Positions 1-64,000 of a stretch of DNA of 64,000 bases are shown piece after piece. The notes beneath the pieces are model-generated. The model ran no database searches, was not told where the DNA came from, and saw only the letters and a list, made by a program, of their open reading frames with translations. Source of the DNA: Rhizobiales bacterium 62-47 (GTDB lineage Bacteria; Pseudomonadota; Alphaproteobacteria; Rhizobiales; Xanthobacteraceae); the NCBI GenBank assembly GCA_001899255.1, contig MKVX01000018.1, positions 869,150-933,149 on the forward strand, read 5' to 3'. The first letter of the stretch is position 1. Each line of letters opens with the position of its first letter. A program made the translations under genes and the position numbers.

Positions 1-159
1 ATTCATGCAACGGATCAACGTCGACTTGCCCGAGCCTGACGGTCCGCAGATGACGATGCGTTCGCCGCGCCCGACATCGAGATTGATGTCGCGCAGGACA
101 TGGAATTCGCCGTACCATTTATTTAGGCCGGAAACGCTGACGATTGAGTTCTCTGCCAT
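1..159 (-). CDS. aapP: Amino-acid ABC transporter ATP-binding protein, N-terminal fragment
   Basis: Partial gene: the first 53 codons, with the rest beyond the window edge. The ATG at 159 begins a protein whose N-terminus is a typical polar-amino-acid ABC ATPase, with the Walker A motif GPSGSGKST at residues 39-47. It lies 9 nt downstream of the aapM stop on the same strand, so it is the fourth gene of an aapJQMP operon. The product would power uptake of L-amino acids at the inner face of the cytoplasmic membrane. The assignment rests on the Walker motif and the operon context. Confidence 0.9.
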
Positions 160-168
160 GATCAACAC

Positions 169-1695
169 TCAACTCCGCCGATGCACATTCAAGCGGCGTT
201 CGACAAACAGGGAGTAACGCGACATCGCAAAGCAGAACACGAAATAGATGATGCCCGTGAAGGCAAATCCGGTGAAGAGCGTCGTCGGCGTTGCCCATAC
301 CGGATCGGCAAACGAAGCGCGCAGACTGCCGAGCAAGTCAAACAGCGCCACGATCGATACCAGGGATGTATCCTTGAAGAGCGCAATGAAGCTGTTGACG
401 AGACCTGGAATGACATGTCGCAGCGCCTGCGGCATCACGATCAAGCCCGTCGTCTTCGCATGAGAAAGCCCGAGTGCTTGAGCGGCTTCGGACTGTCCTC
501 TCGGTACAGCCTGCAAGCCGCCGCGGATCACTTCGGCATTGTACGCCCCGGCAAACAGCGCAATACCGATCAAAACTCTGAGCAGGCCATCGACGGTGAA
601 ATTCCCGGGTAAGAACAAGGGAAGCATGTAGGTGGCAAAGAACAGTACGGTGATCAGCGGAACGCCACGCCAGAACTCGATGAATGCGACCGAGAATATT
701 CGTACCAGCGGAATCGATGACCGCCGCCCCAACGCGAGTGCGACGCCCACCGGCATCGATGCAACTATCCCCGTGACCGATACGACGAGCGTGACCAGAA
801 GACCGCCCCAAAGTCGGCTATCGACAACAGGTAGCCCGCCGCGATCGAGACCCATCACGGCAATGATAATGCCAATGCCTGCAAATATTGCGAGGCTCGT
901 GAACAGAGGTCGCCACCCATTGCGGAATCCGCCGCTCAGAAAGAATACAGCGAGTGAAACCAAAAGTGCCGTCACCGCCAAGTCGGCCCATACGGGCTGA
1001 CCAGACGCCAGACTCTGGCGCTGCAACCACGCAAGCGGAAAGACAAGGTAGAGCGCAACCGTACTCGCGATTACGATGCCGTCGCCCAGCCATTTGAGCA
1101 GCAACGCGGCAACAGGAAGCTGCTGTCCCAACCCAAGGCTGGTCAACTTTGCGCCGGCATCGCCGATACTGCCGATCAGGTTTGACAGCACATCGGCACT
1201 CCATCCGACGGCGAAACCGCGCAGCCCGCCGCCATAAAGCAGAAAGAAGGCAACGAACGGAAACGCGACAAACAGCAGCGCCGCATTCGTAACCTTGGCC
1301 GGTGCTCTGGGGATCAACAGCGGCAACAGCAGGATCGCGGCAAGCGCAAACGTTAGGTTGACCCGCCATCGCTCAGGCTCCGGATAAAATCCGTAGATGA
1401 ACTGGCTAAGCTTGGCTTGCACGAAAGGCCAACAGGCTCCAACCGGATGTCCGGCGTTCTGTGCCAGACATGCATTCCTGTCGCTGCCCTGCCAGACGGC
1501 GTCAAACAGCAGGAAATGCAGCATGGGGACAATTATCCACCACAGCAACAAAACTCCCACGATCGTCAAGAGTGCGTTGCCCGGCGAATTGAACAGCCGG
1601 GTACGGGCGAAGCCGATAATTCCGGTGGTTGACGCAGGTGCGCGCCGCTCCGGAGCCAATTCCTGCCGTACAAACGGTTCGGAGCTAGAGGTCAT
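169..1695 (-). CDS. aapM: General L-amino acid ABC transporter permease AapM (long form)
   Basis: Inner-membrane permease of the HisM/GlnP type, 508 residues. The C-terminal third has the conserved EAA loop (around EVIRGGLQAVPRGQSEAAQALGL) that docks to the ATPase. The ATG at 1695 overlaps the aapQ stop by 4 nt, pointing to translational coupling. The N-terminal half carries several extra hydrophobic segments. From memory, AapM of Rhizobium leguminosarum is about 380-400 residues, so this copy is over 100 residues longer. With AapQ it would form the heterodimeric channel for broad-range amino acids delivered by AapJ. Confidence 0.93.
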   Translation of the reverse strand: MTSSSEPFVRQELAPERRAPASTTGIIGFARTRLFNSPGNALLTIVGVLLLWWIIVPMLHFLLFDAVWQGSDRNACLAQNAGHPVGACWPFVQAKLSQFIYGFYPEPERWRVNLTFALAAILLLPLLIPRAPAKVTNAALLFVAFPFVAFFLLYGGGLRGFAVGWSADVLSNLIGSIGDAGAKLTSLGLGQQLPVAALLLKWLGDGIVIASTVALYLVFPLAWLQRQSLASGQPVWADLAVTALLVSLAVFFLSGGFRNGWRPLFTSLAIFAGIGIIIAVMGLDRGGLPVVDSRLWGGLLVTLVVSVTGIVASMPVGVALALGRRSSIPLVRIFSVAFIEFWRGVPLITVLFFATYMLPLFLPGNFTVDGLLRVLIGIALFAGAYNAEVIRGGLQAVPRGQSEAAQALGLSHAKTTGLIVMPQALRHVIPGLVNSFIALFKDTSLVSIVALFDLLGSLRASFADPVWATPTTLFTGFAFTGIIYFVFCFAMSRYSLFVERRLNVHRRS

Positions 1696-2897
1696 GTTCC
1701 CAGGCTCCGGTTGATGCGCCAGCCGTAGAAGCTCATGATCGCGCTCGTCACCAGCGAAATCAGCAAATACACGCCCATGGTGATGGCAATGATTTCGATC
1801 GCTTGTCCGGTTTGACTGAGCGTCGTACCGGCAAAGACCGAGAACAGATCGGGATAGCCGATGGCAACCGCAAGCGACGAATTCTTTGTCAGATTGAGAT
1901 ACTGGTTGGTCAGCGGCGGCAGGATCACTCGCATCGCCTGAGGCACGACGATCAACCGCAACGTCGCACCGTGCGAGAGACCAAGCGACGCTCCCGCCTC
2001 CATCTGGCCCTTCTGCACGGACATGATGCCAGCCCGCACGTTCTCTGCGATGAAAGCAGCCGTATACGTCGACAAGGCCACCACCAACGCTACGAACTCA
2101 GGGACAATTCGCAACCCGCCGGAAAAATTGAAACCCTTGAGCTGTGGAATCTCAAATGTCACCGGCGCACCGGCGCTGAGCACCGCCAAGGCTGGTAGGC
2201 CGACAATCAGCGCGATGACATAGGGCCAGATGACAATGATCCGGCCGCGCTTGAACAGTTGGCGGCGCGCATAGATCCGCAACGCGATCGAGGCGATGAC
2301 CGCCACGGCAACTGCTGCCAGGAAGACTTGCAATCCGCCTTCGCCCAACGGCTTGGGAATTACCAGCCCGCGATTGCTCAGAAAGAATTTGTCGAACAGC
2401 GAGATGCTTTGGCGCGGTCCGGGCAACGCGCCGAGCACCGCCAGATACCAAAACAGGATCTGGAACAATAACGGCAGATTACGCACCGATTCGACATAAC
2501 CACCCGCAATCCGGGCGACCAGCCAATTCGGTGACAGCCTGCCTATCCCAACGATGAAACCAATGATCGTCGCGAAAATAATGCCGACGACGGCGACCAG
2601 CAGCGTGTTTAGCAAACCAACCAGGAAGACGCGGCTATAGGTGTCGGTTTCCGAATACGGAATCAGCGATTGGCTGACGCCGAACCCCGCGGTCTGCGAC
2701 AGAAAGCCGAATCCTGAGGCGATCCGCTGCGCCTGCAAATTGGCGCGCGCATTGGCGAAGATCTCATAGCCGACCCACGCCAGAGCCGCGACGAAAAGAA
2801 TTTGAAACGCAAAGCCTCCCCACCCGGCATGACCACCGAGGATTCCGCGAAGCCTGGCCCAGAATTGGGACGGTGGCTTGCGCGCCTCGGTCGCCAT
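1692..2897 (-). CDS. aapQ: General L-amino acid ABC transporter permease AapQ
   Basis: Second permease of the amino-acid importer, 401 residues from the ATG at 2897, which matches the usual AapQ length of about 400. A TTG at 2918 would add seven residues and overlap aapJ, but the ATG is preferred. It contains the EAA loop (NVRAGIMSVQKGQMEAGASLGL) near the C-terminus and a periplasmic/linker region between membrane segments, as known for AapQ. It is flanked by aapJ (upstream) and aapM (4-nt overlap downstream). Confidence 0.94.
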   Translation of the reverse strand: MATEARKPPSQFWARLRGILGGHAGWGGFAFQILFVAALAWVGYEIFANARANLQAQRIASGFGFLSQTAGFGVSQSLIPYSETDTYSRVFLVGLLNTLLVAVVGIIFATIIGFIVGIGRLSPNWLVARIAGGYVESVRNLPLLFQILFWYLAVLGALPGPRQSISLFDKFFLSNRGLVIPKPLGEGGLQVFLAAVAVAVIASIALRIYARRQLFKRGRIIVIWPYVIALIVGLPALAVLSAGAPVTFEIPQLKGFNFSGGLRIVPEFVALVVALSTYTAAFIAENVRAGIMSVQKGQMEAGASLGLSHGATLRLIVVPQAMRVILPPLTNQYLNLTKNSSLAVAIGYPDLFSVFAGTTLSQTGQAIEIIAITMGVYLLISLVTSAIMSFYGWRINRSLGT

Positions 2898-2914
2898 CGG
2901 CGTGCCACGCAAGG

Positions 2915-3931
2915 TCAACGGATCGGCGGCGCGTACTGGATTCCACCCTTATTCCAAAGCTGATTAAGGCCGCGAGCGATACCCAGCTTGGAGCCGGCGC
3001 CGACATTGCGGTCAAACGACTCGCCATAATTGCCAACAGCACGGACAATACGGCTCACCCAATCCTTGGTCAGCCCGAGTTGCTCGCCGAGATTTCCATC
3101 CGTACCGAACACGCGCTTCAACTCTGGTTTGGTTGACTTGGCCATCTCGTCAACATTCTTCTGCGTTACGCCAAGTTCCTCGGCGTTGATCATGGCGAAC
3201 AGGGTCCATTTGACGATATCGAACCATTGATCGTCGCCGTGCCGGACCAGCGGTCCGAGCGGTTCCTTGGAAATCACTTCTGGGAGCACCGCATGATCTG
3301 CCGGATTGGCGAGTTTCAGCCGTTCAGCATAAAGCTGGGAAATGTCCGACGTAAAGACGTCGCAGCGTCCGGATTCATAAGCCTTCACGGTTTCGTCGGC
3401 AGTCCCGAATGCGATGACCTCATACTTCATATTGTTGCCTTTGAAGTAATCGGCAACGTTCTGTTCATTCGTCGTGCCGGTCTGCACGCAGATCGACGCG
3501 CTGTTCAACTCCAGTGCGGAATTGACCTTGAGCGCCTTCTTCACGAGAAATCCCTGACCGTCGTAATAGGTAACGCCGGTAAAATTCACTCCCAAGGAGG
3601 TATCGCGCGACACCGTCCAGGTCGTGTTCCGCGACAACACATCGATCTCGCCAGACTGCAGGGCCGTGAAGCGGTCTTTTGCCGAGAGCGGAACGAACTT
3701 TACTTTGGCGGGATCGTTCAACACCGCAGCCGCAATGGCACGACAAACGTCGACATCAAGCCCGGTCCAGTTGCCCTTGTCGTCCGGCGAAGAAAAGCCG
3801 GGCAAACCCTGACTGACGCCGCAGGACAGAACGCCCCGGTCCCTAACGGTTTTTAACGTCTGGGCAAACCCAGCCTGACAGGAAAGGCCGACCGCGAGAG
3901 CAGCAATGAGACCAACAGAAATACGTTTCAT
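2915..3931 (-). CDS. aapJ: General L-amino acid ABC transporter substrate-binding protein AapJ
   Basis: Periplasmic solute-binding protein (SBP family 3), 338 residues. The start at 3931 is chosen because it begins directly with a Sec signal peptide (MKRISVGLIAALAVGLS...) ending in a likely FAQ cleavage site; an upstream start would bury the signal. The mature protein starts TLKTVRDRG, typical of AapJ, and keeps the acidic and aromatic residues of the binding cleft. It is the first gene of the operon, and the promoter must lie in the 307-nt divergent gap before metC. Confidence 0.95.
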   Translation of the reverse strand: MKRISVGLIAALAVGLSCQAGFAQTLKTVRDRGVLSCGVSQGLPGFSSPDDKGNWTGLDVDVCRAIAAAVLNDPAKVKFVPLSAKDRFTALQSGEIDVLSRNTTWTVSRDTSLGVNFTGVTYYDGQGFLVKKALKVNSALELNSASICVQTGTTNEQNVADYFKGNNMKYEVIAFGTADETVKAYESGRCDVFTSDISQLYAERLKLANPADHAVLPEVISKEPLGPLVRHGDDQWFDIVKWTLFAMINAEELGVTQKNVDEMAKSTKPELKRVFGTDGNLGEQLGLTKDWVSRIVRAVGNYGESFDRNVGAGSKLGIARGLNQLWNKGGIQYAPPIR

Positions 3932-4238
3932 GGTATGGCCTTTCCAACAACACCAAGTGAGCTTGCCGCAGGTCGGTTCAATCAATCGCCCCTGCCCTGC
4001 CATCACGACCATTCTCGAAATTAGCCGGCGAGTCTATCCGTCTGCGAACCAATCGCCACGCTGTCCATAAGTTCATTGCAAGGTATCACAGAACGACTAT
4101 GAAGCTGGGTCAAGGGGTTGACGTCCATCCCGACTGTCCTCTTATTAGCCCGAGCCTTACCCGAAGGTGCCAGATCGGCAGGATTTGGGCATTTGGCAAC
4201 CAGCCGCGGCAAAACGTCATCAGGTCCACATCACGCGC
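3932..4238. other. Divergent intergenic region aapJ / metC
   Basis: 307 nt between two divergently transcribed genes, so it must hold promoters for both aapJQMP and metC. I looked for a SAM riboswitch-like fold and for a sigma-54 promoter (TGGCAC-N5-TTGC) and saw neither. The short open frames here have no recognisable product. Confidence 0.6.
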
Positions 4239-5423
4239 ATGAAACCTTCCAATCAATCGGCCCCCTTCGGCACCGAAACCTCTTTGGTCACTTCAGGGCG
4301 CGACACCGCGGCGCAGAAGGGCTTCGTCAACCCTCCGGTTGTCCGTGGCTCGACCGTGCTGTACCCGACCGCCGAAGATTTGCACGAGCATCGCGGCGAG
4401 TATCAATACGGCCGTCACGGTACGCCGACGACGAAGGCCCTGCAGCAGGCTCTGCAGGCGCTGGAAGGCCCAAAGTGCGCGGGCGTCGGGCTTGCTCCTT
4501 CTGGCCTTGCTGCCATCACCACGGCTCTGCTGGCGGTTCTCAAATCCGGCGATCATCTGCTGGTTTGCGACAATGCCTACCGGCCGACGCGTAATTTCTG
4601 CAATGGCCTGCTGGCGCGATACGGCGTCGAGACGACCTATTTCGATCCGCTGATCGGCGCGGGGATTGCGGCACACTTCAAGCCCAATACCAGAGCAATA
4701 TTGGTCGAGGCGCCGGGGTCGCAGTCTTTCGAATTGCCGGACATCCCCGCGATTGCCAAAGTCGCGCACGAACGCGGAGCGATCGTTCTGGACGACAACA
4801 CCTGGGCAACGCCACTCTATCATCGCTCGCTTGAGCAAGGCGTCGATATCAGCATCCAGGCGGCAACCAAGTATATCGGCGGCCATTCGGACATCATGTT
4901 CGGAACCATTTCTGCAAACGCGGAGGCATGGCCACTGCTGACGGAAGGCATTCGGCTGCTAGGAGTCTGCGCCGGTCCGGACGACGTATTCCTTGCCCTT
5001 CGTGGTGTTCGCACGCTGGCGGTGCGCCTGGCGCATCACCAGCGTTCGGCGCTCGAAATGGCGCGCTGGCTGGCGACGCGGCCGGAGGTCGTTAACGTCT
5101 TGCATCCGGGACTGGAGAGCCATCCCGGTCATGCGATCTGGAAACGCGACTTCACCGGTGCGTCAGGTCTGTTCAGCATCGTCTTGAAGCCCGCACCACA
5201 GAAAGCCGTCGACGCACTGCTCAACACGGTTCGGCTCTTCGGCATGGGCTATTCCTGGGGCGGCTTTGAAAGCCTCGTGATTCCGTTCGATTGCAGTTCA
5301 TACCGAACGGCGACGGCCTGGTCGCCCGGTGGTCCGACGTTGCGCCTGCATATCGGTCTGGAAAATGTTGAAGACCTGAAAGCGGATTTGTCGCGCGGCT
5401 TCGATGCGTTCAATGCAGCATAG
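4239..5423 (+). CDS. metC: Cystathionine beta-lyase (Cys/Met metabolism PLP enzyme)
   Basis: 394 residues from the ATG at 4239. The protein is a Cys/Met-metabolism PLP-dependent enzyme: the cofactor lysine is K211 in AATKYIGGHSD, and the N-terminal QKGFVNPPVVRGSTVLYPT and YQYGRHGTPTTKAL segments match alphaproteobacterial MetC. It would cleave cystathionine to homocysteine, pyruvate and ammonia in methionine synthesis. An upstream in-frame start at 4167 would add 24 non-conserved residues and is not preferred. A strong hairpin follows the stop. Some enzymes of this fold act as gamma-lyases, so beta-lyase specificity is inferred from overall resemblance. Confidence 0.9.
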   Translation: MKPSNQSAPFGTETSLVTSGRDTAAQKGFVNPPVVRGSTVLYPTAEDLHEHRGEYQYGRHGTPTTKALQQALQALEGPKCAGVGLAPSGLAAITTALLAVLKSGDHLLVCDNAYRPTRNFCNGLLARYGVETTYFDPLIGAGIAAHFKPNTRAILVEAPGSQSFELPDIPAIAKVAHERGAIVLDDNTWATPLYHRSLEQGVDISIQAATKYIGGHSDIMFGTISANAEAWPLLTEGIRLLGVCAGPDDVFLALRGVRTLAVRLAHHQRSALEMARWLATRPEVVNVLHPGLESHPGHAIWKRDFTGASGLFSIVLKPAPQKAVDALLNTVRLFGMGYSWGGFESLVIPFDCSSYRTATAWSPGGPTLRLHIGLENVEDLKADLSRGFDAFNAA

Positions 5424-5431
5424 CGATCACC

Positions 5432-5461
5432 ACCGCGGAGACCCCTCCGCGGTATTTCATT
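5432..5461 (+). terminator. Rho-independent terminator after metC
   Basis: A perfect 9-bp GC-rich stem (ACCGCGGAG, loop ACCC, CTCCGCGGT; 5432-5453) starts 8 nt after the metC stop and is followed by ATTTCATT. The T tract is imperfect, so termination strength is uncertain. Confidence 0.7.
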
Positions 5462-5616
5462 TGGCGATGCACAAGCAGCAACCGCTGATCGGGCCGGCGC
5501 CTTCGGTTCAGCGGCGCTCTGCGCTCCATCGGTAACAGTTCCCAAAATATAACGGTTGATCCCCGATCATTTGACGATAGCCTGATCGTTCGACTCGAAC
5601 AGACGAACGAGCACGC

Positions 5617-7311
5617 ATGGGATCGATCGTTCTTCTCGACCTGATGGGTGGTGTCGCACTTCTGCTCTGGGGCCTGCACATGGTCCAGAGCGGCATTCTC
5701 CGTGCCTTCGGCCCTAACCTGCGCCTGCTGATGGCCAGAGCGCTCGGTAATCGTCTGGCGGCGTTCGGTGCCGGTCTCGGACTGACAGCCCTGCTCCAGA
5801 GCAGTACGGCAACGGCACTAATTACCAGTTCGTTTGCCGCCGAGGGGCTGGTCGGCCTGGTGCCTGCGCTCGCGATCATGCTCGGCGCGAACGTCGGCAC
5901 CACGCTCATCGTCCAGGTCCTTTCATTCAACATTGCGGCCGCAGCACCAGCACTGTTTATCGTTGGATTGGTGGCGTTCCGTACCGGCGCGCGAACGCGC
6001 ATCAAGGACATCGGGCGCATCGCCATCGGCCTCGGCTTGATGCTGCTGGCGCTTCACATCCTGCTTGGGACATTGGCGCCGGCCGAGAATGCTCCCGGCA
6101 TGCGGGTGTTTATGGGCGCGATCACTGGCGATCCCGTGCTGTGTATCATCATCGGCGCGGTTGTGACCTGGGCGGTGCATTCCAGCGTTGCAACAGTGCT
6201 GCTGATCATGTCGCTGGCCTACGCACACTTCGTGACGCCATTCGCGGCACTGGCATTGGTCCTCGGGGCCAATCTCGGCAGCGCCATCAATCCGGTACTC
6301 GAAGGCGCCAAGCGGGATAATCCGGCGAGCTATCGCCTGCCCGCGGGCAACCTGCTGAATCGTGCGATCGGCGTGCTCCTCGTCGCTCCGTTTCTTACGC
6401 CAATCGCTGACGGGCTGCAGGGCTGGCAGCCTGACCTAGCCAAGATGACGGCGGCATTCCATATCGCCTTCAATGTTGCCACTGCCGTCGTTTCCATCGG
6501 ATTGCTCAATGGCATCGCCGCGATACTCATCCATCTGCTTCCAGAGCGACAGCAAACGGTCGACCCGGCGCGTCCCCGCTATCTCGATGAGAGCGCTCTG
6601 GAGACGCCGTCACTGGCGCTCGCGGATGCCGCGCGGGAGACCTTACGCACTGGCGACATGGTGGAATCCATGTTGCGGGACGTCATGACGGCCATCATGA
6701 CCAACGACCGCGTCCTCGTCGATCAGGTCACCCGGATGGACAACAACGTCGACCGCCTCGACGAGGCCATCAAACTATATGTGACGAAATTGACGCGCGG
6801 CAGCCTCGACGAACGCGAGGGTCAGCGCGCGATGGAGATCATTTCATTCGCCATCAACCTTGAGCACATCGGCGATATCATCGACAAGAATTTATGCGAG
6901 CTCGCGACCAAGAAGATCAAGCGGCGGTTCCAGTTCTCGGCGGAAGGCGCCCTGGAATTGCAGGAATTCCACCGGCGCACTCTTGAATCGCTCCGCATTG
7001 CTTTTGGCGTCTTCATGTCCGGCGATGTCAACGAAGCGCAGAGGCTTCTCGCCGAAAAGGCCATCTTGCGGAACGCCGAACTCGCAGCAACCGAGCGGCA
7101 CCTCGATCGCCTGCGCGAAGGGCGCCCGGAAAGCATCGAGACCACGTCGCTGCATCTCGATGTGATTCGCGACCTCAAGCGAATCCACTCGCATATCTGC
7201 TCGGTCGCCTATCCCGTGCTCGACGCAGCAGGCCAACTCGAAAAACTTCCTGCGCCTGCACCTCTCTCGGCAATCGATGCGCCGCCGAATGCGCAGCCTT
7301 CGCCGCGCTAG
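5617..7311 (+). CDS. Na+/phosphate cotransporter family protein with PhoU-like C-terminal domain
   Basis: 564 residues. The N-terminal ~310 residues form two inverted Na_Pi_cotrans repeats, with the QSSTAT motif near residue 60 and its partner HSSVAT near 190, each followed by a GAN(V/L)G segment. Residues ~340-540 are a helical PhoU-like domain. Family members import inorganic phosphate with sodium at the inner membrane; the PhoU-like tail is thought to regulate flux. It stands alone between metC and the convergent LAB_N gene, whose stop lies 9 nt away. Confidence 0.9.
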   Translation: MGSIVLLDLMGGVALLLWGLHMVQSGILRAFGPNLRLLMARALGNRLAAFGAGLGLTALLQSSTATALITSSFAAEGLVGLVPALAIMLGANVGTTLIVQVLSFNIAAAAPALFIVGLVAFRTGARTRIKDIGRIAIGLGLMLLALHILLGTLAPAENAPGMRVFMGAITGDPVLCIIIGAVVTWAVHSSVATVLLIMSLAYAHFVTPFAALALVLGANLGSAINPVLEGAKRDNPASYRLPAGNLLNRAIGVLLVAPFLTPIADGLQGWQPDLAKMTAAFHIAFNVATAVVSIGLLNGIAAILIHLLPERQQTVDPARPRYLDESALETPSLALADAARETLRTGDMVESMLRDVMTAIMTNDRVLVDQVTRMDNNVDRLDEAIKLYVTKLTRGSLDEREGQRAMEIISFAINLEHIGDIIDKNLCELATKKIKRRFQFSAEGALELQEFHRRTLESLRIAFGVFMSGDVNEAQRLLAEKAILRNAELAATERHLDRLREGRPESIETTSLHLDVIRDLKRIHSHICSVAYPVLDAAGQLEKLPAPAPLSAIDAPPNAQPSPR

Positions 7312-7320
7312 GACTTAGCC

Positions 7321-7659
7321 TTAGCTGCCTTGGCCGGTGGTCGATGCCTGTCGTCCGTTGACGATGATGAAGTACAGATTGCGGACATAGACAACCAACC
7401 CAAAGGCCTGGCCGGCAATGAAAACCGGGTCGCGCCGATACAGTGCGTAGGCTAGCAACAAGACGCCGCCGCCAATCGAGAAAAACCAGAATGCAACCGG
7501 GACAACGCTCTGGCGCGCGCGCTCCGAGGCAATCCACTGCACGGCAAAGCGCATGGTGAAAAATGCCTGAGCTACAAAGCCGAGGATCACCCAGCCATCG
7601 AACTTGATGATGAAGACATCATGCAGATAGGCGTTGATGGAATGGAATAGATCAACCAT
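7321..7659 (-). CDS. Small LAB_N-domain membrane protein (lipid-A-disaccharide synthase N-terminal domain-like)
   Basis: 112 residues with three or four hydrophobic segments and the signature of the LAB_N family (WILGFVAQAFFTMRFAVQWIASER, then VPVAFWFFSIGGGVLLLAYA and DPVFIAGQ). LAB_N occurs either fused to LpxB or as free small proteins next to GT2 polyprenyl-phosphate sugar transferases. The ATG at 7659 overlaps the end of the upstream GT2 gene by 8 nt, so the two are coupled. I infer a helper or flippase-like role in delivering a lipid-linked sugar; no catalytic residues are evident. Confidence 0.85.
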   Translation of the reverse strand: MVDLFHSINAYLHDVFIIKFDGWVILGFVAQAFFTMRFAVQWIASERARQSVVPVAFWFFSIGGGVLLLAYALYRRDPVFIAGQAFGLVVYVRNLYFIIVNGRQASTTGQGS

Positions 7660-8416
7660 CGAGCGTGACCTCGGTTACGACTGGCGACGGCTTCTTGCGG
7701 CGGATCAGCCACCACACCCCGGCAAGATCCATGATGCCGATCCACAGACGGTCGAAGAATCCGTAATTTGAAACACCTGAGCGCCGGGGGCGATCAATGA
7801 CGTCGATATAGGCAATGTCATGGCCTTCCCGCCGAACCAATGCCGGCAGGAAACGGTGCAAGCCATCGAAGTAAGGCAACGAGAGGAACACGTCGCGCCT
7901 GAAAGCCTTCAGACCGCAACCGGTATCGCGCGTACCGTCATGCAGGATGGATTTGCGCACACCATTGGCAATGCGCGATTGGAGGCGCTTGAATCCGGTG
8001 TCCTTGCGCCCCACACGCTGACCTGCGGCCAGAGCCACCTGCGCGCCGCCGTTCTCGATCGCCAGGATGAGGTCGGGCAGAAACGCCGGATTGTTTTGTC
8101 CATCGCCATCGAGCGTTGCAACGATGGCTCCACGCGCAGCGCGAACGCCGCTCCGAACCGCCGCCGATTGTCCGCGCGATTCCGCATGTCGAAGGTGGCG
8201 CAGATTCGCGCGTTGCCGCATCAAGGCCGCCAATTGCGCATCCGTGGCGTCAGTCGACCCGTCATTGACGTAGATGATTTCATAGCGCCAGCGATCGCCG
8301 AGCGCTGCAGCGATTTCCGCAATCAGCGGCGCAATGTTGTCCGCTTCGTTGCGAACTGGCACAACGATCGAAATCTCGATGGGGTTGGTTTCACTTGACG
8401 GCAAGGAACCGCTCAT
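7652..8416 (-). CDS. Family 2 glycosyltransferase (polyprenyl-phosphate sugar synthase-like)
   Basis: 254 residues from the ATG at 8416; a GTG at 8440 is an alternative. It is a GT-A fold family 2 enzyme of the dolichol-phosphate mannosyltransferase/ArnC/RgtE type: SIVVPVRNEADNI at the N-terminus, YVNDGSTDAT, and the metal-binding DGDGQNNP motif. A single hydrophobic stretch near the C-terminus suggests membrane anchoring. It would move a sugar from a nucleotide donor onto polyprenyl phosphate. The ArnT-like transferase in the same set is the natural user of such a donor; the sugar cannot be read from the sequence. Confidence 0.88.
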   Translation of the reverse strand: MSGSLPSSETNPIEISIVVPVRNEADNIAPLIAEIAAALGDRWRYEIIYVNDGSTDATDAQLAALMRQRANLRHLRHAESRGQSAAVRSGVRAARGAIVATLDGDGQNNPAFLPDLILAIENGGAQVALAAGQRVGRKDTGFKRLQSRIANGVRKSILHDGTRDTGCGLKAFRRDVFLSLPYFDGLHRFLPALVRREGHDIAYIDVIDRPRRSGVSNYGFFDRLWIGIMDLAGVWWLIRRKKPSPVVTEVTLDG

Positions 8417-8484
8417 TGTTCCGGTTGGTCGATCAGGCACAGTCCTGCTGGAGGACGGCTCCGGTTGACCGCTTCATATGGGGC

Positions 8485-9321
8485 CTAGACGCTCGCGGCA
8501 ACCCTTTTGAGCTCCATGGCGGCTACCCCGCCCAATGGCACGATCTGACCGCTCGGCCAGATCGTGAACCCAAGCCGTCGCGCGGCAAACCAGTAGCGAA
8601 CCGACATTGCACCGACAAGGCCAACCATGGCTCCCCCGACCACATCACTGGGATGGTGTGCCAGAAGAACCAGCCGGCTCAGGATGATGATGACCGCATA
8701 GCTGAACATCACCAAACGCAGGCGGGGCCAGATCGCCGAAACCGCGAAGGCCAGCGCGAAACTGGTCATGGCATGACCGGATGGGAAACTGGCGTAAGCC
8801 TCGGTCCAGTCGAAATGCGAGAAGTTGAAGGGATTGGCTTCGCCTCCGACGAACGGCCGGCCACGCCCGACGATGCCCTTGAGAGCATCGCCCACGAGCA
8901 CCGACACGGCAACGGAAAGGAATATGTACTGAACGTGCGTACCGAATCCGATCAGCACGCTGCGCGACCTGCCTCTCAACCCCGGAATCACAATCGCAAT
9001 GGCGATTAAGGCAGCCAACAGCAGCCACAGCACATAAGCCGACTTGCCGAAATCGGTGACAATTCTGACAAACCACAAGCTCGCACTGCCGCGTGGCGGC
9101 ATGAGTCTGATCGCCGGCGCATCGACGGCATACATCAGAATGCAAATGAGGACTGCGACGGACACAGTCAGCCAGAGCGTGTGCCTCGCCAGTCGCCGCG
9201 CTGCCATGGCGCGCCGTGAATGCGATGGCGTCCGCATCAAGCGCGCGACAGACAACCAGATCACGAGCGCGAGCTGGACGAAATAGTTCGATGTCCCGTC
9301 GATACGCGACCGGCTGGGCAT
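8485..9321 (-). CDS. PAP2-family lipid phosphatase
   Basis: 278 residues from the ATG at 9321. All three PAP2 motifs are present: KGIVGRGRP (K-x6-RP), FPSGH, and SRLVLLAHHPSD (SR-x5-H-x3-D). Several membrane segments surround them. The start codon lies 1 nt after the ArnT-like gene stop, so translation is probably coupled. PAP2 proteins in such settings include LpxE (lipid A 1-phosphatase) and undecaprenyl-diphosphate phosphatases. A longer frame starting at 9393 overlaps the upstream gene and is less likely. Confidence 0.9.
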   Translation of the reverse strand: MPSRSRIDGTSNYFVQLALVIWLSVARLMRTPSHSRRAMAARRLARHTLWLTVSVAVLICILMYAVDAPAIRLMPPRGSASLWFVRIVTDFGKSAYVLWLLLAALIAIAIVIPGLRGRSRSVLIGFGTHVQYIFLSVAVSVLVGDALKGIVGRGRPFVGGEANPFNFSHFDWTEAYASFPSGHAMTSFALAFAVSAIWPRLRLVMFSYAVIIILSRLVLLAHHPSDVVGGAMVGLVGAMSVRYWFAARRLGFTIWPSGQIVPLGGVAAMELKRVAASV

Positions 9322-9322
9322 C

Positions 9323-11068
9323 TTATTCCGTGCCTTCGGATCGGAAGATCGCGACCGATATCGCCTTGCCCTGAGAGAAGTTGTAACCCTCAATTCGCCG
9401 GAACGCGTTATAGCGCAGCCCTATCGCTTCGGCGCGTTGCGCGAAGGCCCGCTCGGACCGCGATTCCACCAGCGCGAAGCGGCAACTTCCATGACTTAGA
9501 AAATCCGCCGCTCCGGATCCGTCGGTCAACAGTGTCGACGTCCCCGTCATAAAGACGAGGCTGGGTTCGTGATAGCCCGCCGCAGCAGCTTTCGGTCCCA
9601 CGCAGACCACATTGCGGAGCGCCCGCGCGATCTCGGTGCTTGGAAAGAGCGGCGTCAGTGCCGGCAGAACGACGCCGTAGATCGCCGCTCCGAGAAAGAG
9701 CGATGCGGCTACCGCATTCAGCAGCGATCTCTCCGCGCGGTGATCGTCATATAGCCACCAGGCAAACAATCCGAAGATCAGTGCGATGGCGACGAATGGC
9801 CATGCCAGAAACACCGGCTGGCGTGTCAACGCGATAGCGCCGACCACTGCGATGACAGAGGCGATCGCCGGAATCGCAAACCACCACGCCGCGCCCTTCA
9901 CGAGCCACGATTGCGACAGCATGCGACGCTCGAGCGTGCCGGCAATCAGGATTGCAATCGCGGGATAAAGCGGCAGCACGTAGTGTGGCAGCTTGGTGAT
10001 AATCAACTCGAAGACGATCCACGACGGGATCAGCCATGCCAGGAGATACTGCGCGCCCGGCTCCCGTCGCGCCCGCCAGATTGCAGGCGCGGCCATGCCC
10101 GCAAGCGGCGCGCCGGGCCAGAACGTGATCCAGAACAGCAGGAAATAGGTGCCGGGAATCGCGCCGTGCGACTCCTGGCCGCTTGTGAGCTTGCTCAGCA
10201 TATCGCCGCCGACGGAGTCGGCAAAGAAGGTGTCGCCGGCGCGCCAGAAAATCGCCACGAACCACGGCAGCACCAGCACCAGCAGCCAGATCAGCCCCCA
10301 TACCGGCCGCAAGCGCCAAAGCCAGGCTGCGGACCGATCAAGAATGGCGAGCGTTCCGACCGTCAGCAGCACGAACATGAAGATCAGCGGACCCTTGAGC
10401 AGGACGCCGCCTGCCATTGCGGTCCAGAAAATGATCGGCCAAGTCCACGGTGGTCGCGCCGGGTCTTCGCCGCGCTGCCAGGACAGGTAGACCCGCGCCA
10501 ACGCCCCCATTGCCGCAACGACAGTGAACAGCAACATCGCATCGGTCTTTGCCAGTCGCGCCTCGGTCCCCAGCAAAACCGAACCGCATAACAACAGGCC
10601 TGCGAGGATTGCACCGCGCCGCGTCACAAAGGCCAACGCCGTCCAATAGGTCGCCAGCACCGCGCCAATGGCCCCGAGCAGCGACGGCACCCGATAGAGC
10701 CAGATACGCACCTGCGCGCGGGGCAGTCCCAGCGACGATGCGGTTTCCACGGTCACGGCCTGGAGCCAGTAAATCCCGACCGGCTTCTTGTAGCGGACTT
10801 CGTTCTGGAAACGGATGTCGACGAAATCTCCCGTTTCGACCATCTGTTTGGTAGCCTGGGCGAAACGCGCTTCGTCGCGATCGATTGGCGGAATATTGAA
10901 AAAGCCCGGCAAAAACATCAGCAGCGCGGTCAGCACCAAAAAGGCGATGGCGCGCGCGTGACTGACCGTCACGAAATCGATGACAGTGACGAGACCGCGC
11001 CCGGGATTAACCCGGTTCTTAGGTTCTCTGGGGGCACCAAAACGGGGCTGGTAGCTGCTTTCGACCAT
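9323..11068 (-). CDS. ArnT-like family 39 glycosyltransferase
   Basis: 581 residues from the ATG at 11068; an in-frame TTG at 11092 adds eight. The protein is a polytopic GT-C transferase with the periplasmic-loop motif DRDEARFAQATKQM characteristic of ArnT/PMT relatives, followed by YKKPVGIYWLQ. Enzymes of this family transfer a sugar from a polyprenyl-phosphate carrier to lipid A, LPS core or protein on the outer face of the inner membrane. It heads the ArnT-PAP2-GT2-LAB_N gene set, and its PAP2 and GT2 partners fit a lipid A/core modification route. Confidence 0.88.
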   Translation of the reverse strand: MVESSYQPRFGAPREPKNRVNPGRGLVTVIDFVTVSHARAIAFLVLTALLMFLPGFFNIPPIDRDEARFAQATKQMVETGDFVDIRFQNEVRYKKPVGIYWLQAVTVETASSLGLPRAQVRIWLYRVPSLLGAIGAVLATYWTALAFVTRRGAILAGLLLCGSVLLGTEARLAKTDAMLLFTVVAAMGALARVYLSWQRGEDPARPPWTWPIIFWTAMAGGVLLKGPLIFMFVLLTVGTLAILDRSAAWLWRLRPVWGLIWLLVLVLPWFVAIFWRAGDTFFADSVGGDMLSKLTSGQESHGAIPGTYFLLFWITFWPGAPLAGMAAPAIWRARREPGAQYLLAWLIPSWIVFELIITKLPHYVLPLYPAIAILIAGTLERRMLSQSWLVKGAAWWFAIPAIASVIAVVGAIALTRQPVFLAWPFVAIALIFGLFAWWLYDDHRAERSLLNAVAASLFLGAAIYGVVLPALTPLFPSTEIARALRNVVCVGPKAAAAGYHEPSLVFMTGTSTLLTDGSGAADFLSHGSCRFALVESRSERAFAQRAEAIGLRYNAFRRIEGYNFSQGKAISVAIFRSEGTE

Positions 11069-11118
11069 AGGTTCCGCATACGATGAAACCAACGGTGCGA
11101 CAACCAGTTAGCGCGGAC

Positions 11119-13242
11119 CTATTGAATTCGGACGACAACTGTGTCCGCCGCGCCATTGGCATCCATGACGGTAAGGCGGACAAACCCCGGTCCCGGGGGG
11201 TCAATCAGGCGCTGGCGGCGACTGTCGAACTCGCCAACCGACATGCCATTGACCAGCATGGTCAGGGGCATCACTCCACCCGCCACTTTGACCGGAACCG
11301 CGGAAAGCCCGTCGCGGCTGGCCATGGTCGCGTCAATCCGCGAACCGTTCAGTGGAAACTGAATATGAACCGGCCGGTCCCGCCCCGTCTGGACCAGCTC
11401 ACCCGCCTGCCGGAACCGCTTGAGTGGTAGCGGCAGTTTGGCATTGCCGGCGACCAGTGTCCCCGCGGGCGGCTTCGGCAACGGGGCTTGCAGCTTCCCG
11501 GAGCGGGCGAAGGCATCGAACAGAATGGGAGCCGCAGCCGTACGGCCGACCACTCCCGGAACCGGGGCTCCGTCAGGACGCCCCACCCACACGCCGACAG
11601 TCATCCGGCCGTCGAAACCGATCGACCAGGCGTCGCGGTAGCCGTAGCTTGTTCCGGTCTTGAACGCGACCCGGTTACGCACCGCATTTTCCGGCGGAGG
11701 CGTTCCCATCAAGACGTTGCCAACCTGCCAGGCCGCAACCCGATCCATGAGCCGCAACGGCTCCCGTTGCCCGGCGTCCGCCTCGTCGATCTCGCGTAAC
11801 GGGAGAGTACTGCCGAGCCTCGGGAACGCCGAATAAAGCTGGACCAGATCCTGCAAGGTGACGCCGACACCGCCCAAGCCCATGGCAAGGCCGGGCACTT
11901 CGTTCGAGGGCAAGACCAGATTGGCACCGGCCTGCCGCAGCCGCGACGTCATGCGACTGGCGCCAACGCGATCCAGCAACGCCACAGCGGGAACGTTTAA
12001 GGACATCTGCAACGCGTGGCGCACCGATACCGTGCCCTGGAATGTCATGTCGAAATTCTCGGGCGCGTAGCTGCCGAAGCGGATCGGGCGATCGTCGATC
12101 AGGCTCTCCGGGTGGACAAAGCCATCCTCGAACGCCAGCCCATAGATGAACGGTTTCAGCGTGGAGCCAGGCGAACGCACCGCGCGGCTCATATCCACCT
12201 GTCCTGCCCTGGCATTGTCGAAATAGTCCGGCGAGCCGACCCGCGCCAGCACCTCGCCACTTTGATTGTCGACGGCAACGATAGCGACGGAAATGTCTGG
12301 CCCCAGAGCATTCGCCCGATCCTTCGCCAATGCCTCCAGCGTCTTTTGCAATCCACTGTCGAGCGTGAGCCTGATCGTCGTCGTATGGCGAACCGTGGCT
12401 GTCGCGCGATCTGTCGAATGCGGCGCAAGGATCGGCATCGGTTTACGCAAGCGCGGCACCACTATGGCTTTTGCCTGCGCGGCGTCGTCCGCCGAGACCT
12501 TGCCTTCCTCGACCATGCGATCCAGCACACGATCGCGTGCGGCTTGTGCCACCGCAGGGTGCCGATCCAGACGCCGCGTTTCCGGCGACTGCGGCAGCGC
12601 CACAAGCAGAGCTTCTTCCGCCAGCGACAGGCGCTTCGGCTCCTTGCCAAAATAGGCCAGCGATGCGGCGCGAATGCCTTCGAGGTTGCCGCCATAGGGC
12701 GCCAAGGTCAGATACAGGTCGAGAATCTGCGCCTTGCTGAATTGATGCTCGATTTGCAGCGCGCGAACGATCTGATGCAGCTTGGCATAGAACGAGCGGC
12801 GCTGCCGCGGTTCGATCAGCCGCGCCAATTGCATCGTGATGGTGGAGCCGCCGGAAACGATGTGGCCCCGCGTCATCAACTGCATTGCCGCGCGACCGAG
12901 CGCCCACGGATCGACGCCGTTGTGGGAATAAAACCGTTGGTCTTCATAAGCGAGCAATAGCGCGAGATATCCGGGATCGACGTCGGTCTTCGCATCGACC
13001 GGCAAGCGCCAGCGACCGTCATTCATCGCAAATGCGCGCAACAACTTTCCATGACGATCGACAACTGTGGTCGATACCTGCCGGACTTCCTGCAGCGGCA
13101 ACGGCCCGAGCGACCACGCCCAGACCGCCAAGCCGCCGACTGCCAGTGCGCTGACCGTCAGCAGCAACGCAAACACCTGTGTGATCCGGCGCCAATACCG
13201 TCCGGATGCAGCCTGAGGCGTTATGGCGTCGGACGAGCTCAT
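11119..13242 (-). CDS. pbpC: Penicillin-binding protein 1C (bifunctional transglycosylase/transpeptidase)
   Basis: 707 residues. One N-terminal membrane anchor (~17-45); GT51 transglycosylase with E100-D101 in AYEDQRFYSHNGVD and GGSTITMQ at 131-138; transpeptidase with SxxK at S360-K363 (SPGSTLKPF), SLN at 413-415 and KTGTS at 527-531; and a C-terminal BiPBP_C-like beta domain (~600-707). It polymerises and cross-links peptidoglycan in the periplasm. The ATG overlaps the alpha-2-macroglobulin stop by 4 nt, the pairing known from E. coli yfhM-pbpC, which suggests wall repair coupled to protease trapping. Confidence 0.96.
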   Translation of the reverse strand: MSSSDAITPQAASGRYWRRITQVFALLLTVSALAVGGLAVWAWSLGPLPLQEVRQVSTTVVDRHGKLLRAFAMNDGRWRLPVDAKTDVDPGYLALLLAYEDQRFYSHNGVDPWALGRAAMQLMTRGHIVSGGSTITMQLARLIEPRQRRSFYAKLHQIVRALQIEHQFSKAQILDLYLTLAPYGGNLEGIRAASLAYFGKEPKRLSLAEEALLVALPQSPETRRLDRHPAVAQAARDRVLDRMVEEGKVSADDAAQAKAIVVPRLRKPMPILAPHSTDRATATVRHTTTIRLTLDSGLQKTLEALAKDRANALGPDISVAIVAVDNQSGEVLARVGSPDYFDNARAGQVDMSRAVRSPGSTLKPFIYGLAFEDGFVHPESLIDDRPIRFGSYAPENFDMTFQGTVSVRHALQMSLNVPAVALLDRVGASRMTSRLRQAGANLVLPSNEVPGLAMGLGGVGVTLQDLVQLYSAFPRLGSTLPLREIDEADAGQREPLRLMDRVAAWQVGNVLMGTPPPENAVRNRVAFKTGTSYGYRDAWSIGFDGRMTVGVWVGRPDGAPVPGVVGRTAAAPILFDAFARSGKLQAPLPKPPAGTLVAGNAKLPLPLKRFRQAGELVQTGRDRPVHIQFPLNGSRIDATMASRDGLSAVPVKVAGGVMPLTMLVNGMSVGEFDSRRQRLIDPPGPGFVRLTVMDANGAADTVVVRIQ

Positions 13243-16200
13243 TTCGCGGGTCGCACCTCAATCGCGCCTGTCCCGGTGCGGCCATAACGCGAAGGATTGT
13301 ACATATCCTCGACATAGGCCTGCGGCAGCACATACTTGCCCGGCGACACGGCTCGCACGACATAGGCGACGGTGAACACCGACTTGTCGTTGCTGGCGCG
13401 ATCTATTGCGGCGCTGAACCGGTCATCCCGAAACTCGGTGTGCTCGGGCTCTTCTCCATCCTCGATCCAGTCCAGCGTGCCGGTGTCACCCGACGACACC
13501 AGATGCGGATTGTCGATCTCAAAGCCGGCGGGAAGAAAATCGACCACCATGATGTGACCGTATTCCGGCTTGGCTTCGGTTACCTTCAACACCACGGCAA
13601 AGCGTTCGTTCTGCTTTGCCTTCGCCGGATCGGCCGGCGTGCCATCCAGCGCGAAATAGTTGCGCTCGATTTTGAAGCCATTCGACGCTGCCGGTTCCGG
13701 CGTCACCGGCGCGCCGGAGATGGATACCACCGCCTGCACCGGGGCCTCACCCGCATTGGTGATCTTGACCGGCTTGCCATCGAGATCCGCAGCCTTGTAG
13801 CTGCGATACAGCGCGGTCTTGATCGGACTTCCATCGACATCCAGCGAAACGGAATTGGCTTCCCGAGCCAATGCGCGCGATGCCAGCACCAGCCATGCAT
13901 TTTCCTGCGTCGACGTGAAAGGCGTGAGCCCACGCGCGGATTCAACGCGCTGCACCGCTTGCGTCAACGTCGCACGTGGCGCGTTGCCCTCGCTGGCAAG
14001 CGAGACCAACGCAGCCGCATCGCGCAGCGCCGATCCATAATCAGTCCGCCCGAATTCCAAGACCGGTTTCGGATTGAGACTTTCCACCGCCGCGGCATAG
14101 ACGCGTTCGGCACGTGCGCGGTCGCCAACCAACGCCAGCGCCGCCGCCAATTGCGCCTTGGCAATCGGTGTTGCGAGGTTGTTCAGTTTGGTGTCGGCAA
14201 GGTACCGCAAGTCGCCGATGGGCGCCGTGCCGTTCTTGGCAAGGACGTAAAGTCCATAGGCGAGATTTCGGCCGCCATCCTTTTCCGGCTCATCCGCGTT
14301 GACGACGGAATTGCGAACGCGATCCAGCGCACTGCGGAACGCAACGTCAGGAATTGCGAATCCTTTTTCTCGTGCGCGGGAGAAGAAATCGGTCACATAC
14401 GCATCGAGCCACGCGTCATCGCCGCCCGACGACCATAGCCCGAAAGAGCCGTTCGTTCCCTGCCGCGACAGCAACCGGTCGATGGCATCCTTGATGCGCT
14501 GGTCGACCGCGGTGTCCATCGCAAGGTGCGCGCCGGCGGCCAGATCGTTGACGTAGAGCAACGGCATCGCACGACTGGTGATCTGCTCGGAACAGCCAAA
14601 CGGATAACGGTCCAGCGCTTTCAGGATCGTCGCCGCATCAAGCGCAGTCGACATGCTGACGGAAACCGAAACGGCACCCGTACCGGCAACAAGATCGGCG
14701 AACATGTCCGGCGTCAGCGTCAGGCTCTGACCCTTTGCCAACGTCCGTACCGAGCGTCGAGCCAGGATTTGCGTCGCGGCCTTCACGTCCAGCGGGTAGT
14801 GCCGCGCCAAGCTCAACCCGTTGGGGCCCTTGATGGCGACATCGATCTGCGCGGTGCCGGTGCCCGCGGCGTCAAGCGCCAGCGACATCGATGACCGCTG
14901 CTTGGCCTTGAGGTTCACCGTCGTGACGGGATTGCCGGGGACCTTGATCGGACCGGAAGGGCTGACTGTAATCGTATAGTCACCCGCCTCGCCTTCGACG
15001 TTGTCGAGATCGAAACTCATGGTGCCGCGGTCGCCATTGAGCAGGAAGCGCGGCAACGTCGACGTCAGCACGACAGGATCGCGCACTGTGACATCGGTCG
15101 TCGCGCGGCCGAGTTTGGTCGCGGTCCAGGCCACCGCCATGATCCGCGCGGTTCCGGCAAACTCCGGAATATCGAAGTTGATCTCGGCAGAGCCGTCGGA
15201 TGCGACTGTGACAATGCCGGAGTACAGCGCCAACGGCTTCTGCGTCGGCGGGCTGCCTTGCAATTCGGCCGCTGCAGCATCGCCGCCGCTGCGGATTTGA
15301 CCGCGCGTACCCTGCATACCGTCGATCAGTTGGCCATAGAGATCGCGGATTTCCGCCGAAAGACGGCGCTGGCCGAGATAGTAGTCATCCGGTGTCGGAG
15401 GCTTGTAGTTGGTCAGATTCAGGATGCCGACATCGACAGCCGCGACGACGACCTTGGCGTCCTCGCCGGGATTAAGCCCACTCAACTTGACCGGAAGCCG
15501 GAGGGTCGTGCTGGGCCGTATCAGTGCCGGTGGCGACAGGCTGACCGCAAGCGTACGCTCCTTCTTGTCGATCCCGAACCATTTCAGCCCGATGGCGCGA
15601 CCGGGCATGCGCTGCGCGGCGGTGTCCAGCGGGCGGCGGAGCGTCGCGACGACATAGGCGCCGGTGCCCCAATCCTTGCCGATCGGGATTTTCACCTGCG
15701 ACGTGCCTTCCTTGACGTCGACGGTCTGCGTCGTCAGCAGGCGATCACCCAGCACATTGACCGTGAGTTTGCCCGCAGTCCGCGCGTTGACCGACACCAC
15801 CATGGTCTCGTCGGACTGATATTCAGGTTTGTCGATCGACGTTTCGAGCAGATCCGGCGTATCGGCGCTGCCGTCGGAATACCAACCGACATCGAATGTC
15901 ACCGAGGTCAATGGACCATCGATCTCGGTGGATTTGACATCCAGACGGTAACGTCCGGGTTGCGGTGCAAGCTGGATGCGTGACGGCTTATCGGCGGCTA
16001 TGCTCAGGTCGCCGTCGGCCACCCGCTTGGTCGACTTGACCGGCTCGTACTCCCAGGACGAATTCTGCCGATACCACTGATAGCGGGACTCCAGTTTCAG
16101 CAACTCGTAGCGCAAGCCGCTGCGCGCCAGCGATTTGCCGTCCGGGGCAACAAATACGATGTCGAATGCGGCAGGGTCGCCCTCGGCGACGCTTCTATCC

Positions 16201-18461
16201 TGGAACTGCGGCTTGACGCCGATCATCGCCGTCGTTGGCGCAACCGGTAGCACCAGCTTGCGTTCAACCGATCGACCTCCGGCCTCCGCCATGCGGATGA
16301 AGATTTGCGCTTCCTGCGGGCGGCTGGATGCCGGCGGCTTGCCGAGGCCGACGGGGAATGTCGCCGCGCCATTGGCGTCGGTTTCCGGCAAGTCCTCGAT
16401 CGGTGTCCGTTCACTGCTGGCAGTTTCCTCCTCGTCGGCCACACCGAACTGGTAGCCGGGATATCCCGGCCGGCTCGCTGCCTTGGCGACCAGCATATCG
16501 CCTTCGAGCTGCAGACCTGAAGCGGGCGCACCGTAGAGGAACCGCCCATCGACCTTGAGTTCGATGGGAGCATCTGCCGTGATCTGCTTGGCTGCACTCG
16601 ATAAATCGAACTCGATGCGATCCGGAACGTAGTCTTCGACCATGAAGGTCGTCTCGCCCACCGAAGCGCCCTTGGGATCGGTGAACGCGCGCGCACGCCA
16701 GGTTCCGGTCGGCACCGCCGAGTTGAGCGGAACAACGAGGCTGTGGCCCCCTGCGCCCTGATCGGCAACGAGGGCACGACGGTATTCGACGCCATCCGGG
16801 CGCTCGACAACAAAGGTCAATGGTGCACCGGTTAAGGCCTTGCCTTGGCCGTCGCGCAACAAGCCGGTGAGATAAACGGTCTCGCCAGAGCGATAGACAC
16901 CACGCTCCGCATAGACGAATGCATCCGCCCCCGCAGGAGTGGCGCGGCCGGAGACGCCCCGGTCTGTCAGATCGAACGCGGTCGATTTCAGGCTGAGGAA
17001 AGCATAGTCGCTGCCGTGGCCGCTGACGGTCAGCATCGCCGGCGACAAGCCGCCCTCGCCTCGCGACAGCCCGGCCTCGAACAGCACATGCCCGGCCGCA
17101 TCGGTTTTGCGGGTGGCCAGGATTTCGTTGTTGCGCGCCACCAGCCGGACGTCCGAGCCAGCTTTGGCCTCGGTCGTAGCGAGAGAATTGACGAAGACGT
17201 GAATGCCGTCGTTGCCGGAAAACGCCGTCAGCCCGAGGTCGGAAACGATGAACCATTGCGTCGCCAGCGAACCAGAATCGTCGTCGTTGGCGGCCTGCGG
17301 TCCCTTCGGCGCAGCCGTCATGACATAGACTCCCGGCTGCAGATCGCCGAGCGCCTGATCCACCGGGAATGCCGTGGTCACGTCTGCGTTCAAGGTCAAA
17401 GCCGTCTCCAGTTCACCCGACCAGACCTTGACGCCGCGCTCGCCGCCAAGACTCGACAACTCGTACCCACTCAGCGAGCGCTGGAAATCGCTTCCCAGCA
17501 CAGTGTTGATAAGGTTGCGATCGCCGATCCGGAACACCTGTACCGACACCGCCTGCGTATTGACGCTGACCACGGGAATGCCGCGCTGGCCGGAGCGTGG
17601 CAGGACGTAGGCCCTGCCGGTGAATCGCACGAACGGCTTGCGGTCGCGCACGTAAATGTTGAACTCGGCGGATTTCGGCAGTGTTTCCTTGACCGTCGAT
17701 GGCAGACCCGCGCGCAGGTTGATGTTGTAACGCTCACCATGCTTCAGGCCTTCAACGCACAATTGCCGCCCTTCGGCGGAAAGCGCCGGTTTGTCGGTAT
17801 CGGCAAGGGCCAGAAACGGTGAGAAATCGGCTCGCTTGGCAAGGTCCTCGGAAAACTGGAAGCAAGCGCGCGGCGATGCAGAATCCGAATCGACCGAGTA
17901 ATCCAGCAGCCGGAAACCATGATCGTCGCGCAGCTTCTCATAGGCACCGCGGACGTCTGCCACCTCCCGCATATCCAGCGACATGCGCATGGTGTCTAGC
18001 GCCGGTCGCCACAACTTGCGTTCGGCAAAGGCGCGGCCAAGCACCGCAAGGGCGTCCGCCTCCTCCGTCGGACTGCCCGCACGTTGGTATGCAATGTAAG
18101 CAGCCGTCGACGCGCGCTCGCGCAAGAAGGTCTGCTCGGTATTGTTCGCCGGCCGGATCTGGAAAATGGTCTTGGCAAGCCGCAACCAGTTGCCGCTGTC
18201 GTCGGGGGCAACGACTGTAATCTGTCCGATGATCTGCAGCCCCTCACGGAAATTGCCGCGTTTGAAGGCCGCATCGGCGTCTGCGCGAAGTGCCGGGGCG
18301 GTTTTTGTGACGGTCCCGGCTTCGCTCTTGATTTGCGCCTCGAGCTTGATGGCAGAATCTGCCAGGTCGTCGCGCTTGAAAGCCTTGTCGGCGGCCTGTG
18401 CCGAGACCGCACTCAACGCCAGCACGACACAAACTCCGATGGCGCGAACCAATCCGATCAT
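13239..18461 (-). CDS. Bacterial alpha-2-macroglobulin with thioester motif
   Basis: 1740 residues from the ATG at 18461, which has a good ribosome site (AAGGGAG) and opens with a Sec signal peptide ending AQA|AD. The protein has serial MG domains, a bait-like central region and an alpha-alpha toroid containing the thioester motif CSEQ at residues 1290-1293 (GCSEQ). Such proteins trap attacking proteases in the periplasm. No lipobox is visible, unlike the lipoprotein form known from E. coli, so a soluble periplasmic form is inferred. It is first in a two-gene operon with pbpC (4-nt overlap). A longer frame begins at 18656 but lacks a signal at its start. Confidence 0.95.
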   Translation of the reverse strand: MIGLVRAIGVCVVLALSAVSAQAADKAFKRDDLADSAIKLEAQIKSEAGTVTKTAPALRADADAAFKRGNFREGLQIIGQITVVAPDDSGNWLRLAKTIFQIRPANNTEQTFLRERASTAAYIAYQRAGSPTEEADALAVLGRAFAERKLWRPALDTMRMSLDMREVADVRGAYEKLRDDHGFRLLDYSVDSDSASPRACFQFSEDLAKRADFSPFLALADTDKPALSAEGRQLCVEGLKHGERYNINLRAGLPSTVKETLPKSAEFNIYVRDRKPFVRFTGRAYVLPRSGQRGIPVVSVNTQAVSVQVFRIGDRNLINTVLGSDFQRSLSGYELSSLGGERGVKVWSGELETALTLNADVTTAFPVDQALGDLQPGVYVMTAAPKGPQAANDDDSGSLATQWFIVSDLGLTAFSGNDGIHVFVNSLATTEAKAGSDVRLVARNNEILATRKTDAAGHVLFEAGLSRGEGGLSPAMLTVSGHGSDYAFLSLKSTAFDLTDRGVSGRATPAGADAFVYAERGVYRSGETVYLTGLLRDGQGKALTGAPLTFVVERPDGVEYRRALVADQGAGGHSLVVPLNSAVPTGTWRARAFTDPKGASVGETTFMVEDYVPDRIEFDLSSAAKQITADAPIELKVDGRFLYGAPASGLQLEGDMLVAKAASRPGYPGYQFGVADEEETASSERTPIEDLPETDANGAATFPVGLGKPPASSRPQEAQIFIRMAEAGGRSVERKLVLPVAPTTAMIGVKPQFQDRSVAEGDPAAFDIVFVAPDGKSLARSGLRYELLKLESRYQWYRQNSSWEYEPVKSTKRVADGDLSIAADKPSRIQLAPQPGRYRLDVKSTEIDGPLTSVTFDVGWYSDGSADTPDLLETSIDKPEYQSDETMVVSVNARTAGKLTVNVLGDRLLTTQTVDVKEGTSQVKIPIGKDWGTGAYVVATLRRPLDTAAQRMPGRAIGLKWFGIDKKERTLAVSLSPPALIRPSTTLRLPVKLSGLNPGEDAKVVVAAVDVGILNLTNYKPPTPDDYYLGQRRLSAEIRDLYGQLIDGMQGTRGQIRSGGDAAAAELQGSPPTQKPLALYSGIVTVASDGSAEINFDIPEFAGTARIMAVAWTATKLGRATTDVTVRDPVVLTSTLPRFLLNGDRGTMSFDLDNVEGEAGDYTITVSPSGPIKVPGNPVTTVNLKAKQRSSMSLALDAAGTGTAQIDVAIKGPNGLSLARHYPLDVKAATQILARRSVRTLAKGQSLTLTPDMFADLVAGTGAVSVSVSMSTALDAATILKALDRYPFGCSEQITSRAMPLLYVNDLAAGAHLAMDTAVDQRIKDAIDRLLSRQGTNGSFGLWSSGGDDAWLDAYVTDFFSRAREKGFAIPDVAFRSALDRVRNSVVNADEPEKDGGRNLAYGLYVLAKNGTAPIGDLRYLADTKLNNLATPIAKAQLAAALALVGDRARAERVYAAAVESLNPKPVLEFGRTDYGSALRDAAALVSLASEGNAPRATLTQAVQRVESARGLTPFTSTQENAWLVLASRALAREANSVSLDVDGSPIKTALYRSYKAADLDGKPVKITNAGEAPVQAVVSISGAPVTPEPAASNGFKIERNYFALDGTPADPAKAKQNERFAVVLKVTEAKPEYGHIMVVDFLPAGFEIDNPHLVSSGDTGTLDWIEDGEEPEHTEFRDDRFSAAIDRASNDKSVFTVAYVVRAVSPGKYVLPQAYVEDMYNPSRYGRTGTGAIEVRPAK

Positions 18462-18836
18462 GCCAAACTCCCTTACCGAGAACCGCCCGGCGGTCATTGA
18501 GAATGCGTCAAATCGTGACCGGCTGATGGCTTCAGGGCCCTCAGCTTCGGATCGTAGGCGATTGATCATGGAATAGGCCTCGTGCCTGACGCACCTCTCT
18601 CGGCGCGAAAGGATATTTGAACCAAAGTGCGGGCGCACCTCTTCGCTTTGTCGCAATAGACCGCTAAATGGTTCGGATCGCAGGTTTGGCCTTGCAAGCC
18701 CTTACAAGCCCCCCGGGGCCTGGCGCTTGGATGCGGGCCAAATCCGCTGGTCCCGATATCGGGTGCCTGCGACACTCCCCGCAGCCTCTTAGAGCGGAAG
18801 CTTTTTCCGATTCGGGGTGCTAAATAGGGATTCGAC
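18462..18836. other. Intergenic region between the A2M gene and tRNA-Arg
   Basis: 375 nt between divergent transcription units. It must contain the promoter of the A2M/pbpC operon (minus) and of tRNA-Arg (plus). A TAAATA at 18821-18826, about 10 nt before the tRNA, is a plausible -10 element, but the -35 is unconvincing. No gene is seen. Confidence 0.5.
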
Positions 18837-18913
18837 GGTCCCATAGCTCAACTGGATAGAGTAACGGATTTCTACTCCGTGGGTTGCAGGTTCGAATCCT
18901 GCTGGGATCGCCA
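18837..18913 (+). tRNA. tRNA-Arg (anticodon TCT)
   Basis: A complete cloverleaf: acceptor GGTCCCA pairs with TGGGATC (one G-T pair), D stem GCTC/GAGT, anticodon stem ACGGA/TCCGT around loop TTTCTAC (anticodon TCT, reads AGA), T stem GCAGG/CCTGC with TTCGAAT loop, discriminator G and an encoded CCA at 18911-18913. Confidence 0.97.
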
Positions 18914-18920
18914 CCCCCGA

Positions 18921-19274
18921 ATGGCGGCAAAGATGCGAAATGGATTGTACTCAATTCACATCAAAATGCTCGATGGGGTTCGGGGGCGGGCGACCGGCAT
19001 CATCATCATTCGCGACGGCCTCATACTTGGCGGCGACCCCTACTTTTATTACACGGGATCTTATTCGTTCGGCGGCGGAACGTGGCGAGGCGAACTCGTA
19101 ACCAATCAGCACACACCCTCGCGCGACAGCCGACCGCTATTCGGTGGCATGGAGGTTGGCGTTGGCTTCTCCGGAACGTATAAGGACGACAGCGCCGAGG
19201 TTTTCGGCACATCGCTAGTCGGCACGCGAAGCATAAGTTTTCGCGCGACATTACGGAAGCAAGCGGATATCTGA
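18921..19274 (+). CDS. GrlR-family regulatory-like protein
   Basis: 117 residues from the ATG at 18921 (113 from the alternative ATG at 18933, where similarity appears to begin: MRNGLYSIHIKMLDG). The pattern of an N-terminal strand, GIIIIRDGLILGGDPYFYYTGSY and a C-terminal short barrel matches GrlR-like proteins; GrlR is a negative regulator of type III secretion in enteropathogens, but rhizobial homologues have no established role. The gene begins 7 nt after the tRNA-Arg CCA, leaving no room for its own promoter, and neither start has a clear Shine-Dalgarno. It is followed by a weak hairpin. Confidence 0.75.
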   Translation: MAAKMRNGLYSIHIKMLDGVRGRATGIIIIRDGLILGGDPYFYYTGSYSFGGGTWRGELVTNQHTPSRDSRPLFGGMEVGVGFSGTYKDDSAEVFGTSLVGTRSISFRATLRKQADI

Positions 19275-19296
19275 CGGTAACAAACTGGCATACGAG

Positions 19297-19316
19297 CAGG
19301 CTCACCGAGGAGCCTG
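19297..19316 (+). terminator. Weak terminator-like hairpin after the GrlR-like gene
   Basis: CAGGCTC (19297-19303) and GAGCCTG (19310-19316) form a perfect 7-bp stem with a 6-nt loop, followed by TTATCTTCT. It is 23 nt past the stop and could end the tRNA-Arg/grlR-like transcript. The T tract is short. Confidence 0.5.
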
Positions 19317-19339
19317 TTATCTTCTATCGAAAGTCACTC

Positions 19340-19690
19340 ATGAGCGGATTCAAGGTACCAAATTTCGCCGACCGGCAACAGGCAGCCCGTGCAGCCAAGA
19401 AAAGCATTCTCGAGAAGTTCCGTGCCCAGCCTGCCGCCGACGATCCCGCCGTTCTAAAGCGGCGCGCGGAGCGAGAGGCGCTCGCCGCCGCACGCGCGGA
19501 AGCCAAAGCCAAACGTGACGCGGCCAAAGCCGAGCAGAAAGCGCGCGAAGCGGAGCGGACAAGATTGGCCGCGGAACAGCTTGAGCAGGAGAAGGCCGAG
19601 CAAGCAGCGCGCGAGCTGGCCCTCGAGGCCGAGCGCAAGGCCGCCCGTGACGCTCGCTATGCTGCACGAAAAGCACGACAAAAAAGATAA
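19340..19690 (+). CDS. DUF6481 family protein, charged coiled coil
   Basis: 116 residues. It starts MSGFKVPNFADRQQAARAAKKS, which I recognise as the DUF6481 head, followed by one long Ala/Lys/Glu/Arg-rich helix (residues ~20-115) with no hydrophobic segment. It would be a cytoplasmic coiled-coil protein of unknown function. The frame runs the whole length without breaks and codon third positions are GC-rich, supporting a real gene. Confidence 0.8.
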   Translation: MSGFKVPNFADRQQAARAAKKSILEKFRAQPAADDPAVLKRRAEREALAAARAEAKAKRDAAKAEQKAREAERTRLAAEQLEQEKAEQAARELALEAERKAARDARYAARKARQKR

Positions 19691-19823
19691 CTTACGCTGA
19701 GACCCCTTCGGCGACCTGCCTGTTGACCCTACAATTCTAGCATCCGCAACGATCCTGCCGATCGAGAGCGAATGCTAGAGTTGTCGCACGAGGGTGAGTT
19801 GCGGCGAGCTAGTTGCCGCCGCA

Positions 19824-20042
19824 CTATTTCTTCATATCGTCTTTCTTCATCCCGTCATGCTTCTTCATGCCATCCTTCGACATGGAGTCCTTGGACATAT
19901 TGTCTTTCGCCATCGTGCTGCTCTTTGTCATTCCTGTGTCCTTGCTCATTTTGTCCTGAGCGAAAGCTGCCGGAGCAAAGGTCAGGCCGAGTGTGATGGC
20001 GGCGGCGGAGAATCCGAGAACGAGACGGTTGCAGACTGTCAT
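19824..20042 (-). CDS. Pentapeptide MXKDX repeat protein (secreted)
   Basis: 72 residues. A signal peptide (MTVCNRLVLGFSAAAITLG..., cleaved after AFA) is followed by a tail of repeated MxKDx units: MSKDT, MAKDN, MSKDS, MSKDG, MKKHD, MKKDD. This is the small exported family named for that repeat; its function is unknown, and Met/Asp/Lys-rich tails suggest metal binding (inference). It stands alone, divergent from the TRAP operon. Confidence 0.85.
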   Translation of the reverse strand: MTVCNRLVLGFSAAAITLGLTFAPAAFAQDKMSKDTGMTKSSTMAKDNMSKDSMSKDGMKKHDGMKKDDMKK

Positions 20043-20320
20043 GAGCCAATCATCCTATTTGGAGGGGCGACGGTTGTCGCTGTTCATGCTCTACGTTCGA
20101 GATTCGAGTTTGTTACAGTCGCGCGTTCCCCGATCGTCGCATTTGATTTCGCTGCGATCGCGAATAGCATTCACAGGCGACGCGCTGGAGGGTGCACTGC
20201 ACCATTGCCGGCATGTTCGATCCGACTATCTTGTCCGGAGCAGTTGTGCGCTGAGGCTGCTACCTTTATGACTTCCGGACTTGGGGCGCTGCGGACAAAA
20301 AAATCATCAGGGAGACATTC
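20043..20320. other. Divergent intergenic region MXKDX gene / TRAP operon
   Basis: 278 nt holding promoters for both flanking genes. A clear ribosome site (CAGGGAG) precedes the TRAP start at 20321. I see no convincing operator, and the short open frame here has no recognisable product. Confidence 0.5.
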
Positions 20321-21337
20321 ATGATCACTCGTCGTCACGTTTTAGCGTCGGCGCTCGCCGCACCTGCTCTGCTGCGTTTTGGACCAGCGCAGGCCGCGAC
20401 GACGCTCAAGATCTCACACCAGTTTCCAGGCGGCACGATTGACAAGGGCGACTTCCGTGATCGGCTCACCCGTGTCTTCGCTGCAGAAATCGCCAAGCGC
20501 AGCGGTGGCGAACTGACCGCCGACGTCTATCCGAATTCGTCGCTGATGAAGACCACGGCGCAATTCTCGGCCATGCGCAAAGGTGCTCTCGACCTCAGCC
20601 TGTATCCGATGCCGTACGCCGGCGGCGAAGTACCGGAAACCAATATCGGCTTGATGCCGGGTCTGGTCTCCACATACGAGCAAGGCCTGAGCTGGAAGAC
20701 CAAACCGGTCGGCAAGGCGTTGACCGACTTCCTCGCCGACAAGGGCATCATCATCGTGACCTGGGTCTGGCAGGCCGGCGGTGTCGCCAGCCGTTCCCGG
20801 CCAATCGTCGCACCGGAAGACGCAAAGGGTCTCAAGGTCCGTGGCGGTTCGCGCGAAATGGACATGGTGCTGCAGAAAGCCGGCGCTGCCGTGCTGTCGG
20901 TGCCGTCCAATGAGATTTATGCCGCGATGCAGACCGGCGCATGCGACGCTGGCATCACATCGTCCACCAGCCTGATCTCGTTCCGGCTTGAGGAAGTTGC
21001 CAAGAGTCTGACCTCCGGTGCGGGCCATTCCTATTGGTTTATGTGCGAGCCGCTGATGATGTCGAAAGCGATCTTCGACAAGCTGCCGCAGAAGCATCAG
21101 GACATCATCCTCGCCGTCGGAACCGAAATGGAAGCGTTCGGCAAGAAGGGTGCACAGGACGACGATATCGAGGTCACCAAGGTCTACGAGAAGGCCGGTG
21201 CCAAGGTCAGCGCTCTCGACGCGGCGACTGTCGGCAAATGGCGTGACATCGCACGCGATACCGCGTGGGTCGACTACGGCAAGAAATCCGCCGTGGCCGC
21301 CAATCTGCTGAAGCTCGCGAGCGACGTTCCAGCCTGA
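20321..21337 (+). CDS. TRAP transporter solute-binding protein (DctP family)
   Basis: 338 residues. The N-terminus (MITRRHVLASALAAPALL..., cleaved near AQA|AT) is a signal peptide with paired arginines and may use Tat. The mature region has the DctP-family fold with the signature GLKVRGGSREMDMVLQKAGA followed by VPSNEIYAAMQTGACDA, where the family's conserved arginine contacts a substrate carboxylate. It would capture an organic acid in the periplasm for the DctQ/DctM pair encoded immediately downstream (TGATG overlap). The substrate cannot be named. Confidence 0.92.
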   Translation: MITRRHVLASALAAPALLRFGPAQAATTLKISHQFPGGTIDKGDFRDRLTRVFAAEIAKRSGGELTADVYPNSSLMKTTAQFSAMRKGALDLSLYPMPYAGGEVPETNIGLMPGLVSTYEQGLSWKTKPVGKALTDFLADKGIIIVTWVWQAGGVASRSRPIVAPEDAKGLKVRGGSREMDMVLQKAGAAVLSVPSNEIYAAMQTGACDAGITSSTSLISFRLEEVAKSLTSGAGHSYWFMCEPLMMSKAIFDKLPQKHQDIILAVGTEMEAFGKKGAQDDDIEVTKVYEKAGAKVSALDAATVGKWRDIARDTAWVDYGKKSAVAANLLKLASDVPA

Positions 21338-21888
21338 TGCACGTCCCTCTCGAGGACCAAAACGACCTCCCCAGTGCCGCGGCAAGCAACTCGCTTGTCG
21401 CGGCACTGAGTCGTGGCCTTCGCATTTGCAATGATTTCATTGTGGTGCTCGCCTCCATCGCACTGGTCGCGGCCTGCGCGATCCTGAGCTACAGCGTCAT
21501 CACGCGCAGCCTGTTCCACAGCGCAACTTACTGGCAGGACGAGGCGGCCGTATTCCTGCTGGTTGGCGTCACCTTCATGACATCGGCCTTCGTGCAGAGT
21601 CAGCGCGGCCATATCGGCATCGAAGCTTTCGTCGGCTTGTTATCGCCTGCGATGAACTGGCTGCGAAGCTTGCTGGTGGATATCGCAACTTTGGTATTCT
21701 GCGTGTTCTTCTCCTGGAAATCGTGGACGCTCGCACATGAGGCCTGGGTCGATGGTCAGGTCTCCAACTCGATGTGGTCGCCGCCGTTGGCGATTCCCTA
21801 TGCCCTGATGGCGATGGGCATGACCCTGCTCTGCTTTCAAATCGTGATGCAGATCGTGATCCACCTTATGCAGCGGACCCGTTCATGA
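21337..21888 (+). CDS. TRAP transporter small permease (DctQ family)
   Basis: 183 residues from the ATG at 21337, which shares the A of the preceding TGA stop (TGATG), a classical coupling arrangement. Four hydrophobic helices and the family segment TRSLFHSATYWQDEAAVFLLVG...RGHIGIE identify the small membrane subunit. It partners with the large DctM subunit in a sodium-driven importer. The upstream in-frame extension to 21265 lies inside the binding-protein gene and is rejected. Confidence 0.93.
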   Translation: MHVPLEDQNDLPSAAASNSLVAALSRGLRICNDFIVVLASIALVAACAILSYSVITRSLFHSATYWQDEAAVFLLVGVTFMTSAFVQSQRGHIGIEAFVGLLSPAMNWLRSLLVDIATLVFCVFFSWKSWTLAHEAWVDGQVSNSMWSPPLAIPYALMAMGMTLLCFQIVMQIVIHLMQRTRS

Positions 21889-23243
21889 CCGTTTTCGGTA
21901 TTGGCATCAGCTACGGTATCGCAACGCTGGTGGTGATGTTTTCTGGAATGCCGATCGCGTTTGCGCTCGGCGCGGTCGCCGTCGTGTTTATGGCGATCTT
22001 CATGCCCACGGCGTCGCTCGATACTGTCACGCAGAACGTTTACGAGGAAATCGCCTCGATCACCCTGCTCTCGATTCCGTTGTTCATCCTCAAGGGCGCC
22101 GCGATTGGGCGATCCCGCGCCGGGCAGGATCTTTACTCCGCATTGCATGCCTGGCTGCATCGTGTACCGGGCGGACTGGGCATCGCCAACGTGTTCGCTT
22201 GCGCGTTGTTCGCCGCCATGGCGGGATCGTCGCCAGCAACCTGCTCGGCAATCGGCTCGGCCGGCATTCCCGAGATGCGCAAGCGCGGCTATTCCGGCGG
22301 CTTCGCGGCAGGCATCATCGCCGCTGGCGGCACGCTCGGCATCCTGCTCCCACCGTCGATTACAATGATCCTGTTCGCGGTTGCCGCCGAACAATCGCTC
22401 GGACGGCTGTTCCTTGCCGGCATAGGACCCGGCTTACTGCTGGTGACGTTATTCGGCATCTACGCCGTGTTCCGCTTCCGCAAGGAATACGCAGCAGCGA
22501 GTGCCGCTTACGAGGCTGGTGGCGAAACCTCAGCGATCCTCAAGCACGATGACTTCACCATGGCCGAACGCTTCAGCGCGCTGCCGCGTGTCTTGCCGTT
22601 CGTCCTGCTGCTCACCGGCGTCATGGTCGCCCTCTACGGTGGCTATGCGACACCATCCGAAACCGCCGGCCTTGGCGGCCTGCTGGCGCTGTTCCTGATC
22701 GCCAGCATCTACAGCGTCTGGAAGCCCAGCGATCTCGCGCCGATCCTCAAAGCAACGGTGCGCGAGTCAACGATGCTGATGATGATCATCGGCATGTCGC
22801 TGCTTTATTCCTACGTGATGAGTTATCTGCACATTTCGCAATCGGCTGCGGAGGCCATCGTTGCGATGCATCTGCCGCGATGGGAATTGCTTGCGGCAAT
22901 TCTGCTGATGGTCGTCGTGCTTGGCTTTTTCCTGCCGCCGGTCTCGATCATCCTGATGACGGCGCCGATCATTCTGCCGCCGCTACGCGCTGCCGGTTTT
23001 GATATCATCTGGTTCGGCATCGTCATGACTATCGTCATGGAGATGGGCCTGATTCATCCACCTGTTGGATTGAATATTTTTGTCATCAGGAACGTCGCGC
23101 CGGATATCCCGCTGAGCGAGGTGATCTGGGGGACGTTGCCGTTCGTCCTGCTGATGATGGTGGCCGTTTTGATCCTCTGCTTCGTGCCGCAGATCGCCAC
23201 AGGAATCCCGGACATTCTGATGGGCGCCGAACCGGGTCGATAG
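21885..23243 (+). CDS. TRAP transporter large permease (DctM family)
   Basis: 452 residues from the ATG at 21885, overlapping the small-permease stop by 4 nt. About 11-12 hydrophobic segments and DctM features (GSSPATCSAIGSAGIPEMRKRGY and GGTLGILLPPSITMILFA) identify the transport subunit. It ends only 2 nt from the convergent stop of the HMG-CoA lyase gene. Together the three genes form a complete TRAP system with separate Q and M subunits. Confidence 0.95.
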   Translation: MTVFGIGISYGIATLVVMFSGMPIAFALGAVAVVFMAIFMPTASLDTVTQNVYEEIASITLLSIPLFILKGAAIGRSRAGQDLYSALHAWLHRVPGGLGIANVFACALFAAMAGSSPATCSAIGSAGIPEMRKRGYSGGFAAGIIAAGGTLGILLPPSITMILFAVAAEQSLGRLFLAGIGPGLLLVTLFGIYAVFRFRKEYAAASAAYEAGGETSAILKHDDFTMAERFSALPRVLPFVLLLTGVMVALYGGYATPSETAGLGGLLALFLIASIYSVWKPSDLAPILKATVRESTMLMMIIGMSLLYSYVMSYLHISQSAAEAIVAMHLPRWELLAAILLMVVVLGFFLPPVSIILMTAPIILPPLRAAGFDIIWFGIVMTIVMEMGLIHPPVGLNIFVIRNVAPDIPLSEVIWGTLPFVLLMMVAVLILCFVPQIATGIPDILMGAEPGR

Positions 23244-23245
23244 CC

Positions 23246-24157
23246 TTAAGTCCGCGCTGCTTTTCCCTGCTTGGCATTCAGCGCCGTGGCGACACGGCTC
23301 ACCGGCGGGCGGCCGAGCAAGCGACTGACCTGATTGGTGGCCGCCAACAAGCGCTGCATATCGACACCCGTCGCAATGCCCATACCCTCCAGCATGTAGA
23401 CGACGTCCTCGGTGGCGACGTTGCCAGTGGCTCCGGGCGCATAGGGACAGCCGCCCAGCCCCCCGGCGGCGGAGTCGATCACGCGCACACCCTCTTCGAG
23501 CCCGGCATAGAGATTGGCCAGCGCCTGCCCGTAGGTGTCGTGGAAGTGCATGGCGAGATTGGCCAACGGCACTTCTTTGCCAACGGTGCGCAGCAATTGG
23601 CGCGCTTTTGTCGGCGTGCCGACGCCGATGGTATCCCCCAGCGAAATCTCGTAGCAGCCAAGGTCCCAAAGCTGCCTTGCTACGCGGGCCACCGCCTCCG
23701 GCTTCACCTCGCCGTCGAACGGACAGCCAAGCACGCACGATACGTAACCGCGAACTTTGACGCCGTCGGCTTTGGCGCGAGCAACAACCGGCTTGAAGCG
23801 TTCAATCGACTCGGCAACCGAGCAATTGATGTTTGCCCGCGAAAATCCCTCCGATGCCGATGCGAATACCGAGACAACCTTCGCGCCAGCAGCGATAGCG
23901 GCGTCGTACCCCTTTTCATTCGGAACGAGTACGTGGAACTCACCCGGCAAGTGACTGACGGTCCGCAAGACCTGGTCCGACCCGACCATCTGTGGAATGG
24001 CCTTTGGTGACACAAACGCGCCGACTTCGCAGGTGTGCAGGCCGGCGGCGACCAGAGCCTCGACAAACGCAACGCGGTCTTCGACGCTTATCGCCACCTT
24101 CTCATTCTGGAGACCATCGCGCGGCCCCATCTCGACGATATGCACACCATCGCTCAT
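23246..24157 (-). CDS. liuE: Hydroxymethylglutaryl-CoA lyase
   Basis: 303 residues from the ATG at 24157. It has the HMG-CoA lyase N-terminal motif VEMGPRDGLQNEK and the C-terminal signature GGLGGCPYAPGATGN with the catalytic cysteine. It cleaves HMG-CoA into acetyl-CoA and acetoacetate, the last step of leucine breakdown. It follows the biotin-carboxylase subunit by 7 nt, giving the order liuB-liuD-liuE on one transcript. The frame starting at 24214 overlaps liuD and lacks homology there. Confidence 0.95.
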   Translation of the reverse strand: MSDGVHIVEMGPRDGLQNEKVAISVEDRVAFVEALVAAGLHTCEVGAFVSPKAIPQMVGSDQVLRTVSHLPGEFHVLVPNEKGYDAAIAAGAKVVSVFASASEGFSRANINCSVAESIERFKPVVARAKADGVKVRGYVSCVLGCPFDGEVKPEAVARVARQLWDLGCYEISLGDTIGVGTPTKARQLLRTVGKEVPLANLAMHFHDTYGQALANLYAGLEEGVRVIDSAAGGLGGCPYAPGATGNVATEDVVYMLEGMGIATGVDMQRLLAATNQVSRLLGRPPVSRVATALNAKQGKAART

Positions 24158-24164
24158 GCCGGCC

Positions 24165-26171
24165 TCACGCCTCCGCTGGCTCGACTTCGGCGAGTTCAGC
24201 ACCTTCCTGCACAATGTCGCCGACTTTGCACTTCACGCGCTTGAGCACACCGGCGAAAGGCGCGCGCAGTGTCTGCTCCATTTTCATCACTTCAAGAGTC
24301 AGGATCGCCGCGCCCTTCTCCAGATTGGCGCCCTCCTCGGCCAGCAACGCCACCACGGTGCCTGGGAGCGGCGCAACGATGCGGTCCTCGCCGACCTGCT
24401 CTTCGTCGTCGCCGCCGAACGGATCAACCCAATGCAATTCAAAGCGGCCATTACGCGTCCGCAGATAGACTTCGCGACCGTCGACAACGAATGCACAATG
24501 ACTGCGCAGGTCGCCAAGCGTCAGATCGATCGCACCTGTGCCAACCGGCTTGTAGTCGAATGCAATCTCATGATCGCCTATGGTGAGTGTGGAAGCACCG
24601 CCGCCATAATGTCGTTCCACCTTATGCTCGGCCGCTCCCTGGCGGAACACGAAGACGCGCTTGCGCCGCCCCACCGGCATCCAGCCCGCGGTCCGCCACG
24701 GCGAATGCGCATCCGCAGAAACGGCCTTCGCTTCCTGATCGAGGATAGCCGCTACCGCTGCAGCGAGTTCGACGTTGGAAGGCGCCGATGCGACCGATGT
24801 CAACTTTTCCAGATGACGTTCAATGAATCCGGTGTCGATCTTGTTCTTGCGGACGTCGGGGTGCGTCACCAGCGCCGAAAGGAACGGAATGTTGGTAACG
24901 ACGCCACGTACATCGGTTTCCTCGAGGCCTCGATTCAGGCGGCTGATTGCGCCTTCGCGCGTCGGCGCCCAGGCGATCACCTTCGCCAGCATCGCGTCAT
25001 AATGCGGCGATACCTCGCTGCCCTGTCGATAGCCAGCATCGATGCGCAGGCCATCGGTTTCCTCGGGCGTTCGCCAGGTCTTGATGCGGCCGACCGATGG
25101 CATGAAGTTCTTGGCCGGATTTTCCGCGTAGACCCGCGCTTCGATGGCGTGGCCATTCAACTTGATCTGGTCCTGTTTCAGCGGCAGTTCCTCGCCAAAG
25201 GCCACGCGAAGCTGCCATTCCACGAGATCGACCCCAGCGATCAATTCGCTCACCGGATGCTCGACCTGAAGTCGCGTGTTCATCTCGATGAAGAACACGT
25301 CCTTGCCATCGGAGACGAACTCGATGGTTCCTGCACCGACATAATTGACGGCACCGGCTGCCTTGCGCGCGGCCTCACAAACCGTTTCGCGCTGCTTTGC
25401 GTTGAGCGTCGGTGATGGTGCCTCTTCGATCACCTTCTGATGGCGTCGCTGCAAGGTGCATTCCCGCTCGAACAACGAAACGAGATTGCCATGGCTGTCG
25501 CCGATCACCTGTACTTCGATGTGACGCGGATTGAGGACGTACTTCTCGATCAGCATCCGATCGTCGCCGAACGCAGCCTTGGCTTCGCGCCGTGCGCTTT
25601 CTAGCGCCGCCGTCAGTTCGGACGCCGCGCGCACAACGCGCATGCCGCGACCGCCGCCACCAGCGGACGCCTTGACCAGCACCGGATAACCGGCCTTTTC
25701 GGCCGCCGCCGCCAGCGTTGCGTCGTCCTGCGCCTCGCCGTGATAACCCGGGACCAGCGGCACCCCGGCCTTTTCCATCAGCAGCTTGGAGCCTGACTTC
25801 GAGCCCATCGCCGTCATCATCGCGGCTGTCGGGCCGACGAACACCAAACCGGCATCGGCGCAGGCCTGGGCGAATTCGGCATTCTCCGACAGGAAACCGT
25901 AGCCCGGATGAATCGCCTCCGCGCCAGTCTTGCGCGCCGCCTCAAGCACGCGCTCTACGTTGAGGTAGCTGTCGCGCGCCCGCGCCGGGCCGAGCAACAC
26001 AGCCTCATCGGCCATGCTGACATGCACCGCATCGCGATCGGCTTCGGAATAGACCGCAACCGTGCGCAATCCCATGGCGCGCGCGGTGCGAATGACACGG
26101 CAGGCGATCTCGCCGCGATTGGCGATCAACAAAGTGCGGAATCGCCGATATTGTACTGAGCCAGCCATCAT
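24165..26171 (-). CDS. liuD: Methylcrotonoyl-CoA carboxylase biotin-containing subunit
   Basis: 668 residues. Biotin carboxylase domain (~8-455) with the ATP-grasp glycine loop KASAGGGGRGMR and the EMNTRLQVEHPV segment; a C-terminal biotinyl domain with EVMKMEQ, biotinyl lysine K630. It carboxylates biotin for transfer by LiuB to 3-methylcrotonyl-CoA in leucine catabolism. Its ATG overlaps the liuB stop by one base (TAATG). Propionyl- or geranyl-CoA carboxylase are alternatives by sequence alone, but the adjacent HMG-CoA lyase favours the leucine pathway. Confidence 0.92.
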   Translation of the reverse strand: MMAGSVQYRRFRTLLIANRGEIACRVIRTARAMGLRTVAVYSEADRDAVHVSMADEAVLLGPARARDSYLNVERVLEAARKTGAEAIHPGYGFLSENAEFAQACADAGLVFVGPTAAMMTAMGSKSGSKLLMEKAGVPLVPGYHGEAQDDATLAAAAEKAGYPVLVKASAGGGGRGMRVVRAASELTAALESARREAKAAFGDDRMLIEKYVLNPRHIEVQVIGDSHGNLVSLFERECTLQRRHQKVIEEAPSPTLNAKQRETVCEAARKAAGAVNYVGAGTIEFVSDGKDVFFIEMNTRLQVEHPVSELIAGVDLVEWQLRVAFGEELPLKQDQIKLNGHAIEARVYAENPAKNFMPSVGRIKTWRTPEETDGLRIDAGYRQGSEVSPHYDAMLAKVIAWAPTREGAISRLNRGLEETDVRGVVTNIPFLSALVTHPDVRKNKIDTGFIERHLEKLTSVASAPSNVELAAAVAAILDQEAKAVSADAHSPWRTAGWMPVGRRKRVFVFRQGAAEHKVERHYGGGASTLTIGDHEIAFDYKPVGTGAIDLTLGDLRSHCAFVVDGREVYLRTRNGRFELHWVDPFGGDDEEQVGEDRIVAPLPGTVVALLAEEGANLEKGAAILTLEVMKMEQTLRAPFAGVLKRVKCKVGDIVQEGAELAEVEPAEA

Positions 26172-27775
26172 TACATCCTGAAAATACCAAAACGGGTCGG
26201 CTCAATCGGCGCGTTGGCCGCCGCGGACAGTCCTAAACCCAACATCAGTCGCGTATCGGCGGGATCGATCACACCATCGTCCCACAGTCGCGCGGTGGCG
26301 TAATACGGGCTTCCCTGATGCTCGAATTGCGTGCGCGTCGGGGCGCGGAACGCCTCCTCCTCCTCTACCGACCAGGTGCCACCCTTGGCTTCGATGTTGT
26401 CGCGGCGCAACTGGCTAAGCACCATGGCCGCCTGCTCACCGCCCATCACCGAGATGCGCGCGTTCGGCCACATCCAAAGGAAGCGCGGACTATAGGCACG
26501 GCCGCACATGCCGTAGTTGCCGGCGCCATAGGAGCCCCCGATCACCACGGTAAACTTCGGTACACCGGCGGTTGCGACGGCTGTCACCAGCTTGGCGCCG
26601 TCGCGTGCGATGCCGCCAGCCTCGTACTTCTTGCCGACCATGAAGCCGGTGATGTTCTGCAGAAACAGCAGCGGAATATTGCGCTGGCAGCACAACTCGA
26701 TGAAGTGCGCTCCCTTCAGCGAGCTCTCGCTGAACAGAATGCCGTTATTGGCAATGATGCCGACCGGATAGCCCCAGATGTGCGCGAAGCCGCAGATCAG
26801 CGTCTGGCCGTAAAGCTTCTTGAACTCGTCGAATTCCGAGCCATCGACAATGCGCGCGATGATGTCGTGCACATCGAACGGCTTGCGGTTGTCGGCTGGA
26901 ACGACGCCGTAAATTTCCTCCCGCGCGTACAGCGGTTCACGCGGCTCGCGCCAGCCAGATACGTTGCGCTGCGGTTGTTTCAGCGTGCTGACGATGCGCC
27001 GCGCAATGCCGATGGCGTGGCTGTCATTCTGCGCATAATGATCGGTCACGCCGGACTGGCGCGAATGAACGTCGGCGCCGCCGAGTTCTTCGGCACTCAC
27101 CACCTCACCGGTCGCGGCCTTCACCAATGGCGGCCCGCCGAGGAAGATGGTGCCCTGATTGCGCACGATGATGCTTTCGTCGGACATCGCCGGGACGTAG
27201 GCGCCGCCGGCGGTACAGGATCCCATCACGATGGCGATCTGTGGAATGCCCTGCGCGGAGAGGTTCGCCTGATTGTAGAAGATACGGCCGAAGTGCCGCT
27301 CGTCCGGAAAGATCTCGTCCTGCTGCGGCAGGAAGGCGCCGCCGGAATCCACCATGTAGATGCAGGGCAGATTATTCTGCCGAGCGATATCCTGCGCGCG
27401 CAGATGCTTTTTCACGGTCATCGGATAGTAGGTGCCGCCCTTGATGGTCGCATCATTGGCGACAATCATGCACTCCCGTCCCGAGATTCTCCCGACACCG
27501 GTGATGATGCTCGCCGAGTGCACGTCGCCGCCATAAAGGCCGTTCGCCGCCAACGGCGACAGCTCAAGAAAGGCCGTCCCCGGATCGATCAGCAGATCGA
27601 CTCTGTCTCGGGCCAGCATCTTGCCGCGCGACAGATGTTTGGTGCGCGAGGCCTTGCCGCCACCGCCCGCGACCGCGCCGAGCTTCTCCTTCAACTCGGC
27701 GACGAGCGCACGCATCGCCGAAACATTCTGCTGAAAATCTTGTGAGGTGGGATCGATGTTGGAATGAAGCGCCAT
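26171..27775 (-). CDS. liuB: Methylcrotonoyl-CoA carboxylase carboxyltransferase subunit
   Basis: 534 residues, a typical length for MCC beta. It starts with the helical [17 protein letters not shown] head, then the carboxyltransferase crotonase-fold halves, with oxyanion-hole segments such as [16 protein letters not shown] and [19 protein letters not shown]. It transfers CO2 from biotin to 3-methylcrotonyl-CoA. It is the first gene of the liuB-liuD-liuE set; the isovaleryl-CoA dehydrogenase and methylglutaconyl-CoA hydratase usually found with it are absent from this window. Confidence 0.93.
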
Positions 27776-27814
27776 GACCTGCCGGGTGATTACGTTTAAG
27801 CGACCCTCGTCGAG

Positions 27815-27824
27815 ATGACGTCAT
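27815..27824. promoter_or_regulatory. 10-bp palindrome upstream of liuB (possible operator)
   Basis: ATGACGTCAT, a perfect palindrome 40 nt upstream of the liuB start, within the 169-nt gap that must carry the liuBDE promoter. A second inverted pair, GATGAC/GTCATC, overlaps it. No regulator gene is nearby, so binding is only a guess. Confidence 0.3.
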
Positions 27825-27944
27825 GTTGTCATCGGGACAGTGCCAGACGCAACACCGACTTTGGAGGACGCTACCGGGCCACCTGCGCCTCTCACCGCCT
27901 TTACAAAGGCAACCTAGCCGTGAAAAGCCGGCCAGGCGACAATT

Positions 27945-28250
27945 CTAATGCGTCCAGCGATCGGTCCGCCGGAAAGCAAAGTTGTCGGCATAGGCGACCT
28001 GCCGCCGGACCTGCTCCTTGGGCTCGATCACTTCATAGGGGATGCCCTCGCGCTCGCAATAGGCAACGGCATCATCCTTGGTATCGAAGCGAATCGTCAG
28101 CTGCTGTTTCATGTCGCCCGAGCTGGTCCACCCCATCAGCGGCTCGATGGTGCGCGGCTGCTCCGGCTCATAATCGAGCTGCCACTGCCGGGTCTTGGCA
28201 GTCCCCGATTGCATCGCAGTCTTGGCGGGTCTAAAAATGCGTGCGGTCAT
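27945..28250 (-). CDS. NDUFS4-like electron-transport complex I accessory subunit
   Basis: 101 residues from the ATG at 28250. Features of the ETC complex I / NDUFS4-like family are plain: MTARIFRPAKTAMQSGTA at the N-terminus, WTSSGDMKQQLTIRFDTKDDAVAYCEREGI, and the C-terminal YADNFAFRR. In mitochondria the homologue is the 18-kDa accessory subunit of NADH dehydrogenase; alphaproteobacteria keep it as a separate gene away from the nuo cluster. A longer frame to 28424 shows no family resemblance upstream of this start. Confidence 0.9.
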   Translation of the reverse strand: MTARIFRPAKTAMQSGTAKTRQWQLDYEPEQPRTIEPLMGWTSSGDMKQQLTIRFDTKDDAVAYCEREGIPYEVIEPKEQVRRQVAYADNFAFRRTDRWTH

Positions 28251-28405
28251 TGCGTGATGCAGCCCCTTGAGAGTATGTGGCTTTCTAACGATCGCGCCGA
28301 TTTGTGCAAACGACGCCCTCACGATAAATTCGCCGGTCACGGATTCGATTGAAAACGTGGAATTGGACGGTTTATCCTTGGGCTGACGTATATTCGCTCT
28401 GCAGC

Positions 28406-28425
28406 CTTGTGACAATTGCGACAAG
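28406..28425. promoter_or_regulatory. Near-palindrome upstream of opgC
   Basis: CTTGTGACAATTGCGACAAG is symmetric at 16 of its 20 positions and centred about 70 nt before the opgC start. Position and symmetry fit a dimeric repressor site, but no regulator is identified. Confidence 0.3.
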
Positions 28426-28484
28426 AGGCGAGTTGCCTCCGGTTTCCTGGCGTTTTCAAACTAAAACTGCGCGAACGGGTCATT

Positions 28485-29687
28485 ATGGACATCCACGCAA
28501 CACTCCCGCCCAAGGGCCGTGACCTCCGGCTGGATTTCTTCCGCGGCATCGCCAACTGGGCGATTTTCCTGGACCATATCCCCGACAACGCCGTCAACTG
28601 GATCACGACCCGTAACTACGGTTTCAGCGATGCCGCCGACCTGTTCGTCTTCATTTCGGGCTACACGGCATCGTTCGTTTACGCCAAGATGATGCTGGAG
28701 CGCGGATTCATCGTCGGCGCGACGCGGCTGTTCAAGCGCGTCTGGCAGCTCTATGTCGCTCACGTCATCCTGTTCGTAATCTATATCGCCGCGATCGGCT
28801 ACGTCGCGCAACGCTACAACGACGTCGAGATCATCAACGAGTTCAACGTCGCAGGATTGGTCGAAAATCCGATTCAAACGCTGACGCAAGGGCTGCTGCT
28901 GCGGTTCAAGCCGCTCAATCTGGACGTGCTGCCGCTCTATATCGTGCTGATGGGTTTCTTCCCGCCGGTGCTGTGGATGATGCTGCGCCGGCCGGATCTG
29001 ACCATGATCGGATCCTTGCTGCTGTATTTCGCAGCGCGCCAGTTCGGCTGGAATTTCCAGGCCTATCCCGACGGGACGTGGTACTTCAACCCGTTCTGCT
29101 GGCAGCTGCTGTTCATGTTCGGCGCGTGGTTCGCACTCGGCGGAGCTACGGAATCTCGCTCCATCATCAAGTCGCCGGTCCTGCTTTATTTCGGTGTGGC
29201 ATATCTGGTTTTTGCGCTGGTCATGACCATGGCCGCCCGTTTTCCGGACTTCGCCGCCCTGCTGCCGCAGTGGCTTGACGATGCCTTCATCCCCAACGAC
29301 AAGACCAACCTCGCGCCCTATCGCGTGCTGCACTTCGTCATCATCGCCTTCCTGGTGACACGCTTCGTCTCGAAGGATTGGCGCGGCCTGGAATGGCGCA
29401 TCTTCCAGCCGCTCATCAAGTGCGGCCAGCAATCGCTCGCAGTGTTCTGCGTGGGCGTGTTCCTGTCATTCGTCGGGCACTTCGCCCTGACCATGAGCTA
29501 CGGCTCTCTGTGGGCGCAAATCGGCGTCAGCGTCGCCGGTATCTTCGCAATGACGGTCGTCGCCTACTACATTTCATGGTCGAAGAAGCAGGATAAGCCG
29601 CTGCCGAAACCGGCAGCGGCAGCGGCACCGGGAGCTGTTCGGCCGCCGGAAGCAACGAAGGCCATCCCGGAGCGTGTCGACTCCTGA
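28485..29687 (+). CDS. opgC: OpgC-domain membrane acyltransferase
   Basis: 400 residues from the ATG at 28485. About ten membrane segments; the N-terminus (RDLRLDFFRGIANWAIFLDHIP) carries the conserved Asp and FFRG motif of OpgC proteins, which add succinyl groups to osmoregulated periplasmic glucans. The C-terminus is Pro/Ala-rich. No opgG/opgH or glucan synthase gene is in the window, so a substrate other than periplasmic glucan is possible. The frame could begin at 28416, but that start lacks family resemblance. Confidence 0.85.
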   Translation: MDIHATLPPKGRDLRLDFFRGIANWAIFLDHIPDNAVNWITTRNYGFSDAADLFVFISGYTASFVYAKMMLERGFIVGATRLFKRVWQLYVAHVILFVIYIAAIGYVAQRYNDVEIINEFNVAGLVENPIQTLTQGLLLRFKPLNLDVLPLYIVLMGFFPPVLWMMLRRPDLTMIGSLLLYFAARQFGWNFQAYPDGTWYFNPFCWQLLFMFGAWFALGGATESRSIIKSPVLLYFGVAYLVFALVMTMAARFPDFAALLPQWLDDAFIPNDKTNLAPYRVLHFVIIAFLVTRFVSKDWRGLEWRIFQPLIKCGQQSLAVFCVGVFLSFVGHFALTMSYGSLWAQIGVSVAGIFAMTVVAYYISWSKKQDKPLPKPAAAAAPGAVRPPEATKAIPERVDS

Positions 29688-29962
29688 CTGGGCGGCAGCA
29701 GCGTAAGAGCGGCCAAACATCTCCGCCGGGGGCGATTGAAAATGGTCGGAGCAATTTGAGTGGACATGCGCCGACCAAAAAAAGCAATAAAATCAACGGC
29801 GAGCTATTCCGTCGGCAAGAACCGGGGGCGATTGTGGACCCGCCCATTCCTCATTCGAGCCGCTCAGGCGATGCCCGTCGCCCAAACAAAGGCGCATAGC
29901 TTCCTCAGCTTTTGCCGAAAGACCAAAAGGACTAATACGACTGACGGAGTTCGTATTCGCTA
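29688..29962. other. Gap downstream of opgC with a tRNA-Pro 3'-end-like sequence
   Basis: 275 nt. It holds a 17-nt sequence (29737-29753) that matches the 3' end and immediate downstream flank of tRNA-Pro with one mismatch. A 67-codon frame ending at 29963 has an unremarkable basic product and is not called. No terminator is obvious. Confidence 0.4.
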
Positions 29963-30196
29963 ATGGTCAATCATTTCCTCTTGGCAATCGCGGTTGGGCT
30001 GTCGGGACCGCTTCTAACGATTCTGCCGGTGAACTGGGGAACTGCAGCAGGGACAGCATTCCCGCCCTTAGTCTGGCTCATAGTTTTTTCATTCGCCCAT
30101 GAGGCTCACGGTCGCAAGAGTGCGTGGCTGTTGATTACATCACCGCTTCTGTTCGTCGCGCCAATCAAGCTTCTTGCCGCTTTCGGTCAGCTCTGA
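29963..30196 (+). CDS. Small hypothetical membrane protein
   Basis: 77 residues with three hydrophobic stretches (MVNHFLLAIAVGLSGPLL, AFPPLVWLIVFSFAHE, AWLLITSPLLFVAPIKLLA) separated by short polar turns. I do not recognise the family. A GGAG lies 14 nt before the ATG, a little far. It sits in the gene-poor stretch that ends at tRNA-Pro, so it may belong to acquired DNA. The regular alternation of hydrophobic and loop segments argues for a real inner-membrane protein. Confidence 0.5.
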   Translation: MVNHFLLAIAVGLSGPLLTILPVNWGTAAGTAFPPLVWLIVFSFAHEAHGRKSAWLLITSPLLFVAPIKLLAAFGQL

Positions 30197-30877
30197 ATAA
30201 GAAGATCGAACCGTGACGCAATCCTGAAGCGGAAATTTGGCGACTTGCTGGGCCGCGATCGGACAAGCTGGGCGACGGCAGGTGCAGCATGTTTTCACGC
30301 GGGACCGTGCGTCGCTTACCGGCTTGCTGGATTCGTAAGTTGGCGCATCGTAAGGAACGAACTTGACGGTGACCGGATATTCGTAGCGGCGCAGTCGGTG
30401 CGCCCACACTGTTGCGGGCGACGAATGCCTAAGCCGCCATTGTGCAGCAGCGCGTCAGCAGTAAGCAATTCGCAAAAGCGGGATGCCGACATGACGTCGC
30501 TCGCTCGGGGCGTGAAGCTGTTTAAAATTGCAGGATCGGGAGCGCACTCTTTGCCTGGATTGGTCCGCCGAGGGACATAAAGGGGCACTGTCCCTAGCGG
30601 GCCACTAATGGCAGCGACGGCGGCGCGGACCAGTGACGCCTTAAGTGCAACGCATGGGGTGACGACAACACCGACAGCATACGGGTCACGCCGAATGCTT
30701 CGCTCAGCCAAGCGTCAGAGCGCAAGGTTGCTCTTAGTCTCAAGACTAATGAGCTTTTGGAATCGGGATGTCATGGAGCGGACAAGATAAGAGATAAGGG
30801 TGTCTTTTCAGTAAGGGGTGCTGACGTGACACAGCCTCTCGATCTGTCTGGGTAACAGCTTCGCTTAGCTCTGAAAA
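30197..30877. other. Gene-poor 0.7-kb region downstream of tRNA-Pro
   Basis: 681 nt without a convincing gene. The longest frame (minus, 30316-30711, 131 codons) has no recognisable family, no ribosome site and an odd amino-acid composition. The segment lies on the 3' side of tRNA-Pro, the usual entry point of integrative elements, and may be remnant DNA. Confidence 0.4.
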
Positions 30878-30954
30878 TGGTCGGGGCAGCTGGATTCGAA
30901 CCAACGACCTGCAGTACCCAAAACTGCCGCGCTACCAGGCTGCGCTATACCCCG
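30878..30954 (-). tRNA. tRNA-Pro (anticodon TGG)
   Basis: Read on the minus strand: acceptor CGGGGTA pairs with TGCCCCG (one T-G pair), anticodon stem GCAGT/ACTGC around TTTGGGT (anticodon TGG), a normal T arm with GGTTCGAATCC, discriminator A and an encoded CCA (30878-30880 on the plus strand). It lies 63 nt downstream of the DUF192 gene on the same strand. Confidence 0.97.
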
Positions 30955-31017
30955 ATTTCCCTGGAAAGACGTCTCGATACACGCTCGCGGCGGCGCCAGC
31001 AAGGCACCACAGCGGCC

Positions 31018-31509
31018 CTAGCGCGCATTGAACAGCGGAAAGGCCACGCGGTCGCCGGGGGCGATGCCATATTTCCTGGCGGTTCCGGCAACGACCTCCA
31101 GAACGCCCCGCGCCAGCCCCCGCGATGGGATGATCTTCGTCGATTGCGGCTCGGTATTCTCAGCGATCCGCAAAATCCGCCCATCGGCCCGGATGAAGAT
31201 CATGTCGAGCGAGACGAAGGTATTCTTCATCCACATCGACACCTCCTGTTCCGGCGAGAAGTCGAAAAGCATGCCCCGCCCCTCCGGCAATTCCTTGCGG
31301 TACATCAGGCCGGTGCGCTTCTCCTCCTCGGTGGTCGCCACCTCGACGGAAAAGACCTGGACGCCGGATTTAGTGGCGATTTCCAGCGTCTTGAATTCGG
31401 CGGCTTGGGCCAAGTCGACGGACAACCAGCCAACCGTCAAGAGCGCCGCAAAAACCAGCCATAACCGCGCAAGCGAACGGCCCCGACGAGGCCTTGATTG
31501 AAAGTGCAT
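31018..31509 (-). CDS. DUF192 family exported protein
   Basis: 163 residues from the ATG at 31509. An N-terminal arginine-rich signal peptide with a hydrophobic core ([13 protein letters not shown], cleaved near AQA) precedes the DUF192 domain: [45 protein letters not shown], and [14 protein letters not shown]. The family is a small periplasmic beta-barrel of unknown activity. A frame starting at 31569 adds 20 residues before the signal and is less likely. tRNA-Pro follows it on the same strand. Confidence 0.9.
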
Positions 31510-31711
31510 GAATGCAGTCCCGTCGCCGAACTTCTCGTTGTTGTTGTTTAGCGAAGCAAGTGCAGCCAACCTTCTCCGAGGCGCAGCCCTCGCGCCGGCC
31601 GTGCCGCCGTTCGCCGTCGGCGAACTTATCGCAAAGATCGTGGCAAATCGCGGACCGAGGCAGCAAAAAGGCGTCCCGACCGATACTTGAGGTCCGGAAG
31701 AGGTCGCTTCG

Positions 31712-32359
31712 CTAGTGCGACGACAACCCGGGCGCGCCGTTTTCGGGCTGAATTTCAGCCGCCATCATTCCCTTCGAGCCCGGCCCAAAGCGAACGAGCA
31801 CATATTGACCCGGACGAAGCTCGGTCATGCCGAAGCGACGCAACGTTTCCATATGCACGAAAATATCCGGGGTGCCCTCGCCGCAGGTCAGGAAGCCAAA
31901 GCCGCGCAGCCGGTTGAACCACTTGACCTGAGCTCGGACCAGTCCGCTGGTCGGCGTCACACTCACGTGAGTACGCGGCGGCAACATCTGGGCCGGGTGG
32001 ATCGCCGTGGACTCATCCATCGAAACGATTCGGAACGCCTGATAGCCCTTCGCCCTTTGGGTGCACTCGCAAACAACGCGCGCGCCCTCATAGGCGGTCT
32101 GGTAGCCATCACGGCGCAAGACGGTCACGTGCAGCAGCACATCGGCCGCGCCGTTATCCGGAACGATGAAGCCGTAGCCCTTGGAAGCATCGAACCATTT
32201 GATGACGCCGCTGATTTCGACAAGGTCTGCGCTATCGCCGAGACCGAATGGATCGATCGCGGAACTGCGATCGGCATTCGAGAATGCCTCGGAGCGCCCC
32301 CTACCCGGAATGCTCACCTGCCCGGCCAGCCGCTTTGTCTCAAATCCGTCCGACCCCAT
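31712..32359 (-). CDS. Double cold-shock-domain protein
   Basis: 215 residues with two complete cold-shock domains: CSD1 at ~48-115 (IKWFDASKGYGFI, RNP2-like DVLLHV) and CSD2 at ~142-207 (VKWFNRLRGFGFL, DIFVHM). The domains are joined by a ~25-residue linker and preceded by a 47-residue low-complexity head. Tandem CSD proteins are common in alphaproteobacteria; they bind single-stranded nucleic acid and act as RNA chaperones in cold or stationary phase. The long upstream gap fits a regulated 5' leader, as known for cspA-type mRNAs, but no fold was confirmed. Confidence 0.92.
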   Translation of the reverse strand: MGSDGFETKRLAGQVSIPGRGRSEAFSNADRSSAIDPFGLGDSADLVEISGVIKWFDASKGYGFIVPDNGAADVLLHVTVLRRDGYQTAYEGARVVCECTQRAKGYQAFRIVSMDESTAIHPAQMLPPRTHVSVTPTSGLVRAQVKWFNRLRGFGFLTCGEGTPDIFVHMETLRRFGMTELRPGQYVLVRFGPGSKGMMAAEIQPENGAPGLSSH

Positions 32360-32724
32360 GACTCCGGACCCCGCACATCGTTAAATACAGACGATCACAC
32401 GCGTGACGTCACCTCAAAACGGATCCATCAACATGAATGACGATGAAGCCCCCGCGAATCTTACGATTCGAAGATAACACTCCCGCATCGGTCGCAAACA
32501 CAAAAAACAAACACCCGTCGATCTATAAACAGGCTTGCGCGAATACGAATCATTCTGAAATGACACGGCGCGCGGCTTCCATGGCTCAACGCGGAGCCAA
32601 GCCCCGCTTGCATCAACAACTTGTCGGCACAGCGCGACCGTAGCCGTCATGGCGCGGTATTCGTTCGCGCCCCCGCAGCGACGATCGATCCAACACCGTT
32701 GCGACGGATATCGCCCCCGATCAT
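32360..32724. other. Long upstream region of the double cold-shock gene
   Basis: 365 nt between the sirtuin stop and the cold-shock gene start, both on the minus strand. It includes an A-rich, locally low-GC stretch around 32495-32530. It could contain a long 5' leader of the cold-shock mRNA. The small open frames inside (for example plus 32437-32643) have no recognisable product. Confidence 0.4.
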
Positions 32725-33486
32725 CTAATTTCCAACGAACGGTCCGAGCGTTTCGCCGATGTCGCAGCGGATCACCAGATCGGCAACATCGTCCTGCTCC
32801 GTCGGCTCGTTGTTGACGATCACAAGCCGCGCACCACAGTTCTTCGCCAGCAGCGGCATGCCTGCCGCCGGCCACACGACGAGTGACGATCCGACGACCA
32901 AGAACAGATCGCAGCTTTGCGCCAATTCGGTCGCACGGCGCATGGCGTCTTCCGGCATTGGCTGGCCAAAAGAAATCGTCGCGGTCTTCACCGGCTCGCC
33001 GCAGTCATCGCAATTCGGGGCAATTCCGGTGCTCTCGAAGCGTTGCCTGGCCCATACCAAGTTGTAACGCTTCTCGCAGCCAAGGCAGCGGGCATAGGTC
33101 GTATTGCCATGGAGTTCGACGACGTGATCGGCGGCAAATCCAGACGTTTGATGCAGGTTGTCGATATTTTGGGTAATGACCGCCGGAATTTTTCCCGCTC
33201 TATACAGCGATGCAAGCGCTCGATGGCCTCGCCCCGGACGTGCTGCGGCAAATGTCGGTTCCATGTTGAAGCGGCGGCGCCACGATTCATCGCGGGCATC
33301 CTGGCTAGCCACAAACTCATCGAACGGGATCGGCCGGTTGAGGCTCCACAATCCGCCTGGCGAACGAAAGTCGGGAATACCGCTTTCGGTGGAAATTCCC
33401 GCGCCGGTAAACGGCACGATGACATTTGCGGCCGCTATCATCTCGCCGAGTTGATCGACGCCGCTACGAAGATCTGCTGCGATCAT
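32725..33486 (-). CDS. cobB: NAD-dependent protein deacylase (sirtuin)
   Basis: 253 residues. Sirtuin motifs in order: FTGAGISTESGIPDFRSPGGLW (27-47), TQNIDNLHQTSG (105-116), catalytic H126 in ELHGNT, and zinc cysteines C134, C137, C159 and C162. The enzyme removes acyl groups from lysines using NAD+ in the cytosol. The length and zinc spacing match bacterial class III/U sirtuins. It stands alone, 124 nt downstream of the DUF3606 gene. Confidence 0.95.
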   Translation of the reverse strand: MIAADLRSGVDQLGEMIAAANVIVPFTGAGISTESGIPDFRSPGGLWSLNRPIPFDEFVASQDARDESWRRRFNMEPTFAAARPGRGHRALASLYRAGKIPAVITQNIDNLHQTSGFAADHVVELHGNTTYARCLGCEKRYNLVWARQRFESTGIAPNCDDCGEPVKTATISFGQPMPEDAMRRATELAQSCDLFLVVGSSLVVWPAAGMPLLAKNCGARLVIVNNEPTEQDDVADLVIRCDIGETLGPFVGN

Positions 33487-33610
33487 CCAAATTACCTTGG
33501 CCTGAGCTAATGCTGCCGCATAACAGCAGCATTGTGCCCCAGGTCAAATGGATTGGGTATCGCCGATCAGGTTCCGGATCCGAGAAACGGCGGCGGCCAT
33601 GGCCGCTGCG

Positions 33611-33808
33611 CTACTTGCCCAGATGCCGTCGAACTGCGGCCACCGAAGGACCGACCTTACCGATGGCGTCGAACAATTCGTCGCGCGAGACTGTCAGTCG
33701 ATAGGCCCAGTATTCCGTTTGCTTATCGTCAGCGGCGTCGATCGTGGCCGGCGGCTGCACACCGGTGTTCGAAGCCATCACGACCGCAACTGGTGCCAAT
33801 TGTGTCAT
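33611..33808 (-). CDS. DUF3606 domain-containing small protein
   Basis: 65 residues. The C-terminal half (YWAYRLTVSRDELFDAIGKVGPSVAAVRRHL) is the DUF3606 pattern: an aromatic start, VSxDEL, then a helix ending in VRRHL. The N-terminal 35 residues are variable. The function of the family is unknown. A second ATG ten codons downstream is an alternative start. Confidence 0.82.
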   Translation of the reverse strand: MTQLAPVAVVMASNTGVQPPATIDAADDKQTEYWAYRLTVSRDELFDAIGKVGPSVAAVRRHLGK

Positions 33809-34011
33809 GCCGCGAAATTAGCACGGCGGGCTTGTCGCCCAAGCGCTCACCGGAGCCAACATTAACAAAGCATTGATATTTATCCTGCGAACGTAGACAA
33901 TTTCGCCTCTGAAATCGCCCAAGCGAGATGCAACGATAGCAGCCGCTCCGCTGTTGGTCATGGCATTGCCTCCTCAAGCGATTGGCCAAAGAGATCCGGG
34001 AGAAAACGACC

Positions 34012-34461
34012 ATGCGTTATCTGCACACGATGTTGCGCGTTCGTAATCTCGACGCTGCACTGAAGTTTTTCAGCGATGCGTTGGGCTTGAAGGAGGTTCG
34101 CCGCATCGACAACGACAAGGCGAAATTCACGTTGGTCTTCCTCTGTGCTGCGGAGGACGAGGGCTTGCTCAAACAATCAAAGGGCCGCGGCGCACCACTC
34201 GTCGAACTAACTTACAATTGGGACGAGGAAACCTATGGCGAGGATCGCTATTTCGGTCACCTCGCGTATGAGGTCGACGATATCTATGCCACTTGCGATC
34301 GCCTGATGAAGCTGGGCATCACCATCAATCGCCCGCCGCGCGATGGACAGATGGCCTTCATCCGTTCGCCCGACAAACACTCGATCGAACTCCTGCAAAA
34401 AGGCGATGCGTTACCACCGGCCGAACCGTGGAAATCGATGCCGAATACAGGCCATTGGTAA
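34012..34461 (+). CDS. gloA: Lactoylglutathione lyase (glyoxalase I)
   Basis: 149 residues from the ATG at 34012, preceded by a GGGAG ribosome site. A glyoxalase-fold protein with four likely metal ligands: H5, E65, H83 and E126. It begins [20 protein letters not shown] and ends near SIELLQKG, as in GloA. It converts the hemithioacetal of methylglyoxal and glutathione to S-lactoylglutathione. Its usual partner, a glyoxalase II, is not in this window. Confidence 0.93.
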
Positions 34462-34527
34462 TCCACCCGCGGAACCTTTGACTTGGGCCCGCGTTTTCCT
34501 CTCGACATTCAAACGATGGAGGCGAGG

Positions 34528-34605
34528 ATGGGACGCGGACTATTGTTATGGCTCTTGGGAGTTCCGATTCCGGTGATCATTTTGCTGTGGTTGTTCTTCC
34601 GCTAA
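34528..34605 (+). CDS. 25-residue hydrophobic membrane peptide
   Basis: A 25-codon gene encoding MGRGLLLWLLGVPIPVIILL followed by WLFFR: one continuous membrane helix with a Pro-containing centre and charged ends. A very strong ribosome site (GGAGG then GAGG, 34518-34526) precedes the ATG, and a perfect terminator starts 6 nt after the stop. It lies 66 nt past gloA and could share its transcript. I believe similar tiny peptides occur in related genomes, but the family and its function are not known to me. Confidence 0.75.
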   Translation: MGRGLLLWLLGVPIPVIILLWLFFR

Positions 34606-34611
34606 TCAACG

Positions 34612-34637
34612 AAAAGCCCTGTCCTACAGGGCTTTTT
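34612..34637 (+). terminator. Strong intrinsic terminator after the 25-residue peptide
   Basis: A perfect 11-bp stem: AAAAGCCCTGT (34612-34622), loop CCT, ACAGGGCTTTT (34626-34636), with a T run at its end. The A-rich 5' arm would make it usable in both directions. It ends the gloA/peptide unit. Confidence 0.9.
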
Positions 34638-34664
34638 CGACATCTGTCACCATTTTGCAGAAAG

Positions 34665-34826
34665 TCATGTTCCTGCGCGGAGCCATCTTTCCAGAAGCAG
34701 GACGCCAACGATTACGGCCAGGGTCATTGCCGTAACCACTGCACGTGTCGTCCAACTCATTCCTCGCCCGAACCACCACAGCAGTGCGCAGCACATCAAA
34801 ACCGGAACGATGATTTCAAGATTCAT
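34665..34826 (-). CDS. Small two-helix membrane protein
   Basis: 53 residues: MNLEIIVPVLMCCALLWWFG, a short RGMSWTTR turn, then VVTAMTLAVIVGVLLLERWLR. Two membrane helices with a basic loop and tail. AGAGGCGG lies 5-12 nt before the ATG. The family is unknown to me. It is encoded 34 nt downstream of the porin-like peptide gene on the same strand, so they may share a transcript. The same frame stays open upstream to 35099, but that part overlaps the neighbour and is arginine-rich noise. Confidence 0.6.
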   Translation of the reverse strand: MNLEIIVPVLMCCALLWWFGRGMSWTTRAVVTAMTLAVIVGVLLLERWLRAGT

Positions 34827-34860
34827 TGCGCCGCCTCTGGGGTGAATTGGCGAGAAGCAA

Positions 34861-35121
34861 TCAGCGCCCGCGGCCAGCCCCGCTGGTCCCCGCACCGATG
34901 CTGACCGCACCTCCGATCCGCATGCATGACGTCGAGCCCTCGACGCGGATAAAGCCGGGCCCATATTCCGCGCATGATTTCGACGGCGCGTTCTTCTGGA
35001 GTGCCGTACCGTTCGAAACCGTCGGCTTGCTTTTGCTGTCAGCGAGATTGCTGGTCGGTTGAGCCGCTGCGGCAGAAATCGAAAGTGCGCCAACCGCAAT
35101 CAACATCGCTACGCGACGCAT
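34861..35121 (-). CDS. Small secreted protein with an orphan porin N-terminal motif
   Basis: 86 residues from the ATG at 35121. A signal peptide (MRRVAMLIAVGALSISAAAA) is followed by a Ser/Lys-rich linker and then CAEYGPGFIRVEGSTSC and MRIGG (residues 50-71). This closely resembles the region at the start of the mature Bradyrhizobium/alphaproteobacterial porin (C-x-YG-x-GF...C-x-KIGG), but the protein stops after a Gly/Ser/Arg tail where the porin barrel would begin. No frameshifted barrel is visible downstream, so it is either a relic or a free-standing small protein. Both cysteines of the motif are kept. Confidence 0.7.
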   Translation of the reverse strand: MRRVAMLIAVGALSISAAAAQPTSNLADSKSKPTVSNGTALQKNAPSKSCAEYGPGFIRVEGSTSCMRIGGAVSIGAGTSGAGRGR

Positions 35122-35336
35122 CGGGAATTTCCTTTTCAGACCTAGCCTTCCAAAGTTCGGCCTTCGATCGATTTGATGGGTCCTCGCATAGCATGCCGTA
35201 CAATAACTGGCCACGGCCGTTCCCAACTTATCGCGCCGTATGGAAGCATCTTGTATTGCCCGATGTCGCGAAGCCTTTGCAGAATTTTCAAACAATTTGC
35301 AAGACGTGCCACTGCTGGAGAACCGCAAGCAGTCCT

Positions 35337-35864
35337 CTAGCAGCCTGAGAGATAGTCCCGCACCGCCTTCAAGGCATCGAGTTGCGGCATGCCGACAAGA
35401 ACGCTCTTCGGAGTGCACCACGGGTAGTCAATCGCGGCAAGCCACGTCATGACGGCCGATCGCGTGTCCGGCGCGAGCGCTTCCATTTTCTCAATCTGGA
35501 TGGCGAGTTCGTCGACCCTTCCCGACGTATCGAAGCGCCAATCGTAAGTGCCGCAGCCGACGCGCACCGAATTGTCCGCCTTGGTCGACATTCCAACCAA
35601 CCAGGGACAAGTAAAACGTTGGCGGTCGTCCGGCGCCGGCTTTGCGAGACAGAATGTGTAAACGTTCTCGTATTTCGTGGCGAAGTCGCGAACCAGAACG
35701 TGGCTCACTGCCGCAAGACCGCTCGCGGAGCTCGGGAAAGAAACGGCATCCGACTTCACCTTCATATGCAATTGCACATCGGGCGAAAACGCCTGCTCCA
35801 GAAGAACGGGACGGTTACCATCCTTGGCCGCGATGTAAGTGGCGATGGCAGCAACGGGCGTCAT
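35337..35864 (-). CDS. NTF2/SnoaL-like protein
   Basis: 175 residues. An N-terminal helix (VAAIATYIAAKDGNRPVLLEQAF) followed by strands and VYTFCLAKPAPDDRQRFTCPWLVGMSTK...VRVGCGTYDWRF fits the NTF2-like/SnoaL fold; the C-terminal ~60 residues are less typical. There is no signal peptide. The function is unknown: the fold hosts enzymes and binding proteins alike. A perfect 12-bp inverted repeat lies about 90 nt upstream of its start and may control it. Confidence 0.65.
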   Translation of the reverse strand: MTPVAAIATYIAAKDGNRPVLLEQAFSPDVQLHMKVKSDAVSFPSSASGLAAVSHVLVRDFATKYENVYTFCLAKPAPDDRQRFTCPWLVGMSTKADNSVRVGCGTYDWRFDTSGRVDELAIQIEKMEALAPDTRSAVMTWLAAIDYPWCTPKSVLVGMPQLDALKAVRDYLSGC

Positions 35865-36197
35865 GACGTTCCCCTAAGACAAATCATCTGCTCGGCTCGA
35901 CGCCGCGGCGGGCCTGCCAAACTGATGCCCCAGCAACGCTAACCCGTCTCACTCATACTATTTATCTATAAATAGTATGATTGCCAACGGGGATATTTCG
36001 GAACGCCGTAACGCCAGTCTGCCGAGGTAGGCCAGTCCCTGGAATTCCAGGCCATGGCAATCACAGCGTCGCGTAAAGCGACACCATCAACACTCCGGCA
36101 ACCAGGCGGGTCTTGTTTCCGGCGGGGCACGGCACAACTTGTCTTCTCGCCGGCGCGAGCGGACCTATTCGGGAATTTCAATGGCTGAACCGAAGAA
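35865..36197. other. Gap between the NTF2-like gene and tRNA-Glu
   Basis: 333 nt with no convincing gene. It contains the AT-rich inverted repeat at 35954-35979 described separately and should include the promoter of the minus-strand NTF2-like gene. A minus-strand frame at 35966-36274 runs through the tRNA and is rejected. Confidence 0.5.
35954..35979. repeat. Perfect 12-bp AT-rich inverted repeat
   Basis: CATACTATTTAT, a CT spacer, then ATAAATAGTATG: two perfect 12-bp arms. It is strikingly AT-rich for this genome and has no T tract, so it looks like a binding site rather than a terminator. It lies 90-115 nt upstream of the NTF2-like gene. Confidence 0.8.
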
Positions 36198-36272
36198 TGG
36201 CGCTCCCTAGCGGAATCGAACCGCTCTCTCCACCGTGAAAGGGTGGCGTCCTGACCGATAGACGAAGGGAGC
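36198..36272 (-). tRNA. tRNA-Glu (anticodon TTC)
   Basis: Read on the minus strand: acceptor GCTCCCT pairs with AGGGAGC, anticodon stem GCCAC/GTGGA-type around CCTTTCACG (anticodon TTC), T arm AGCGGTTCGATTCCGCT, discriminator G and an encoded CCA. All arms fold normally. Confidence 0.96.
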
Positions 36273-36594
36273 AAAACCGGGCGAATCTCTCACGCGAGAT
36301 CATCGCCACCGTTTCGCACTATCCCAAATAACCACATGAAAGCAATGACTTAAATAAGACATCCGCATCATGCGGGATCGACCCCGGAGGCGCGATCCAA
36401 AGACAGCGGCGAACGTATAGTGGCGTTTGCACGGAGGGGCAAGCAGCTTCGATCCCGCTGTGGAGCAAATGTCACGGCGGCACGGATCTTGGCAGCAGTC
36501 CGGCTCGTCGTCCGCTATGATGTGGCCCCGATTATTTGCCGCCGCTAACCAGACGCTCGACACGGATCAACGCAGCCTGAAGGAGCATCCTGCG
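36273..36594. other. Divergent gap between tRNA-Glu and the PrsW-like gene
   Basis: 322 nt carrying the tRNA-Glu promoter (minus) and the upstream region of the protease gene (plus). An in-frame extension of the protease to 36427 is possible but has no family resemblance. A short hairpin (CCGCATCATGCGG) lies near 36362-36374. Confidence 0.45.
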
Positions 36595-37599
36595 ATGCAT
36601 CTGCTTGAATCGGCCTCCACCATCGTCGGTACCGCCGCTGTAGCGCCGGCGTTGCTGGTGCTCTGGCTGGTGATCGCGACCGACGAACGGCCGGCGCCCC
36701 CGCACATGGTCTGGGCTGCGTTTCTGCTCGGAGCGGCAAGCATCTCCGTGTTGAGTGTAGCGCGTGCGCCGTTCCGGCTGTTCACCGCCGGCTCCGGCGA
36801 TTCATGGCCGACGATGGCGCTGCATTCGTTGTTTGCCGTCGCGATTCCGGAGGAGATCGTCAAGATTGGCGTCATCGTCCTGGTTGCGGCATGGCGCAAA
36901 CGGATGGCCGATCCGATGGACGCGGTGATTTATGGTGCAGCCGCGGGCCTCGGCTTCGCAGCCTATGAAAACCTGGTCTACCTCTCCCGCTATCCGGAGA
37001 TGTGGCAATCCTTGGCGCTGGTTCGCAGCATCCTTACGGTGCCGTTCCACGGCGCGCTTGGCATCATCGCCGGTGCCTACCTCGCTATCGCGCGTGCCGG
37101 GCTGGCGCTGGGCGCGCATCGCCGTGATCGCGATTGGGCGCGCATGCGCCTCAGGCTTTCTGTTGTGCTTGTCCCTATCCTGCTCCACGCCAGTTTCGAT
37201 CTGCCGCTGTTCGCACTGCAGATGCATCCGGAGATCGAGGGACCGCGCGCCATCGCCCTCGAGATGATGGGCATGCTGATCGGGTTCGGAACGATCGCGT
37301 TCGCCGCACGTCTCGTATGGCGCGTCGGCGCCCATCACGCACCGCGGACCGAATTGGCCCGCGAACGGCTCCGCAATCTGCGCGGCATGTGGGCGCTGCT
37401 CGTTGCCGGTGGCGCCGCGGGCTTCGCCGGTGCGGCCTTCACCTTGGCCTGGATTCGGCGCTGGTGGATTGCTACCGACCCGCATCTCACTGCATTGTTG
37501 GCACCTGCGGGGATCGCGTCGATTGCCTTCGGTGTGCTGCTACTGATCATGACGACTGTCGTCTATGTCCAGGGCCGCAATCGGCTTTGGGCCTCATAG
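36595..37599 (+). CDS. PrsW-family glutamic-type intramembrane protease
   Basis: 334 residues from the ATG at 36595, which has AGGAG 9 nt upstream. About eight hydrophobic segments. The PrsW signatures are present: E86-E87 in AIPEEIVKIG, the GLGFAAYENLVYL helix with E125, and HASFD near the middle. The family cleaves membrane substrates within the bilayer; in Bacillus PrsW cuts the anti-sigma factor RsiW. The substrate here is unknown, and no anti-sigma gene is adjacent. Confidence 0.85.
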   Translation: MHLLESASTIVGTAAVAPALLVLWLVIATDERPAPPHMVWAAFLLGAASISVLSVARAPFRLFTAGSGDSWPTMALHSLFAVAIPEEIVKIGVIVLVAAWRKRMADPMDAVIYGAAAGLGFAAYENLVYLSRYPEMWQSLALVRSILTVPFHGALGIIAGAYLAIARAGLALGAHRRDRDWARMRLRLSVVLVPILLHASFDLPLFALQMHPEIEGPRAIALEMMGMLIGFGTIAFAARLVWRVGAHHAPRTELARERLRNLRGMWALLVAGGAAGFAGAAFTLAWIRRWWIATDPHLTALLAPAGIASIAFGVLLLIMTTVVYVQGRNRLWAS

Positions 37600-37663
37600 A
37601 CGGCAGAGTTTCGTCGTCCGATTTTGGACCGTGCATCGTTTCTTTCCGGGTAAGGACCTCATC

Positions 37664-38440
37664 ATGGCGCGCCGGCTGATCGATATTTCCGTTCCGTTGC
37701 AAAACGACGTGCCTGCCGATCCCCCCGGTAACCATCCGAGCATTCAGTACATCGATCATCAACAAGGCCTGCCGCGAATGCTGCAGTTCTTCGACGGCCT
37801 CAAGGCGGAAGACTTGCCGGATGGCCAGGGCTGGGCTGTAGAGACGGTCAATCTATCGACGCACAATGGCACCCACCTCGATGCGCCGTGGCATTTTCAT
37901 CCGACCATGAACCGCGGCGAGCGATCATGGACGATCGACGAGGTGCCGCTCGAATGGTGCCTGCAGCCCGGCGTCAAGCTGGATTTCCGCCATCTGCCGG
38001 ACGGCTATGTCGCAACCGCCGCCGATGTCGAGAAAGAACTCAAGCGCATCGGACACACCTTGGCGCCATTGGACATCGTCGTCGTCAACACCAGCGCCGG
38101 CGCCAAATACGGGCAGCGCGATTACGTCACGTCCGGTTGCGGCATGGGATACGACGCGACGATGTATCTGCTCGAGCGCGGGGTACGGCTCACCGGGACC
38201 GATGGCTGGAGCTGGGACGCCCCCTTTGTCTACACCGCGCAAAAGTATGCCCAGACCAAGGACGCCAGCCTGATCTGGGAAGGACATAAGGCAGGCCGGC
38301 ATATTGGCTACTGTCACATCGAGAAGCTACACAATCTCGAGCAATTGCCCTCGACCGGATTCACTGTGTCGTGCTTCCCGGTCAAGATCGAACGGGCCTC
38401 CGCCGGCTGGACCCGGGCCGTGGCGATCATCGAAGACTAG
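37664..38440 (+). CDS. Cyclase-family metal-dependent hydrolase (kynurenine formamidase-like)
   Basis: 258 residues from the ATG at 37664. The metal-binding motif STHNGTHLDAPWHFHP (HxGTHxD) is intact, and the protein begins RRLIDISVPLQNDVPADPP as in the cyclase/formamidase family. Members hydrolyse N-formylkynurenine, isatin or related amides using Zn or Mn. The assay substrate cannot be told from the sequence; no other tryptophan-degradation gene is near. Confidence 0.88.
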   Translation: MARRLIDISVPLQNDVPADPPGNHPSIQYIDHQQGLPRMLQFFDGLKAEDLPDGQGWAVETVNLSTHNGTHLDAPWHFHPTMNRGERSWTIDEVPLEWCLQPGVKLDFRHLPDGYVATAADVEKELKRIGHTLAPLDIVVVNTSAGAKYGQRDYVTSGCGMGYDATMYLLERGVRLTGTDGWSWDAPFVYTAQKYAQTKDASLIWEGHKAGRHIGYCHIEKLHNLEQLPSTGFTVSCFPVKIERASAGWTRAVAIIED

Positions 38441-38554
38441 AACCGCAAAGGTTCAGTCAAATCGCTTGGCAGGTCACCTTAATTTGCGGGCTGACATCGG
38501 AACCAGTTGGGCTATCATTCCGTCGGTAACGCTACCACGCGAGGGAGTCGATCA

Positions 38555-39127
38555 ATGACGCTTCCGCACGACATCAGTGGACTTGAGGCCAAGGTGAGCG
38601 CCGCCGTGCGCGAACATTGGAAAGCGTTTCTGTTCGAGGGAATTCTGTTCGTCATTCTGGGTCTGGCGGCCATAATTGTCCCGCCTCTGGCCAGTCTGGC
38701 CGTGACCATTTTCCTCGGCTGGCTTTTCTTGATCAGTGGCGTCGCCGGATTGGCCCTCACGTTCTGGGCGCGAAAAATGCCGGGCTTCTGGTGGTCGCTG
38801 GTTTCGGCAGCGCTGGCGATCGCGGTTGGCGTCGTCCTGCTCGCCCGGCCGATTCAGGGCACCCTGACGCTGACCATCGTGGTCGGGGCCTATTTCCTCG
38901 CGGAGGGCGTAACCAGCATCATGTATGCGCTAGAGCATCGCCGGGAACTATCGCGCCGCTGGGGCTGGATGCTGACCGCCGGGCTGATGGACATCATTGT
39001 TGCGGGCATCATCGTCGCCGGACTTCCCGGTTCGGCGCTTTGGGCTATCGGCCTGCTGGTCGGCATCAACATGTTGTTCGGCGGCGCATCGCTGATCGCC
39101 ATGGCGCTGGCCGCCCGAGACGGTTGA
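38555..39127 (+). CDS. HdeD family acid-resistance membrane protein
   Basis: 190 residues from the ATG at 38555. Six hydrophobic helices in three pairs, with the DUF308/HdeD repeats seen as FLGWLFLISGVAGLALTF and YFLAEGVTSIMYALEHR. In E. coli HdeD is linked to acid resistance at high cell density; the molecular role is unknown. It stands alone and is convergent with a small secreted protein gene 9 nt away. Confidence 0.88.
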   Translation: MTLPHDISGLEAKVSAAVREHWKAFLFEGILFVILGLAAIIVPPLASLAVTIFLGWLFLISGVAGLALTFWARKMPGFWWSLVSAALAIAVGVVLLARPIQGTLTLTIVVGAYFLAEGVTSIMYALEHRRELSRRWGWMLTAGLMDIIVAGIIVAGLPGSALWAIGLLVGINMLFGGASLIAMALAARDG

Positions 39128-39136
39128 TCGCCAAAT

Positions 39137-39394
39137 TCAGCAGCCGCGGCAAATGCTCTTGATCTTGCGATCGAGCGCAGCGTCCTCGCGATTAAGCGGG
39201 TCGTTCGGATTGCTCAAATCCTTCTCCGAACCGACGTCAGACCTACGCGGCTGACGATGACCGACTGGCGCGTTGCCAATCATGTTGCCCGGTTGCACCG
39301 ACGGCGAGCTGGAGCGCGACTGTCCGGTCTGCGCAATCGCCATTGAACCCGACGCCAGAAGCAGCAAAGCTGCGACCGTGACCAACTTATTCAT
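39137..39394 (-). CDS. Small secreted hypothetical protein
   Basis: 85 residues from the ATG at 39394, beginning with a clear signal peptide (MNKLVTVAALLLLASGSMAIAQ...). The mature part is polar and disordered-looking, ending in EKDLSNPNDPLNREDAALDRKIKSICRGC with two C-terminal cysteines. I do not recognise a named family. An AGGAGG-like site precedes the ATG on the minus strand. It lies 28 nt downstream of the 65-residue membrane protein gene. Confidence 0.75.
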   Translation of the reverse strand: MNKLVTVAALLLLASGSMAIAQTGQSRSSSPSVQPGNMIGNAPVGHRQPRRSDVGSEKDLSNPNDPLNREDAALDRKIKSICRGC

Positions 39395-39422
39395 ATGAAC
39401 CTCCTGCACTAAACCAGGTTGT

Positions 39423-39620
39423 CTACCGCGCGCGATCCGGAACTTCGATCGTTGCGCAATTGCGCCTGCCCTGCGCGGAACAATCAAGTCCTTTCCGCAC
39501 ATCCGCCATTGTCAGTAACAGCCAAATTCCCGCTGCCACCAGCACGACGAAGAACCCCAGCAGAACCGCATTTTCGAGGCCACGATGACCGTCGTCATCC
39601 GGCGGCTCTTGCTGCGACAT
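39423..39620 (-). CDS. Small single-helix membrane protein
   Basis: 65 residues. An acidic head (MSQQEPPDDDGHRG) is followed by one membrane helix (VLLGFFVVLVAAGIWLLL) and a tail with two cysteines (GLDCSAQGRRNCATIE). Topology and cysteines suggest a periplasmic C-terminus that could form a disulfide. It sits 12 nt downstream of epmB on the same strand. The family is not known to me. Confidence 0.7.
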   Translation of the reverse strand: MSQQEPPDDDGHRGLENAVLLGFFVVLVAAGIWLLLTMADVRKGLDCSAQGRRNCATIEVPDRAR

Positions 39621-39632
39621 CAGCGCCTCACC

Positions 39633-40700
39633 TCACGGCTCCGGCGGATATAAATGAACGTCGCCGCAGTAGTCCACGACACGATAGCGCAAATCCGCGT
39701 GCCGATCATCTGCCTGCGACAGATAGCCCGGGCCGATCGGCGACTTGCCGAAACCGCCGGGAATATCGAGCACATACTCCGGCTGACATAGCCCAGACAG
39801 CCGTCCCCGGATGGCGCGCATAAGTTGCTGGCCTTCCGCGATGGTGGTGCGCAGATGCTCGGTGCCGGGCGCCAGATCGCCTTGATGCAGATAGTACGGC
39901 TTGATCCGGCATTCAACGAACGCACGCATCAGCGCTTCGAGCGCTGCCGGGTTATCGTTGACGCCGCGCAACAGCACCGACTGGCTGACCATCGGAATCC
40001 CGGCATCGATCAGCCGCGCACAGGCTGCGCGGGCCTCTTCGGTGAGTTCGCGCGCGTGATTAGCGTGAACGGCAATCCACGTCGTGGCTCCCTTCACTCG
40101 GAAGGCTTCGACCATGTCTTCACTGATACGTGAGGGATCGACGACCGGCACCCGCGTATGGATGCGGATGATCTTCACATGAGGGATCGCAGCGAGATCG
40201 CGCATCACCTCAGCCATACGTCGCGGCGACAACATCAGCGGGTCGCCACCGGTCAGAATGACTTCCCAAATCTCGGTATGCTCATGGATATAGTCAAGCG
40301 CCCGCGCATAAACATCGGCCGTCAGCGCATTCTCCTTGCCGGGCCCCACCATCTCGCGCCGGAAACAGAAGCGGCAATAGACGGCGCAGACGTGCACGAG
40401 CTTGAACAGAACACGGTCAGGGTAACGGTGCACGATGCCTTCGACCGGCGAGCGCGCCGCATCGCCAATCGGGTCTGCACGGTCGACAGGCTCGCTGTCG
40501 AGTTCCTTCGCGCTTGGCACATACTGCAGAGCGATGGGATCGTTCGGGTCGGACCGATCGATCAGCGCTACGACATCGGGAGTCAACGCGACCGCATAGC
40601 GTGCAGCCACTTTTTCCAGCTCTGGGAGTGCTGCTGCGGGCGCCAACCCTTCACTGACCAGTTGCACAGGCTGGCGTATCGTTAGCTTGGGTATATTCAT
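39633..40700 (-). CDS. epmB: EF-P beta-lysylation radical SAM enzyme EpmB (lysine 2,3-aminomutase-like)
   Basis: 355 residues. The radical-SAM cluster motif C105-AVY-C109-RF-C112 is present, followed by the GGDPLMLSP and ILLRGVND-like segments of the KamA family and a late PGGFGK segment that binds PLP. EpmB turns (S)-alpha-lysine into (R)-beta-lysine for attachment to elongation factor P. The start overlaps epmA by 4 nt and efp is divergent next door, which makes EpmB much more likely than a catabolic lysine aminomutase. Confidence 0.93.
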   Translation of the reverse strand: MNIPKLTIRQPVQLVSEGLAPAAALPELEKVAARYAVALTPDVVALIDRSDPNDPIALQYVPSAKELDSEPVDRADPIGDAARSPVEGIVHRYPDRVLFKLVHVCAVYCRFCFRREMVGPGKENALTADVYARALDYIHEHTEIWEVILTGGDPLMLSPRRMAEVMRDLAAIPHVKIIRIHTRVPVVDPSRISEDMVEAFRVKGATTWIAVHANHARELTEEARAACARLIDAGIPMVSQSVLLRGVNDNPAALEALMRAFVECRIKPYYLHQGDLAPGTEHLRTTIAEGQQLMRAIRGRLSGLCQPEYVLDIPGGFGKSPIGPGYLSQADDRHADLRYRVVDYCGDVHLYPPEP

Positions 40701-41752
40701 TGCGTGAAGTCCATTGGCGGCGTCCAGACCACCTGATCGATCCTCTGCGCACCGCTCGCCAGCATCACCAGACGATCGAAGCCCAGCGCGACACCGCTTG
40801 CCGCAGGCATCATGCCCAGCGCCGCGAGAAAATCCTCGTCGAGCGGATAGCGCTCGCCATAGCGCCGTTCCTTTTCATCCATGGCTTGTTCGAACCGGCG
40901 CCGTTGCTCCGACGCATCGGTCAGCTCGCCAAATCCATTGGCGAGTTCGACACCGCAAGCATAGATCTCAAAGCGCTCCGCGACCCTTCGATCCGCAGCC
41001 TTGGCGCGGGCAAGGGCTGATTCCGGCGCGGGGTACTCGAACAGCACAGTCAGCCTGCCCTGCCCGAGCTGCGGCTCGACGTATTCGACCAGCACCTTGC
41101 TGAAGATATCCGACCAGGTGTCGTCGGCGGCAATACGAACCCGACCATCGGCAGCCGCCGCAAGCGCAGCGCGGTCGCCGTAATCGCCGCTGACCGTCGC
41201 CAGCAGGTCGATCCCAGCATAACGTTCGAACGCCGCCGCCACAGTCAGCAGCTCGGGTTCGGCAAACGGATCGGCGGTCCGGCCACGGAACGAGAAGACG
41301 CTGGTTCCGGCGGCCTTCGCCGCTTGAGCGATGACGACGATACAATCCGCCATCACGGTTTCGTAGGCCTCGTCCGCGCGATACCATTCGAGCATGGTGA
41401 ATTCGGGCAGATGCAGATCGCCCCGCTCACGGTCGCGAAAGACCCGAGCAAACTCGACAATTCGCGTCTCGCCAGCCGCCAGCAGCTTCTTGCAGGCAAA
41501 TTCCGGCGAGGTGCGCAGGTACCGGTGCAACCGATCGCCAATCGCGTTGGATACCTCCGCCCGAGGCGCATGGAGGTGGGTCTCGTTACCGGGCGAAACC
41601 TGCAAAATGCCGGTCTCGACCTCGGTGAAGCCTCGGCTGGCGAACCAGCCGCGGATCGCCGCTGTAATCGCGCCCCGCATGGCCAGAAAGGCCCGCCGAT
41701 CGGCGTGGCGGCCATGGTCCCACCACGGGGAAAGCTGATCAACTGAACTCAT
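40697..41752 (-). CDS. epmA: EF-P lysine lysyltransferase EpmA (GenX/PoxA)
   Basis: 351 residues from the ATG at 41752. A truncated class II lysyl-tRNA synthetase without the anticodon-binding domain: motif 2 in EFARVFRDRERGDLHLPEFTMLEWYR and motif 3 in SGVALGFDRLVML. It ligates beta-lysine to a lysine of EF-P. It heads an epmA-epmB unit divergent from efp across 137 nt. The frame could run to 41875, but that part overlaps the efp upstream region and has no family resemblance. Confidence 0.94.
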   Translation of the reverse strand: MSSVDQLSPWWDHGRHADRRAFLAMRGAITAAIRGWFASRGFTEVETGILQVSPGNETHLHAPRAEVSNAIGDRLHRYLRTSPEFACKKLLAAGETRIVEFARVFRDRERGDLHLPEFTMLEWYRADEAYETVMADCIVVIAQAAKAAGTSVFSFRGRTADPFAEPELLTVAAAFERYAGIDLLATVSGDYGDRAALAAAADGRVRIAADDTWSDIFSKVLVEYVEPQLGQGRLTVLFEYPAPESALARAKAADRRVAERFEIYACGVELANGFGELTDASEQRRRFEQAMDEKERRYGERYPLDEDFLAALGMMPAASGVALGFDRLVMLASGAQRIDQVVWTPPMDFTQ

Positions 41753-41889
41753 GAATGTTCCGGGTGGACTGGCCGCAAAGTGCTGGCATCTATAGCTCAA
41801 ATCAGTATGTTGCAGCCCGAAACCGCTTCCCCGCCCCGGGACATCCGTGTCCGGATCGGTCCCGCACCCGAACACTAGGAAAATTATCT

Positions 41890-42456
41890 GTGAGAGTCAT
41901 CGCCAGTTCCATCCGCAAGGGCAACGTCATCGAACAGGACGGCAAACTCTATGTGGTCCTCACCGCCGAGAATATCCATCCCGGCAAGGGAACCCCGGTC
42001 AGCCAGATCGAAATGCGCCGAATCAGCGACGGCGTAAAGATATCCGAACGTTACAAGACGACTGACCAGGTCGAGCGCGCCACGATCGAAGACCACAACT
42101 TCAACTACCTCTACGAGGACGCCGACGGCTTTCATTTCATGAACACCGAAACCTACGATCAGGTCCAGGTGCCGAAGGACATCATCGGCAATGCCGCGCC
42201 GTATCTGCAGGAGAACATGACCGTCAAGCTGTCGCTGCACGATATGGTTCCTGTCGCCATCACCATGCCGCAGCGCGCGACGCTCGAAGTCGTGGAGACC
42301 GAGCCGGTCACCAAGGGCCAGACGGCATCGTCCTCCTACAAGCCCGCAGTGCTTTCCAATGGTGTACGCACGGCGGTTCCGCCGCACATCTCTGCAGGAA
42401 CGCGCATCGTGGTCATGACTGAGGACGGATCCTACGTCGAACGCGCCAAGGATTGA
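41890..42456 (+). CDS. efp: Elongation factor P
   Basis: 188 residues from a GTG at 41890, the standard EF-P length. KOW-like N-terminal domain, then two OB domains, ending TYVER-like ([10 protein letters not shown]). The loop HPGKGTP places the modifiable lysine at K33, the counterpart of E. coli K34. EF-P enters the ribosomal E site and relieves stalling at polyproline. The neighbouring epmA and epmB encode the enzymes that modify this lysine. Confidence 0.97.
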
Positions 42457-42505
42457 TCCGAAGATATCTTGAGGATCTCACCACGGCCCCGGGGGAGCCG
42501 ACCGA

Positions 42506-44200
42506 TTGAGACGACCGACGTCCAGGTACGCCGCGATCACATCGAACTTGCGTTGGTTCGCGGCGACGGTCGTTTTTCTTTCCCTGCACACCGCCACATG
42601 CGCTGACGAATTCAAGACGCCTTCGATCTCGACGGTCCACGTCGAGTGGCGTGCTGCGCTCGATCAATTGAAGATCGAATTATCGGCCCAGCCTTCGATT
42701 GCCGAGCGCTTCACATTCGCCAGCCGGCGTAGGCTGCCGGCTTCCGATCCCCGCGTCATGCCGGCATTTCAGCAGTTGAATGCGGTCACGTCCCGAATCT
42801 ATCCGGGCATTGGCCGCAGCCCCGTGCCGGTGTTGTTGCCGTTCGATCCCGCACTCTTTCTGAACGATCGCGCCAACGGCGCGCCGGAAAGCATTACGGT
42901 CGCGCACTATCAATCTGGGTTTCGCCAAGCCGACATGTTCGATGCAGGGGCGGCCGGGTATGATGCGGTATTCGCGCTGCCGGCCGACTACGACAAGGGT
43001 TCACTCGATCGCACCTACGCCAAGCCCGTCGAGGTGCATATCACGGGATCGCTACTGGTCTACGACATCAACGATCCATTCGCCGGCAAGGGCGATCCCG
43101 TTCGCGCGCTGGCGTCGCAGTTTCCGGACTTGCGCCGGGTGATCCGCGAAGGCTTCGTCCGCTATCGCTTCTCGCGGTTCGGCGTACCGTACGTGGTGTC
43201 GATTCAATGCCTCGACAGCGTGCCGCGCAGCCGTCGTCTCGCCTGCCGTGAAGCTTCAGCGGTAGCCGAACATTTCCTCAAAGCTTTGCGCATCGCCGGA
43301 GGAACGCCCGGCCGCAAGCGCGCAAGCCAATCGCCAGTTGCATTCGAACGTCCGTCCAGGCCATCGCCCAACTTCACCTATCGCCCGCCGGGCGAGATCA
43401 TCGCCAACAGCGGTTATCGCGAGCAAAGCGGTTACCCCGATCACACGGTCTATTCGCAGATCCGCTTTCCGCTCGAACGCGCACCCGCATTTGCCAACTC
43501 ACAATCATTCTTGAATTGGGGCGACTGCTTTCTCCGCGGCCGTGTGCCGCCTCCCAGGCGCAAAGGCGCAAGCTATCGTTGCCGATCCAACGACAAGCAA
43601 CTCGTCTTCGATGAATCTGCCGACGAGAACTACGCTTATCCCTGGCAGGATAATTTCTGCGAAGCCCGCGACTTCGAGGTCGGGCAATGTGCCAGCGGCT
43701 TCGGACATCAGGGACAGGATATCCGGCCGTCTTCCTGCATTCTGCGCAACGACGGCGCAGATCGTTGCGAACCGAACAAGTTTGCCATCGTTGCCGCACG
43801 CGATGGCGTCGTCATCCGCTCATCGAAGCAACAGGCGGCAACGCTGCTGGTCAACACGACGACCGAGCATGTCCGCTTCCGCTATATGCACATGAATCCC
43901 GACCAGATGGATACGGATCAGTTGCTGAGTGGCCGGCGTGTCGAAGAAGGTGAGGAAATCGGCCTGGTCGCTAACTATCAGGACTATCCCGGAGGCACGA
44001 CAAATCATCTGCATTTCGACGTCCAGGTTTTCACGCGCGAAGGCTGGCTTTGGGTGAATCCGTACGCCACGCTGGTTTCGGCCTATGAGCGCCTGATCGG
44101 CGGACGCGGACGCGAGATCAACAAAGAGGCGCTGCCGGAACCAAGTGCCAAGGCTCCCGATGGCACAAATCCGCGTTCCGCATCCGCAACCTCGGACTAA
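42506..44200 (+). CDS. M23-family metallopeptidase (LytM-type, exported)
   Basis: 564 residues from a TTG at 42506, supported by GGGGGAG 8 nt upstream; no ATG is near. An N-terminal signal-like segment (RWFAATVVFLSLHTATC) leads into a long uncharacterised region (~35-380), then the LytM domain with zinc ligands H401 and D405 (GHQGQD) and the HxH pair H501/H503 (HLHFD). Such enzymes cut peptidoglycan cross-links or activate amidases in the periplasm. It is followed by an MltB-like transglycosylase, suggesting a wall-remodelling neighbourhood. Confidence 0.88.
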   Translation: MRRPTSRYAAITSNLRWFAATVVFLSLHTATCADEFKTPSISTVHVEWRAALDQLKIELSAQPSIAERFTFASRRRLPASDPRVMPAFQQLNAVTSRIYPGIGRSPVPVLLPFDPALFLNDRANGAPESITVAHYQSGFRQADMFDAGAAGYDAVFALPADYDKGSLDRTYAKPVEVHITGSLLVYDINDPFAGKGDPVRALASQFPDLRRVIREGFVRYRFSRFGVPYVVSIQCLDSVPRSRRLACREASAVAEHFLKALRIAGGTPGRKRASQSPVAFERPSRPSPNFTYRPPGEIIANSGYREQSGYPDHTVYSQIRFPLERAPAFANSQSFLNWGDCFLRGRVPPPRRKGASYRCRSNDKQLVFDESADENYAYPWQDNFCEARDFEVGQCASGFGHQGQDIRPSSCILRNDGADRCEPNKFAIVAARDGVVIRSSKQQAATLLVNTTTEHVRFRYMHMNPDQMDTDQLLSGRRVEEGEEIGLVANYQDYPGGTTNHLHFDVQVFTREGWLWVNPYATLVSAYERLIGGRGREINKEALPEPSAKAPDGTNPRSASATSD

Positions 44201-44283
44201 ACCCTGAGATGTCAATCCCGGAACCTCTGGTGCGCGGCGAAAAGCCTTTTTACGGCAGGCACACCGCGCCGTAAGCTAACGTC

Positions 44284-45516
44284 ATGAACAGGACCGATTC
44301 CCCAACCGGCATCAGCCGACGCCAACTGCTGCGATCGTCGCTGACGATCGGCGCCGTGCTCGCAGGAGGTCGAACCGCATCCGCTGCACCGGCGCAATTC
44401 GATGCCTGGCGCGATGCGTTCCGTGCGCGGGCAGAAGCGCGCGGCATTTCGGCCGCGACCTACACGCGCGTGATGGGCCGGATCGAACCGGACATGAGCG
44501 TCTTCAAGCAGATGCGCAACCAGCCGGAGTTTCGCGAGCAGATCTGGCAGTACATCAATCGGCGCGTCTCGGATTGGCGGCTCATTGCCGGCAAGGAGGC
44601 GTTGCGCAAACAGCAAGCACTGTTCGCACGCATCGAGAAAGATTTCGGCGTCGAACGCGGCACCCTGCTCGCGCTATGGGGCGTCGAATCCGCCTACGGC
44701 GATCCGCTGGTTCAGCAGAACCATATGCGGCCCGTGTTTCCCTCTCTCGCAGCGTTGGCATGGAACGAGCCGCGCCGTCGCAGCTATTGGGAAGCCGAAT
44801 TGATCAATGCCCTGCGCATCGTCGAGCGTGGCTGGAGCACGCCGGAGGAAATGCGAGGCTCCTGGGCGGGTGCGATGGGCCATACGCAGTGGATGCCCGA
44901 AGTCTGGCTCAATGTCGGAATCGATTACGATCACGACGGCCGCGTCTCGCCGTTCGGCAAACCGGACGATGCCTTGGGATCGACCGCGCGATATCTAGTC
45001 AACCGCGGCAAATATCATCGCAACGAACATTGGGGCTACGAGGTGCGCGCATCGGGCGCTTCGTCGGAAGCGAGCCGCACCTATGCGGCATGGGCGGCCG
45101 CCGGTGTCACGCGCGCTGATGGCCAAGCATTTCCGCAACCCAACACATCGGCGAAATTGTGGATACCGGTCGCAGGCGGACCGGCGTTTCTGCTCGGCCC
45201 GAATTTCTATGCGGTGCGCAGCTACAATCCATCGATGAATTATGCATTGGCGATCTGCCACCTCGGCGATCGTATCCTTGGCGCAGGCCCATTCATTCAG
45301 CCCTTCCCAGGCTCCGAGCGCGCCCTCACCCTCGCCGAAGTGCAGGAAGTGCAGACGCGCCTGACCAAAGCGGGATTCGATACTGGCGGCACCGACGGCC
45401 GCGTCGGCAACGACACCATGAAGGCTGTGAAGGATTTCCAGACCAAGGCAGGATTGCTGCCGGCCGACGGTTATGCCGGGCTGAAGGTTCTCGCACGTCT
45501 GCGGCAAGGCAACTAA
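44284..45516 (+). CDS. Lytic murein transglycosylase, MltB family, with peptidoglycan-binding domain
   Basis: 410 residues. The N-terminus has a twin-arginine-like signal (ISRRQLLRSSLTIGAVLAGG, cleaved near ASA). The catalytic domain (~35-335) has the probable catalytic E135 in LWGVESAYGD and the SLT_2 segments WAGAMGHTQWMPEVW. A PG_binding_1 domain (~340-408) closes the protein. It cleaves glycan strands to 1,6-anhydro-muropeptides in the periplasm. The gene overlaps the convergent 82-residue gene by 4 nt at the stops. It lacks a lipobox, unlike E. coli MltB. Confidence 0.92.
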   Translation: MNRTDSPTGISRRQLLRSSLTIGAVLAGGRTASAAPAQFDAWRDAFRARAEARGISAATYTRVMGRIEPDMSVFKQMRNQPEFREQIWQYINRRVSDWRLIAGKEALRKQQALFARIEKDFGVERGTLLALWGVESAYGDPLVQQNHMRPVFPSLAALAWNEPRRRSYWEAELINALRIVERGWSTPEEMRGSWAGAMGHTQWMPEVWLNVGIDYDHDGRVSPFGKPDDALGSTARYLVNRGKYHRNEHWGYEVRASGASSEASRTYAAWAAAGVTRADGQAFPQPNTSAKLWIPVAGGPAFLLGPNFYAVRSYNPSMNYALAICHLGDRILGAGPFIQPFPGSERALTLAEVQEVQTRLTKAGFDTGGTDGRVGNDTMKAVKDFQTKAGLLPADGYAGLKVLARLRQGN

Positions 45517-45761
45517 CCGCCACGGCGTTCGACTCCCGCAGCATACCGAGGCATATCGGCTATTGCGTCCGTAAATGCGGTTGGTATTTTCGTCTGACTA
45601 AATTCCATCTCCCAAAGTTCAGTCATCAAATCATTGATGATCCTCTCGAGCGGACGTTCAGAATAGGGATTCTCAGCGTAGAGCTGGGCACAGCGTTTGG
45701 CGAAGACGTGCGCTTCCTCAATACATTTTCCTTCCCACGGAATCTGTATTTCGTCGGGCAT
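45513..45761 (-). CDS. 82-residue hypothetical protein downstream of recJ
   Basis: 82 residues from the ATG at 45761. Acidic, helical and soluble: MPDEIQIPWEGKCIEEAHVF, then AKRCAQLYAENPYSERPLER and IINDLMTELWEMEFSQTKIP. It has no signal or membrane segment and I do not recognise the family. It starts 11 nt after the recJ stop on the same strand and so probably shares its transcript. Its stop overlaps that of the convergent transglycosylase gene. The frame extends upstream to 45851 into recJ but without a good start. Confidence 0.65.
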   Translation of the reverse strand: MPDEIQIPWEGKCIEEAHVFAKRCAQLYAENPYSERPLERIINDLMTELWEMEFSQTKIPTAFTDAIADMPRYAAGVERRGG

Positions 45762-45772
45762 AGAAAAATCTC

Positions 45773-47614
45773 CTACCTGATCACCGCCGGCCCTGCGCTT
45801 GGCACCGCGACATCGATTACACGCAGCTGCACGCGCTCGGACCCCTGCCATCGATCGACGGCCAGCGAGCCGGCGACATGCAGCAGTTGACCGCGATTTT
45901 CCTTCAAGGCTTGGCCCAATTTTTGGCCGACGGCACGAAACGCGATTCCGTTGACGATGGCTCCATCGCCGGATTTGAAGCGCACGCGCAAATGCGCATT
46001 AGCGACTTCATCGGCATAGACCAGTTGATGCGACGGCAACGCTATCACCGGTTCAGGGTTGGCGCTGCCGAACGGTCCGGCGCGGTTCAATGTCGCAACC
46101 AGTTCAGGCGTCACCGCCCGCGCACTGACGGCTCCGTCGACGAACAATTCGTGCGCGTGGCGCGATTGCGCGACATCGTTGGCCAGCGCCGCCTCCACGT
46201 AAGCGCGAAACTCCGCCAGACGTTCCTTGCGCAAGGTAATTCCCGCCGCCATGGCGTGCCCACCACCCTTGATCAAAATGCCATCGGCCACAGCCTGCCG
46301 TACCGCCTTGCCGAGATCGACGCCGGAAATCGAACGGCCCGAGCCCGTACCGATACCGCCCGGCTCCAGCGCAATGGCAAAGGCAGGGCGGGAGAATTTC
46401 TCTTTCAGGCGCGATGCGACCAAACCAACGACGCCCGGATGCCAGCCTTCCGATGCCGTGACGATCACCGCGCCTTTGTCTTCGAGACCGAGCGACGCCA
46501 GCGCTTCAGCCTCGGCCTGCGCTTCAGCCACTTGCTCGATGGCCCGACGTTCGGTGTTGAGGCGATCCAGTTCAGCGGCGATCCGCGCCGCTTCCGAAAC
46601 GTCGCCCTCCAATAACAAGCGCACGCCAAGGTCGGCGCGGCCGATGCGGCCTCCGGCATTGATGCGCGGCCCCAGCATGAAGCCGAGATGCCATGCTTCC
46701 GGCGGACCGTTCAATCGCGCCACATCCATCAACGCCGTATGTCCGACATGATCTCGGCGCCGTAGCGCGATCAGGCCCTTAGCCACGAAAGCCCGATTGA
46801 GTCCCGTCAGCGGCGCGACATCGGCCACCGTCCCCAACGCAACATGATGCAGCATGCCGAGCAGATCCGGCTCGGGCATTTCGCTGCTCCAGAATCCGCG
46901 TCTGCGCAATTCGCGATTCACCGCGACCAGTGTCACGAAAACAAGGCCGACCGCCGCAAGATGACCGAGCCCGGACAGATCGTCCGGACGATTGGGATTC
47001 ACTAGCGCATCGACTATCGGCAATTCATCGCCGCATTGATGATGATCGATGACGACAACCGACATGCCGAGTCGCTTCGCTTCGGCCAGCGCTTCGAGGC
47101 TGGTGGTGCCGCAATCGACGGTGACCAACAGCGTGGCGCCCTTGGAAGCCAGCGCCCGCACGGCATCGACGTTCGGCCCATAGCCTTCGAAGATGCGATC
47201 CGGAATATGAATCAGCGGATCGAGTCCGCAGTGCCGCAGATGCCAGGCGAGCAGCGCGGCGGACGTTGCACCGTCGACATCGTAGTCGCCGAAGATTGCC
47301 ACTTTCTCGCGCCGCGTGGCCGCATCGGCAATTCGCGTTGCGGCGACTTCCATCTGCGTGACGGTGTACGGGTCCGGCATCAGCTTGCGGATCGTTGGAT
47401 CGAGGAAATCCTCCACCGCGTCGTTATCGACCCCGCGCCCGGCCAGTACACGTGCCAGCATTTCGGGCAACTGATGGCGTTGCGCAATGGCAAGCGCTTG
47501 CGCCGAGCCACGCGGGTCCAGACGGTCGAGCCAGATGCGCCCTGTCGCCGATTGCGTCACGCCAAGAAACGCGGTGGGTGCTTCCACAGGCAACGCTGAT
47601 ACGGGAGGCGTCAT
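45773..47614 (-). CDS. recJ: Single-stranded-DNA-specific exonuclease RecJ
   Basis: 613 residues from the ATG at 47614; 47629 is another ATG and 47638 a TTG. DHH-family phosphoesterase: FGDYDVDG near residue 110, the DHH motif in VVVIDHHQCGDELP near 190, then DHHA1 with GGHAMAAG and a C-terminal OB region. RecJ degrades single-stranded DNA 5'-3' in recombination and mismatch repair. The gene is part of the long minus-strand run downstream of glpX. Confidence 0.95.
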   Translation of the reverse strand: MTPPVSALPVEAPTAFLGVTQSATGRIWLDRLDPRGSAQALAIAQRHQLPEMLARVLAGRGVDNDAVEDFLDPTIRKLMPDPYTVTQMEVAATRIADAATRREKVAIFGDYDVDGATSAALLAWHLRHCGLDPLIHIPDRIFEGYGPNVDAVRALASKGATLLVTVDCGTTSLEALAEAKRLGMSVVVIDHHQCGDELPIVDALVNPNRPDDLSGLGHLAAVGLVFVTLVAVNRELRRRGFWSSEMPEPDLLGMLHHVALGTVADVAPLTGLNRAFVAKGLIALRRRDHVGHTALMDVARLNGPPEAWHLGFMLGPRINAGGRIGRADLGVRLLLEGDVSEAARIAAELDRLNTERRAIEQVAEAQAEAEALASLGLEDKGAVIVTASEGWHPGVVGLVASRLKEKFSRPAFAIALEPGGIGTGSGRSISGVDLGKAVRQAVADGILIKGGGHAMAAGITLRKERLAEFRAYVEAALANDVAQSRHAHELFVDGAVSARAVTPELVATLNRAGPFGSANPEPVIALPSHQLVYADEVANAHLRVRFKSGDGAIVNGIAFRAVGQKLGQALKENRGQLLHVAGSLAVDRWQGSERVQLRVIDVAVPSAGPAVIR

Positions 47615-47674
47615 AATATTGGGGCCCATCGGTGGCAACTGCGCAGCGTCAATGCCGCACGTCCCAGACTGAGG

Positions 47675-48403
47675 TTAAGAGCCGAGCCGCGCCGCGAGAT
47701 CGTTGAAGTCGGTCGCGACAACGTCCCAATTGCCGTCGGCCTTGAAGTCCTTCTTCTGCAACGGGCCATACTCGGTAGGCCGTGGCACGAATGCCGTCTT
47801 CAATCCCAAATCCTGCGCGGCCTTGAGATCGTTATTGTGCGCGGCAACCATCATCACCTGCTCAGGCGCCAGACCAAGCAGGCGTGCCGCACCGAGATAG
47901 ACTTCGCGATCAGGCTTGTAATGCGCGAACAATTCCGCGCTCAAGACCAGATCCCAAGGCAACCCGGCCTGCTTAGCCATGTTGGTGAGCAGCGCGACGT
48001 TGCCATTCGACAACGTACCGATCACGAATTTTGTTTTCAGCCGCGTGAGACCGCTGACGCTGTCGGCCCATGGCTTGAGCCGATGCCACCCCAGCGTCAT
48101 GTAAGCGAGATCGTCGTCATTCAGGCCGGTGATGGCGAACTGCGTAACGAGCCTCTCCAGCGATTGACGGTGCAGGGTATCGAGCGCGAGATATCCACGC
48201 TCCGGATGCTTTCTCACCTCGTCCATCGACGGCATGTAAGCCGCGCGCCAGGCATCGACCAAGCCGGCCCAATCCGCCTCGATACCGCGCCCAGCACCCC
48301 ATTGCGTAAAATCGGCAATCAGGCTGCTGCGCCAATCGACCACCGTGCCGAAGACATCGAACACCAGGGCCTTGACGACGGGACTATCGGACGACGCGCT
48401 CAT
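47675..48403 (-). CDS. Haloacid dehalogenase type II
   Basis: 242 residues from the ATG at 48403; a GTG at 48418 is possible. HAD motif I is KALVFDVFGTVVDWR with nucleophile D16; the cap and motifs II-IV are present (GTLSNGNVALL, LVLSAELFAHYKPDREVYLGAA, MVAAHNNDLKAAQDLGLKTAFV). Type II dehalogenases hydrolyse short 2-haloacids, giving inverted hydroxyacids; many relatives are general phosphatases, so dehalogenase activity is presumptive. Confidence 0.9.
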   Translation of the reverse strand: MSASSDSPVVKALVFDVFGTVVDWRSSLIADFTQWGAGRGIEADWAGLVDAWRAAYMPSMDEVRKHPERGYLALDTLHRQSLERLVTQFAITGLNDDDLAYMTLGWHRLKPWADSVSGLTRLKTKFVIGTLSNGNVALLTNMAKQAGLPWDLVLSAELFAHYKPDREVYLGAARLLGLAPEQVMMVAAHNNDLKAAQDLGLKTAFVPRPTEYGPLQKKDFKADGNWDVVATDFNDLAARLGS

Positions 48404-48454
48404 ACTTGCCTCACACACGATGACACCGGCCGGCAGAGTTGGCGCCCGATGGGT

Positions 48455-48910
48455 TCAGAAAATCTTGCGATATTGGATGAAGCCAGGATGGTCTGCGACT
48501 TGATCGTACAGGATGCGGGCTTGGGCGTTGGTCTCGTGCGTCAGCCAATGCACGCGGCTGGCGCCGGCGGCCTTGGCGCGTTCATACACGGCTTCAATCA
48601 AGGCGCGCCCGAGACCCAGCCCGCGCGCGCTGTCGGCCACGAACAGGTCTTGCAGATAGCAATAGTTGCCGGGCGTCCACGTCGACCGATGGAACAGGTA
48701 GTGGACAATGCCCGTCAGCTTGCCATCAACATAGGCGCCGAGCACGAACATCGGCTCGGCGGAGTCGTGGAAGCGCGCCCAAGTAATGTCGCTCGTCTCG
48801 GCCGGAACGCTGGTTTTGTAGAACGTCAGGTAACCGGCCCAGAGCGGCGCCCAGGCGTCACGCTCATCTTTTCCAACGGGCTTGATGACGACCTTGGCGT
48901 TCGCGACCAT
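48455..48910 (-). CDS. GNAT-family N-acetyltransferase
   Basis: 151 residues from the ATG at 48910; a GTG at 48919 also exists. The acetyl-CoA loop is DLFVADSARGLGLGRALIEAVYERAKAAGA, a standard GNAT motif A, and HWLTHETNAQARILYDQVA matches motif B. It would acetylate an amine or peptide terminus; the substrate is unknown. It lies 9 nt past the glpX stop on the same strand. Confidence 0.9.
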   Translation of the reverse strand: MVANAKVVIKPVGKDERDAWAPLWAGYLTFYKTSVPAETSDITWARFHDSAEPMFVLGAYVDGKLTGIVHYLFHRSTWTPGNYCYLQDLFVADSARGLGLGRALIEAVYERAKAAGASRVHWLTHETNAQARILYDQVADHPGFIQYRKIF

Positions 48911-48919
48911 TTTCCTCAC

Positions 48920-49921
48920 TCAGTCGAGGTGGAATTTTTCCAGCTGGCGATGCTCGCCCTTGATGATGCGGACCGTGCCGGTCACCGAGCGCATCACCAC
49001 GGTTTCAGTCTCGATCACGCCATCCTTGCGGAACTTGACGCCGGACAGCAACGAACCGTCGGTGACACCGGTGGCGGCAAACAGGCAGTCGCCCTTGGCC
49101 ATGTCTTCGATACCGTAAATCATCTTCGGATCGGTGACGCCCATCTTGGCCGCACGCTCGCGCTTCTCTTCGGTATCGAGAATGAGCCGGCACTGCATCT
49201 GGCCGCCGATGCAACGCAGCGCTGCGGCTGCCAGCACGCCCTCCGGCGCACCACCGGTACCCATGTAAATATCAACACCGGTGTTTTCCGGATCGGCGGT
49301 GTGGATGACACCCGCGACGTCGCCGTCGGTAATCAGCCGCACGGCCGCGCCGGTGCTGCGAATGCCGGCAATGATGTCGGCGTGGCGCGGACGGTCGAGC
49401 ACCAGCGCGGTGATTGCGGAAGCCGGCACACCCTTGGCCTTGGCGAGACGGCGGATGTTTTCCGCCGGCGATGCGTCGAGCTCGATGACGTTCTTCGCAT
49501 AGCCCGGTCCGATGGCGATCTTCTGCATGTAGACGTCCGGCGCATGCAGCAGCGTACCGCCGTCAGCCATCGCCATGGTGGCAATTGCGCCCGGCATGCT
49601 CTTCGCACACAGCGTGGTGCCTTCCAGCGGATCGACGGCGATATCGACCTTCGGGCCGGCGTTGATGCCGACCTTTTCGCCAATGAACAGCATCGGCGCT
49701 TCGTCGCGCTCGCCCTCGCCGATGACGATAGTGCCCTCGATCGGCATCTTGTTGAGTTCGCGGCGCATGGCGTCGACCGCCGCCTGATCCGCGGCCTTCT
49801 CGTTACCGTGCCCGCGCAGCCGCGCGGCCGACACCGCCGCACGTTCCGTCACGCGCACGATTTCGAGCGTCAGAATGCGCTCCAGCAACTGTTGCGGCGG
49901 AACGGAAATATGTGACGACAT
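48920..49921 (-). CDS. glpX: Class II fructose-1,6-bisphosphatase
   Basis: 333 residues, the normal GlpX size. Lithium-sensitive phosphatase-fold motifs are present: IEGTIVIGEGERDEAPMLFIGEKVG, VDIAVDPLEGTTLCAK and TGGAPEGVLAAAALRCIGGQ. It removes the C1 phosphate from fructose-1,6-bisphosphate in gluconeogenesis; in autotrophic relatives it can also act on sedoheptulose-1,7-bisphosphate. It follows hom by about 100 nt on the same strand. Confidence 0.95.
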   Translation of the reverse strand: MSSHISVPPQQLLERILTLEIVRVTERAAVSAARLRGHGNEKAADQAAVDAMRRELNKMPIEGTIVIGEGERDEAPMLFIGEKVGINAGPKVDIAVDPLEGTTLCAKSMPGAIATMAMADGGTLLHAPDVYMQKIAIGPGYAKNVIELDASPAENIRRLAKAKGVPASAITALVLDRPRHADIIAGIRSTGAAVRLITDGDVAGVIHTADPENTGVDIYMGTGGAPEGVLAAAALRCIGGQMQCRLILDTEEKRERAAKMGVTDPKMIYGIEDMAKGDCLFAATGVTDGSLLSGVKFRKDGVIETETVVMRSVTGTVRIIKGEHRQLEKFHLD

Positions 49922-49946
49922 CGGTACTACTCCTTGATGGGTATCA

Positions 49947-49962
49947 CGAACCTAACGGTTCG
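49947..49962. repeat. Short hairpin between hom and glpX
   Basis: CGAACC, TAAC, GGTTCG: a 6-bp perfect stem in the 106-nt gap upstream of glpX. It has no T run in the direction of transcription, so a leader or processing role is possible but unproven. Confidence 0.35.
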
Positions 49963-50027
49963 CATTCAATTGACGAGACGCACAATTCGCAACGGACTTC
50001 GACCCAGCCTGCCCGCGCAACTGCGCA

Positions 50028-51350
50028 TTAGTTCTTTTCGATCCGGATCAACTGCGGACGTCCGGTAATCACTTTGTCGCGCTGCACAGCTTGCAGCGCA
50101 CCACGTACCGCATCTTCGCTGGTCGCGTAGGTAATCAGAATTACCGGCACCGGTGAAGACTTCCCGTTCGCGCGAACGGTATCAGACGATCCATCCGGAT
50201 GACGCTGCACAATAGATTCGATCGAAATCTTGCGTTCAGCCAGGCGGGTGGCAATCGTGGCCGCCGTACCGGTCAAATCGCGGGCCATCAGGCGGATGTA
50301 GTAGCCGCCCTCGTGCCGCTCCATCGGGGCCTTGCGCGTCACCCGCAACTTCGCCACCGGCCGTCCGAAAGGCTTGACGTGAATGCCTCGCGCCACATCG
50401 GCGATATCAGCAAGCACGGCCGACGCCGTCGCGGTGCCACCGGCGCCCGGTCCAACAAGCGTGATCGGCGAGAGGCCGACGCCATCGATGGTCACGGCAT
50501 TGGTAACGCCCATCACCTGCGCGATGGATGACGAGCGCGGCACCATGGTCGGGTGCACGCGTTGTTCAATGCCCGTCTTGGTCCGGACCGCAACACCTAG
50601 CAGCTTGACACGGTAGCCGAGCTCGGCGGCTGCACGCAGATCTTCCGGCGCAATCGAGGAAATGCCTTCGACATAGACGGCGCTTTGCGCCACCTTGGTG
50701 CCGAACGCGAGGCTGGCGAGGATCGCGAGCTTCTGAGCCGTATCATGCCCATCGACGTCGAATGACGGATTGGACTCAGCGTAACCCAGGCGCTGCGCAT
50801 CCTTCAGGCATTCGGCGAACGACAAGCCTTCCTGCTCCATCCGCGTCAAAATGTAATTGCAGGTGCCATTCAGGATGCCGTAAACGCGATCGATATCAGT
50901 ACCGGCAAGGCCCTCGCGCAATGTCTTGACGATCGGGATTGCTGCCCCAACCGCCGCCTCGTAGTTCAACGCGCCGCCGTGCTTTTCCGCGATCTTCGCC
51001 AGTCGCAGCCCATGCCGTGCTATCAAAGCCTTGTTGGCCGTAACGACCGACTTGCCTGATTTCAGCGCCGCTTCAATGGCTGAGAGCGCGGGATCGCCCG
51101 CTCCTCCCATCAGTTCGACAAAACAATCGACGCCGGGATCGCTGGCGATGGCGAGTGGGTTTCGCGCCCAATCGATACCGCGCAGATCGATGCCACGCTT
51201 CTTGGTTCTGGATCGTGCTGTCACCGCAACGACGCGCACGCCGCGACCGCAACGGACGGACCACGTACGGCTCTGCTGTTCGATGATGCGGACGACCTCG
51301 GCGCCAACGGTACCGAGGCCCGCGATCCCCACTCTGAGTGGTGCGACCAT
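50028..51350 (-). CDS. hom: Homoserine dehydrogenase
   Basis: 440 residues from the ATG at 51350. NAD-binding head LRVGIAGLGTVGAEVVRII, the catalytic segment GILNGTCNYILTRMEQEG and GYAESNPSFDVDGHDTAQKL, and a C-terminal ACT domain (~350-435) that normally senses threonine. It reduces aspartate semialdehyde to homoserine, feeding threonine and methionine. It starts 25 nt after the aminotransferase gene stop. The frame extended to 51548 overlaps that gene and is rejected. Confidence 0.96.
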   Translation of the reverse strand: MVAPLRVGIAGLGTVGAEVVRIIEQQSRTWSVRCGRGVRVVAVTARSRTKKRGIDLRGIDWARNPLAIASDPGVDCFVELMGGAGDPALSAIEAALKSGKSVVTANKALIARHGLRLAKIAEKHGGALNYEAAVGAAIPIVKTLREGLAGTDIDRVYGILNGTCNYILTRMEQEGLSFAECLKDAQRLGYAESNPSFDVDGHDTAQKLAILASLAFGTKVAQSAVYVEGISSIAPEDLRAAAELGYRVKLLGVAVRTKTGIEQRVHPTMVPRSSSIAQVMGVTNAVTIDGVGLSPITLVGPGAGGTATASAVLADIADVARGIHVKPFGRPVAKLRVTRKAPMERHEGGYYIRLMARDLTGTAATIATRLAERKISIESIVQRHPDGSSDTVRANGKSSPVPVILITYATSEDAVRGALQAVQRDKVITGRPQLIRIEKN

Positions 51351-51375
51351 CTTGAATAAGACCTGTCGGAGAAAA

Positions 51376-52593
51376 TTATCGCCGGGTGGCGAGTGGAACG
51401 ACGTTGTGCAATGTTTCGACGCCGCTTTCAAGGAAGCGCCGGATATTGCGGGCGGCTTGACGAATGCGCTGCTCGTTTTCGACCATGGCGATGCGAACGT
51501 AGCCTTCGCCATGCTCACCGAAACCAACGCCCGGCGAAACGACGACACCCGACTTCTCGACCATCAAGGTGGCAAACTGCATGCTGCCTATATCGCGGAA
51601 CGCGGCGGGCAGCGGCGCCCAGGCGAACATCGACGCGCTCGGCGGCGGCACATCCCAGCCCGCGCGGCCAAACGACTCGACAAGGATATCGCGCCGCTTT
51701 CGATAGGTTTCGCGCATCTCGCGGATGCAATCGTCCGGGCCATTCAGCGCCGCAGTCGCCGCCACCTGGATCGGGGTGAAGGCACCGTAGTCGAGATAGG
51801 ATTTGACCCGCGCCAGCGCAGCGATGATCCGCTCGTTGCCGACCGCAAAACCCATGCGCCAGCCGGCCATCGAGAACGTCTTCGACATTGACGTGAATTC
51901 GACGGTAACGTCGATCGCGCCCGGCACCTGCAGGACCGACGGCGGAGGATTGTCGTCGAAATACACTTCCGAATAGGCCAGATCGGAAAGGATGAAGATC
52001 TCGTGCCGCTTCGCGAACGCCACCAGATCCTTGTAGAAATCGAGGCTGGCCACGCAGGCCGTCGGGTTCGACGGATAGCAAACGATCAGCGCAATCGGCT
52101 TCGGGATCGAATGAACGATCGCCCGTTCGACGGCTTCGAAGAATTGCGGCGTCGGCTCCGACGGCACCGAGCGGATGACGCCGCCCGCCATCAGAAAACC
52201 GAATGCATGGATCGGGTAGCTGGGGTTCGGGCACAGCACCACGTCACCTGGCGCGGTGATCGCCTGGGCGACGTTGGCGAAGCCTTCCTTCGACCCCAGC
52301 GTGGCGACGATCTGGGTCTCGGGGTTGAGCTTGACGCCAAAGCGGCGTGCATAATAGCCCGCCTGAGCGCGGCGCAGCCCGTTGATGCCCTTTGATGCCG
52401 AATAGCGATCTGTCCGCGGCTTGCCGAGCGTCTCCTTGAGTTTCTCAATCACGTGCGGCGGCGTCGGCAGATCGGGATTTCCCATGCCCAGGTCGATGAT
52501 GTCGGCTCCGGCGTTCCGCGCGGCAGCCTTGGCTCGATTGATCTGCTCGAACACATAGGGCGGCAAACGGCGGATACGATAAAACTCTTCCAT
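51376..52593 (-). CDS. Class I/II PLP aminotransferase (AlaC / LL-DAP aminotransferase-like)
   Basis: 405 residues, fold type I. N-terminal IDLGMGNPDLPTPPHVIEKL, PLP lysine in TSMSKTFSMAGWRMGF, and the substrate-carboxylate arginine in the C-terminal GFGEHGEGYVRIAMVENEQR. Close relatives are annotated as LL-diaminopimelate aminotransferase, but alphaproteobacterial copies next to hom resemble AlaC (alanine aminotransferase). Position in front of hom fits amino-acid supply. Specificity is uncertain. Confidence 0.88.
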   Translation of the reverse strand: MEEFYRIRRLPPYVFEQINRAKAAARNAGADIIDLGMGNPDLPTPPHVIEKLKETLGKPRTDRYSASKGINGLRRAQAGYYARRFGVKLNPETQIVATLGSKEGFANVAQAITAPGDVVLCPNPSYPIHAFGFLMAGGVIRSVPSEPTPQFFEAVERAIVHSIPKPIALIVCYPSNPTACVASLDFYKDLVAFAKRHEIFILSDLAYSEVYFDDNPPPSVLQVPGAIDVTVEFTSMSKTFSMAGWRMGFAVGNERIIAALARVKSYLDYGAFTPIQVAATAALNGPDDCIREMRETYRKRRDILVESFGRAGWDVPPPSASMFAWAPLPAAFRDIGSMQFATLMVEKSGVVVSPGVGFGEHGEGYVRIAMVENEQRIRQAARNIRRFLESGVETLHNVVPLATRR

Positions 52594-52807
52594 GAGTTCA
52601 GACTCCGGGACGACAACGATGGGCGAACCAACCTCCTACACGCCCGACGATGGTCGAAACGTGAGAAAATTGTTGTTTTTCAACATCTTACATAGGATTC
52701 AACAACCGGCCGATGCAGCCTTTGGCAGCTTTTGTCTGGTCTGCAATTGAATCGCCTTCCTTCTAACACGGCGAACCCATTCTGCCAGCAAAAGACCAAG
52801 GCTTTTC

Positions 52808-53119
52808 TCAGTTTCTGGCCTGCCCCTGCTTGGGAGCGTCGGCAGCATTGGCATCCGCGGCGGCTTTCGACTGACGATCGCGCGCGGCGGCCAACTCGCT
52901 CTCGATCTTGGCCTGCTCGGCGGGGGCCAGCGCCGGCTGTTCGCGCGCGGCCGGCATGTCGTGAACCGCCGGAAATGCGCCGGGATCCTTGGGCCGCGCC
53001 GGTGCGCCTTCCGGGACACCGACCACCGGCAGGTCGGCAATCGGGACCGAACAGGACGCTAAGCCAAGCGACGCTGTAGCCAGTATGATCGCCAGCAAAA
53101 TCGTACCGCCGTAACGCAC
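52808..53119 (-). CDS. Small lipoprotein of unknown function
   Basis: 103 residues from a GTG at 53119. This start puts a proper lipoprotein signal at the N-terminus: VRYGGTILLAIILATASLGL then lipobox LASC with lipidated C23. An ATG at 53221 would place about 34 extra residues before the signal and is unlikely. The mature part is Pro/Ala-rich, with a helical Glu/Ala/Arg stretch (LAPAEQAKIESELAAARDRQ). The family is unknown. It is divergent from phaC. Confidence 0.65.
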   Translation of the reverse strand: MRYGGTILLAIILATASLGLASCSVPIADLPVVGVPEGAPARPKDPGAFPAVHDMPAAREQPALAPAEQAKIESELAAARDRQSKAAADANAADAPKQGQARN

Positions 53120-53388
53120 AGACCCCAACAACTCAGCAATCCTTTGCAGGAAATAGGTGGCCGCGGCAGGACGCCCCGCAACGCGTCTGCCGCATACGAG
53201 CAACAATATGCCGCCTAACAATTAAGCTCCCGAAAACAAGTGGGGCTTAAGACCTCAATATGACGGAACGAAGGTGCGTTCTCGCATTGCAATATACTGA
53301 AATCACCCGATGCAATCGAACTGTGCCATCATCCAGTTGCCCGATCACTAAGCTACCAGTTATCCGAAACGAGGGTTGAAGCGTCACC

Positions 53389-55194
53389 ATGAGCAACGAA
53401 GTCAAGGAAACGTCCGCTCCAAAGAAATTCGACCCCGAAGCCTTTTCGCTGAACCTCGCGCGGGCCATGGAAAACGGCGGCCGCGCTCTCGCCGCTTATC
53501 TGAAGCCTCGTCAAAACCTTGAGTTGCCAGATCGGCCACCGAGCGAAATGGCCGAAATCATCAAGACCTTCGGCATCGTCGCGGAATACTGGTTATCCGA
53601 TCAAACTCGCTCGGCCGAGTTGCAGATGAAACTCGGCAAAGCCTATCTCGAGTTATGGGGCTCAGCCATGCGCCGCATGGCGGGGGAAAACGATGCGGCG
53701 ACGATCTCGCCGGCACCGCGCGACAAGCGTTTCAGCGATCCGGAATGGAAAGCGAACCAGTTCTTCGACTTCGTCATGCAAGCTTATTTGCTGACGACGA
53801 AGTGGGCTTACGATCTCGTACGTGAAGCGGAAAGCCTCGATCCGCACGTTCGCAAGAAGGCGGAGTTCTACGTCCAGCAAATCACCAACGCGCTGGCGCC
53901 GTCGAATTTTGTCCTCACCAATCCGGAAGTATTGCGTCAAACCGTCTCGTCGAATGCCGACAATCTCGCCATCGGCATGAAGATGCTCGCGGAAGATATC
54001 GAAGCCGGCAACGGACAACTTCGCATTCGCCAGTCGGACTCCTCAAATCTGCGTGTCGGCGAGGAACTGGCGGTGACGCCTGGCAAGGTCATCTTCCAGA
54101 ACGACATCATGCAGCTTATTCAGTATAATCCGGCGACACCAAACGTGCTGCGTACGCCGTTGTTGATCGTACCGCCGTGGATCAACAAGTTTTACATTCT
54201 CGATCTTCGCCCGGAAAAATCCTTCATCAAGTGGTGTGTCGATCACGGCGTCACGGTTTTCGTGATTTCGTGGGTGAATCCCGACAAGCGGCTGAGTCAA
54301 AAATCCTTCGAAGATTACATGAAGGAAGGTCCGCTCACGGCAATGGACGTCATCGAGCAGGCAACCGGCGAGATGAAGGTCCATACCATGGGCTATTGCG
54401 TCGGCGGCACCCTTCTCGCCACGACGTTGGCATGGCTCGCCGAAAAGCGCCGAGTCCGTGTGACCTCGGCAACGTTCCTCGCCGCGCAGGTGGATTTCAC
54501 CCATGCGGGCGATCTCATGGTGTTCGTCGACGAAGATCAGATTTCCGCACTCGAGCGAACCATGAACAACGAGGGTGTGCTCGAAGGCGGCAAGATGGCG
54601 ATGGCTTTCAATATGCTGCGGTCGAACGATCTGATCTGGCCATACGTCGTCAACAACTATCTCAAAGGAAAGCCGCCCGCCGCGTTTGACTTGCTGCACT
54701 GGAATTCCGACGCCACCCGCATGCCGGCGGCGAACCATTCCTACTATTTGCGCAACTGCTATCTCGACAACAAACTGTCGAGCGGCACCATGGTGATCGA
54801 CAACACGCGGCTCGATCTCGCCAAGGTCAAGGTGCCGATCTACAATCTTGCGACGCGCGAAGATCATATCGCCCCGGCGGAGTCGGTCCTGTATGGCTCG
54901 CAGTTCTTCGGCGGCCCGGTCAAATACGTTCTATCCGGCTCGGGTCATATCGCCGGCGTGGTTAACCCGCCTGCTTCCGGCAAATACCAGTATTGGACCA
55001 ATGGTACACCGGGCGCGACCAGCGTTGCGGATTGGCTGAAAGGTGCCGAGGAGCATAAGGGGTCGTGGTGGCCGGATTGGCATGACTGGCTGAGAAGCAT
55101 CGACGCGGAGGAAGTACCCGCTCGCCATCCCGGCACCGGCGCGCTGCCCGCAATCGAGGATGCACCCGGAAGCTACGTCCGGGTCCGCGCCTAG
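53389..55194 (+). CDS. phaC: Class I poly(3-hydroxyalkanoate) synthase
   Basis: 601 residues, normal for class I. PhaC N-terminal domain (~80-250) and an alpha/beta hydrolase core with the lipase-like box GYCVGG carrying the catalytic cysteine C337; the catalytic Asp and His are expected near DHIAPAES (late) and SGHIAGV. It polymerises hydroxyacyl-CoA into storage polyester granules. No phaA, phaB, phasin or phaR gene is in the window. Confidence 0.96.
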
Positions 55195-55379
55195 TCCGAG
55201 TCGCGCTGCCGAGCCGCCGTCAATCGCGCCCCTCACCGACCCGACAATATCAGGGCGGTGGCGCACGGCCGTGCATGACCTTCCTGGCGACGTTGGCGAG
55301 ACCACAACAACCGTCTATGATTTCCGCGATTGGTGCTCCGAACATCGCCGTCAGGCGCGATAGTGAAAGGAATTCATCG

Positions 55380-55778
55380 ATGACACGGGAATTGTTCTGG
55401 CTCACGCTCACGGTAATTCTGACCGGCCTGATGTGGGTGCCCTATATCCTGAACCGTTGTCAGGTCCGCGGTCTAGGCGGCGCGATGGCCAATCCGTCGC
55501 GCAACGACAAGCCGCAAGCCGAATGGGCCAACCGCCTGATGTTCGCGCATGACAACGCGGTCGAAAACCTCGTCGTGTTCGCACCGCTGGTTTTGATCCT
55601 CAACGCGATCGACTACTCAAGCAAATGGACCGTTCTGGCCTGCGTCGTCTATTTCTGGGCCCGTGTCGCACACCTGATCGTTTACACGCTCGGCGTGCCG
55701 GTACTCCGCACCCTCGCCTTCACCGTCGGCTTCCTGGCGCAGGCCGTGCTGGCGCTGGCGGTCTTCAAGGTCTTCTGA
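55380..55778 (+). CDS. MAPEG family membrane protein
   Basis: 132 residues from the ATG at 55380, with a GAAAGGAA ribosome site. Four hydrophobic helices and the MAPEG-type segment NRLMFAHDNAVENLVVFAPLVLIL followed by VYFWARVAHLIVYTLGVPVLRTLAFTVG. Eukaryotic relatives are glutathione transferases/peroxidases acting in membranes; the activity of bacterial members is largely unknown. It ends 13 nt before a strong hairpin shared with the convergent argC. Confidence 0.88.
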   Translation: MTRELFWLTLTVILTGLMWVPYILNRCQVRGLGGAMANPSRNDKPQAEWANRLMFAHDNAVENLVVFAPLVLILNAIDYSSKWTVLACVVYFWARVAHLIVYTLGVPVLRTLAFTVGFLAQAVLALAVFKVF

Positions 55779-55790
55779 ATGAAGACACGG

Positions 55791-55828
55791 CATATCGCCG
55801 TTCCCGATGCGATGGGAGCGGCGATATG
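55791..55828. terminator. Long hairpin between convergent MAPEG and argC genes
   Basis: CATATCGCCG (55791-55800) pairs with CGGCGATATG (55819-55828); inside, a T-G pair and TCCC/GGGA extend it to a 15-bp stem with an 8-nt loop. It sits exactly in the 59-nt gap between two convergent stops. There is no T run on either side, so it may be a bidirectional roadblock or mRNA 3'-end stabiliser. Confidence 0.65.
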
Positions 55829-55837
55829 GATCTGCAG

Positions 55838-56896
55838 CTACGGAAATAGCGCCGGTTGATCGATGCCGGTCGTTTCAGGAAAACCAAGCACCAGATTCAT
55901 GTTCTGCACCGCTTGCCCCGATGCGCCCTTGGTGAGGTTATCCAGCGTCGAAACGATGATCGCGCGGCCGGGGATCCGATCGTTGGCAACGCCGATGAAG
56001 GTCATGTTCGAGCCACGAACGTGCCGCGACTGCGGCGTCTTGCCGAATGGCAGCACGTAGACGAACGGCTCCTTCTCGTACTGCTTGACCAGGATATCGT
56101 GCAGGTCCTGCGCCGTCTTGCCTCGCCGCCCCCGGACATAGATCGTGGAAAAGATGCCGCGATTCATCGGCAGGAGGTGCGGCGTGAAACTGACGAGAAC
56201 TTCCTTGCCTGCAGCCTTGGAGAACTCTTGATCGAGTTCGGCCATATGGCGATGATGTCCGACGCCATAGGCGTGGAAGCCTTCAGAGACTTCGGAAAAC
56301 AGCATCTCTTCCTTGGCCGAGCGGCCGGCACCTGTCATGCCGGATTTGGCATCGATCACGATCTCATCCGGCTCGATCGCCTTCGCCTTCAGGAGCGGCA
56401 CGAGCGGAAGCTGGGCGCAGGTCGTGTAGCAGCCGGGATTGGCGACCAGCCGCGCTTTCTTGATCTCGCGCCGGTAGACTTCGACAAGGCCGTACACCGC
56501 TTCTTTCTGCAGTTCCAGCGCGTGGTGCTCGTGGCCGTACCATTTGGCATAAGCGGCAGGATCGTCGAGACGAAAATCCGCCGAGAGATCGACCACCTTG
56601 GTGGTCGGGCTCTTCGCCAACAGATCCTTGAGCACCTTTTGCGTCGTCGCATGCGGCAACGCGCAGAACACCAGATCGAGCGACGCTTTGGCCCAGTCGA
56701 CGCTGTCGATCGAGACCAGCTTCGGCAGATCGTAGGGCGCGAACTGCGGGAACACGTCGCCCATCGCCTGTCCGGCGCGCCGGTCGGCGGTCAGCAGCGC
56801 AAGCTCGACCCGTGGATGGCGCAGCAGCAGCCGCACCAGTTCAGCCCCGGTGTAGCCGGACGCTCCAAGGATGCCGACAGTCTTCTTTGCGCTCAT
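55838..56896 (-). CDS. argC: N-acetyl-gamma-glutamyl-phosphate reductase
   Basis: 352 residues, the usual size of the long ArgC type. NADP-binding GILGASGYTGAELVRLL at the N-terminus; catalytic C156 in VANPGCYTTCAQLPLVPL; and the GVGHHRHMAELDQE segment. It reduces N-acetylglutamyl phosphate in arginine synthesis. The ATG overlaps the stop of the PaiB-like gene by 4 nt, so the two are coupled. Confidence 0.96.
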   Translation of the reverse strand: MSAKKTVGILGASGYTGAELVRLLLRHPRVELALLTADRRAGQAMGDVFPQFAPYDLPKLVSIDSVDWAKASLDLVFCALPHATTQKVLKDLLAKSPTTKVVDLSADFRLDDPAAYAKWYGHEHHALELQKEAVYGLVEVYRREIKKARLVANPGCYTTCAQLPLVPLLKAKAIEPDEIVIDAKSGMTGAGRSAKEEMLFSEVSEGFHAYGVGHHRHMAELDQEFSKAAGKEVLVSFTPHLLPMNRGIFSTIYVRGRRGKTAQDLHDILVKQYEKEPFVYVLPFGKTPQSRHVRGSNMTFIGVANDRIPGRAIIVSTLDNLTKGASGQAVQNMNLVLGFPETTGIDQPALFP

Positions 56897-57579
56897 CTCT
56901 CAATTCCTTCCAGTCCTGCAATATCCGACATCTGCGACGTCTCTGTCACAAAGGCTTGCGGTCGCATCTCGCGCATCCTTTGGGCGATGTACTGCGCGCC
57001 GTAGGCTGGCTGTAGAGCCATTGCGGTGCTCACCGCAACATGATCGACATCCGATTTGTGCTGATTGAGCTTGAAGCTGCCCTCGACCTGCTCAACTGTC
57101 ATGACCAATCCTATGACGCCCTTCTTCATCGCATCCAGCCTGCCGGCTGTCATTTTTGCCGAAGTCCAGGGCCGCTTCGGCGCCAGCCGGCCTTCCAATT
57201 CCGCGCTCAGCGCATCCACATGCTCCGCCAGCGCCCGTTCGGACATCCTGTTCACCGGCCCGGTCAAATGAACCACCTCGTATAGCCAGGTCGGCACCTG
57301 ATCCGGAGAGGCATACCAATCGGCGGACGCATAAGCGTCGGCCCCCGCCACGGCCAACAGCCAAGGCGTTGATCTATCGGCACATGCGGCGATCGCATTG
57401 AATCTCGCAACATGAAACGACACGCGCGGCGTGCCGTCGCTCGCATAGTCGAGACTGAACGGCAGCGGTGACGCAATGGGCTTGCGCCCGTCATAGGCAC
57501 AGACCACGCCGAAGCCACGCGCGGCGGCGAACGCCAGGCTGGCGGCTCGGTCGGGCTGAAATCGCGGTGGCGCATACAT
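56893..57579 (-). CDS. FMN-binding negative transcriptional regulator, PaiB family
   Basis: 228 residues. Begins MYAPPRFQPDRAASLAFAAARGFGVV and contains the PaiB-type segments VSFHVARFNAIA, WYASPDQVPTWLYEVVHLTG and the C-terminal GVIGLVMTVEQVEGSFKLNQHKSD. PaiB proteins have a split-barrel FMN-binding fold; in Bacillus PaiB was described as a repressor of sporulation and protease genes, but a flavin-linked enzymatic role is equally possible. It overlaps argC by 4 nt. The IS5 remnant lies 224 nt upstream of its start. Confidence 0.88.
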   Translation of the reverse strand: MYAPPRFQPDRAASLAFAAARGFGVVCAYDGRKPIASPLPFSLDYASDGTPRVSFHVARFNAIAACADRSTPWLLAVAGADAYASADWYASPDQVPTWLYEVVHLTGPVNRMSERALAEHVDALSAELEGRLAPKRPWTSAKMTAGRLDAMKKGVIGLVMTVEQVEGSFKLNQHKSDVDHVAVSTAMALQPAYGAQYIAQRMREMRPQAFVTETSQMSDIAGLEGIER

Positions 57580-57803
57580 GGGCTGGCTCCTGCTCGATGA
57601 GGAAACCGCCGGAAGGATCGCGCTGTCTTGCTGAGAGTGCCGCGGGACCGTATCCGGCGGCAGGGGTGAACGATCTTAAACGCGAGCGTCCGCCCATACC
57701 GCGAAGGTACGGCGACGGCGGGCGGCAATGATGGTCGCGGCTTTGATCATGGGCGCGGCTATACGGCCGCACCCACCCGACGTCAAGGACGTTGTTCGAT
57801 GAC

Positions 57804-58565
57804 CTAGGGCGCGGACTCATTAGCGCGCAGCCAAATTCGGATTGATGCGAGTTCGACGAACGCCAGATAGTTAGCCGCAAATTTGTCGTATCGAGTCGCG
57901 ACACGCCGACACTGCTTGATCTTGTTGAAGAAGCGCTCGACCAGATTGCGCGCGCGATACAGATACGGGCTGAAGCAGATCGGGTCTCTGCGATTTCGTT
58001 TCGGCGGAATGTTCGCCTATGCTCCCTGCTGGCGAGCAAGCTCCCTGATCCAGTCGGCGTCATAACCGCGATCCGCCAGCAACATCGTTTGGGGAAGCAA
58101 GGCGCTGAGGAGGACCGAACATAGCCGGTTGTCATGAGCCTCGCCGGGCGTAAGAGCGAGTTGGACCGGCAGTCCGTGGGTATCCGCCACCGCGTGAATC
58201 TTGCTGGTCAGGCCGCCTCGCGAGCGGCCCATGTCTTGATGGTTGTTGTCCGCGATACAGGCGCCGTGCTGGTGCACGCGCACGACAGATGTATCGATCA
58301 TCTGCACTGCCGCGTCGTGACCGGTAGCCAGCGCTTCCATGATCTGGCCCCAGATACCAGCCCGCCGCCAGCGGACGAAGCGGTTGTAGCAAGTGGTGTA
58401 TGGGCCAAACGCCGTCGGCAGATCGCGCCAGGGTGCTCCTGATCGGAGGACCCAGAAGATGCCATTCAGGACCCGTCTGTCGTTCACTCGAGGAACGCCA
58501 CGCGGTTTGTTCGGCAGCATCGGCTTGATGGCGGTCCATTCATGGTCGGCGAGTTCGTAGCCCAT
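57804..58565 (-). pseudogene. IS5-family transposase with in-frame amber stop
   Basis: A full-length IS5-type transposase frame (253 codons, MGYELADHEWTAIKPMLP to RANESAP) interrupted by TAG at 58019-58017. Conserved acidic residues are all encoded: D in MIDTSVVRVHQHG, D in LADRGYDADW, and E in LVERFFNKIKQ, but the amber lies between the second D and the E, so normal translation gives a 182-residue inactive product. The codon before the break reads ...RQQGA and after it ANIPPKRNRRDP, which continues the usual family sequence; TGG to TAG is the simplest change. Terminal inverted repeats could not be defined. Confidence 0.9.
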
Positions 58566-58849
58566 GACTCGCCCCCCAGTTCGGGAGTTTGAATCACGGC
58601 AGTCCGGCCAAACGCAACAGTTCTGGCCCGAGCCTTTTACGGCGCTTACGGACAGGAGCGGACATCACTAGCCCTCAATCTCTGCCAAAGCCGTCGAAAA
58701 TGACCCAAAGCGGGCATCTGGGCTGGTAGGGCAAATAGTAGCCGATAGCCGCCCCAGATTGATCTGTATCAAGAAGCGGTCCACTTAATCCGACCATTTT
58801 GACCGTTTTCTTGCCAAGACCAGCAGCTGCACTAAACGGGAGTGCCGCC
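58566..58849. other. Gap between the IS5 remnant and the arylsulfatase gene
   Basis: 284 nt. It probably contains the right end of the insertion sequence, then a piece (~58645-58720) that reads on the minus strand as GATGCCCGCTTTGGGTCATT, like a short repeat I recall as dispersed in Bradyrhizobium genomes. The FNR/FixK box and sulfatase promoter follow. Confidence 0.5.
58759..58772 (+). promoter_or_regulatory. FNR/FixK-type binding site upstream of the sulfatase gene
   Basis: TTGATCTGTATCAA matches the FNR consensus (TTGAT-N4-ATCAA) perfectly in both half-sites. If it acts at -41.5, the transcript would begin near 58807, leaving a 43-nt leader with a GGGAG ribosome site before the ATG at 58850. 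This supports control by an FNR/FixK-type regulator under low oxygen. Confidence 0.6.
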
Positions 58850-61357
58850 ATGAAAATGGTCTACAGCGTGATCGCGGGCGCAGGTCTTATCGTTCTTGGT
58901 TGTATCTCGGCATTGGCTCAGCAGGTCACAGGTGTCCCGGGTTCGCCCGCCGCCACGACCACCATCACGGGAGCGCAAATTCCGCCGCCTGATCCCAAGT
59001 TCGGTGGAGTAATCCAGGAGAAAGCCTCGGACTCGACAGCCTGGTGGGCGCCGCGGGTCGTACCGCCAAAGGGCGCCCCCAACGTGCTGCTCATCATGAC
59101 GGATGACCAGGGCTTCGGTGCACCAAGCACCTTCGGTGGCGTCATCCCTACGCCTGCAATGGATCGCATTGCGGCGCAGGGGCTGCGTTACACCAATTTC
59201 CATTCTACCTCGCTGTGCTCACCGACGCGGGCGGCACTCATCACCGGCCGCAATCATCATTCGGTGGGTTTCGGAGTGGTCGGCGAAATATCGACGGGAT
59301 TCCCAGGTTACGATTCGATCATTCCCATCGAGAAGGGCACCATCGGCACGATCCTGAAGGGGAATGGGTACGCTACCTCGTGGTTCGGCAAGGACCACAA
59401 CACACCCTCGTTCCAATCGAGCCAGGCAGGGCCATTCAATCAATGGCCCAACGGCATGGGCTTCGAGTACTTCTATGGCTTTGTTGGCGGCGACGCGAGC
59501 CAGTGGCAGCCGAACCTGTTCCGCAACACCACAGCCATCTATCCCTTCCAGGGCAATCCGAGCTGGAATCTGGAGACGGCGATGGCCGACGAAGCCATCC
59601 AGTACATGAAGCAGCTCAAGGAGATTGCGCCCGAAAAACCGTTCTTCATCTACTACGTGCCCGGCGCCACCCACGCGCCGCATCATCCGACCCCAGAGTG
59701 GATCAAGAAGATCGGCGACATGCACCTGTTTGATGACGGATGGAACAAGGTGCGCGAGAAGATTTTCGCCAACCAGAAGCGCCTGGGCATCATGCCCGAA
59801 AACGCCAAGCTGACGCCCTGGCCGAAAGAACTGCCGCAGTGGGATTCGCTCGGGGCGTTGGAGAAGAAGCTGTTCATCAGGCAAGCCGACGTCTATGGCG
59901 CTTACCTTGCTTACGCTGACAACGAGATCGGTCGAGTCATCCAGGCGGTCGAAGACCTCGGCGAGCTCAACAACACCCTGATCATCTATATCGGCGGCGA
60001 CAACGGTGCGAGCGCCGAAGGCATGATCAACGGTACACCCAACGAGTTCACCACCTTCAACGGCGTCCCGGTTCCGGTGAAGGCCCAGTACCTCTGGTAC
60101 CCGTTTTGGGGTTCGGACAAGACATTCCCACACTATGCGGCAGAATGGGCGTGGGCGATGGACACCCCGTTCAAATGGGTGAAGCAGGTGCCGTCGCATT
60201 TCGGCGGGACCGCCCAGGGCATGGTCATGTCGTGGCCGGGCCATATCAACGACATGGGCAGTATCCGCCGGCAGTTCCATCACGTCATCGACATCGCTCC
60301 GACCATCCTGGAGGCGACGGGCATTTCGCAACCCGATGCGATCGACGGCATCAAGCAGAGTCCCATGGAAGGCGTGGGCATGGCCTACACATGGGACAAG
60401 GCGAATGCCAATGCCCCGACGAAACACACGACCCAATATTTCGAGATGCTCGGCAATCGCGCGATTTATCAGGACGGATGGGTGGCTGCCACGACGCCAG
60501 CGACGCTTCCCTGGGAGTTGAGCAGCGCTCCGCCGCCGGACGTGATCACCGGTTACAAATGGGAGCTTTATAACGTTGACCAGGATCCAACCCAGTTCGA
60601 CGATCTGGCCGCCAAGATGCCGGACAAGCTCAAGCAGCTGCAGGATGTCTTCTATTCGGAGGCCGCCAAATACAACGTGCTGCCGCTCGACAACTCGTCG
60701 CTCGCGCGCTGGAATACGCCGCGCCCGAGCCTGACTGCCGGGCAAACGGTGTTTACCTATTCGGGCGAGCTGTCCGGAGTGCCGGCCAGCGCTGCGCCGA
60801 GTATCCTCAACAAGTCCTACACCATCACGGCCGAAGTCGAGATTCCCAAGGGTGGTGCGGAAGGCATGATCGTCACCGAAGGTGGGCGCTTCGGCGGCTA
60901 TGGCCTGTTTCTGAGCAAGGGCGTGGCGGGCATTCGCGGGGGCAAACCCGTGTTCCTCTATAACCTGCTCAACCTCAAGCGCACGATCTGGTCGGGGCCG
61001 GAGTTGGGCGCCGGCAAGCACACCGTCGCCTTCGACTTCAAGTCCGACGGACCGGAATTGGGCAAGGGGGGCACGGGCGTGCTCTCGGTCGATGGCAAGG
61101 AAGTGGCCCGGAAATCCATCGAACACGGCACGCCGATCACGTTCCCGGAGGACGAGACCTTCGACGTTGGCCTGGACACCCGTAGCGGGGTGGCGATGCT
61201 GGAGTATCGCTACGATCCTCCGTTCAAGTTCACCGGCAAGATCAACAAGCTGACGTTCAAGCTCGGGCCGGAGTCCAAGCCAGCACCCGAGGCCAAGGCA
61301 GAACTCGGACCTATGCCAGCGCCGGAGCCGGACCCCATCGAGGCGCCGAAGCGGTAA
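58850..61357 (+). CDS. Exported arylsulfatase (formylglycine-dependent)
   Basis: 835 residues from the ATG at 58850, with GGGAG upstream and a Sec signal peptide (MKMVYSVIAGAGLIVLGCIS..., cleaved near ALA). The sulfatase core has metal-binding D85-D86 in LLIMTDDQG and the C-x-P-x-R signature C123-SPTR within TSLCSPTRAALITGRNHHS; C123 is the site converted to formylglycine. A C-terminal beta-rich extension (~640-800) and an Ala/Pro/Glu tail follow. It would hydrolyse sulfate esters in the periplasm. A 97-residue secreted protein and a membrane protein follow on the same strand. A start at 58799 is possible but would precede the signal. Confidence 0.92.
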   Translation: MKMVYSVIAGAGLIVLGCISALAQQVTGVPGSPAATTTITGAQIPPPDPKFGGVIQEKASDSTAWWAPRVVPPKGAPNVLLIMTDDQGFGAPSTFGGVIPTPAMDRIAAQGLRYTNFHSTSLCSPTRAALITGRNHHSVGFGVVGEISTGFPGYDSIIPIEKGTIGTILKGNGYATSWFGKDHNTPSFQSSQAGPFNQWPNGMGFEYFYGFVGGDASQWQPNLFRNTTAIYPFQGNPSWNLETAMADEAIQYMKQLKEIAPEKPFFIYYVPGATHAPHHPTPEWIKKIGDMHLFDDGWNKVREKIFANQKRLGIMPENAKLTPWPKELPQWDSLGALEKKLFIRQADVYGAYLAYADNEIGRVIQAVEDLGELNNTLIIYIGGDNGASAEGMINGTPNEFTTFNGVPVPVKAQYLWYPFWGSDKTFPHYAAEWAWAMDTPFKWVKQVPSHFGGTAQGMVMSWPGHINDMGSIRRQFHHVIDIAPTILEATGISQPDAIDGIKQSPMEGVGMAYTWDKANANAPTKHTTQYFEMLGNRAIYQDGWVAATTPATLPWELSSAPPPDVITGYKWELYNVDQDPTQFDDLAAKMPDKLKQLQDVFYSEAAKYNVLPLDNSSLARWNTPRPSLTAGQTVFTYSGELSGVPASAAPSILNKSYTITAEVEIPKGGAEGMIVTEGGRFGGYGLFLSKGVAGIRGGKPVFLYNLLNLKRTIWSGPELGAGKHTVAFDFKSDGPELGKGGTGVLSVDGKEVARKSIEHGTPITFPEDETFDVGLDTRSGVAMLEYRYDPPFKFTGKINKLTFKLGPESKPAPEAKAELGPMPAPEPDPIEAPKR

Positions 61358-61367
61358 AGGGATCACC

Positions 61368-61661
61368 ATGATGTACAAAACGCCTGGAGCAATTTTGCTG
61401 GCTGCCCTTGCCGCTGCTTTCGGCACATCAGGGCGGGCGCAACCGTCAATGGCAACGCTGGTTGCCGCCGAAACGACGTCGGAGATGCTGGCGGTGCAGA
61501 TTCGCTTGCAGGGTTTCACCTGCGACAAGCCGCATGGTGTGGTGAGGGACGCCAAACGCTCGCGGCCGGACCTTGGCGTCTGGGTCCTCAAATGCGGCAA
61601 CGCGACGTACCGGATCAGGCGTGCTCCCGATATGGCGGCGAAGGTCGAGCCGCTGCCGTGA
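61368..61661 (+). CDS. Small secreted protein downstream of the sulfatase
   Basis: 97 residues beginning 10 nt after the sulfatase stop, with AAAGGGA ahead of the ATG. A signal peptide (MMYKTPGAILLAALAAAFG) is followed by a compact domain with two cysteines: LQGFTCDKPHGVVRDAKRSR...WVLKCGNATYRIRRAPDMAAKVEPL. I do not recognise the family. Co-directional spacing suggests the same operon, and the two cysteines suggest a periplasmic disulfide. Confidence 0.75.
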   Translation: MMYKTPGAILLAALAAAFGTSGRAQPSMATLVAAETTSEMLAVQIRLQGFTCDKPHGVVRDAKRSRPDLGVWVLKCGNATYRIRRAPDMAAKVEPLP

Positions 61662-61707
61662 GCCATCGCCGGTCCGGGCAATTGCATCGGAAGCGAACGG
61701 TAGAACG

Positions 61708-62055
61708 ATGAAGAATGCGCTGACTTTTGCCGCTGTCGCCGAAGCCGCTACGGGATTGGGGTTACTGATCGTTCCGTCGCTGGTTGTGCAGTTGCTGCTG
61801 GGCGAGCAGCTTACTGGCGTCGGAATACCGGTCGCCCGTGTTACCGGCATTGCCCTGATTGGGTTAGGGATCGCCTGCTGGCCAGGTCCGGCGCTAGTTG
61901 GGATGTTGACTTACAGCGGAGCAGCCACACTGTATTTGGCTTACCTCGGCTTTGCGGGAGGTTTGGCCGGTGTCTTACTGTGGCCAGCGGTCGCCCTCCA
62001 CTTTTTCCTCACTGCTCTTTTGATCGGCGGCATCCCGCGAACCCTACGCGAATAG
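61708..62055 (+). CDS. Small four-helix membrane protein
   Basis: 115 residues from the ATG at 61708. Four hydrophobic segments (ALTFAAVAEAATGLGLLIVP, GIPVARVTGIALIGLGIACW, YSGAATLYLAYLGFAGGL, VALHFFLTALLIGGIPR) with little loop sequence. The family is unknown to me. It lies 46 nt after the 97-residue gene and completes the three-gene cassette. An earlier in-frame start at 61573 overlaps the neighbour and is arginine-rich, so it is rejected. Confidence 0.75.
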   Translation: MKNALTFAAVAEAATGLGLLIVPSLVVQLLLGEQLTGVGIPVARVTGIALIGLGIACWPGPALVGMLTYSGAATLYLAYLGFAGGLAGVLLWPAVALHFFLTALLIGGIPRTLRE

Positions 62056-62074
62056 TGTCTGCTTGTGGCCCATC

Positions 62075-62145
62075 GCGTCATTTCGCGGCGACGCAGCAAG
62101 TCGGCCGCTTTCGGGGCGGAGCGGACATTCAACGAGCCGCGTTTA
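62075..62145 (-). repeat. Fragment resembling a short dispersed repeat
   Basis: Read on the minus strand, TTGAATGTCCGCTCCGCCCC then GAAAGCGG. The core ATGTCCGCTCC also appears on the minus strand at about 58655-58665. I recall repeats of this type as numerous in Bradyrhizobium genomes, but copy number cannot be checked here. Confidence 0.4.
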
Positions 62146-62171
62146 CAGAACCAAATTGATGAATTCACTCC

Positions 62172-63158
62172 CTAGATCGAGGGATTCCACGCCACCGGCA
62201 CGACGCGGTAGCCGGAGCCATCCTTTTCGATGTTTCCGACACCCGGGAACGGATAGTGATAGCCCTGCACTTTCAGCCGTTCCGCGACCAGCATGTCGTA
62301 GACCTTCCGGCGCGTCGCCTCTGCAACGTCCGGAATTTGATCGTAACTGACATGCCAACCCGGATTGCGCACAAACAGGTCCGGCGTATTGGTAACGTCC
62401 GACTGTATAAAGACCTTGTCGTTGCCGGATGACAGCACGAACGACGTATGTCCTGGGGTATGGCCGATCGTTTCCACCGCCAGCAGGCCGGGAGCAACGT
62501 CCTTACCCCACTGATACGGAGTCACCTTGCGGCCGAGCGCATCGAAGACGCGGCGATTCTCCTTGAAGACCGCCTGCATGCGGCCAGCGGGCGCGCGGCT
62601 CATCTCGCCGTCATCCATGAAGAACTTCCATTCGACTTCCGGCACCAGAATCTCGGCATTCGGGAAAGCCGGCTTGTTGTCGGCGGTGAGAAGTCCACCA
62701 ACATGGTCGCCGTGGAAGTGCGAGATCACCACCATATCGATCTTGCTGAGATCTACACCGGCGGCAGCACTGTTCGCACCAAACTGACCCACGGCTCCCT
62801 TGGATTTGGTGAAGGCAGCCGCGCCACTCCCTGTATCGATCAGAACGGTCTTCCCGCCAGTGTTCAGAACCAGCGGACCGAAGGGGATCGTCAATTGGTC
62901 CTTGGGGCGAAAGGCTTTATCGAGCGCCGCATTAACCTGATCCCTGTTGGCGTTCAGCACGAAATTATCGGCGAGCGGGAACGTCGCCGCACCGTCGGAG
63001 ACCACCGTGACCAGAATGTCCCCGACCTTGTAGCGATAATAGCTGGCGACTTGATGCTGCGGTGCTACCGCGTCCGCACTTGCATGATTGGATTGAAAGA
63101 GCGGTAACGCAGCCGTCATGGCGGCGCCAGCAAGCGCCTGTCGTCGTGACAATTCCAT
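62172..63158 (-). CDS. Exported MBL-fold metallo-hydrolase
   Basis: 328 residues from the ATG at 63158, with a twin-arginine-like signal (MELSRRQALAGAAMTAALPL). The metallo-beta-lactamase motif HxHxDH is at H147-H152 (VISHFHGDHVGG), followed by IGHTPGHTSFVLSSG and a C-terminal GYHYPFPGVGNIEKDG. It is a periplasmic metal-dependent hydrolase; lactonase-, quorum-quenching- and thiol-dioxygenase-type proteins share this fold, so the substrate is open. A start at 63182 adds eight residues. Confidence 0.9.
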   Translation of the reverse strand: MELSRRQALAGAAMTAALPLFQSNHASADAVAPQHQVASYYRYKVGDILVTVVSDGAATFPLADNFVLNANRDQVNAALDKAFRPKDQLTIPFGPLVLNTGGKTVLIDTGSGAAAFTKSKGAVGQFGANSAAAGVDLSKIDMVVISHFHGDHVGGLLTADNKPAFPNAEILVPEVEWKFFMDDGEMSRAPAGRMQAVFKENRRVFDALGRKVTPYQWGKDVAPGLLAVETIGHTPGHTSFVLSSGNDKVFIQSDVTNTPDLFVRNPGWHVSYDQIPDVAEATRRKVYDMLVAERLKVQGYHYPFPGVGNIEKDGSGYRVVPVAWNPSI

Positions 63159-63348
63159 TGATACTTTCTCCCGGTGAGGCAACGGATAACGCGGACTCCT
63201 CTGGCGAGGTCCCGTCTATTTGCTCCGATGCTAATGAACGGAGCTTTGCAGACGTAGTCACAACATCGCGACCAAACACAGAATTCCGGGATCAACTCCG
63301 CCTATAGATGCTGCGCGGAATGTCTCGGGCTGCGGCCTGCGGCACGGG

Positions 63349-63879
63349 CTAAAGCAGGCGCCATAGCCACTCGATCACCAGAGAAATCACGTCGCCGAAC
63401 AACAGCAGCACCGCCGACCAGACCAGCGCGGACGAGAAGTTCGCTAACTGGAACTGCCAGTAGGGCATTTCAAAAATGCCGGCAGCGAGGGGCACCGATG
63501 CCCGCAACGGCCCGAAAAAGCGCCCGATGAAGATGCCCGGGACACCCCATTTTCGAACGAATGCATCGCCACGGGGTATCAGGTCGGGGTGACTGGACAG
63601 CGGCCAGATCGCCGCCACCCGATCCTTGAACTTGAAGCCGAACCAGTACGAGAGCCAGTCTCCCAGCGCGGCCCCGAGGGCGCCGGCCAGCCACACGGGC
63701 CAGAAACTGATATTGCTCGGCCCCATCAGCGCGCCGATGCCGACCAGAACGCCCCATGCCGGGATGAGCAGGGAGAGGAACGCGAGCGATTCGCCAAACG
63801 CAAGAACCATGACGATCGGCGCCGCCCACACCTGATGATCGCGCACGAAATTGATCAGGTCGTGCACATAGCCGTCCAT
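63349..63879 (-). CDS. DedA family membrane protein
   Basis: 176 residues. Typical SNARE-associated/DedA pattern: an N-terminal re-entrant segment (FGESLAFLSLLIPAWGVLVGIGAL), GALGAALGDWLSYWFG, and the conserved FVRKWGVPGIFIGRFFGPLRASVPLAAGIFEM. DedA proteins act as polyprenyl-phosphate or phospholipid carriers at the inner membrane. It stands alone at the end of the window; the last 121 nt show no gene. Confidence 0.92.
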   Translation of the reverse strand: MDGYVHDLINFVRDHQVWAAPIVMVLAFGESLAFLSLLIPAWGVLVGIGALMGPSNISFWPVWLAGALGAALGDWLSYWFGFKFKDRVAAIWPLSSHPDLIPRGDAFVRKWGVPGIFIGRFFGPLRASVPLAAGIFEMPYWQFQLANFSSALVWSAVLLLFGDVISLVIEWLWRLL

Positions 63880-64000
63880 GTAGACGCCTTTCCCTCATCG
63901 CAAAGCATAATGGCGATTGAACCTTTTTGCGGCTTTATGACCTAAGCAAGCGCATACCTGCATGACTAACGATTCCAGTTTAGTCTTCTAACATGAGCCC

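Follow-up and report, generated by a model that had tools for sequence, protein, structure and literature searches.

The closest described systems are the FixLJ-FixK2 regulon of B. diazoefficiens, which has the same operator consensus, start spacing (40.5) and sensor cascade as the locus studied here (PMC6710368, PMC5582078) together with the same typical neighbours, hemN and CBS-domain genes (PMC6710368, PMC6515984), and the FnrL/FNR regulons of other Alphaproteobacteria, whose operator is nearly the same (PMC2908626, PMC4999443). The FixK2 consensus of B. diazoefficiens is TTGA/C-N6-T/GCAA (PMC6710368), and at the nosR promoter of this species a distance of 40.5 bp separates the FixK2 start site from the box axis (PMC5582078). 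Oxygen sensing by FNR depends on an Fe-S cluster that is held by cysteines. Sulfatases are normally discussed as sulfur-starvation genes, whereas the sulfatase described here sits behind a low-oxygen operator. Among the targets named in the main texts of the FixK2 and NnrR literature that we searched, we found no sulfatase, and a search for sulfatases together with FixK/FNR gave nothing relevant. As far as the literature searched shows, the sulfatase would add a target of a new kind to a regulon that is otherwise well known, and an earlier listing is possible, for example in the 2008 FixK2 target list of Mesa et al.

The locus lies in a 64-kb window, by which we mean the whole stretch of DNA that was analyzed, and consists of one sulfatase operon that adjoins an IS5-family transposase remnant and has a convergent MBL-fold gene downstream. 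Its features are:

58017–58565, minus strand: IS5-family transposase frame of 182 aa, outside the operon (NF033580, 206.6 bits)
58759–58772, plus strand: FixK/FNR-type operator TTGATCTGTATCAA, a perfect TTGAT-N4-ATCAA dyad kept at orthologous loci
58795–58800, plus strand: predicted -10-like hexamer CATTTT, starting 23 nt after the box (YANNNT phasing)
58807, plus strand: predicted transcription start, from geometry if the box centre is at -41.5
58838–58842, plus strand: ribosome-binding site GGGAG, 7 nt 5' of the ATG (from sequence)
58850–61357, plus strand: secreted or periplasmic Cys-type sulfatase of 835 aa with a signal peptide and the motif C123-S-P-T-R (PF00884, 3.2e-53)
61368–61661, plus strand: 97-aa protein that begins with a signal-like stretch, a partner that is rarely kept (homologues at 4 of 109 other loci)
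61708–62055, plus strand: 115-aa four-helix membrane protein (AlphaFold2), a conserved operon partner (homologue at 73 of 110 loci)

The initial annotation had described an exact match to the FNR-type consensus, a start site 41.5 nt past the box that leaves a 43-nt leader, and a good ribosome site for the sulfatase. The match is perfect for the operator forms of a FixK-type regulon (TTGA-N6-TCAA and TTGAT-N4-ATCAA), the arithmetic of the leader agrees with a predicted start at 58807, and GGGAG was found where a ribosome site would be expected. The centre of TTGATCTGTATCAA lies 84.5 nt upstream of the ATG at 58850. In a pattern scan, no exact TTGAT-N4-ATCAA other than TTGATCTGTATCAA was present in the window; five sites were found when up to one mismatch was allowed (1.33 expected), a number that none of 100 shuffles reached. 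Across the whole genome (4,916,030 bases in 23 contigs), we found 26 exact TTGAT-N4-ATCAA sites and none for the control pattern read backward.

Alignment of the box in related genomes had been proposed as a check, and it turned out in favour of the box, which is conserved before Bradyrhizobium and Nitrobacter orthologues of the sulfatase. We compared 110 sulfatase loci, including that of the window, which were drawn from 300 same-family genomes and from a collection of genome contigs. A strict TTGAY-N4-RTCAA was present 50–150 nt upstream of the start in 21 of these 110 loci, whereas 0.18 would be expected on the basis of their remaining sequence, a calculation that takes no account of relatedness. 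When the 20 possible rearrangements of the half-site were compared, the exact TTGAT dyad occurred at 50–150 nt in 7 loci, and any other arrangement in at most one. The site is kept upstream of orthologues but in a patchy manner: within the Bradyrhizobium/Nitrobacter branch a box lies within 150 nt in about half of the tree rows (12/22), and it is missing from the majority of orthologues in Rhizobium, Ensifer and non-alphaproteobacteria. Gain and loss of the box are frequent, since its presence is scattered over the tree with 13 changes. At other loci of this branch the box stands before an upstream gene of the cluster, such as a tandem sulfatase (L074 and L131), and in L066 three neighbouring sulfatases each have their own. 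As a separate observation, the boxed sulfatase of Bradyrhizobium often adjoins a large multihaem cytochrome c/TPR protein (L068, positions 1898–4327, L070, L111 and others), and genes for DUF1254/DUF1214 and DUF2721 proteins are often neighbours at the same loci.

In most orthologues, the distance from the box to the start is 61.5, 74.5, 79.5, 84.5, 92.5 or 97.5 nt, and because this distance is variable, the motif is preserved while its surroundings change. The -10-like element holds its place 22 or 23 nt past the box although the box-to-start distance differs between orthologues. Specifically, we observed a YANNNT hexamer at this offset in 13 of 25 distinct box-bearing promoters, a value that the best offset pair equalled in none of 2000 shuffles. 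Such phasing points to a class II geometry with the box centre at -40.5 or -41.5, the operator position and phased -10 element expected of a FixK regulon. Both values are plausible, because FixK2 start sites lie at 40.5 in B. diazoefficiens.

The association recurs within the genome itself, where all three of the best-matching sulfatase units have a box. The second sulfatase (C5:132024–134510, 58% identity) carries TTGATCTGAGTCAA roughly 81 nt 5' of its ATG, and the third (C18:362962–365343, 46% identity) has TTGACCTGCATCAA about 440 nt upstream, directly before a gene for a small secreted protein (about 80 aa) that precedes the sulfatase. Behind TTGACCTGCATCAA, CATTTT recurs with the spacing that it has in the window, and the arrangement of a box and a small secreted-protein gene recurs at three further loci (L196, L199 and L201). 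The box region of the third unit is found on the reverse complement of L161 at 1716–2160 (G000:C18, about 365.3–365.8 kb). Among same-family sulfatases, a strict box was present in the fetched stretch for 9 of 20 at 53–66% identity (including one fragment at 88%), for 7 of 20 at 40–49%, and for 0 of 20 at 35–37%; the difference between the first and the last of these groups has a Fisher p of about 0.0006, a figure that ignores relatedness.

The genome also encodes a regulatory cascade suited to such a box. Many of its exact sites cluster in two islands (C13:415–443 kb and C20:91–123 kb), and a search of the C20 island with the relaxed pattern TTGAY-N4-RTCAA gave a dozen sites within less than 40 kb, next to genes for HemN (426 bits, cut-off 325), PHA synthase, CBS/BON proteins, universal-stress proteins and MlaE. 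The middle of this island encodes a receiver protein together with FixL (NF041777, 918 bits, cut-off 850) and FixJ (NF006900, 328 bits, cut-off 255); directly after fixLJ comes a FixK-like Crp/Fnr protein, and a second FixK-like protein is located in the C13 island. Thus, the cognate FixL and FixJ are present above their cut-offs and two FixK-like proteins below theirs: FixK is the best match of both, at 237.6 and 213.9 bits against an NCBIfam cut-off of 300, and because both score under it, the name rests on best match and context. Both proteins (L016 and L018) carry the recognition helix E-T-V-S-R, which is the helix expected for a TTGAT box, and each has a single cysteine in its open frame; because they share this helix and neither has an N-terminal cysteine cluster, we call them FixK-like and not FNR-like. 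Among the other Crp/Fnr frames inspected by eye, no FNR-type cysteine cluster was found either. The site had initially been called an FNR/FixK box, of which the FixK part stands, whereas the FNR part finds no cysteine cluster to match in the regulators inspected. In total, a dozen proteins of the genome match Crp/Fnr-type models above the Pfam cut-off. A separate case is the region upstream of ccoN (L166, positions 3186 and 3270; G000:C2), which contains TTGCGACAGATCAA and TTGCGCAAACGCAA and no perfect TTGAT dyad, suggesting that a different Crp/Fnr regulator may act there.

We propose that TTGATCTGTATCAA is a FixK-type operator through which a FixL-FixJ-FixK-like cascade activates the sulfatase operon at low oxygen from a class II position, a reading that we consider highly likely. 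Under low oxygen, the haem sensor FixL would phosphorylate FixJ, and FixJ would in turn induce a FixK-like Crp/Fnr activator. This activator would bind TTGATCTGTATCAA as a class II site centred at about -41.5 and bring in RNA polymerase at the -10 element (58795–58800), and the sulfatase gene, the 97-aa gene and the gene of the 115-aa membrane protein would be transcribed as a single operon. Computation shows the box with its conservation and phasing, the genes of the cascade and the recurrent pairing with sulfatases; binding, activation, the start site, transcription as an operon and the way in which oxygen acts are inferred. The box is real and conserved, and it is very probably functional. 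It very probably belongs to the sulfatase operon, as part of a wider association between FixK sites and a sulfatase clade in Bradyrhizobium and Nitrobacter relatives. The suggestion of oxygen-linked control in the initial annotation gains support at the sequence level from the boxes of the orthologues, the class II phasing, the two other boxed units, the lack of a box at the 20 distant sulfatases, and the presence of the FixL-FixJ-FixK-like cascade.

Three other explanations were weighed, which rank in the order of another Crp/Fnr regulator, repression and chance. It is rather unlikely, in our view, that the box is used by another Crp/Fnr protein, such as a stress regulator or a NO sensor of the NnrR or DNR type, in which case the signal would be NO or something else. 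Two of the dozen Crp/Fnr-type matches do carry what we read as an NnrR-like helix (T-L-H-[TS]-[VA]-S-R), and in B. diazoefficiens the targets of NnrR and FixK2 have similar boxes (PMC6710368). However, TTGCG half-sites are frequent among the known NnrR-dependent boxes (PMC6710368), and it is the regulators with the E-T-V-S-R helix that lie inside the box-rich islands, one of them immediately behind fixLJ.

That the box represses, for example by blocking an upstream promoter, so that the sulfatase would be made under oxic conditions, seems highly unlikely: with respect to the phased -10-like element, the box is placed as for a class II activator, and FixK2 is chiefly an activator, even though repressed targets exist for FnrL (the coxI and coxII operons in an R. 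sphaeroides table; PMC2908626). Of the 26 exact sites in the genome, several fall within coding sequence and probably arose by chance, and the TTGAT-N4-ATCAA upstream of the sulfatase could have done the same. For this dyad, chance is nevertheless an extremely unlikely explanation, as it is contradicted by a rate upstream of orthologues about 100-fold above background, by the phased -10-like element, and by the boxes at the paralogues in the same genome.

The PF00884 domain of the window sulfatase and its C-x-P/S-x-R maturation motif are those of a formylglycine (type I) sulfatase. Among solved structures it is closest to arylsulfatases (7all, 4cxk and 1hdh), with a match to the Pseudomonas arylsulfatase of 1e-48. 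It shares the PF00884 fold, C-x-P-T-R, DD, DNG and K-x-H with S1 formylglycine sulfatases and with the Pseudomonas arylsulfatase (PDB 1hdh/4cxk), and is about 300 residues longer than the Pseudomonas enzyme (835 vs 536 aa). In the alignment, the metal and catalytic positions of the Pseudomonas arylsulfatase (DD, K-x-H, H, DNG and a late K) are matched by identical residues. The 835-aa protein scored below every NCBIfam sulfatase equivalog cut-off (far below those for arylsulfatases); it is a member of the PF00884 family, and specificity for aryl sulfates is putative.

The 97-aa and 115-aa genes lie downstream of the sulfatase in the same direction, and neither protein matched a Pfam, NCBIfam or PHROGs family. 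The description of both as unknown partner genes holds for the 97-aa protein, which is rarely kept, and needs revision for the 115-aa protein, which is widely conserved beside the sulfatase. Homologues of the latter usually lie directly 3' of the sulfatase and span Proteobacteria, Verrucomicrobia, Cyanobacteria and Flavobacterium. AlphaFold2 predicted an all-helical protein with four main helices (pLDDT 94.6, confident), and a search of this fold against the PDB gave no match with E below 1. Near-invariant residues of the family include E12, R44, C57, W58, W92, P93 and H98.

The genes on either side of the operon were also considered. The convergent MBL-fold hydrolase at 62172–63158 has a secretion-like leader and is nearest to the AidB lactonase model, well under its cut-off (147 vs 360 bits). 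On the other side, the IS5 transposase frame covers about 190 of 258 profile positions (NF033580), and the transposase appears to be split over two frames between 57491 and 58565. No second full-length copy of the element was found in a DNA search of the genome, and no terminal inverted repeats within 57700–58800. The frame is missing at all other sulfatase loci compared. We rejected a role of the box in transposase expression, because the start of the transposase is about 200 nt off and the box is kept in transposase-free loci.

Cys-type sulfatases need a formylglycine, which is made by FGE, an oxygen-using enzyme, or by anSME. The genome encodes three PF03781 proteins (a cyclase-FGE fusion, a small SUMF1-like protein and an EgtB-like protein), none of which has the C-x4-C-x2-YR pair that is present in the canonical FGE of four relatives (G019, G139, G154 and G249), and no TIGR03942 match for anSME was found in the genome. 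The three sulfatases of this genome (G000; L163, L164 and L165) are thus all encoded without a canonical FGE or anSME, and another maturase is possible. We can imagine a Bradyrhizobium-type low-oxygen programme in which FixK directly controls several sulfatase operons that travel with their boxes, and in which maturation proceeds free of FGE and anSME, possibly aided by the 115-aa protein, but we regard this broader scenario as quite unlikely.

With regard to the history of the operon, the exact 14-mer TTGATCTGTATCAA was absent from 7 sampled same-genus genomes, which, at the threshold used, had no sulfatase match or only one at 35–36%. The nearest relatives of the window sulfatase are found in Nitrobacter vulgaris (90%) and Bradyrhizobium. 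Most simply, this would mean that the operon was acquired by transfer, box included, and came under the control of the cascade already present in the genome.

The link between FixK and sulfatases is directly testable in a model strain, and it also directs attention to the conserved 115-aa membrane partner and to the question of how sulfatases mature where a canonical FGE is missing. More generally, a conserved FixK operator before one sulfatase clade in Bradyrhizobium relatives suggests that these enzymes serve low-oxygen life, possibly in waterlogged soil or, in symbiotic species, in nodules.
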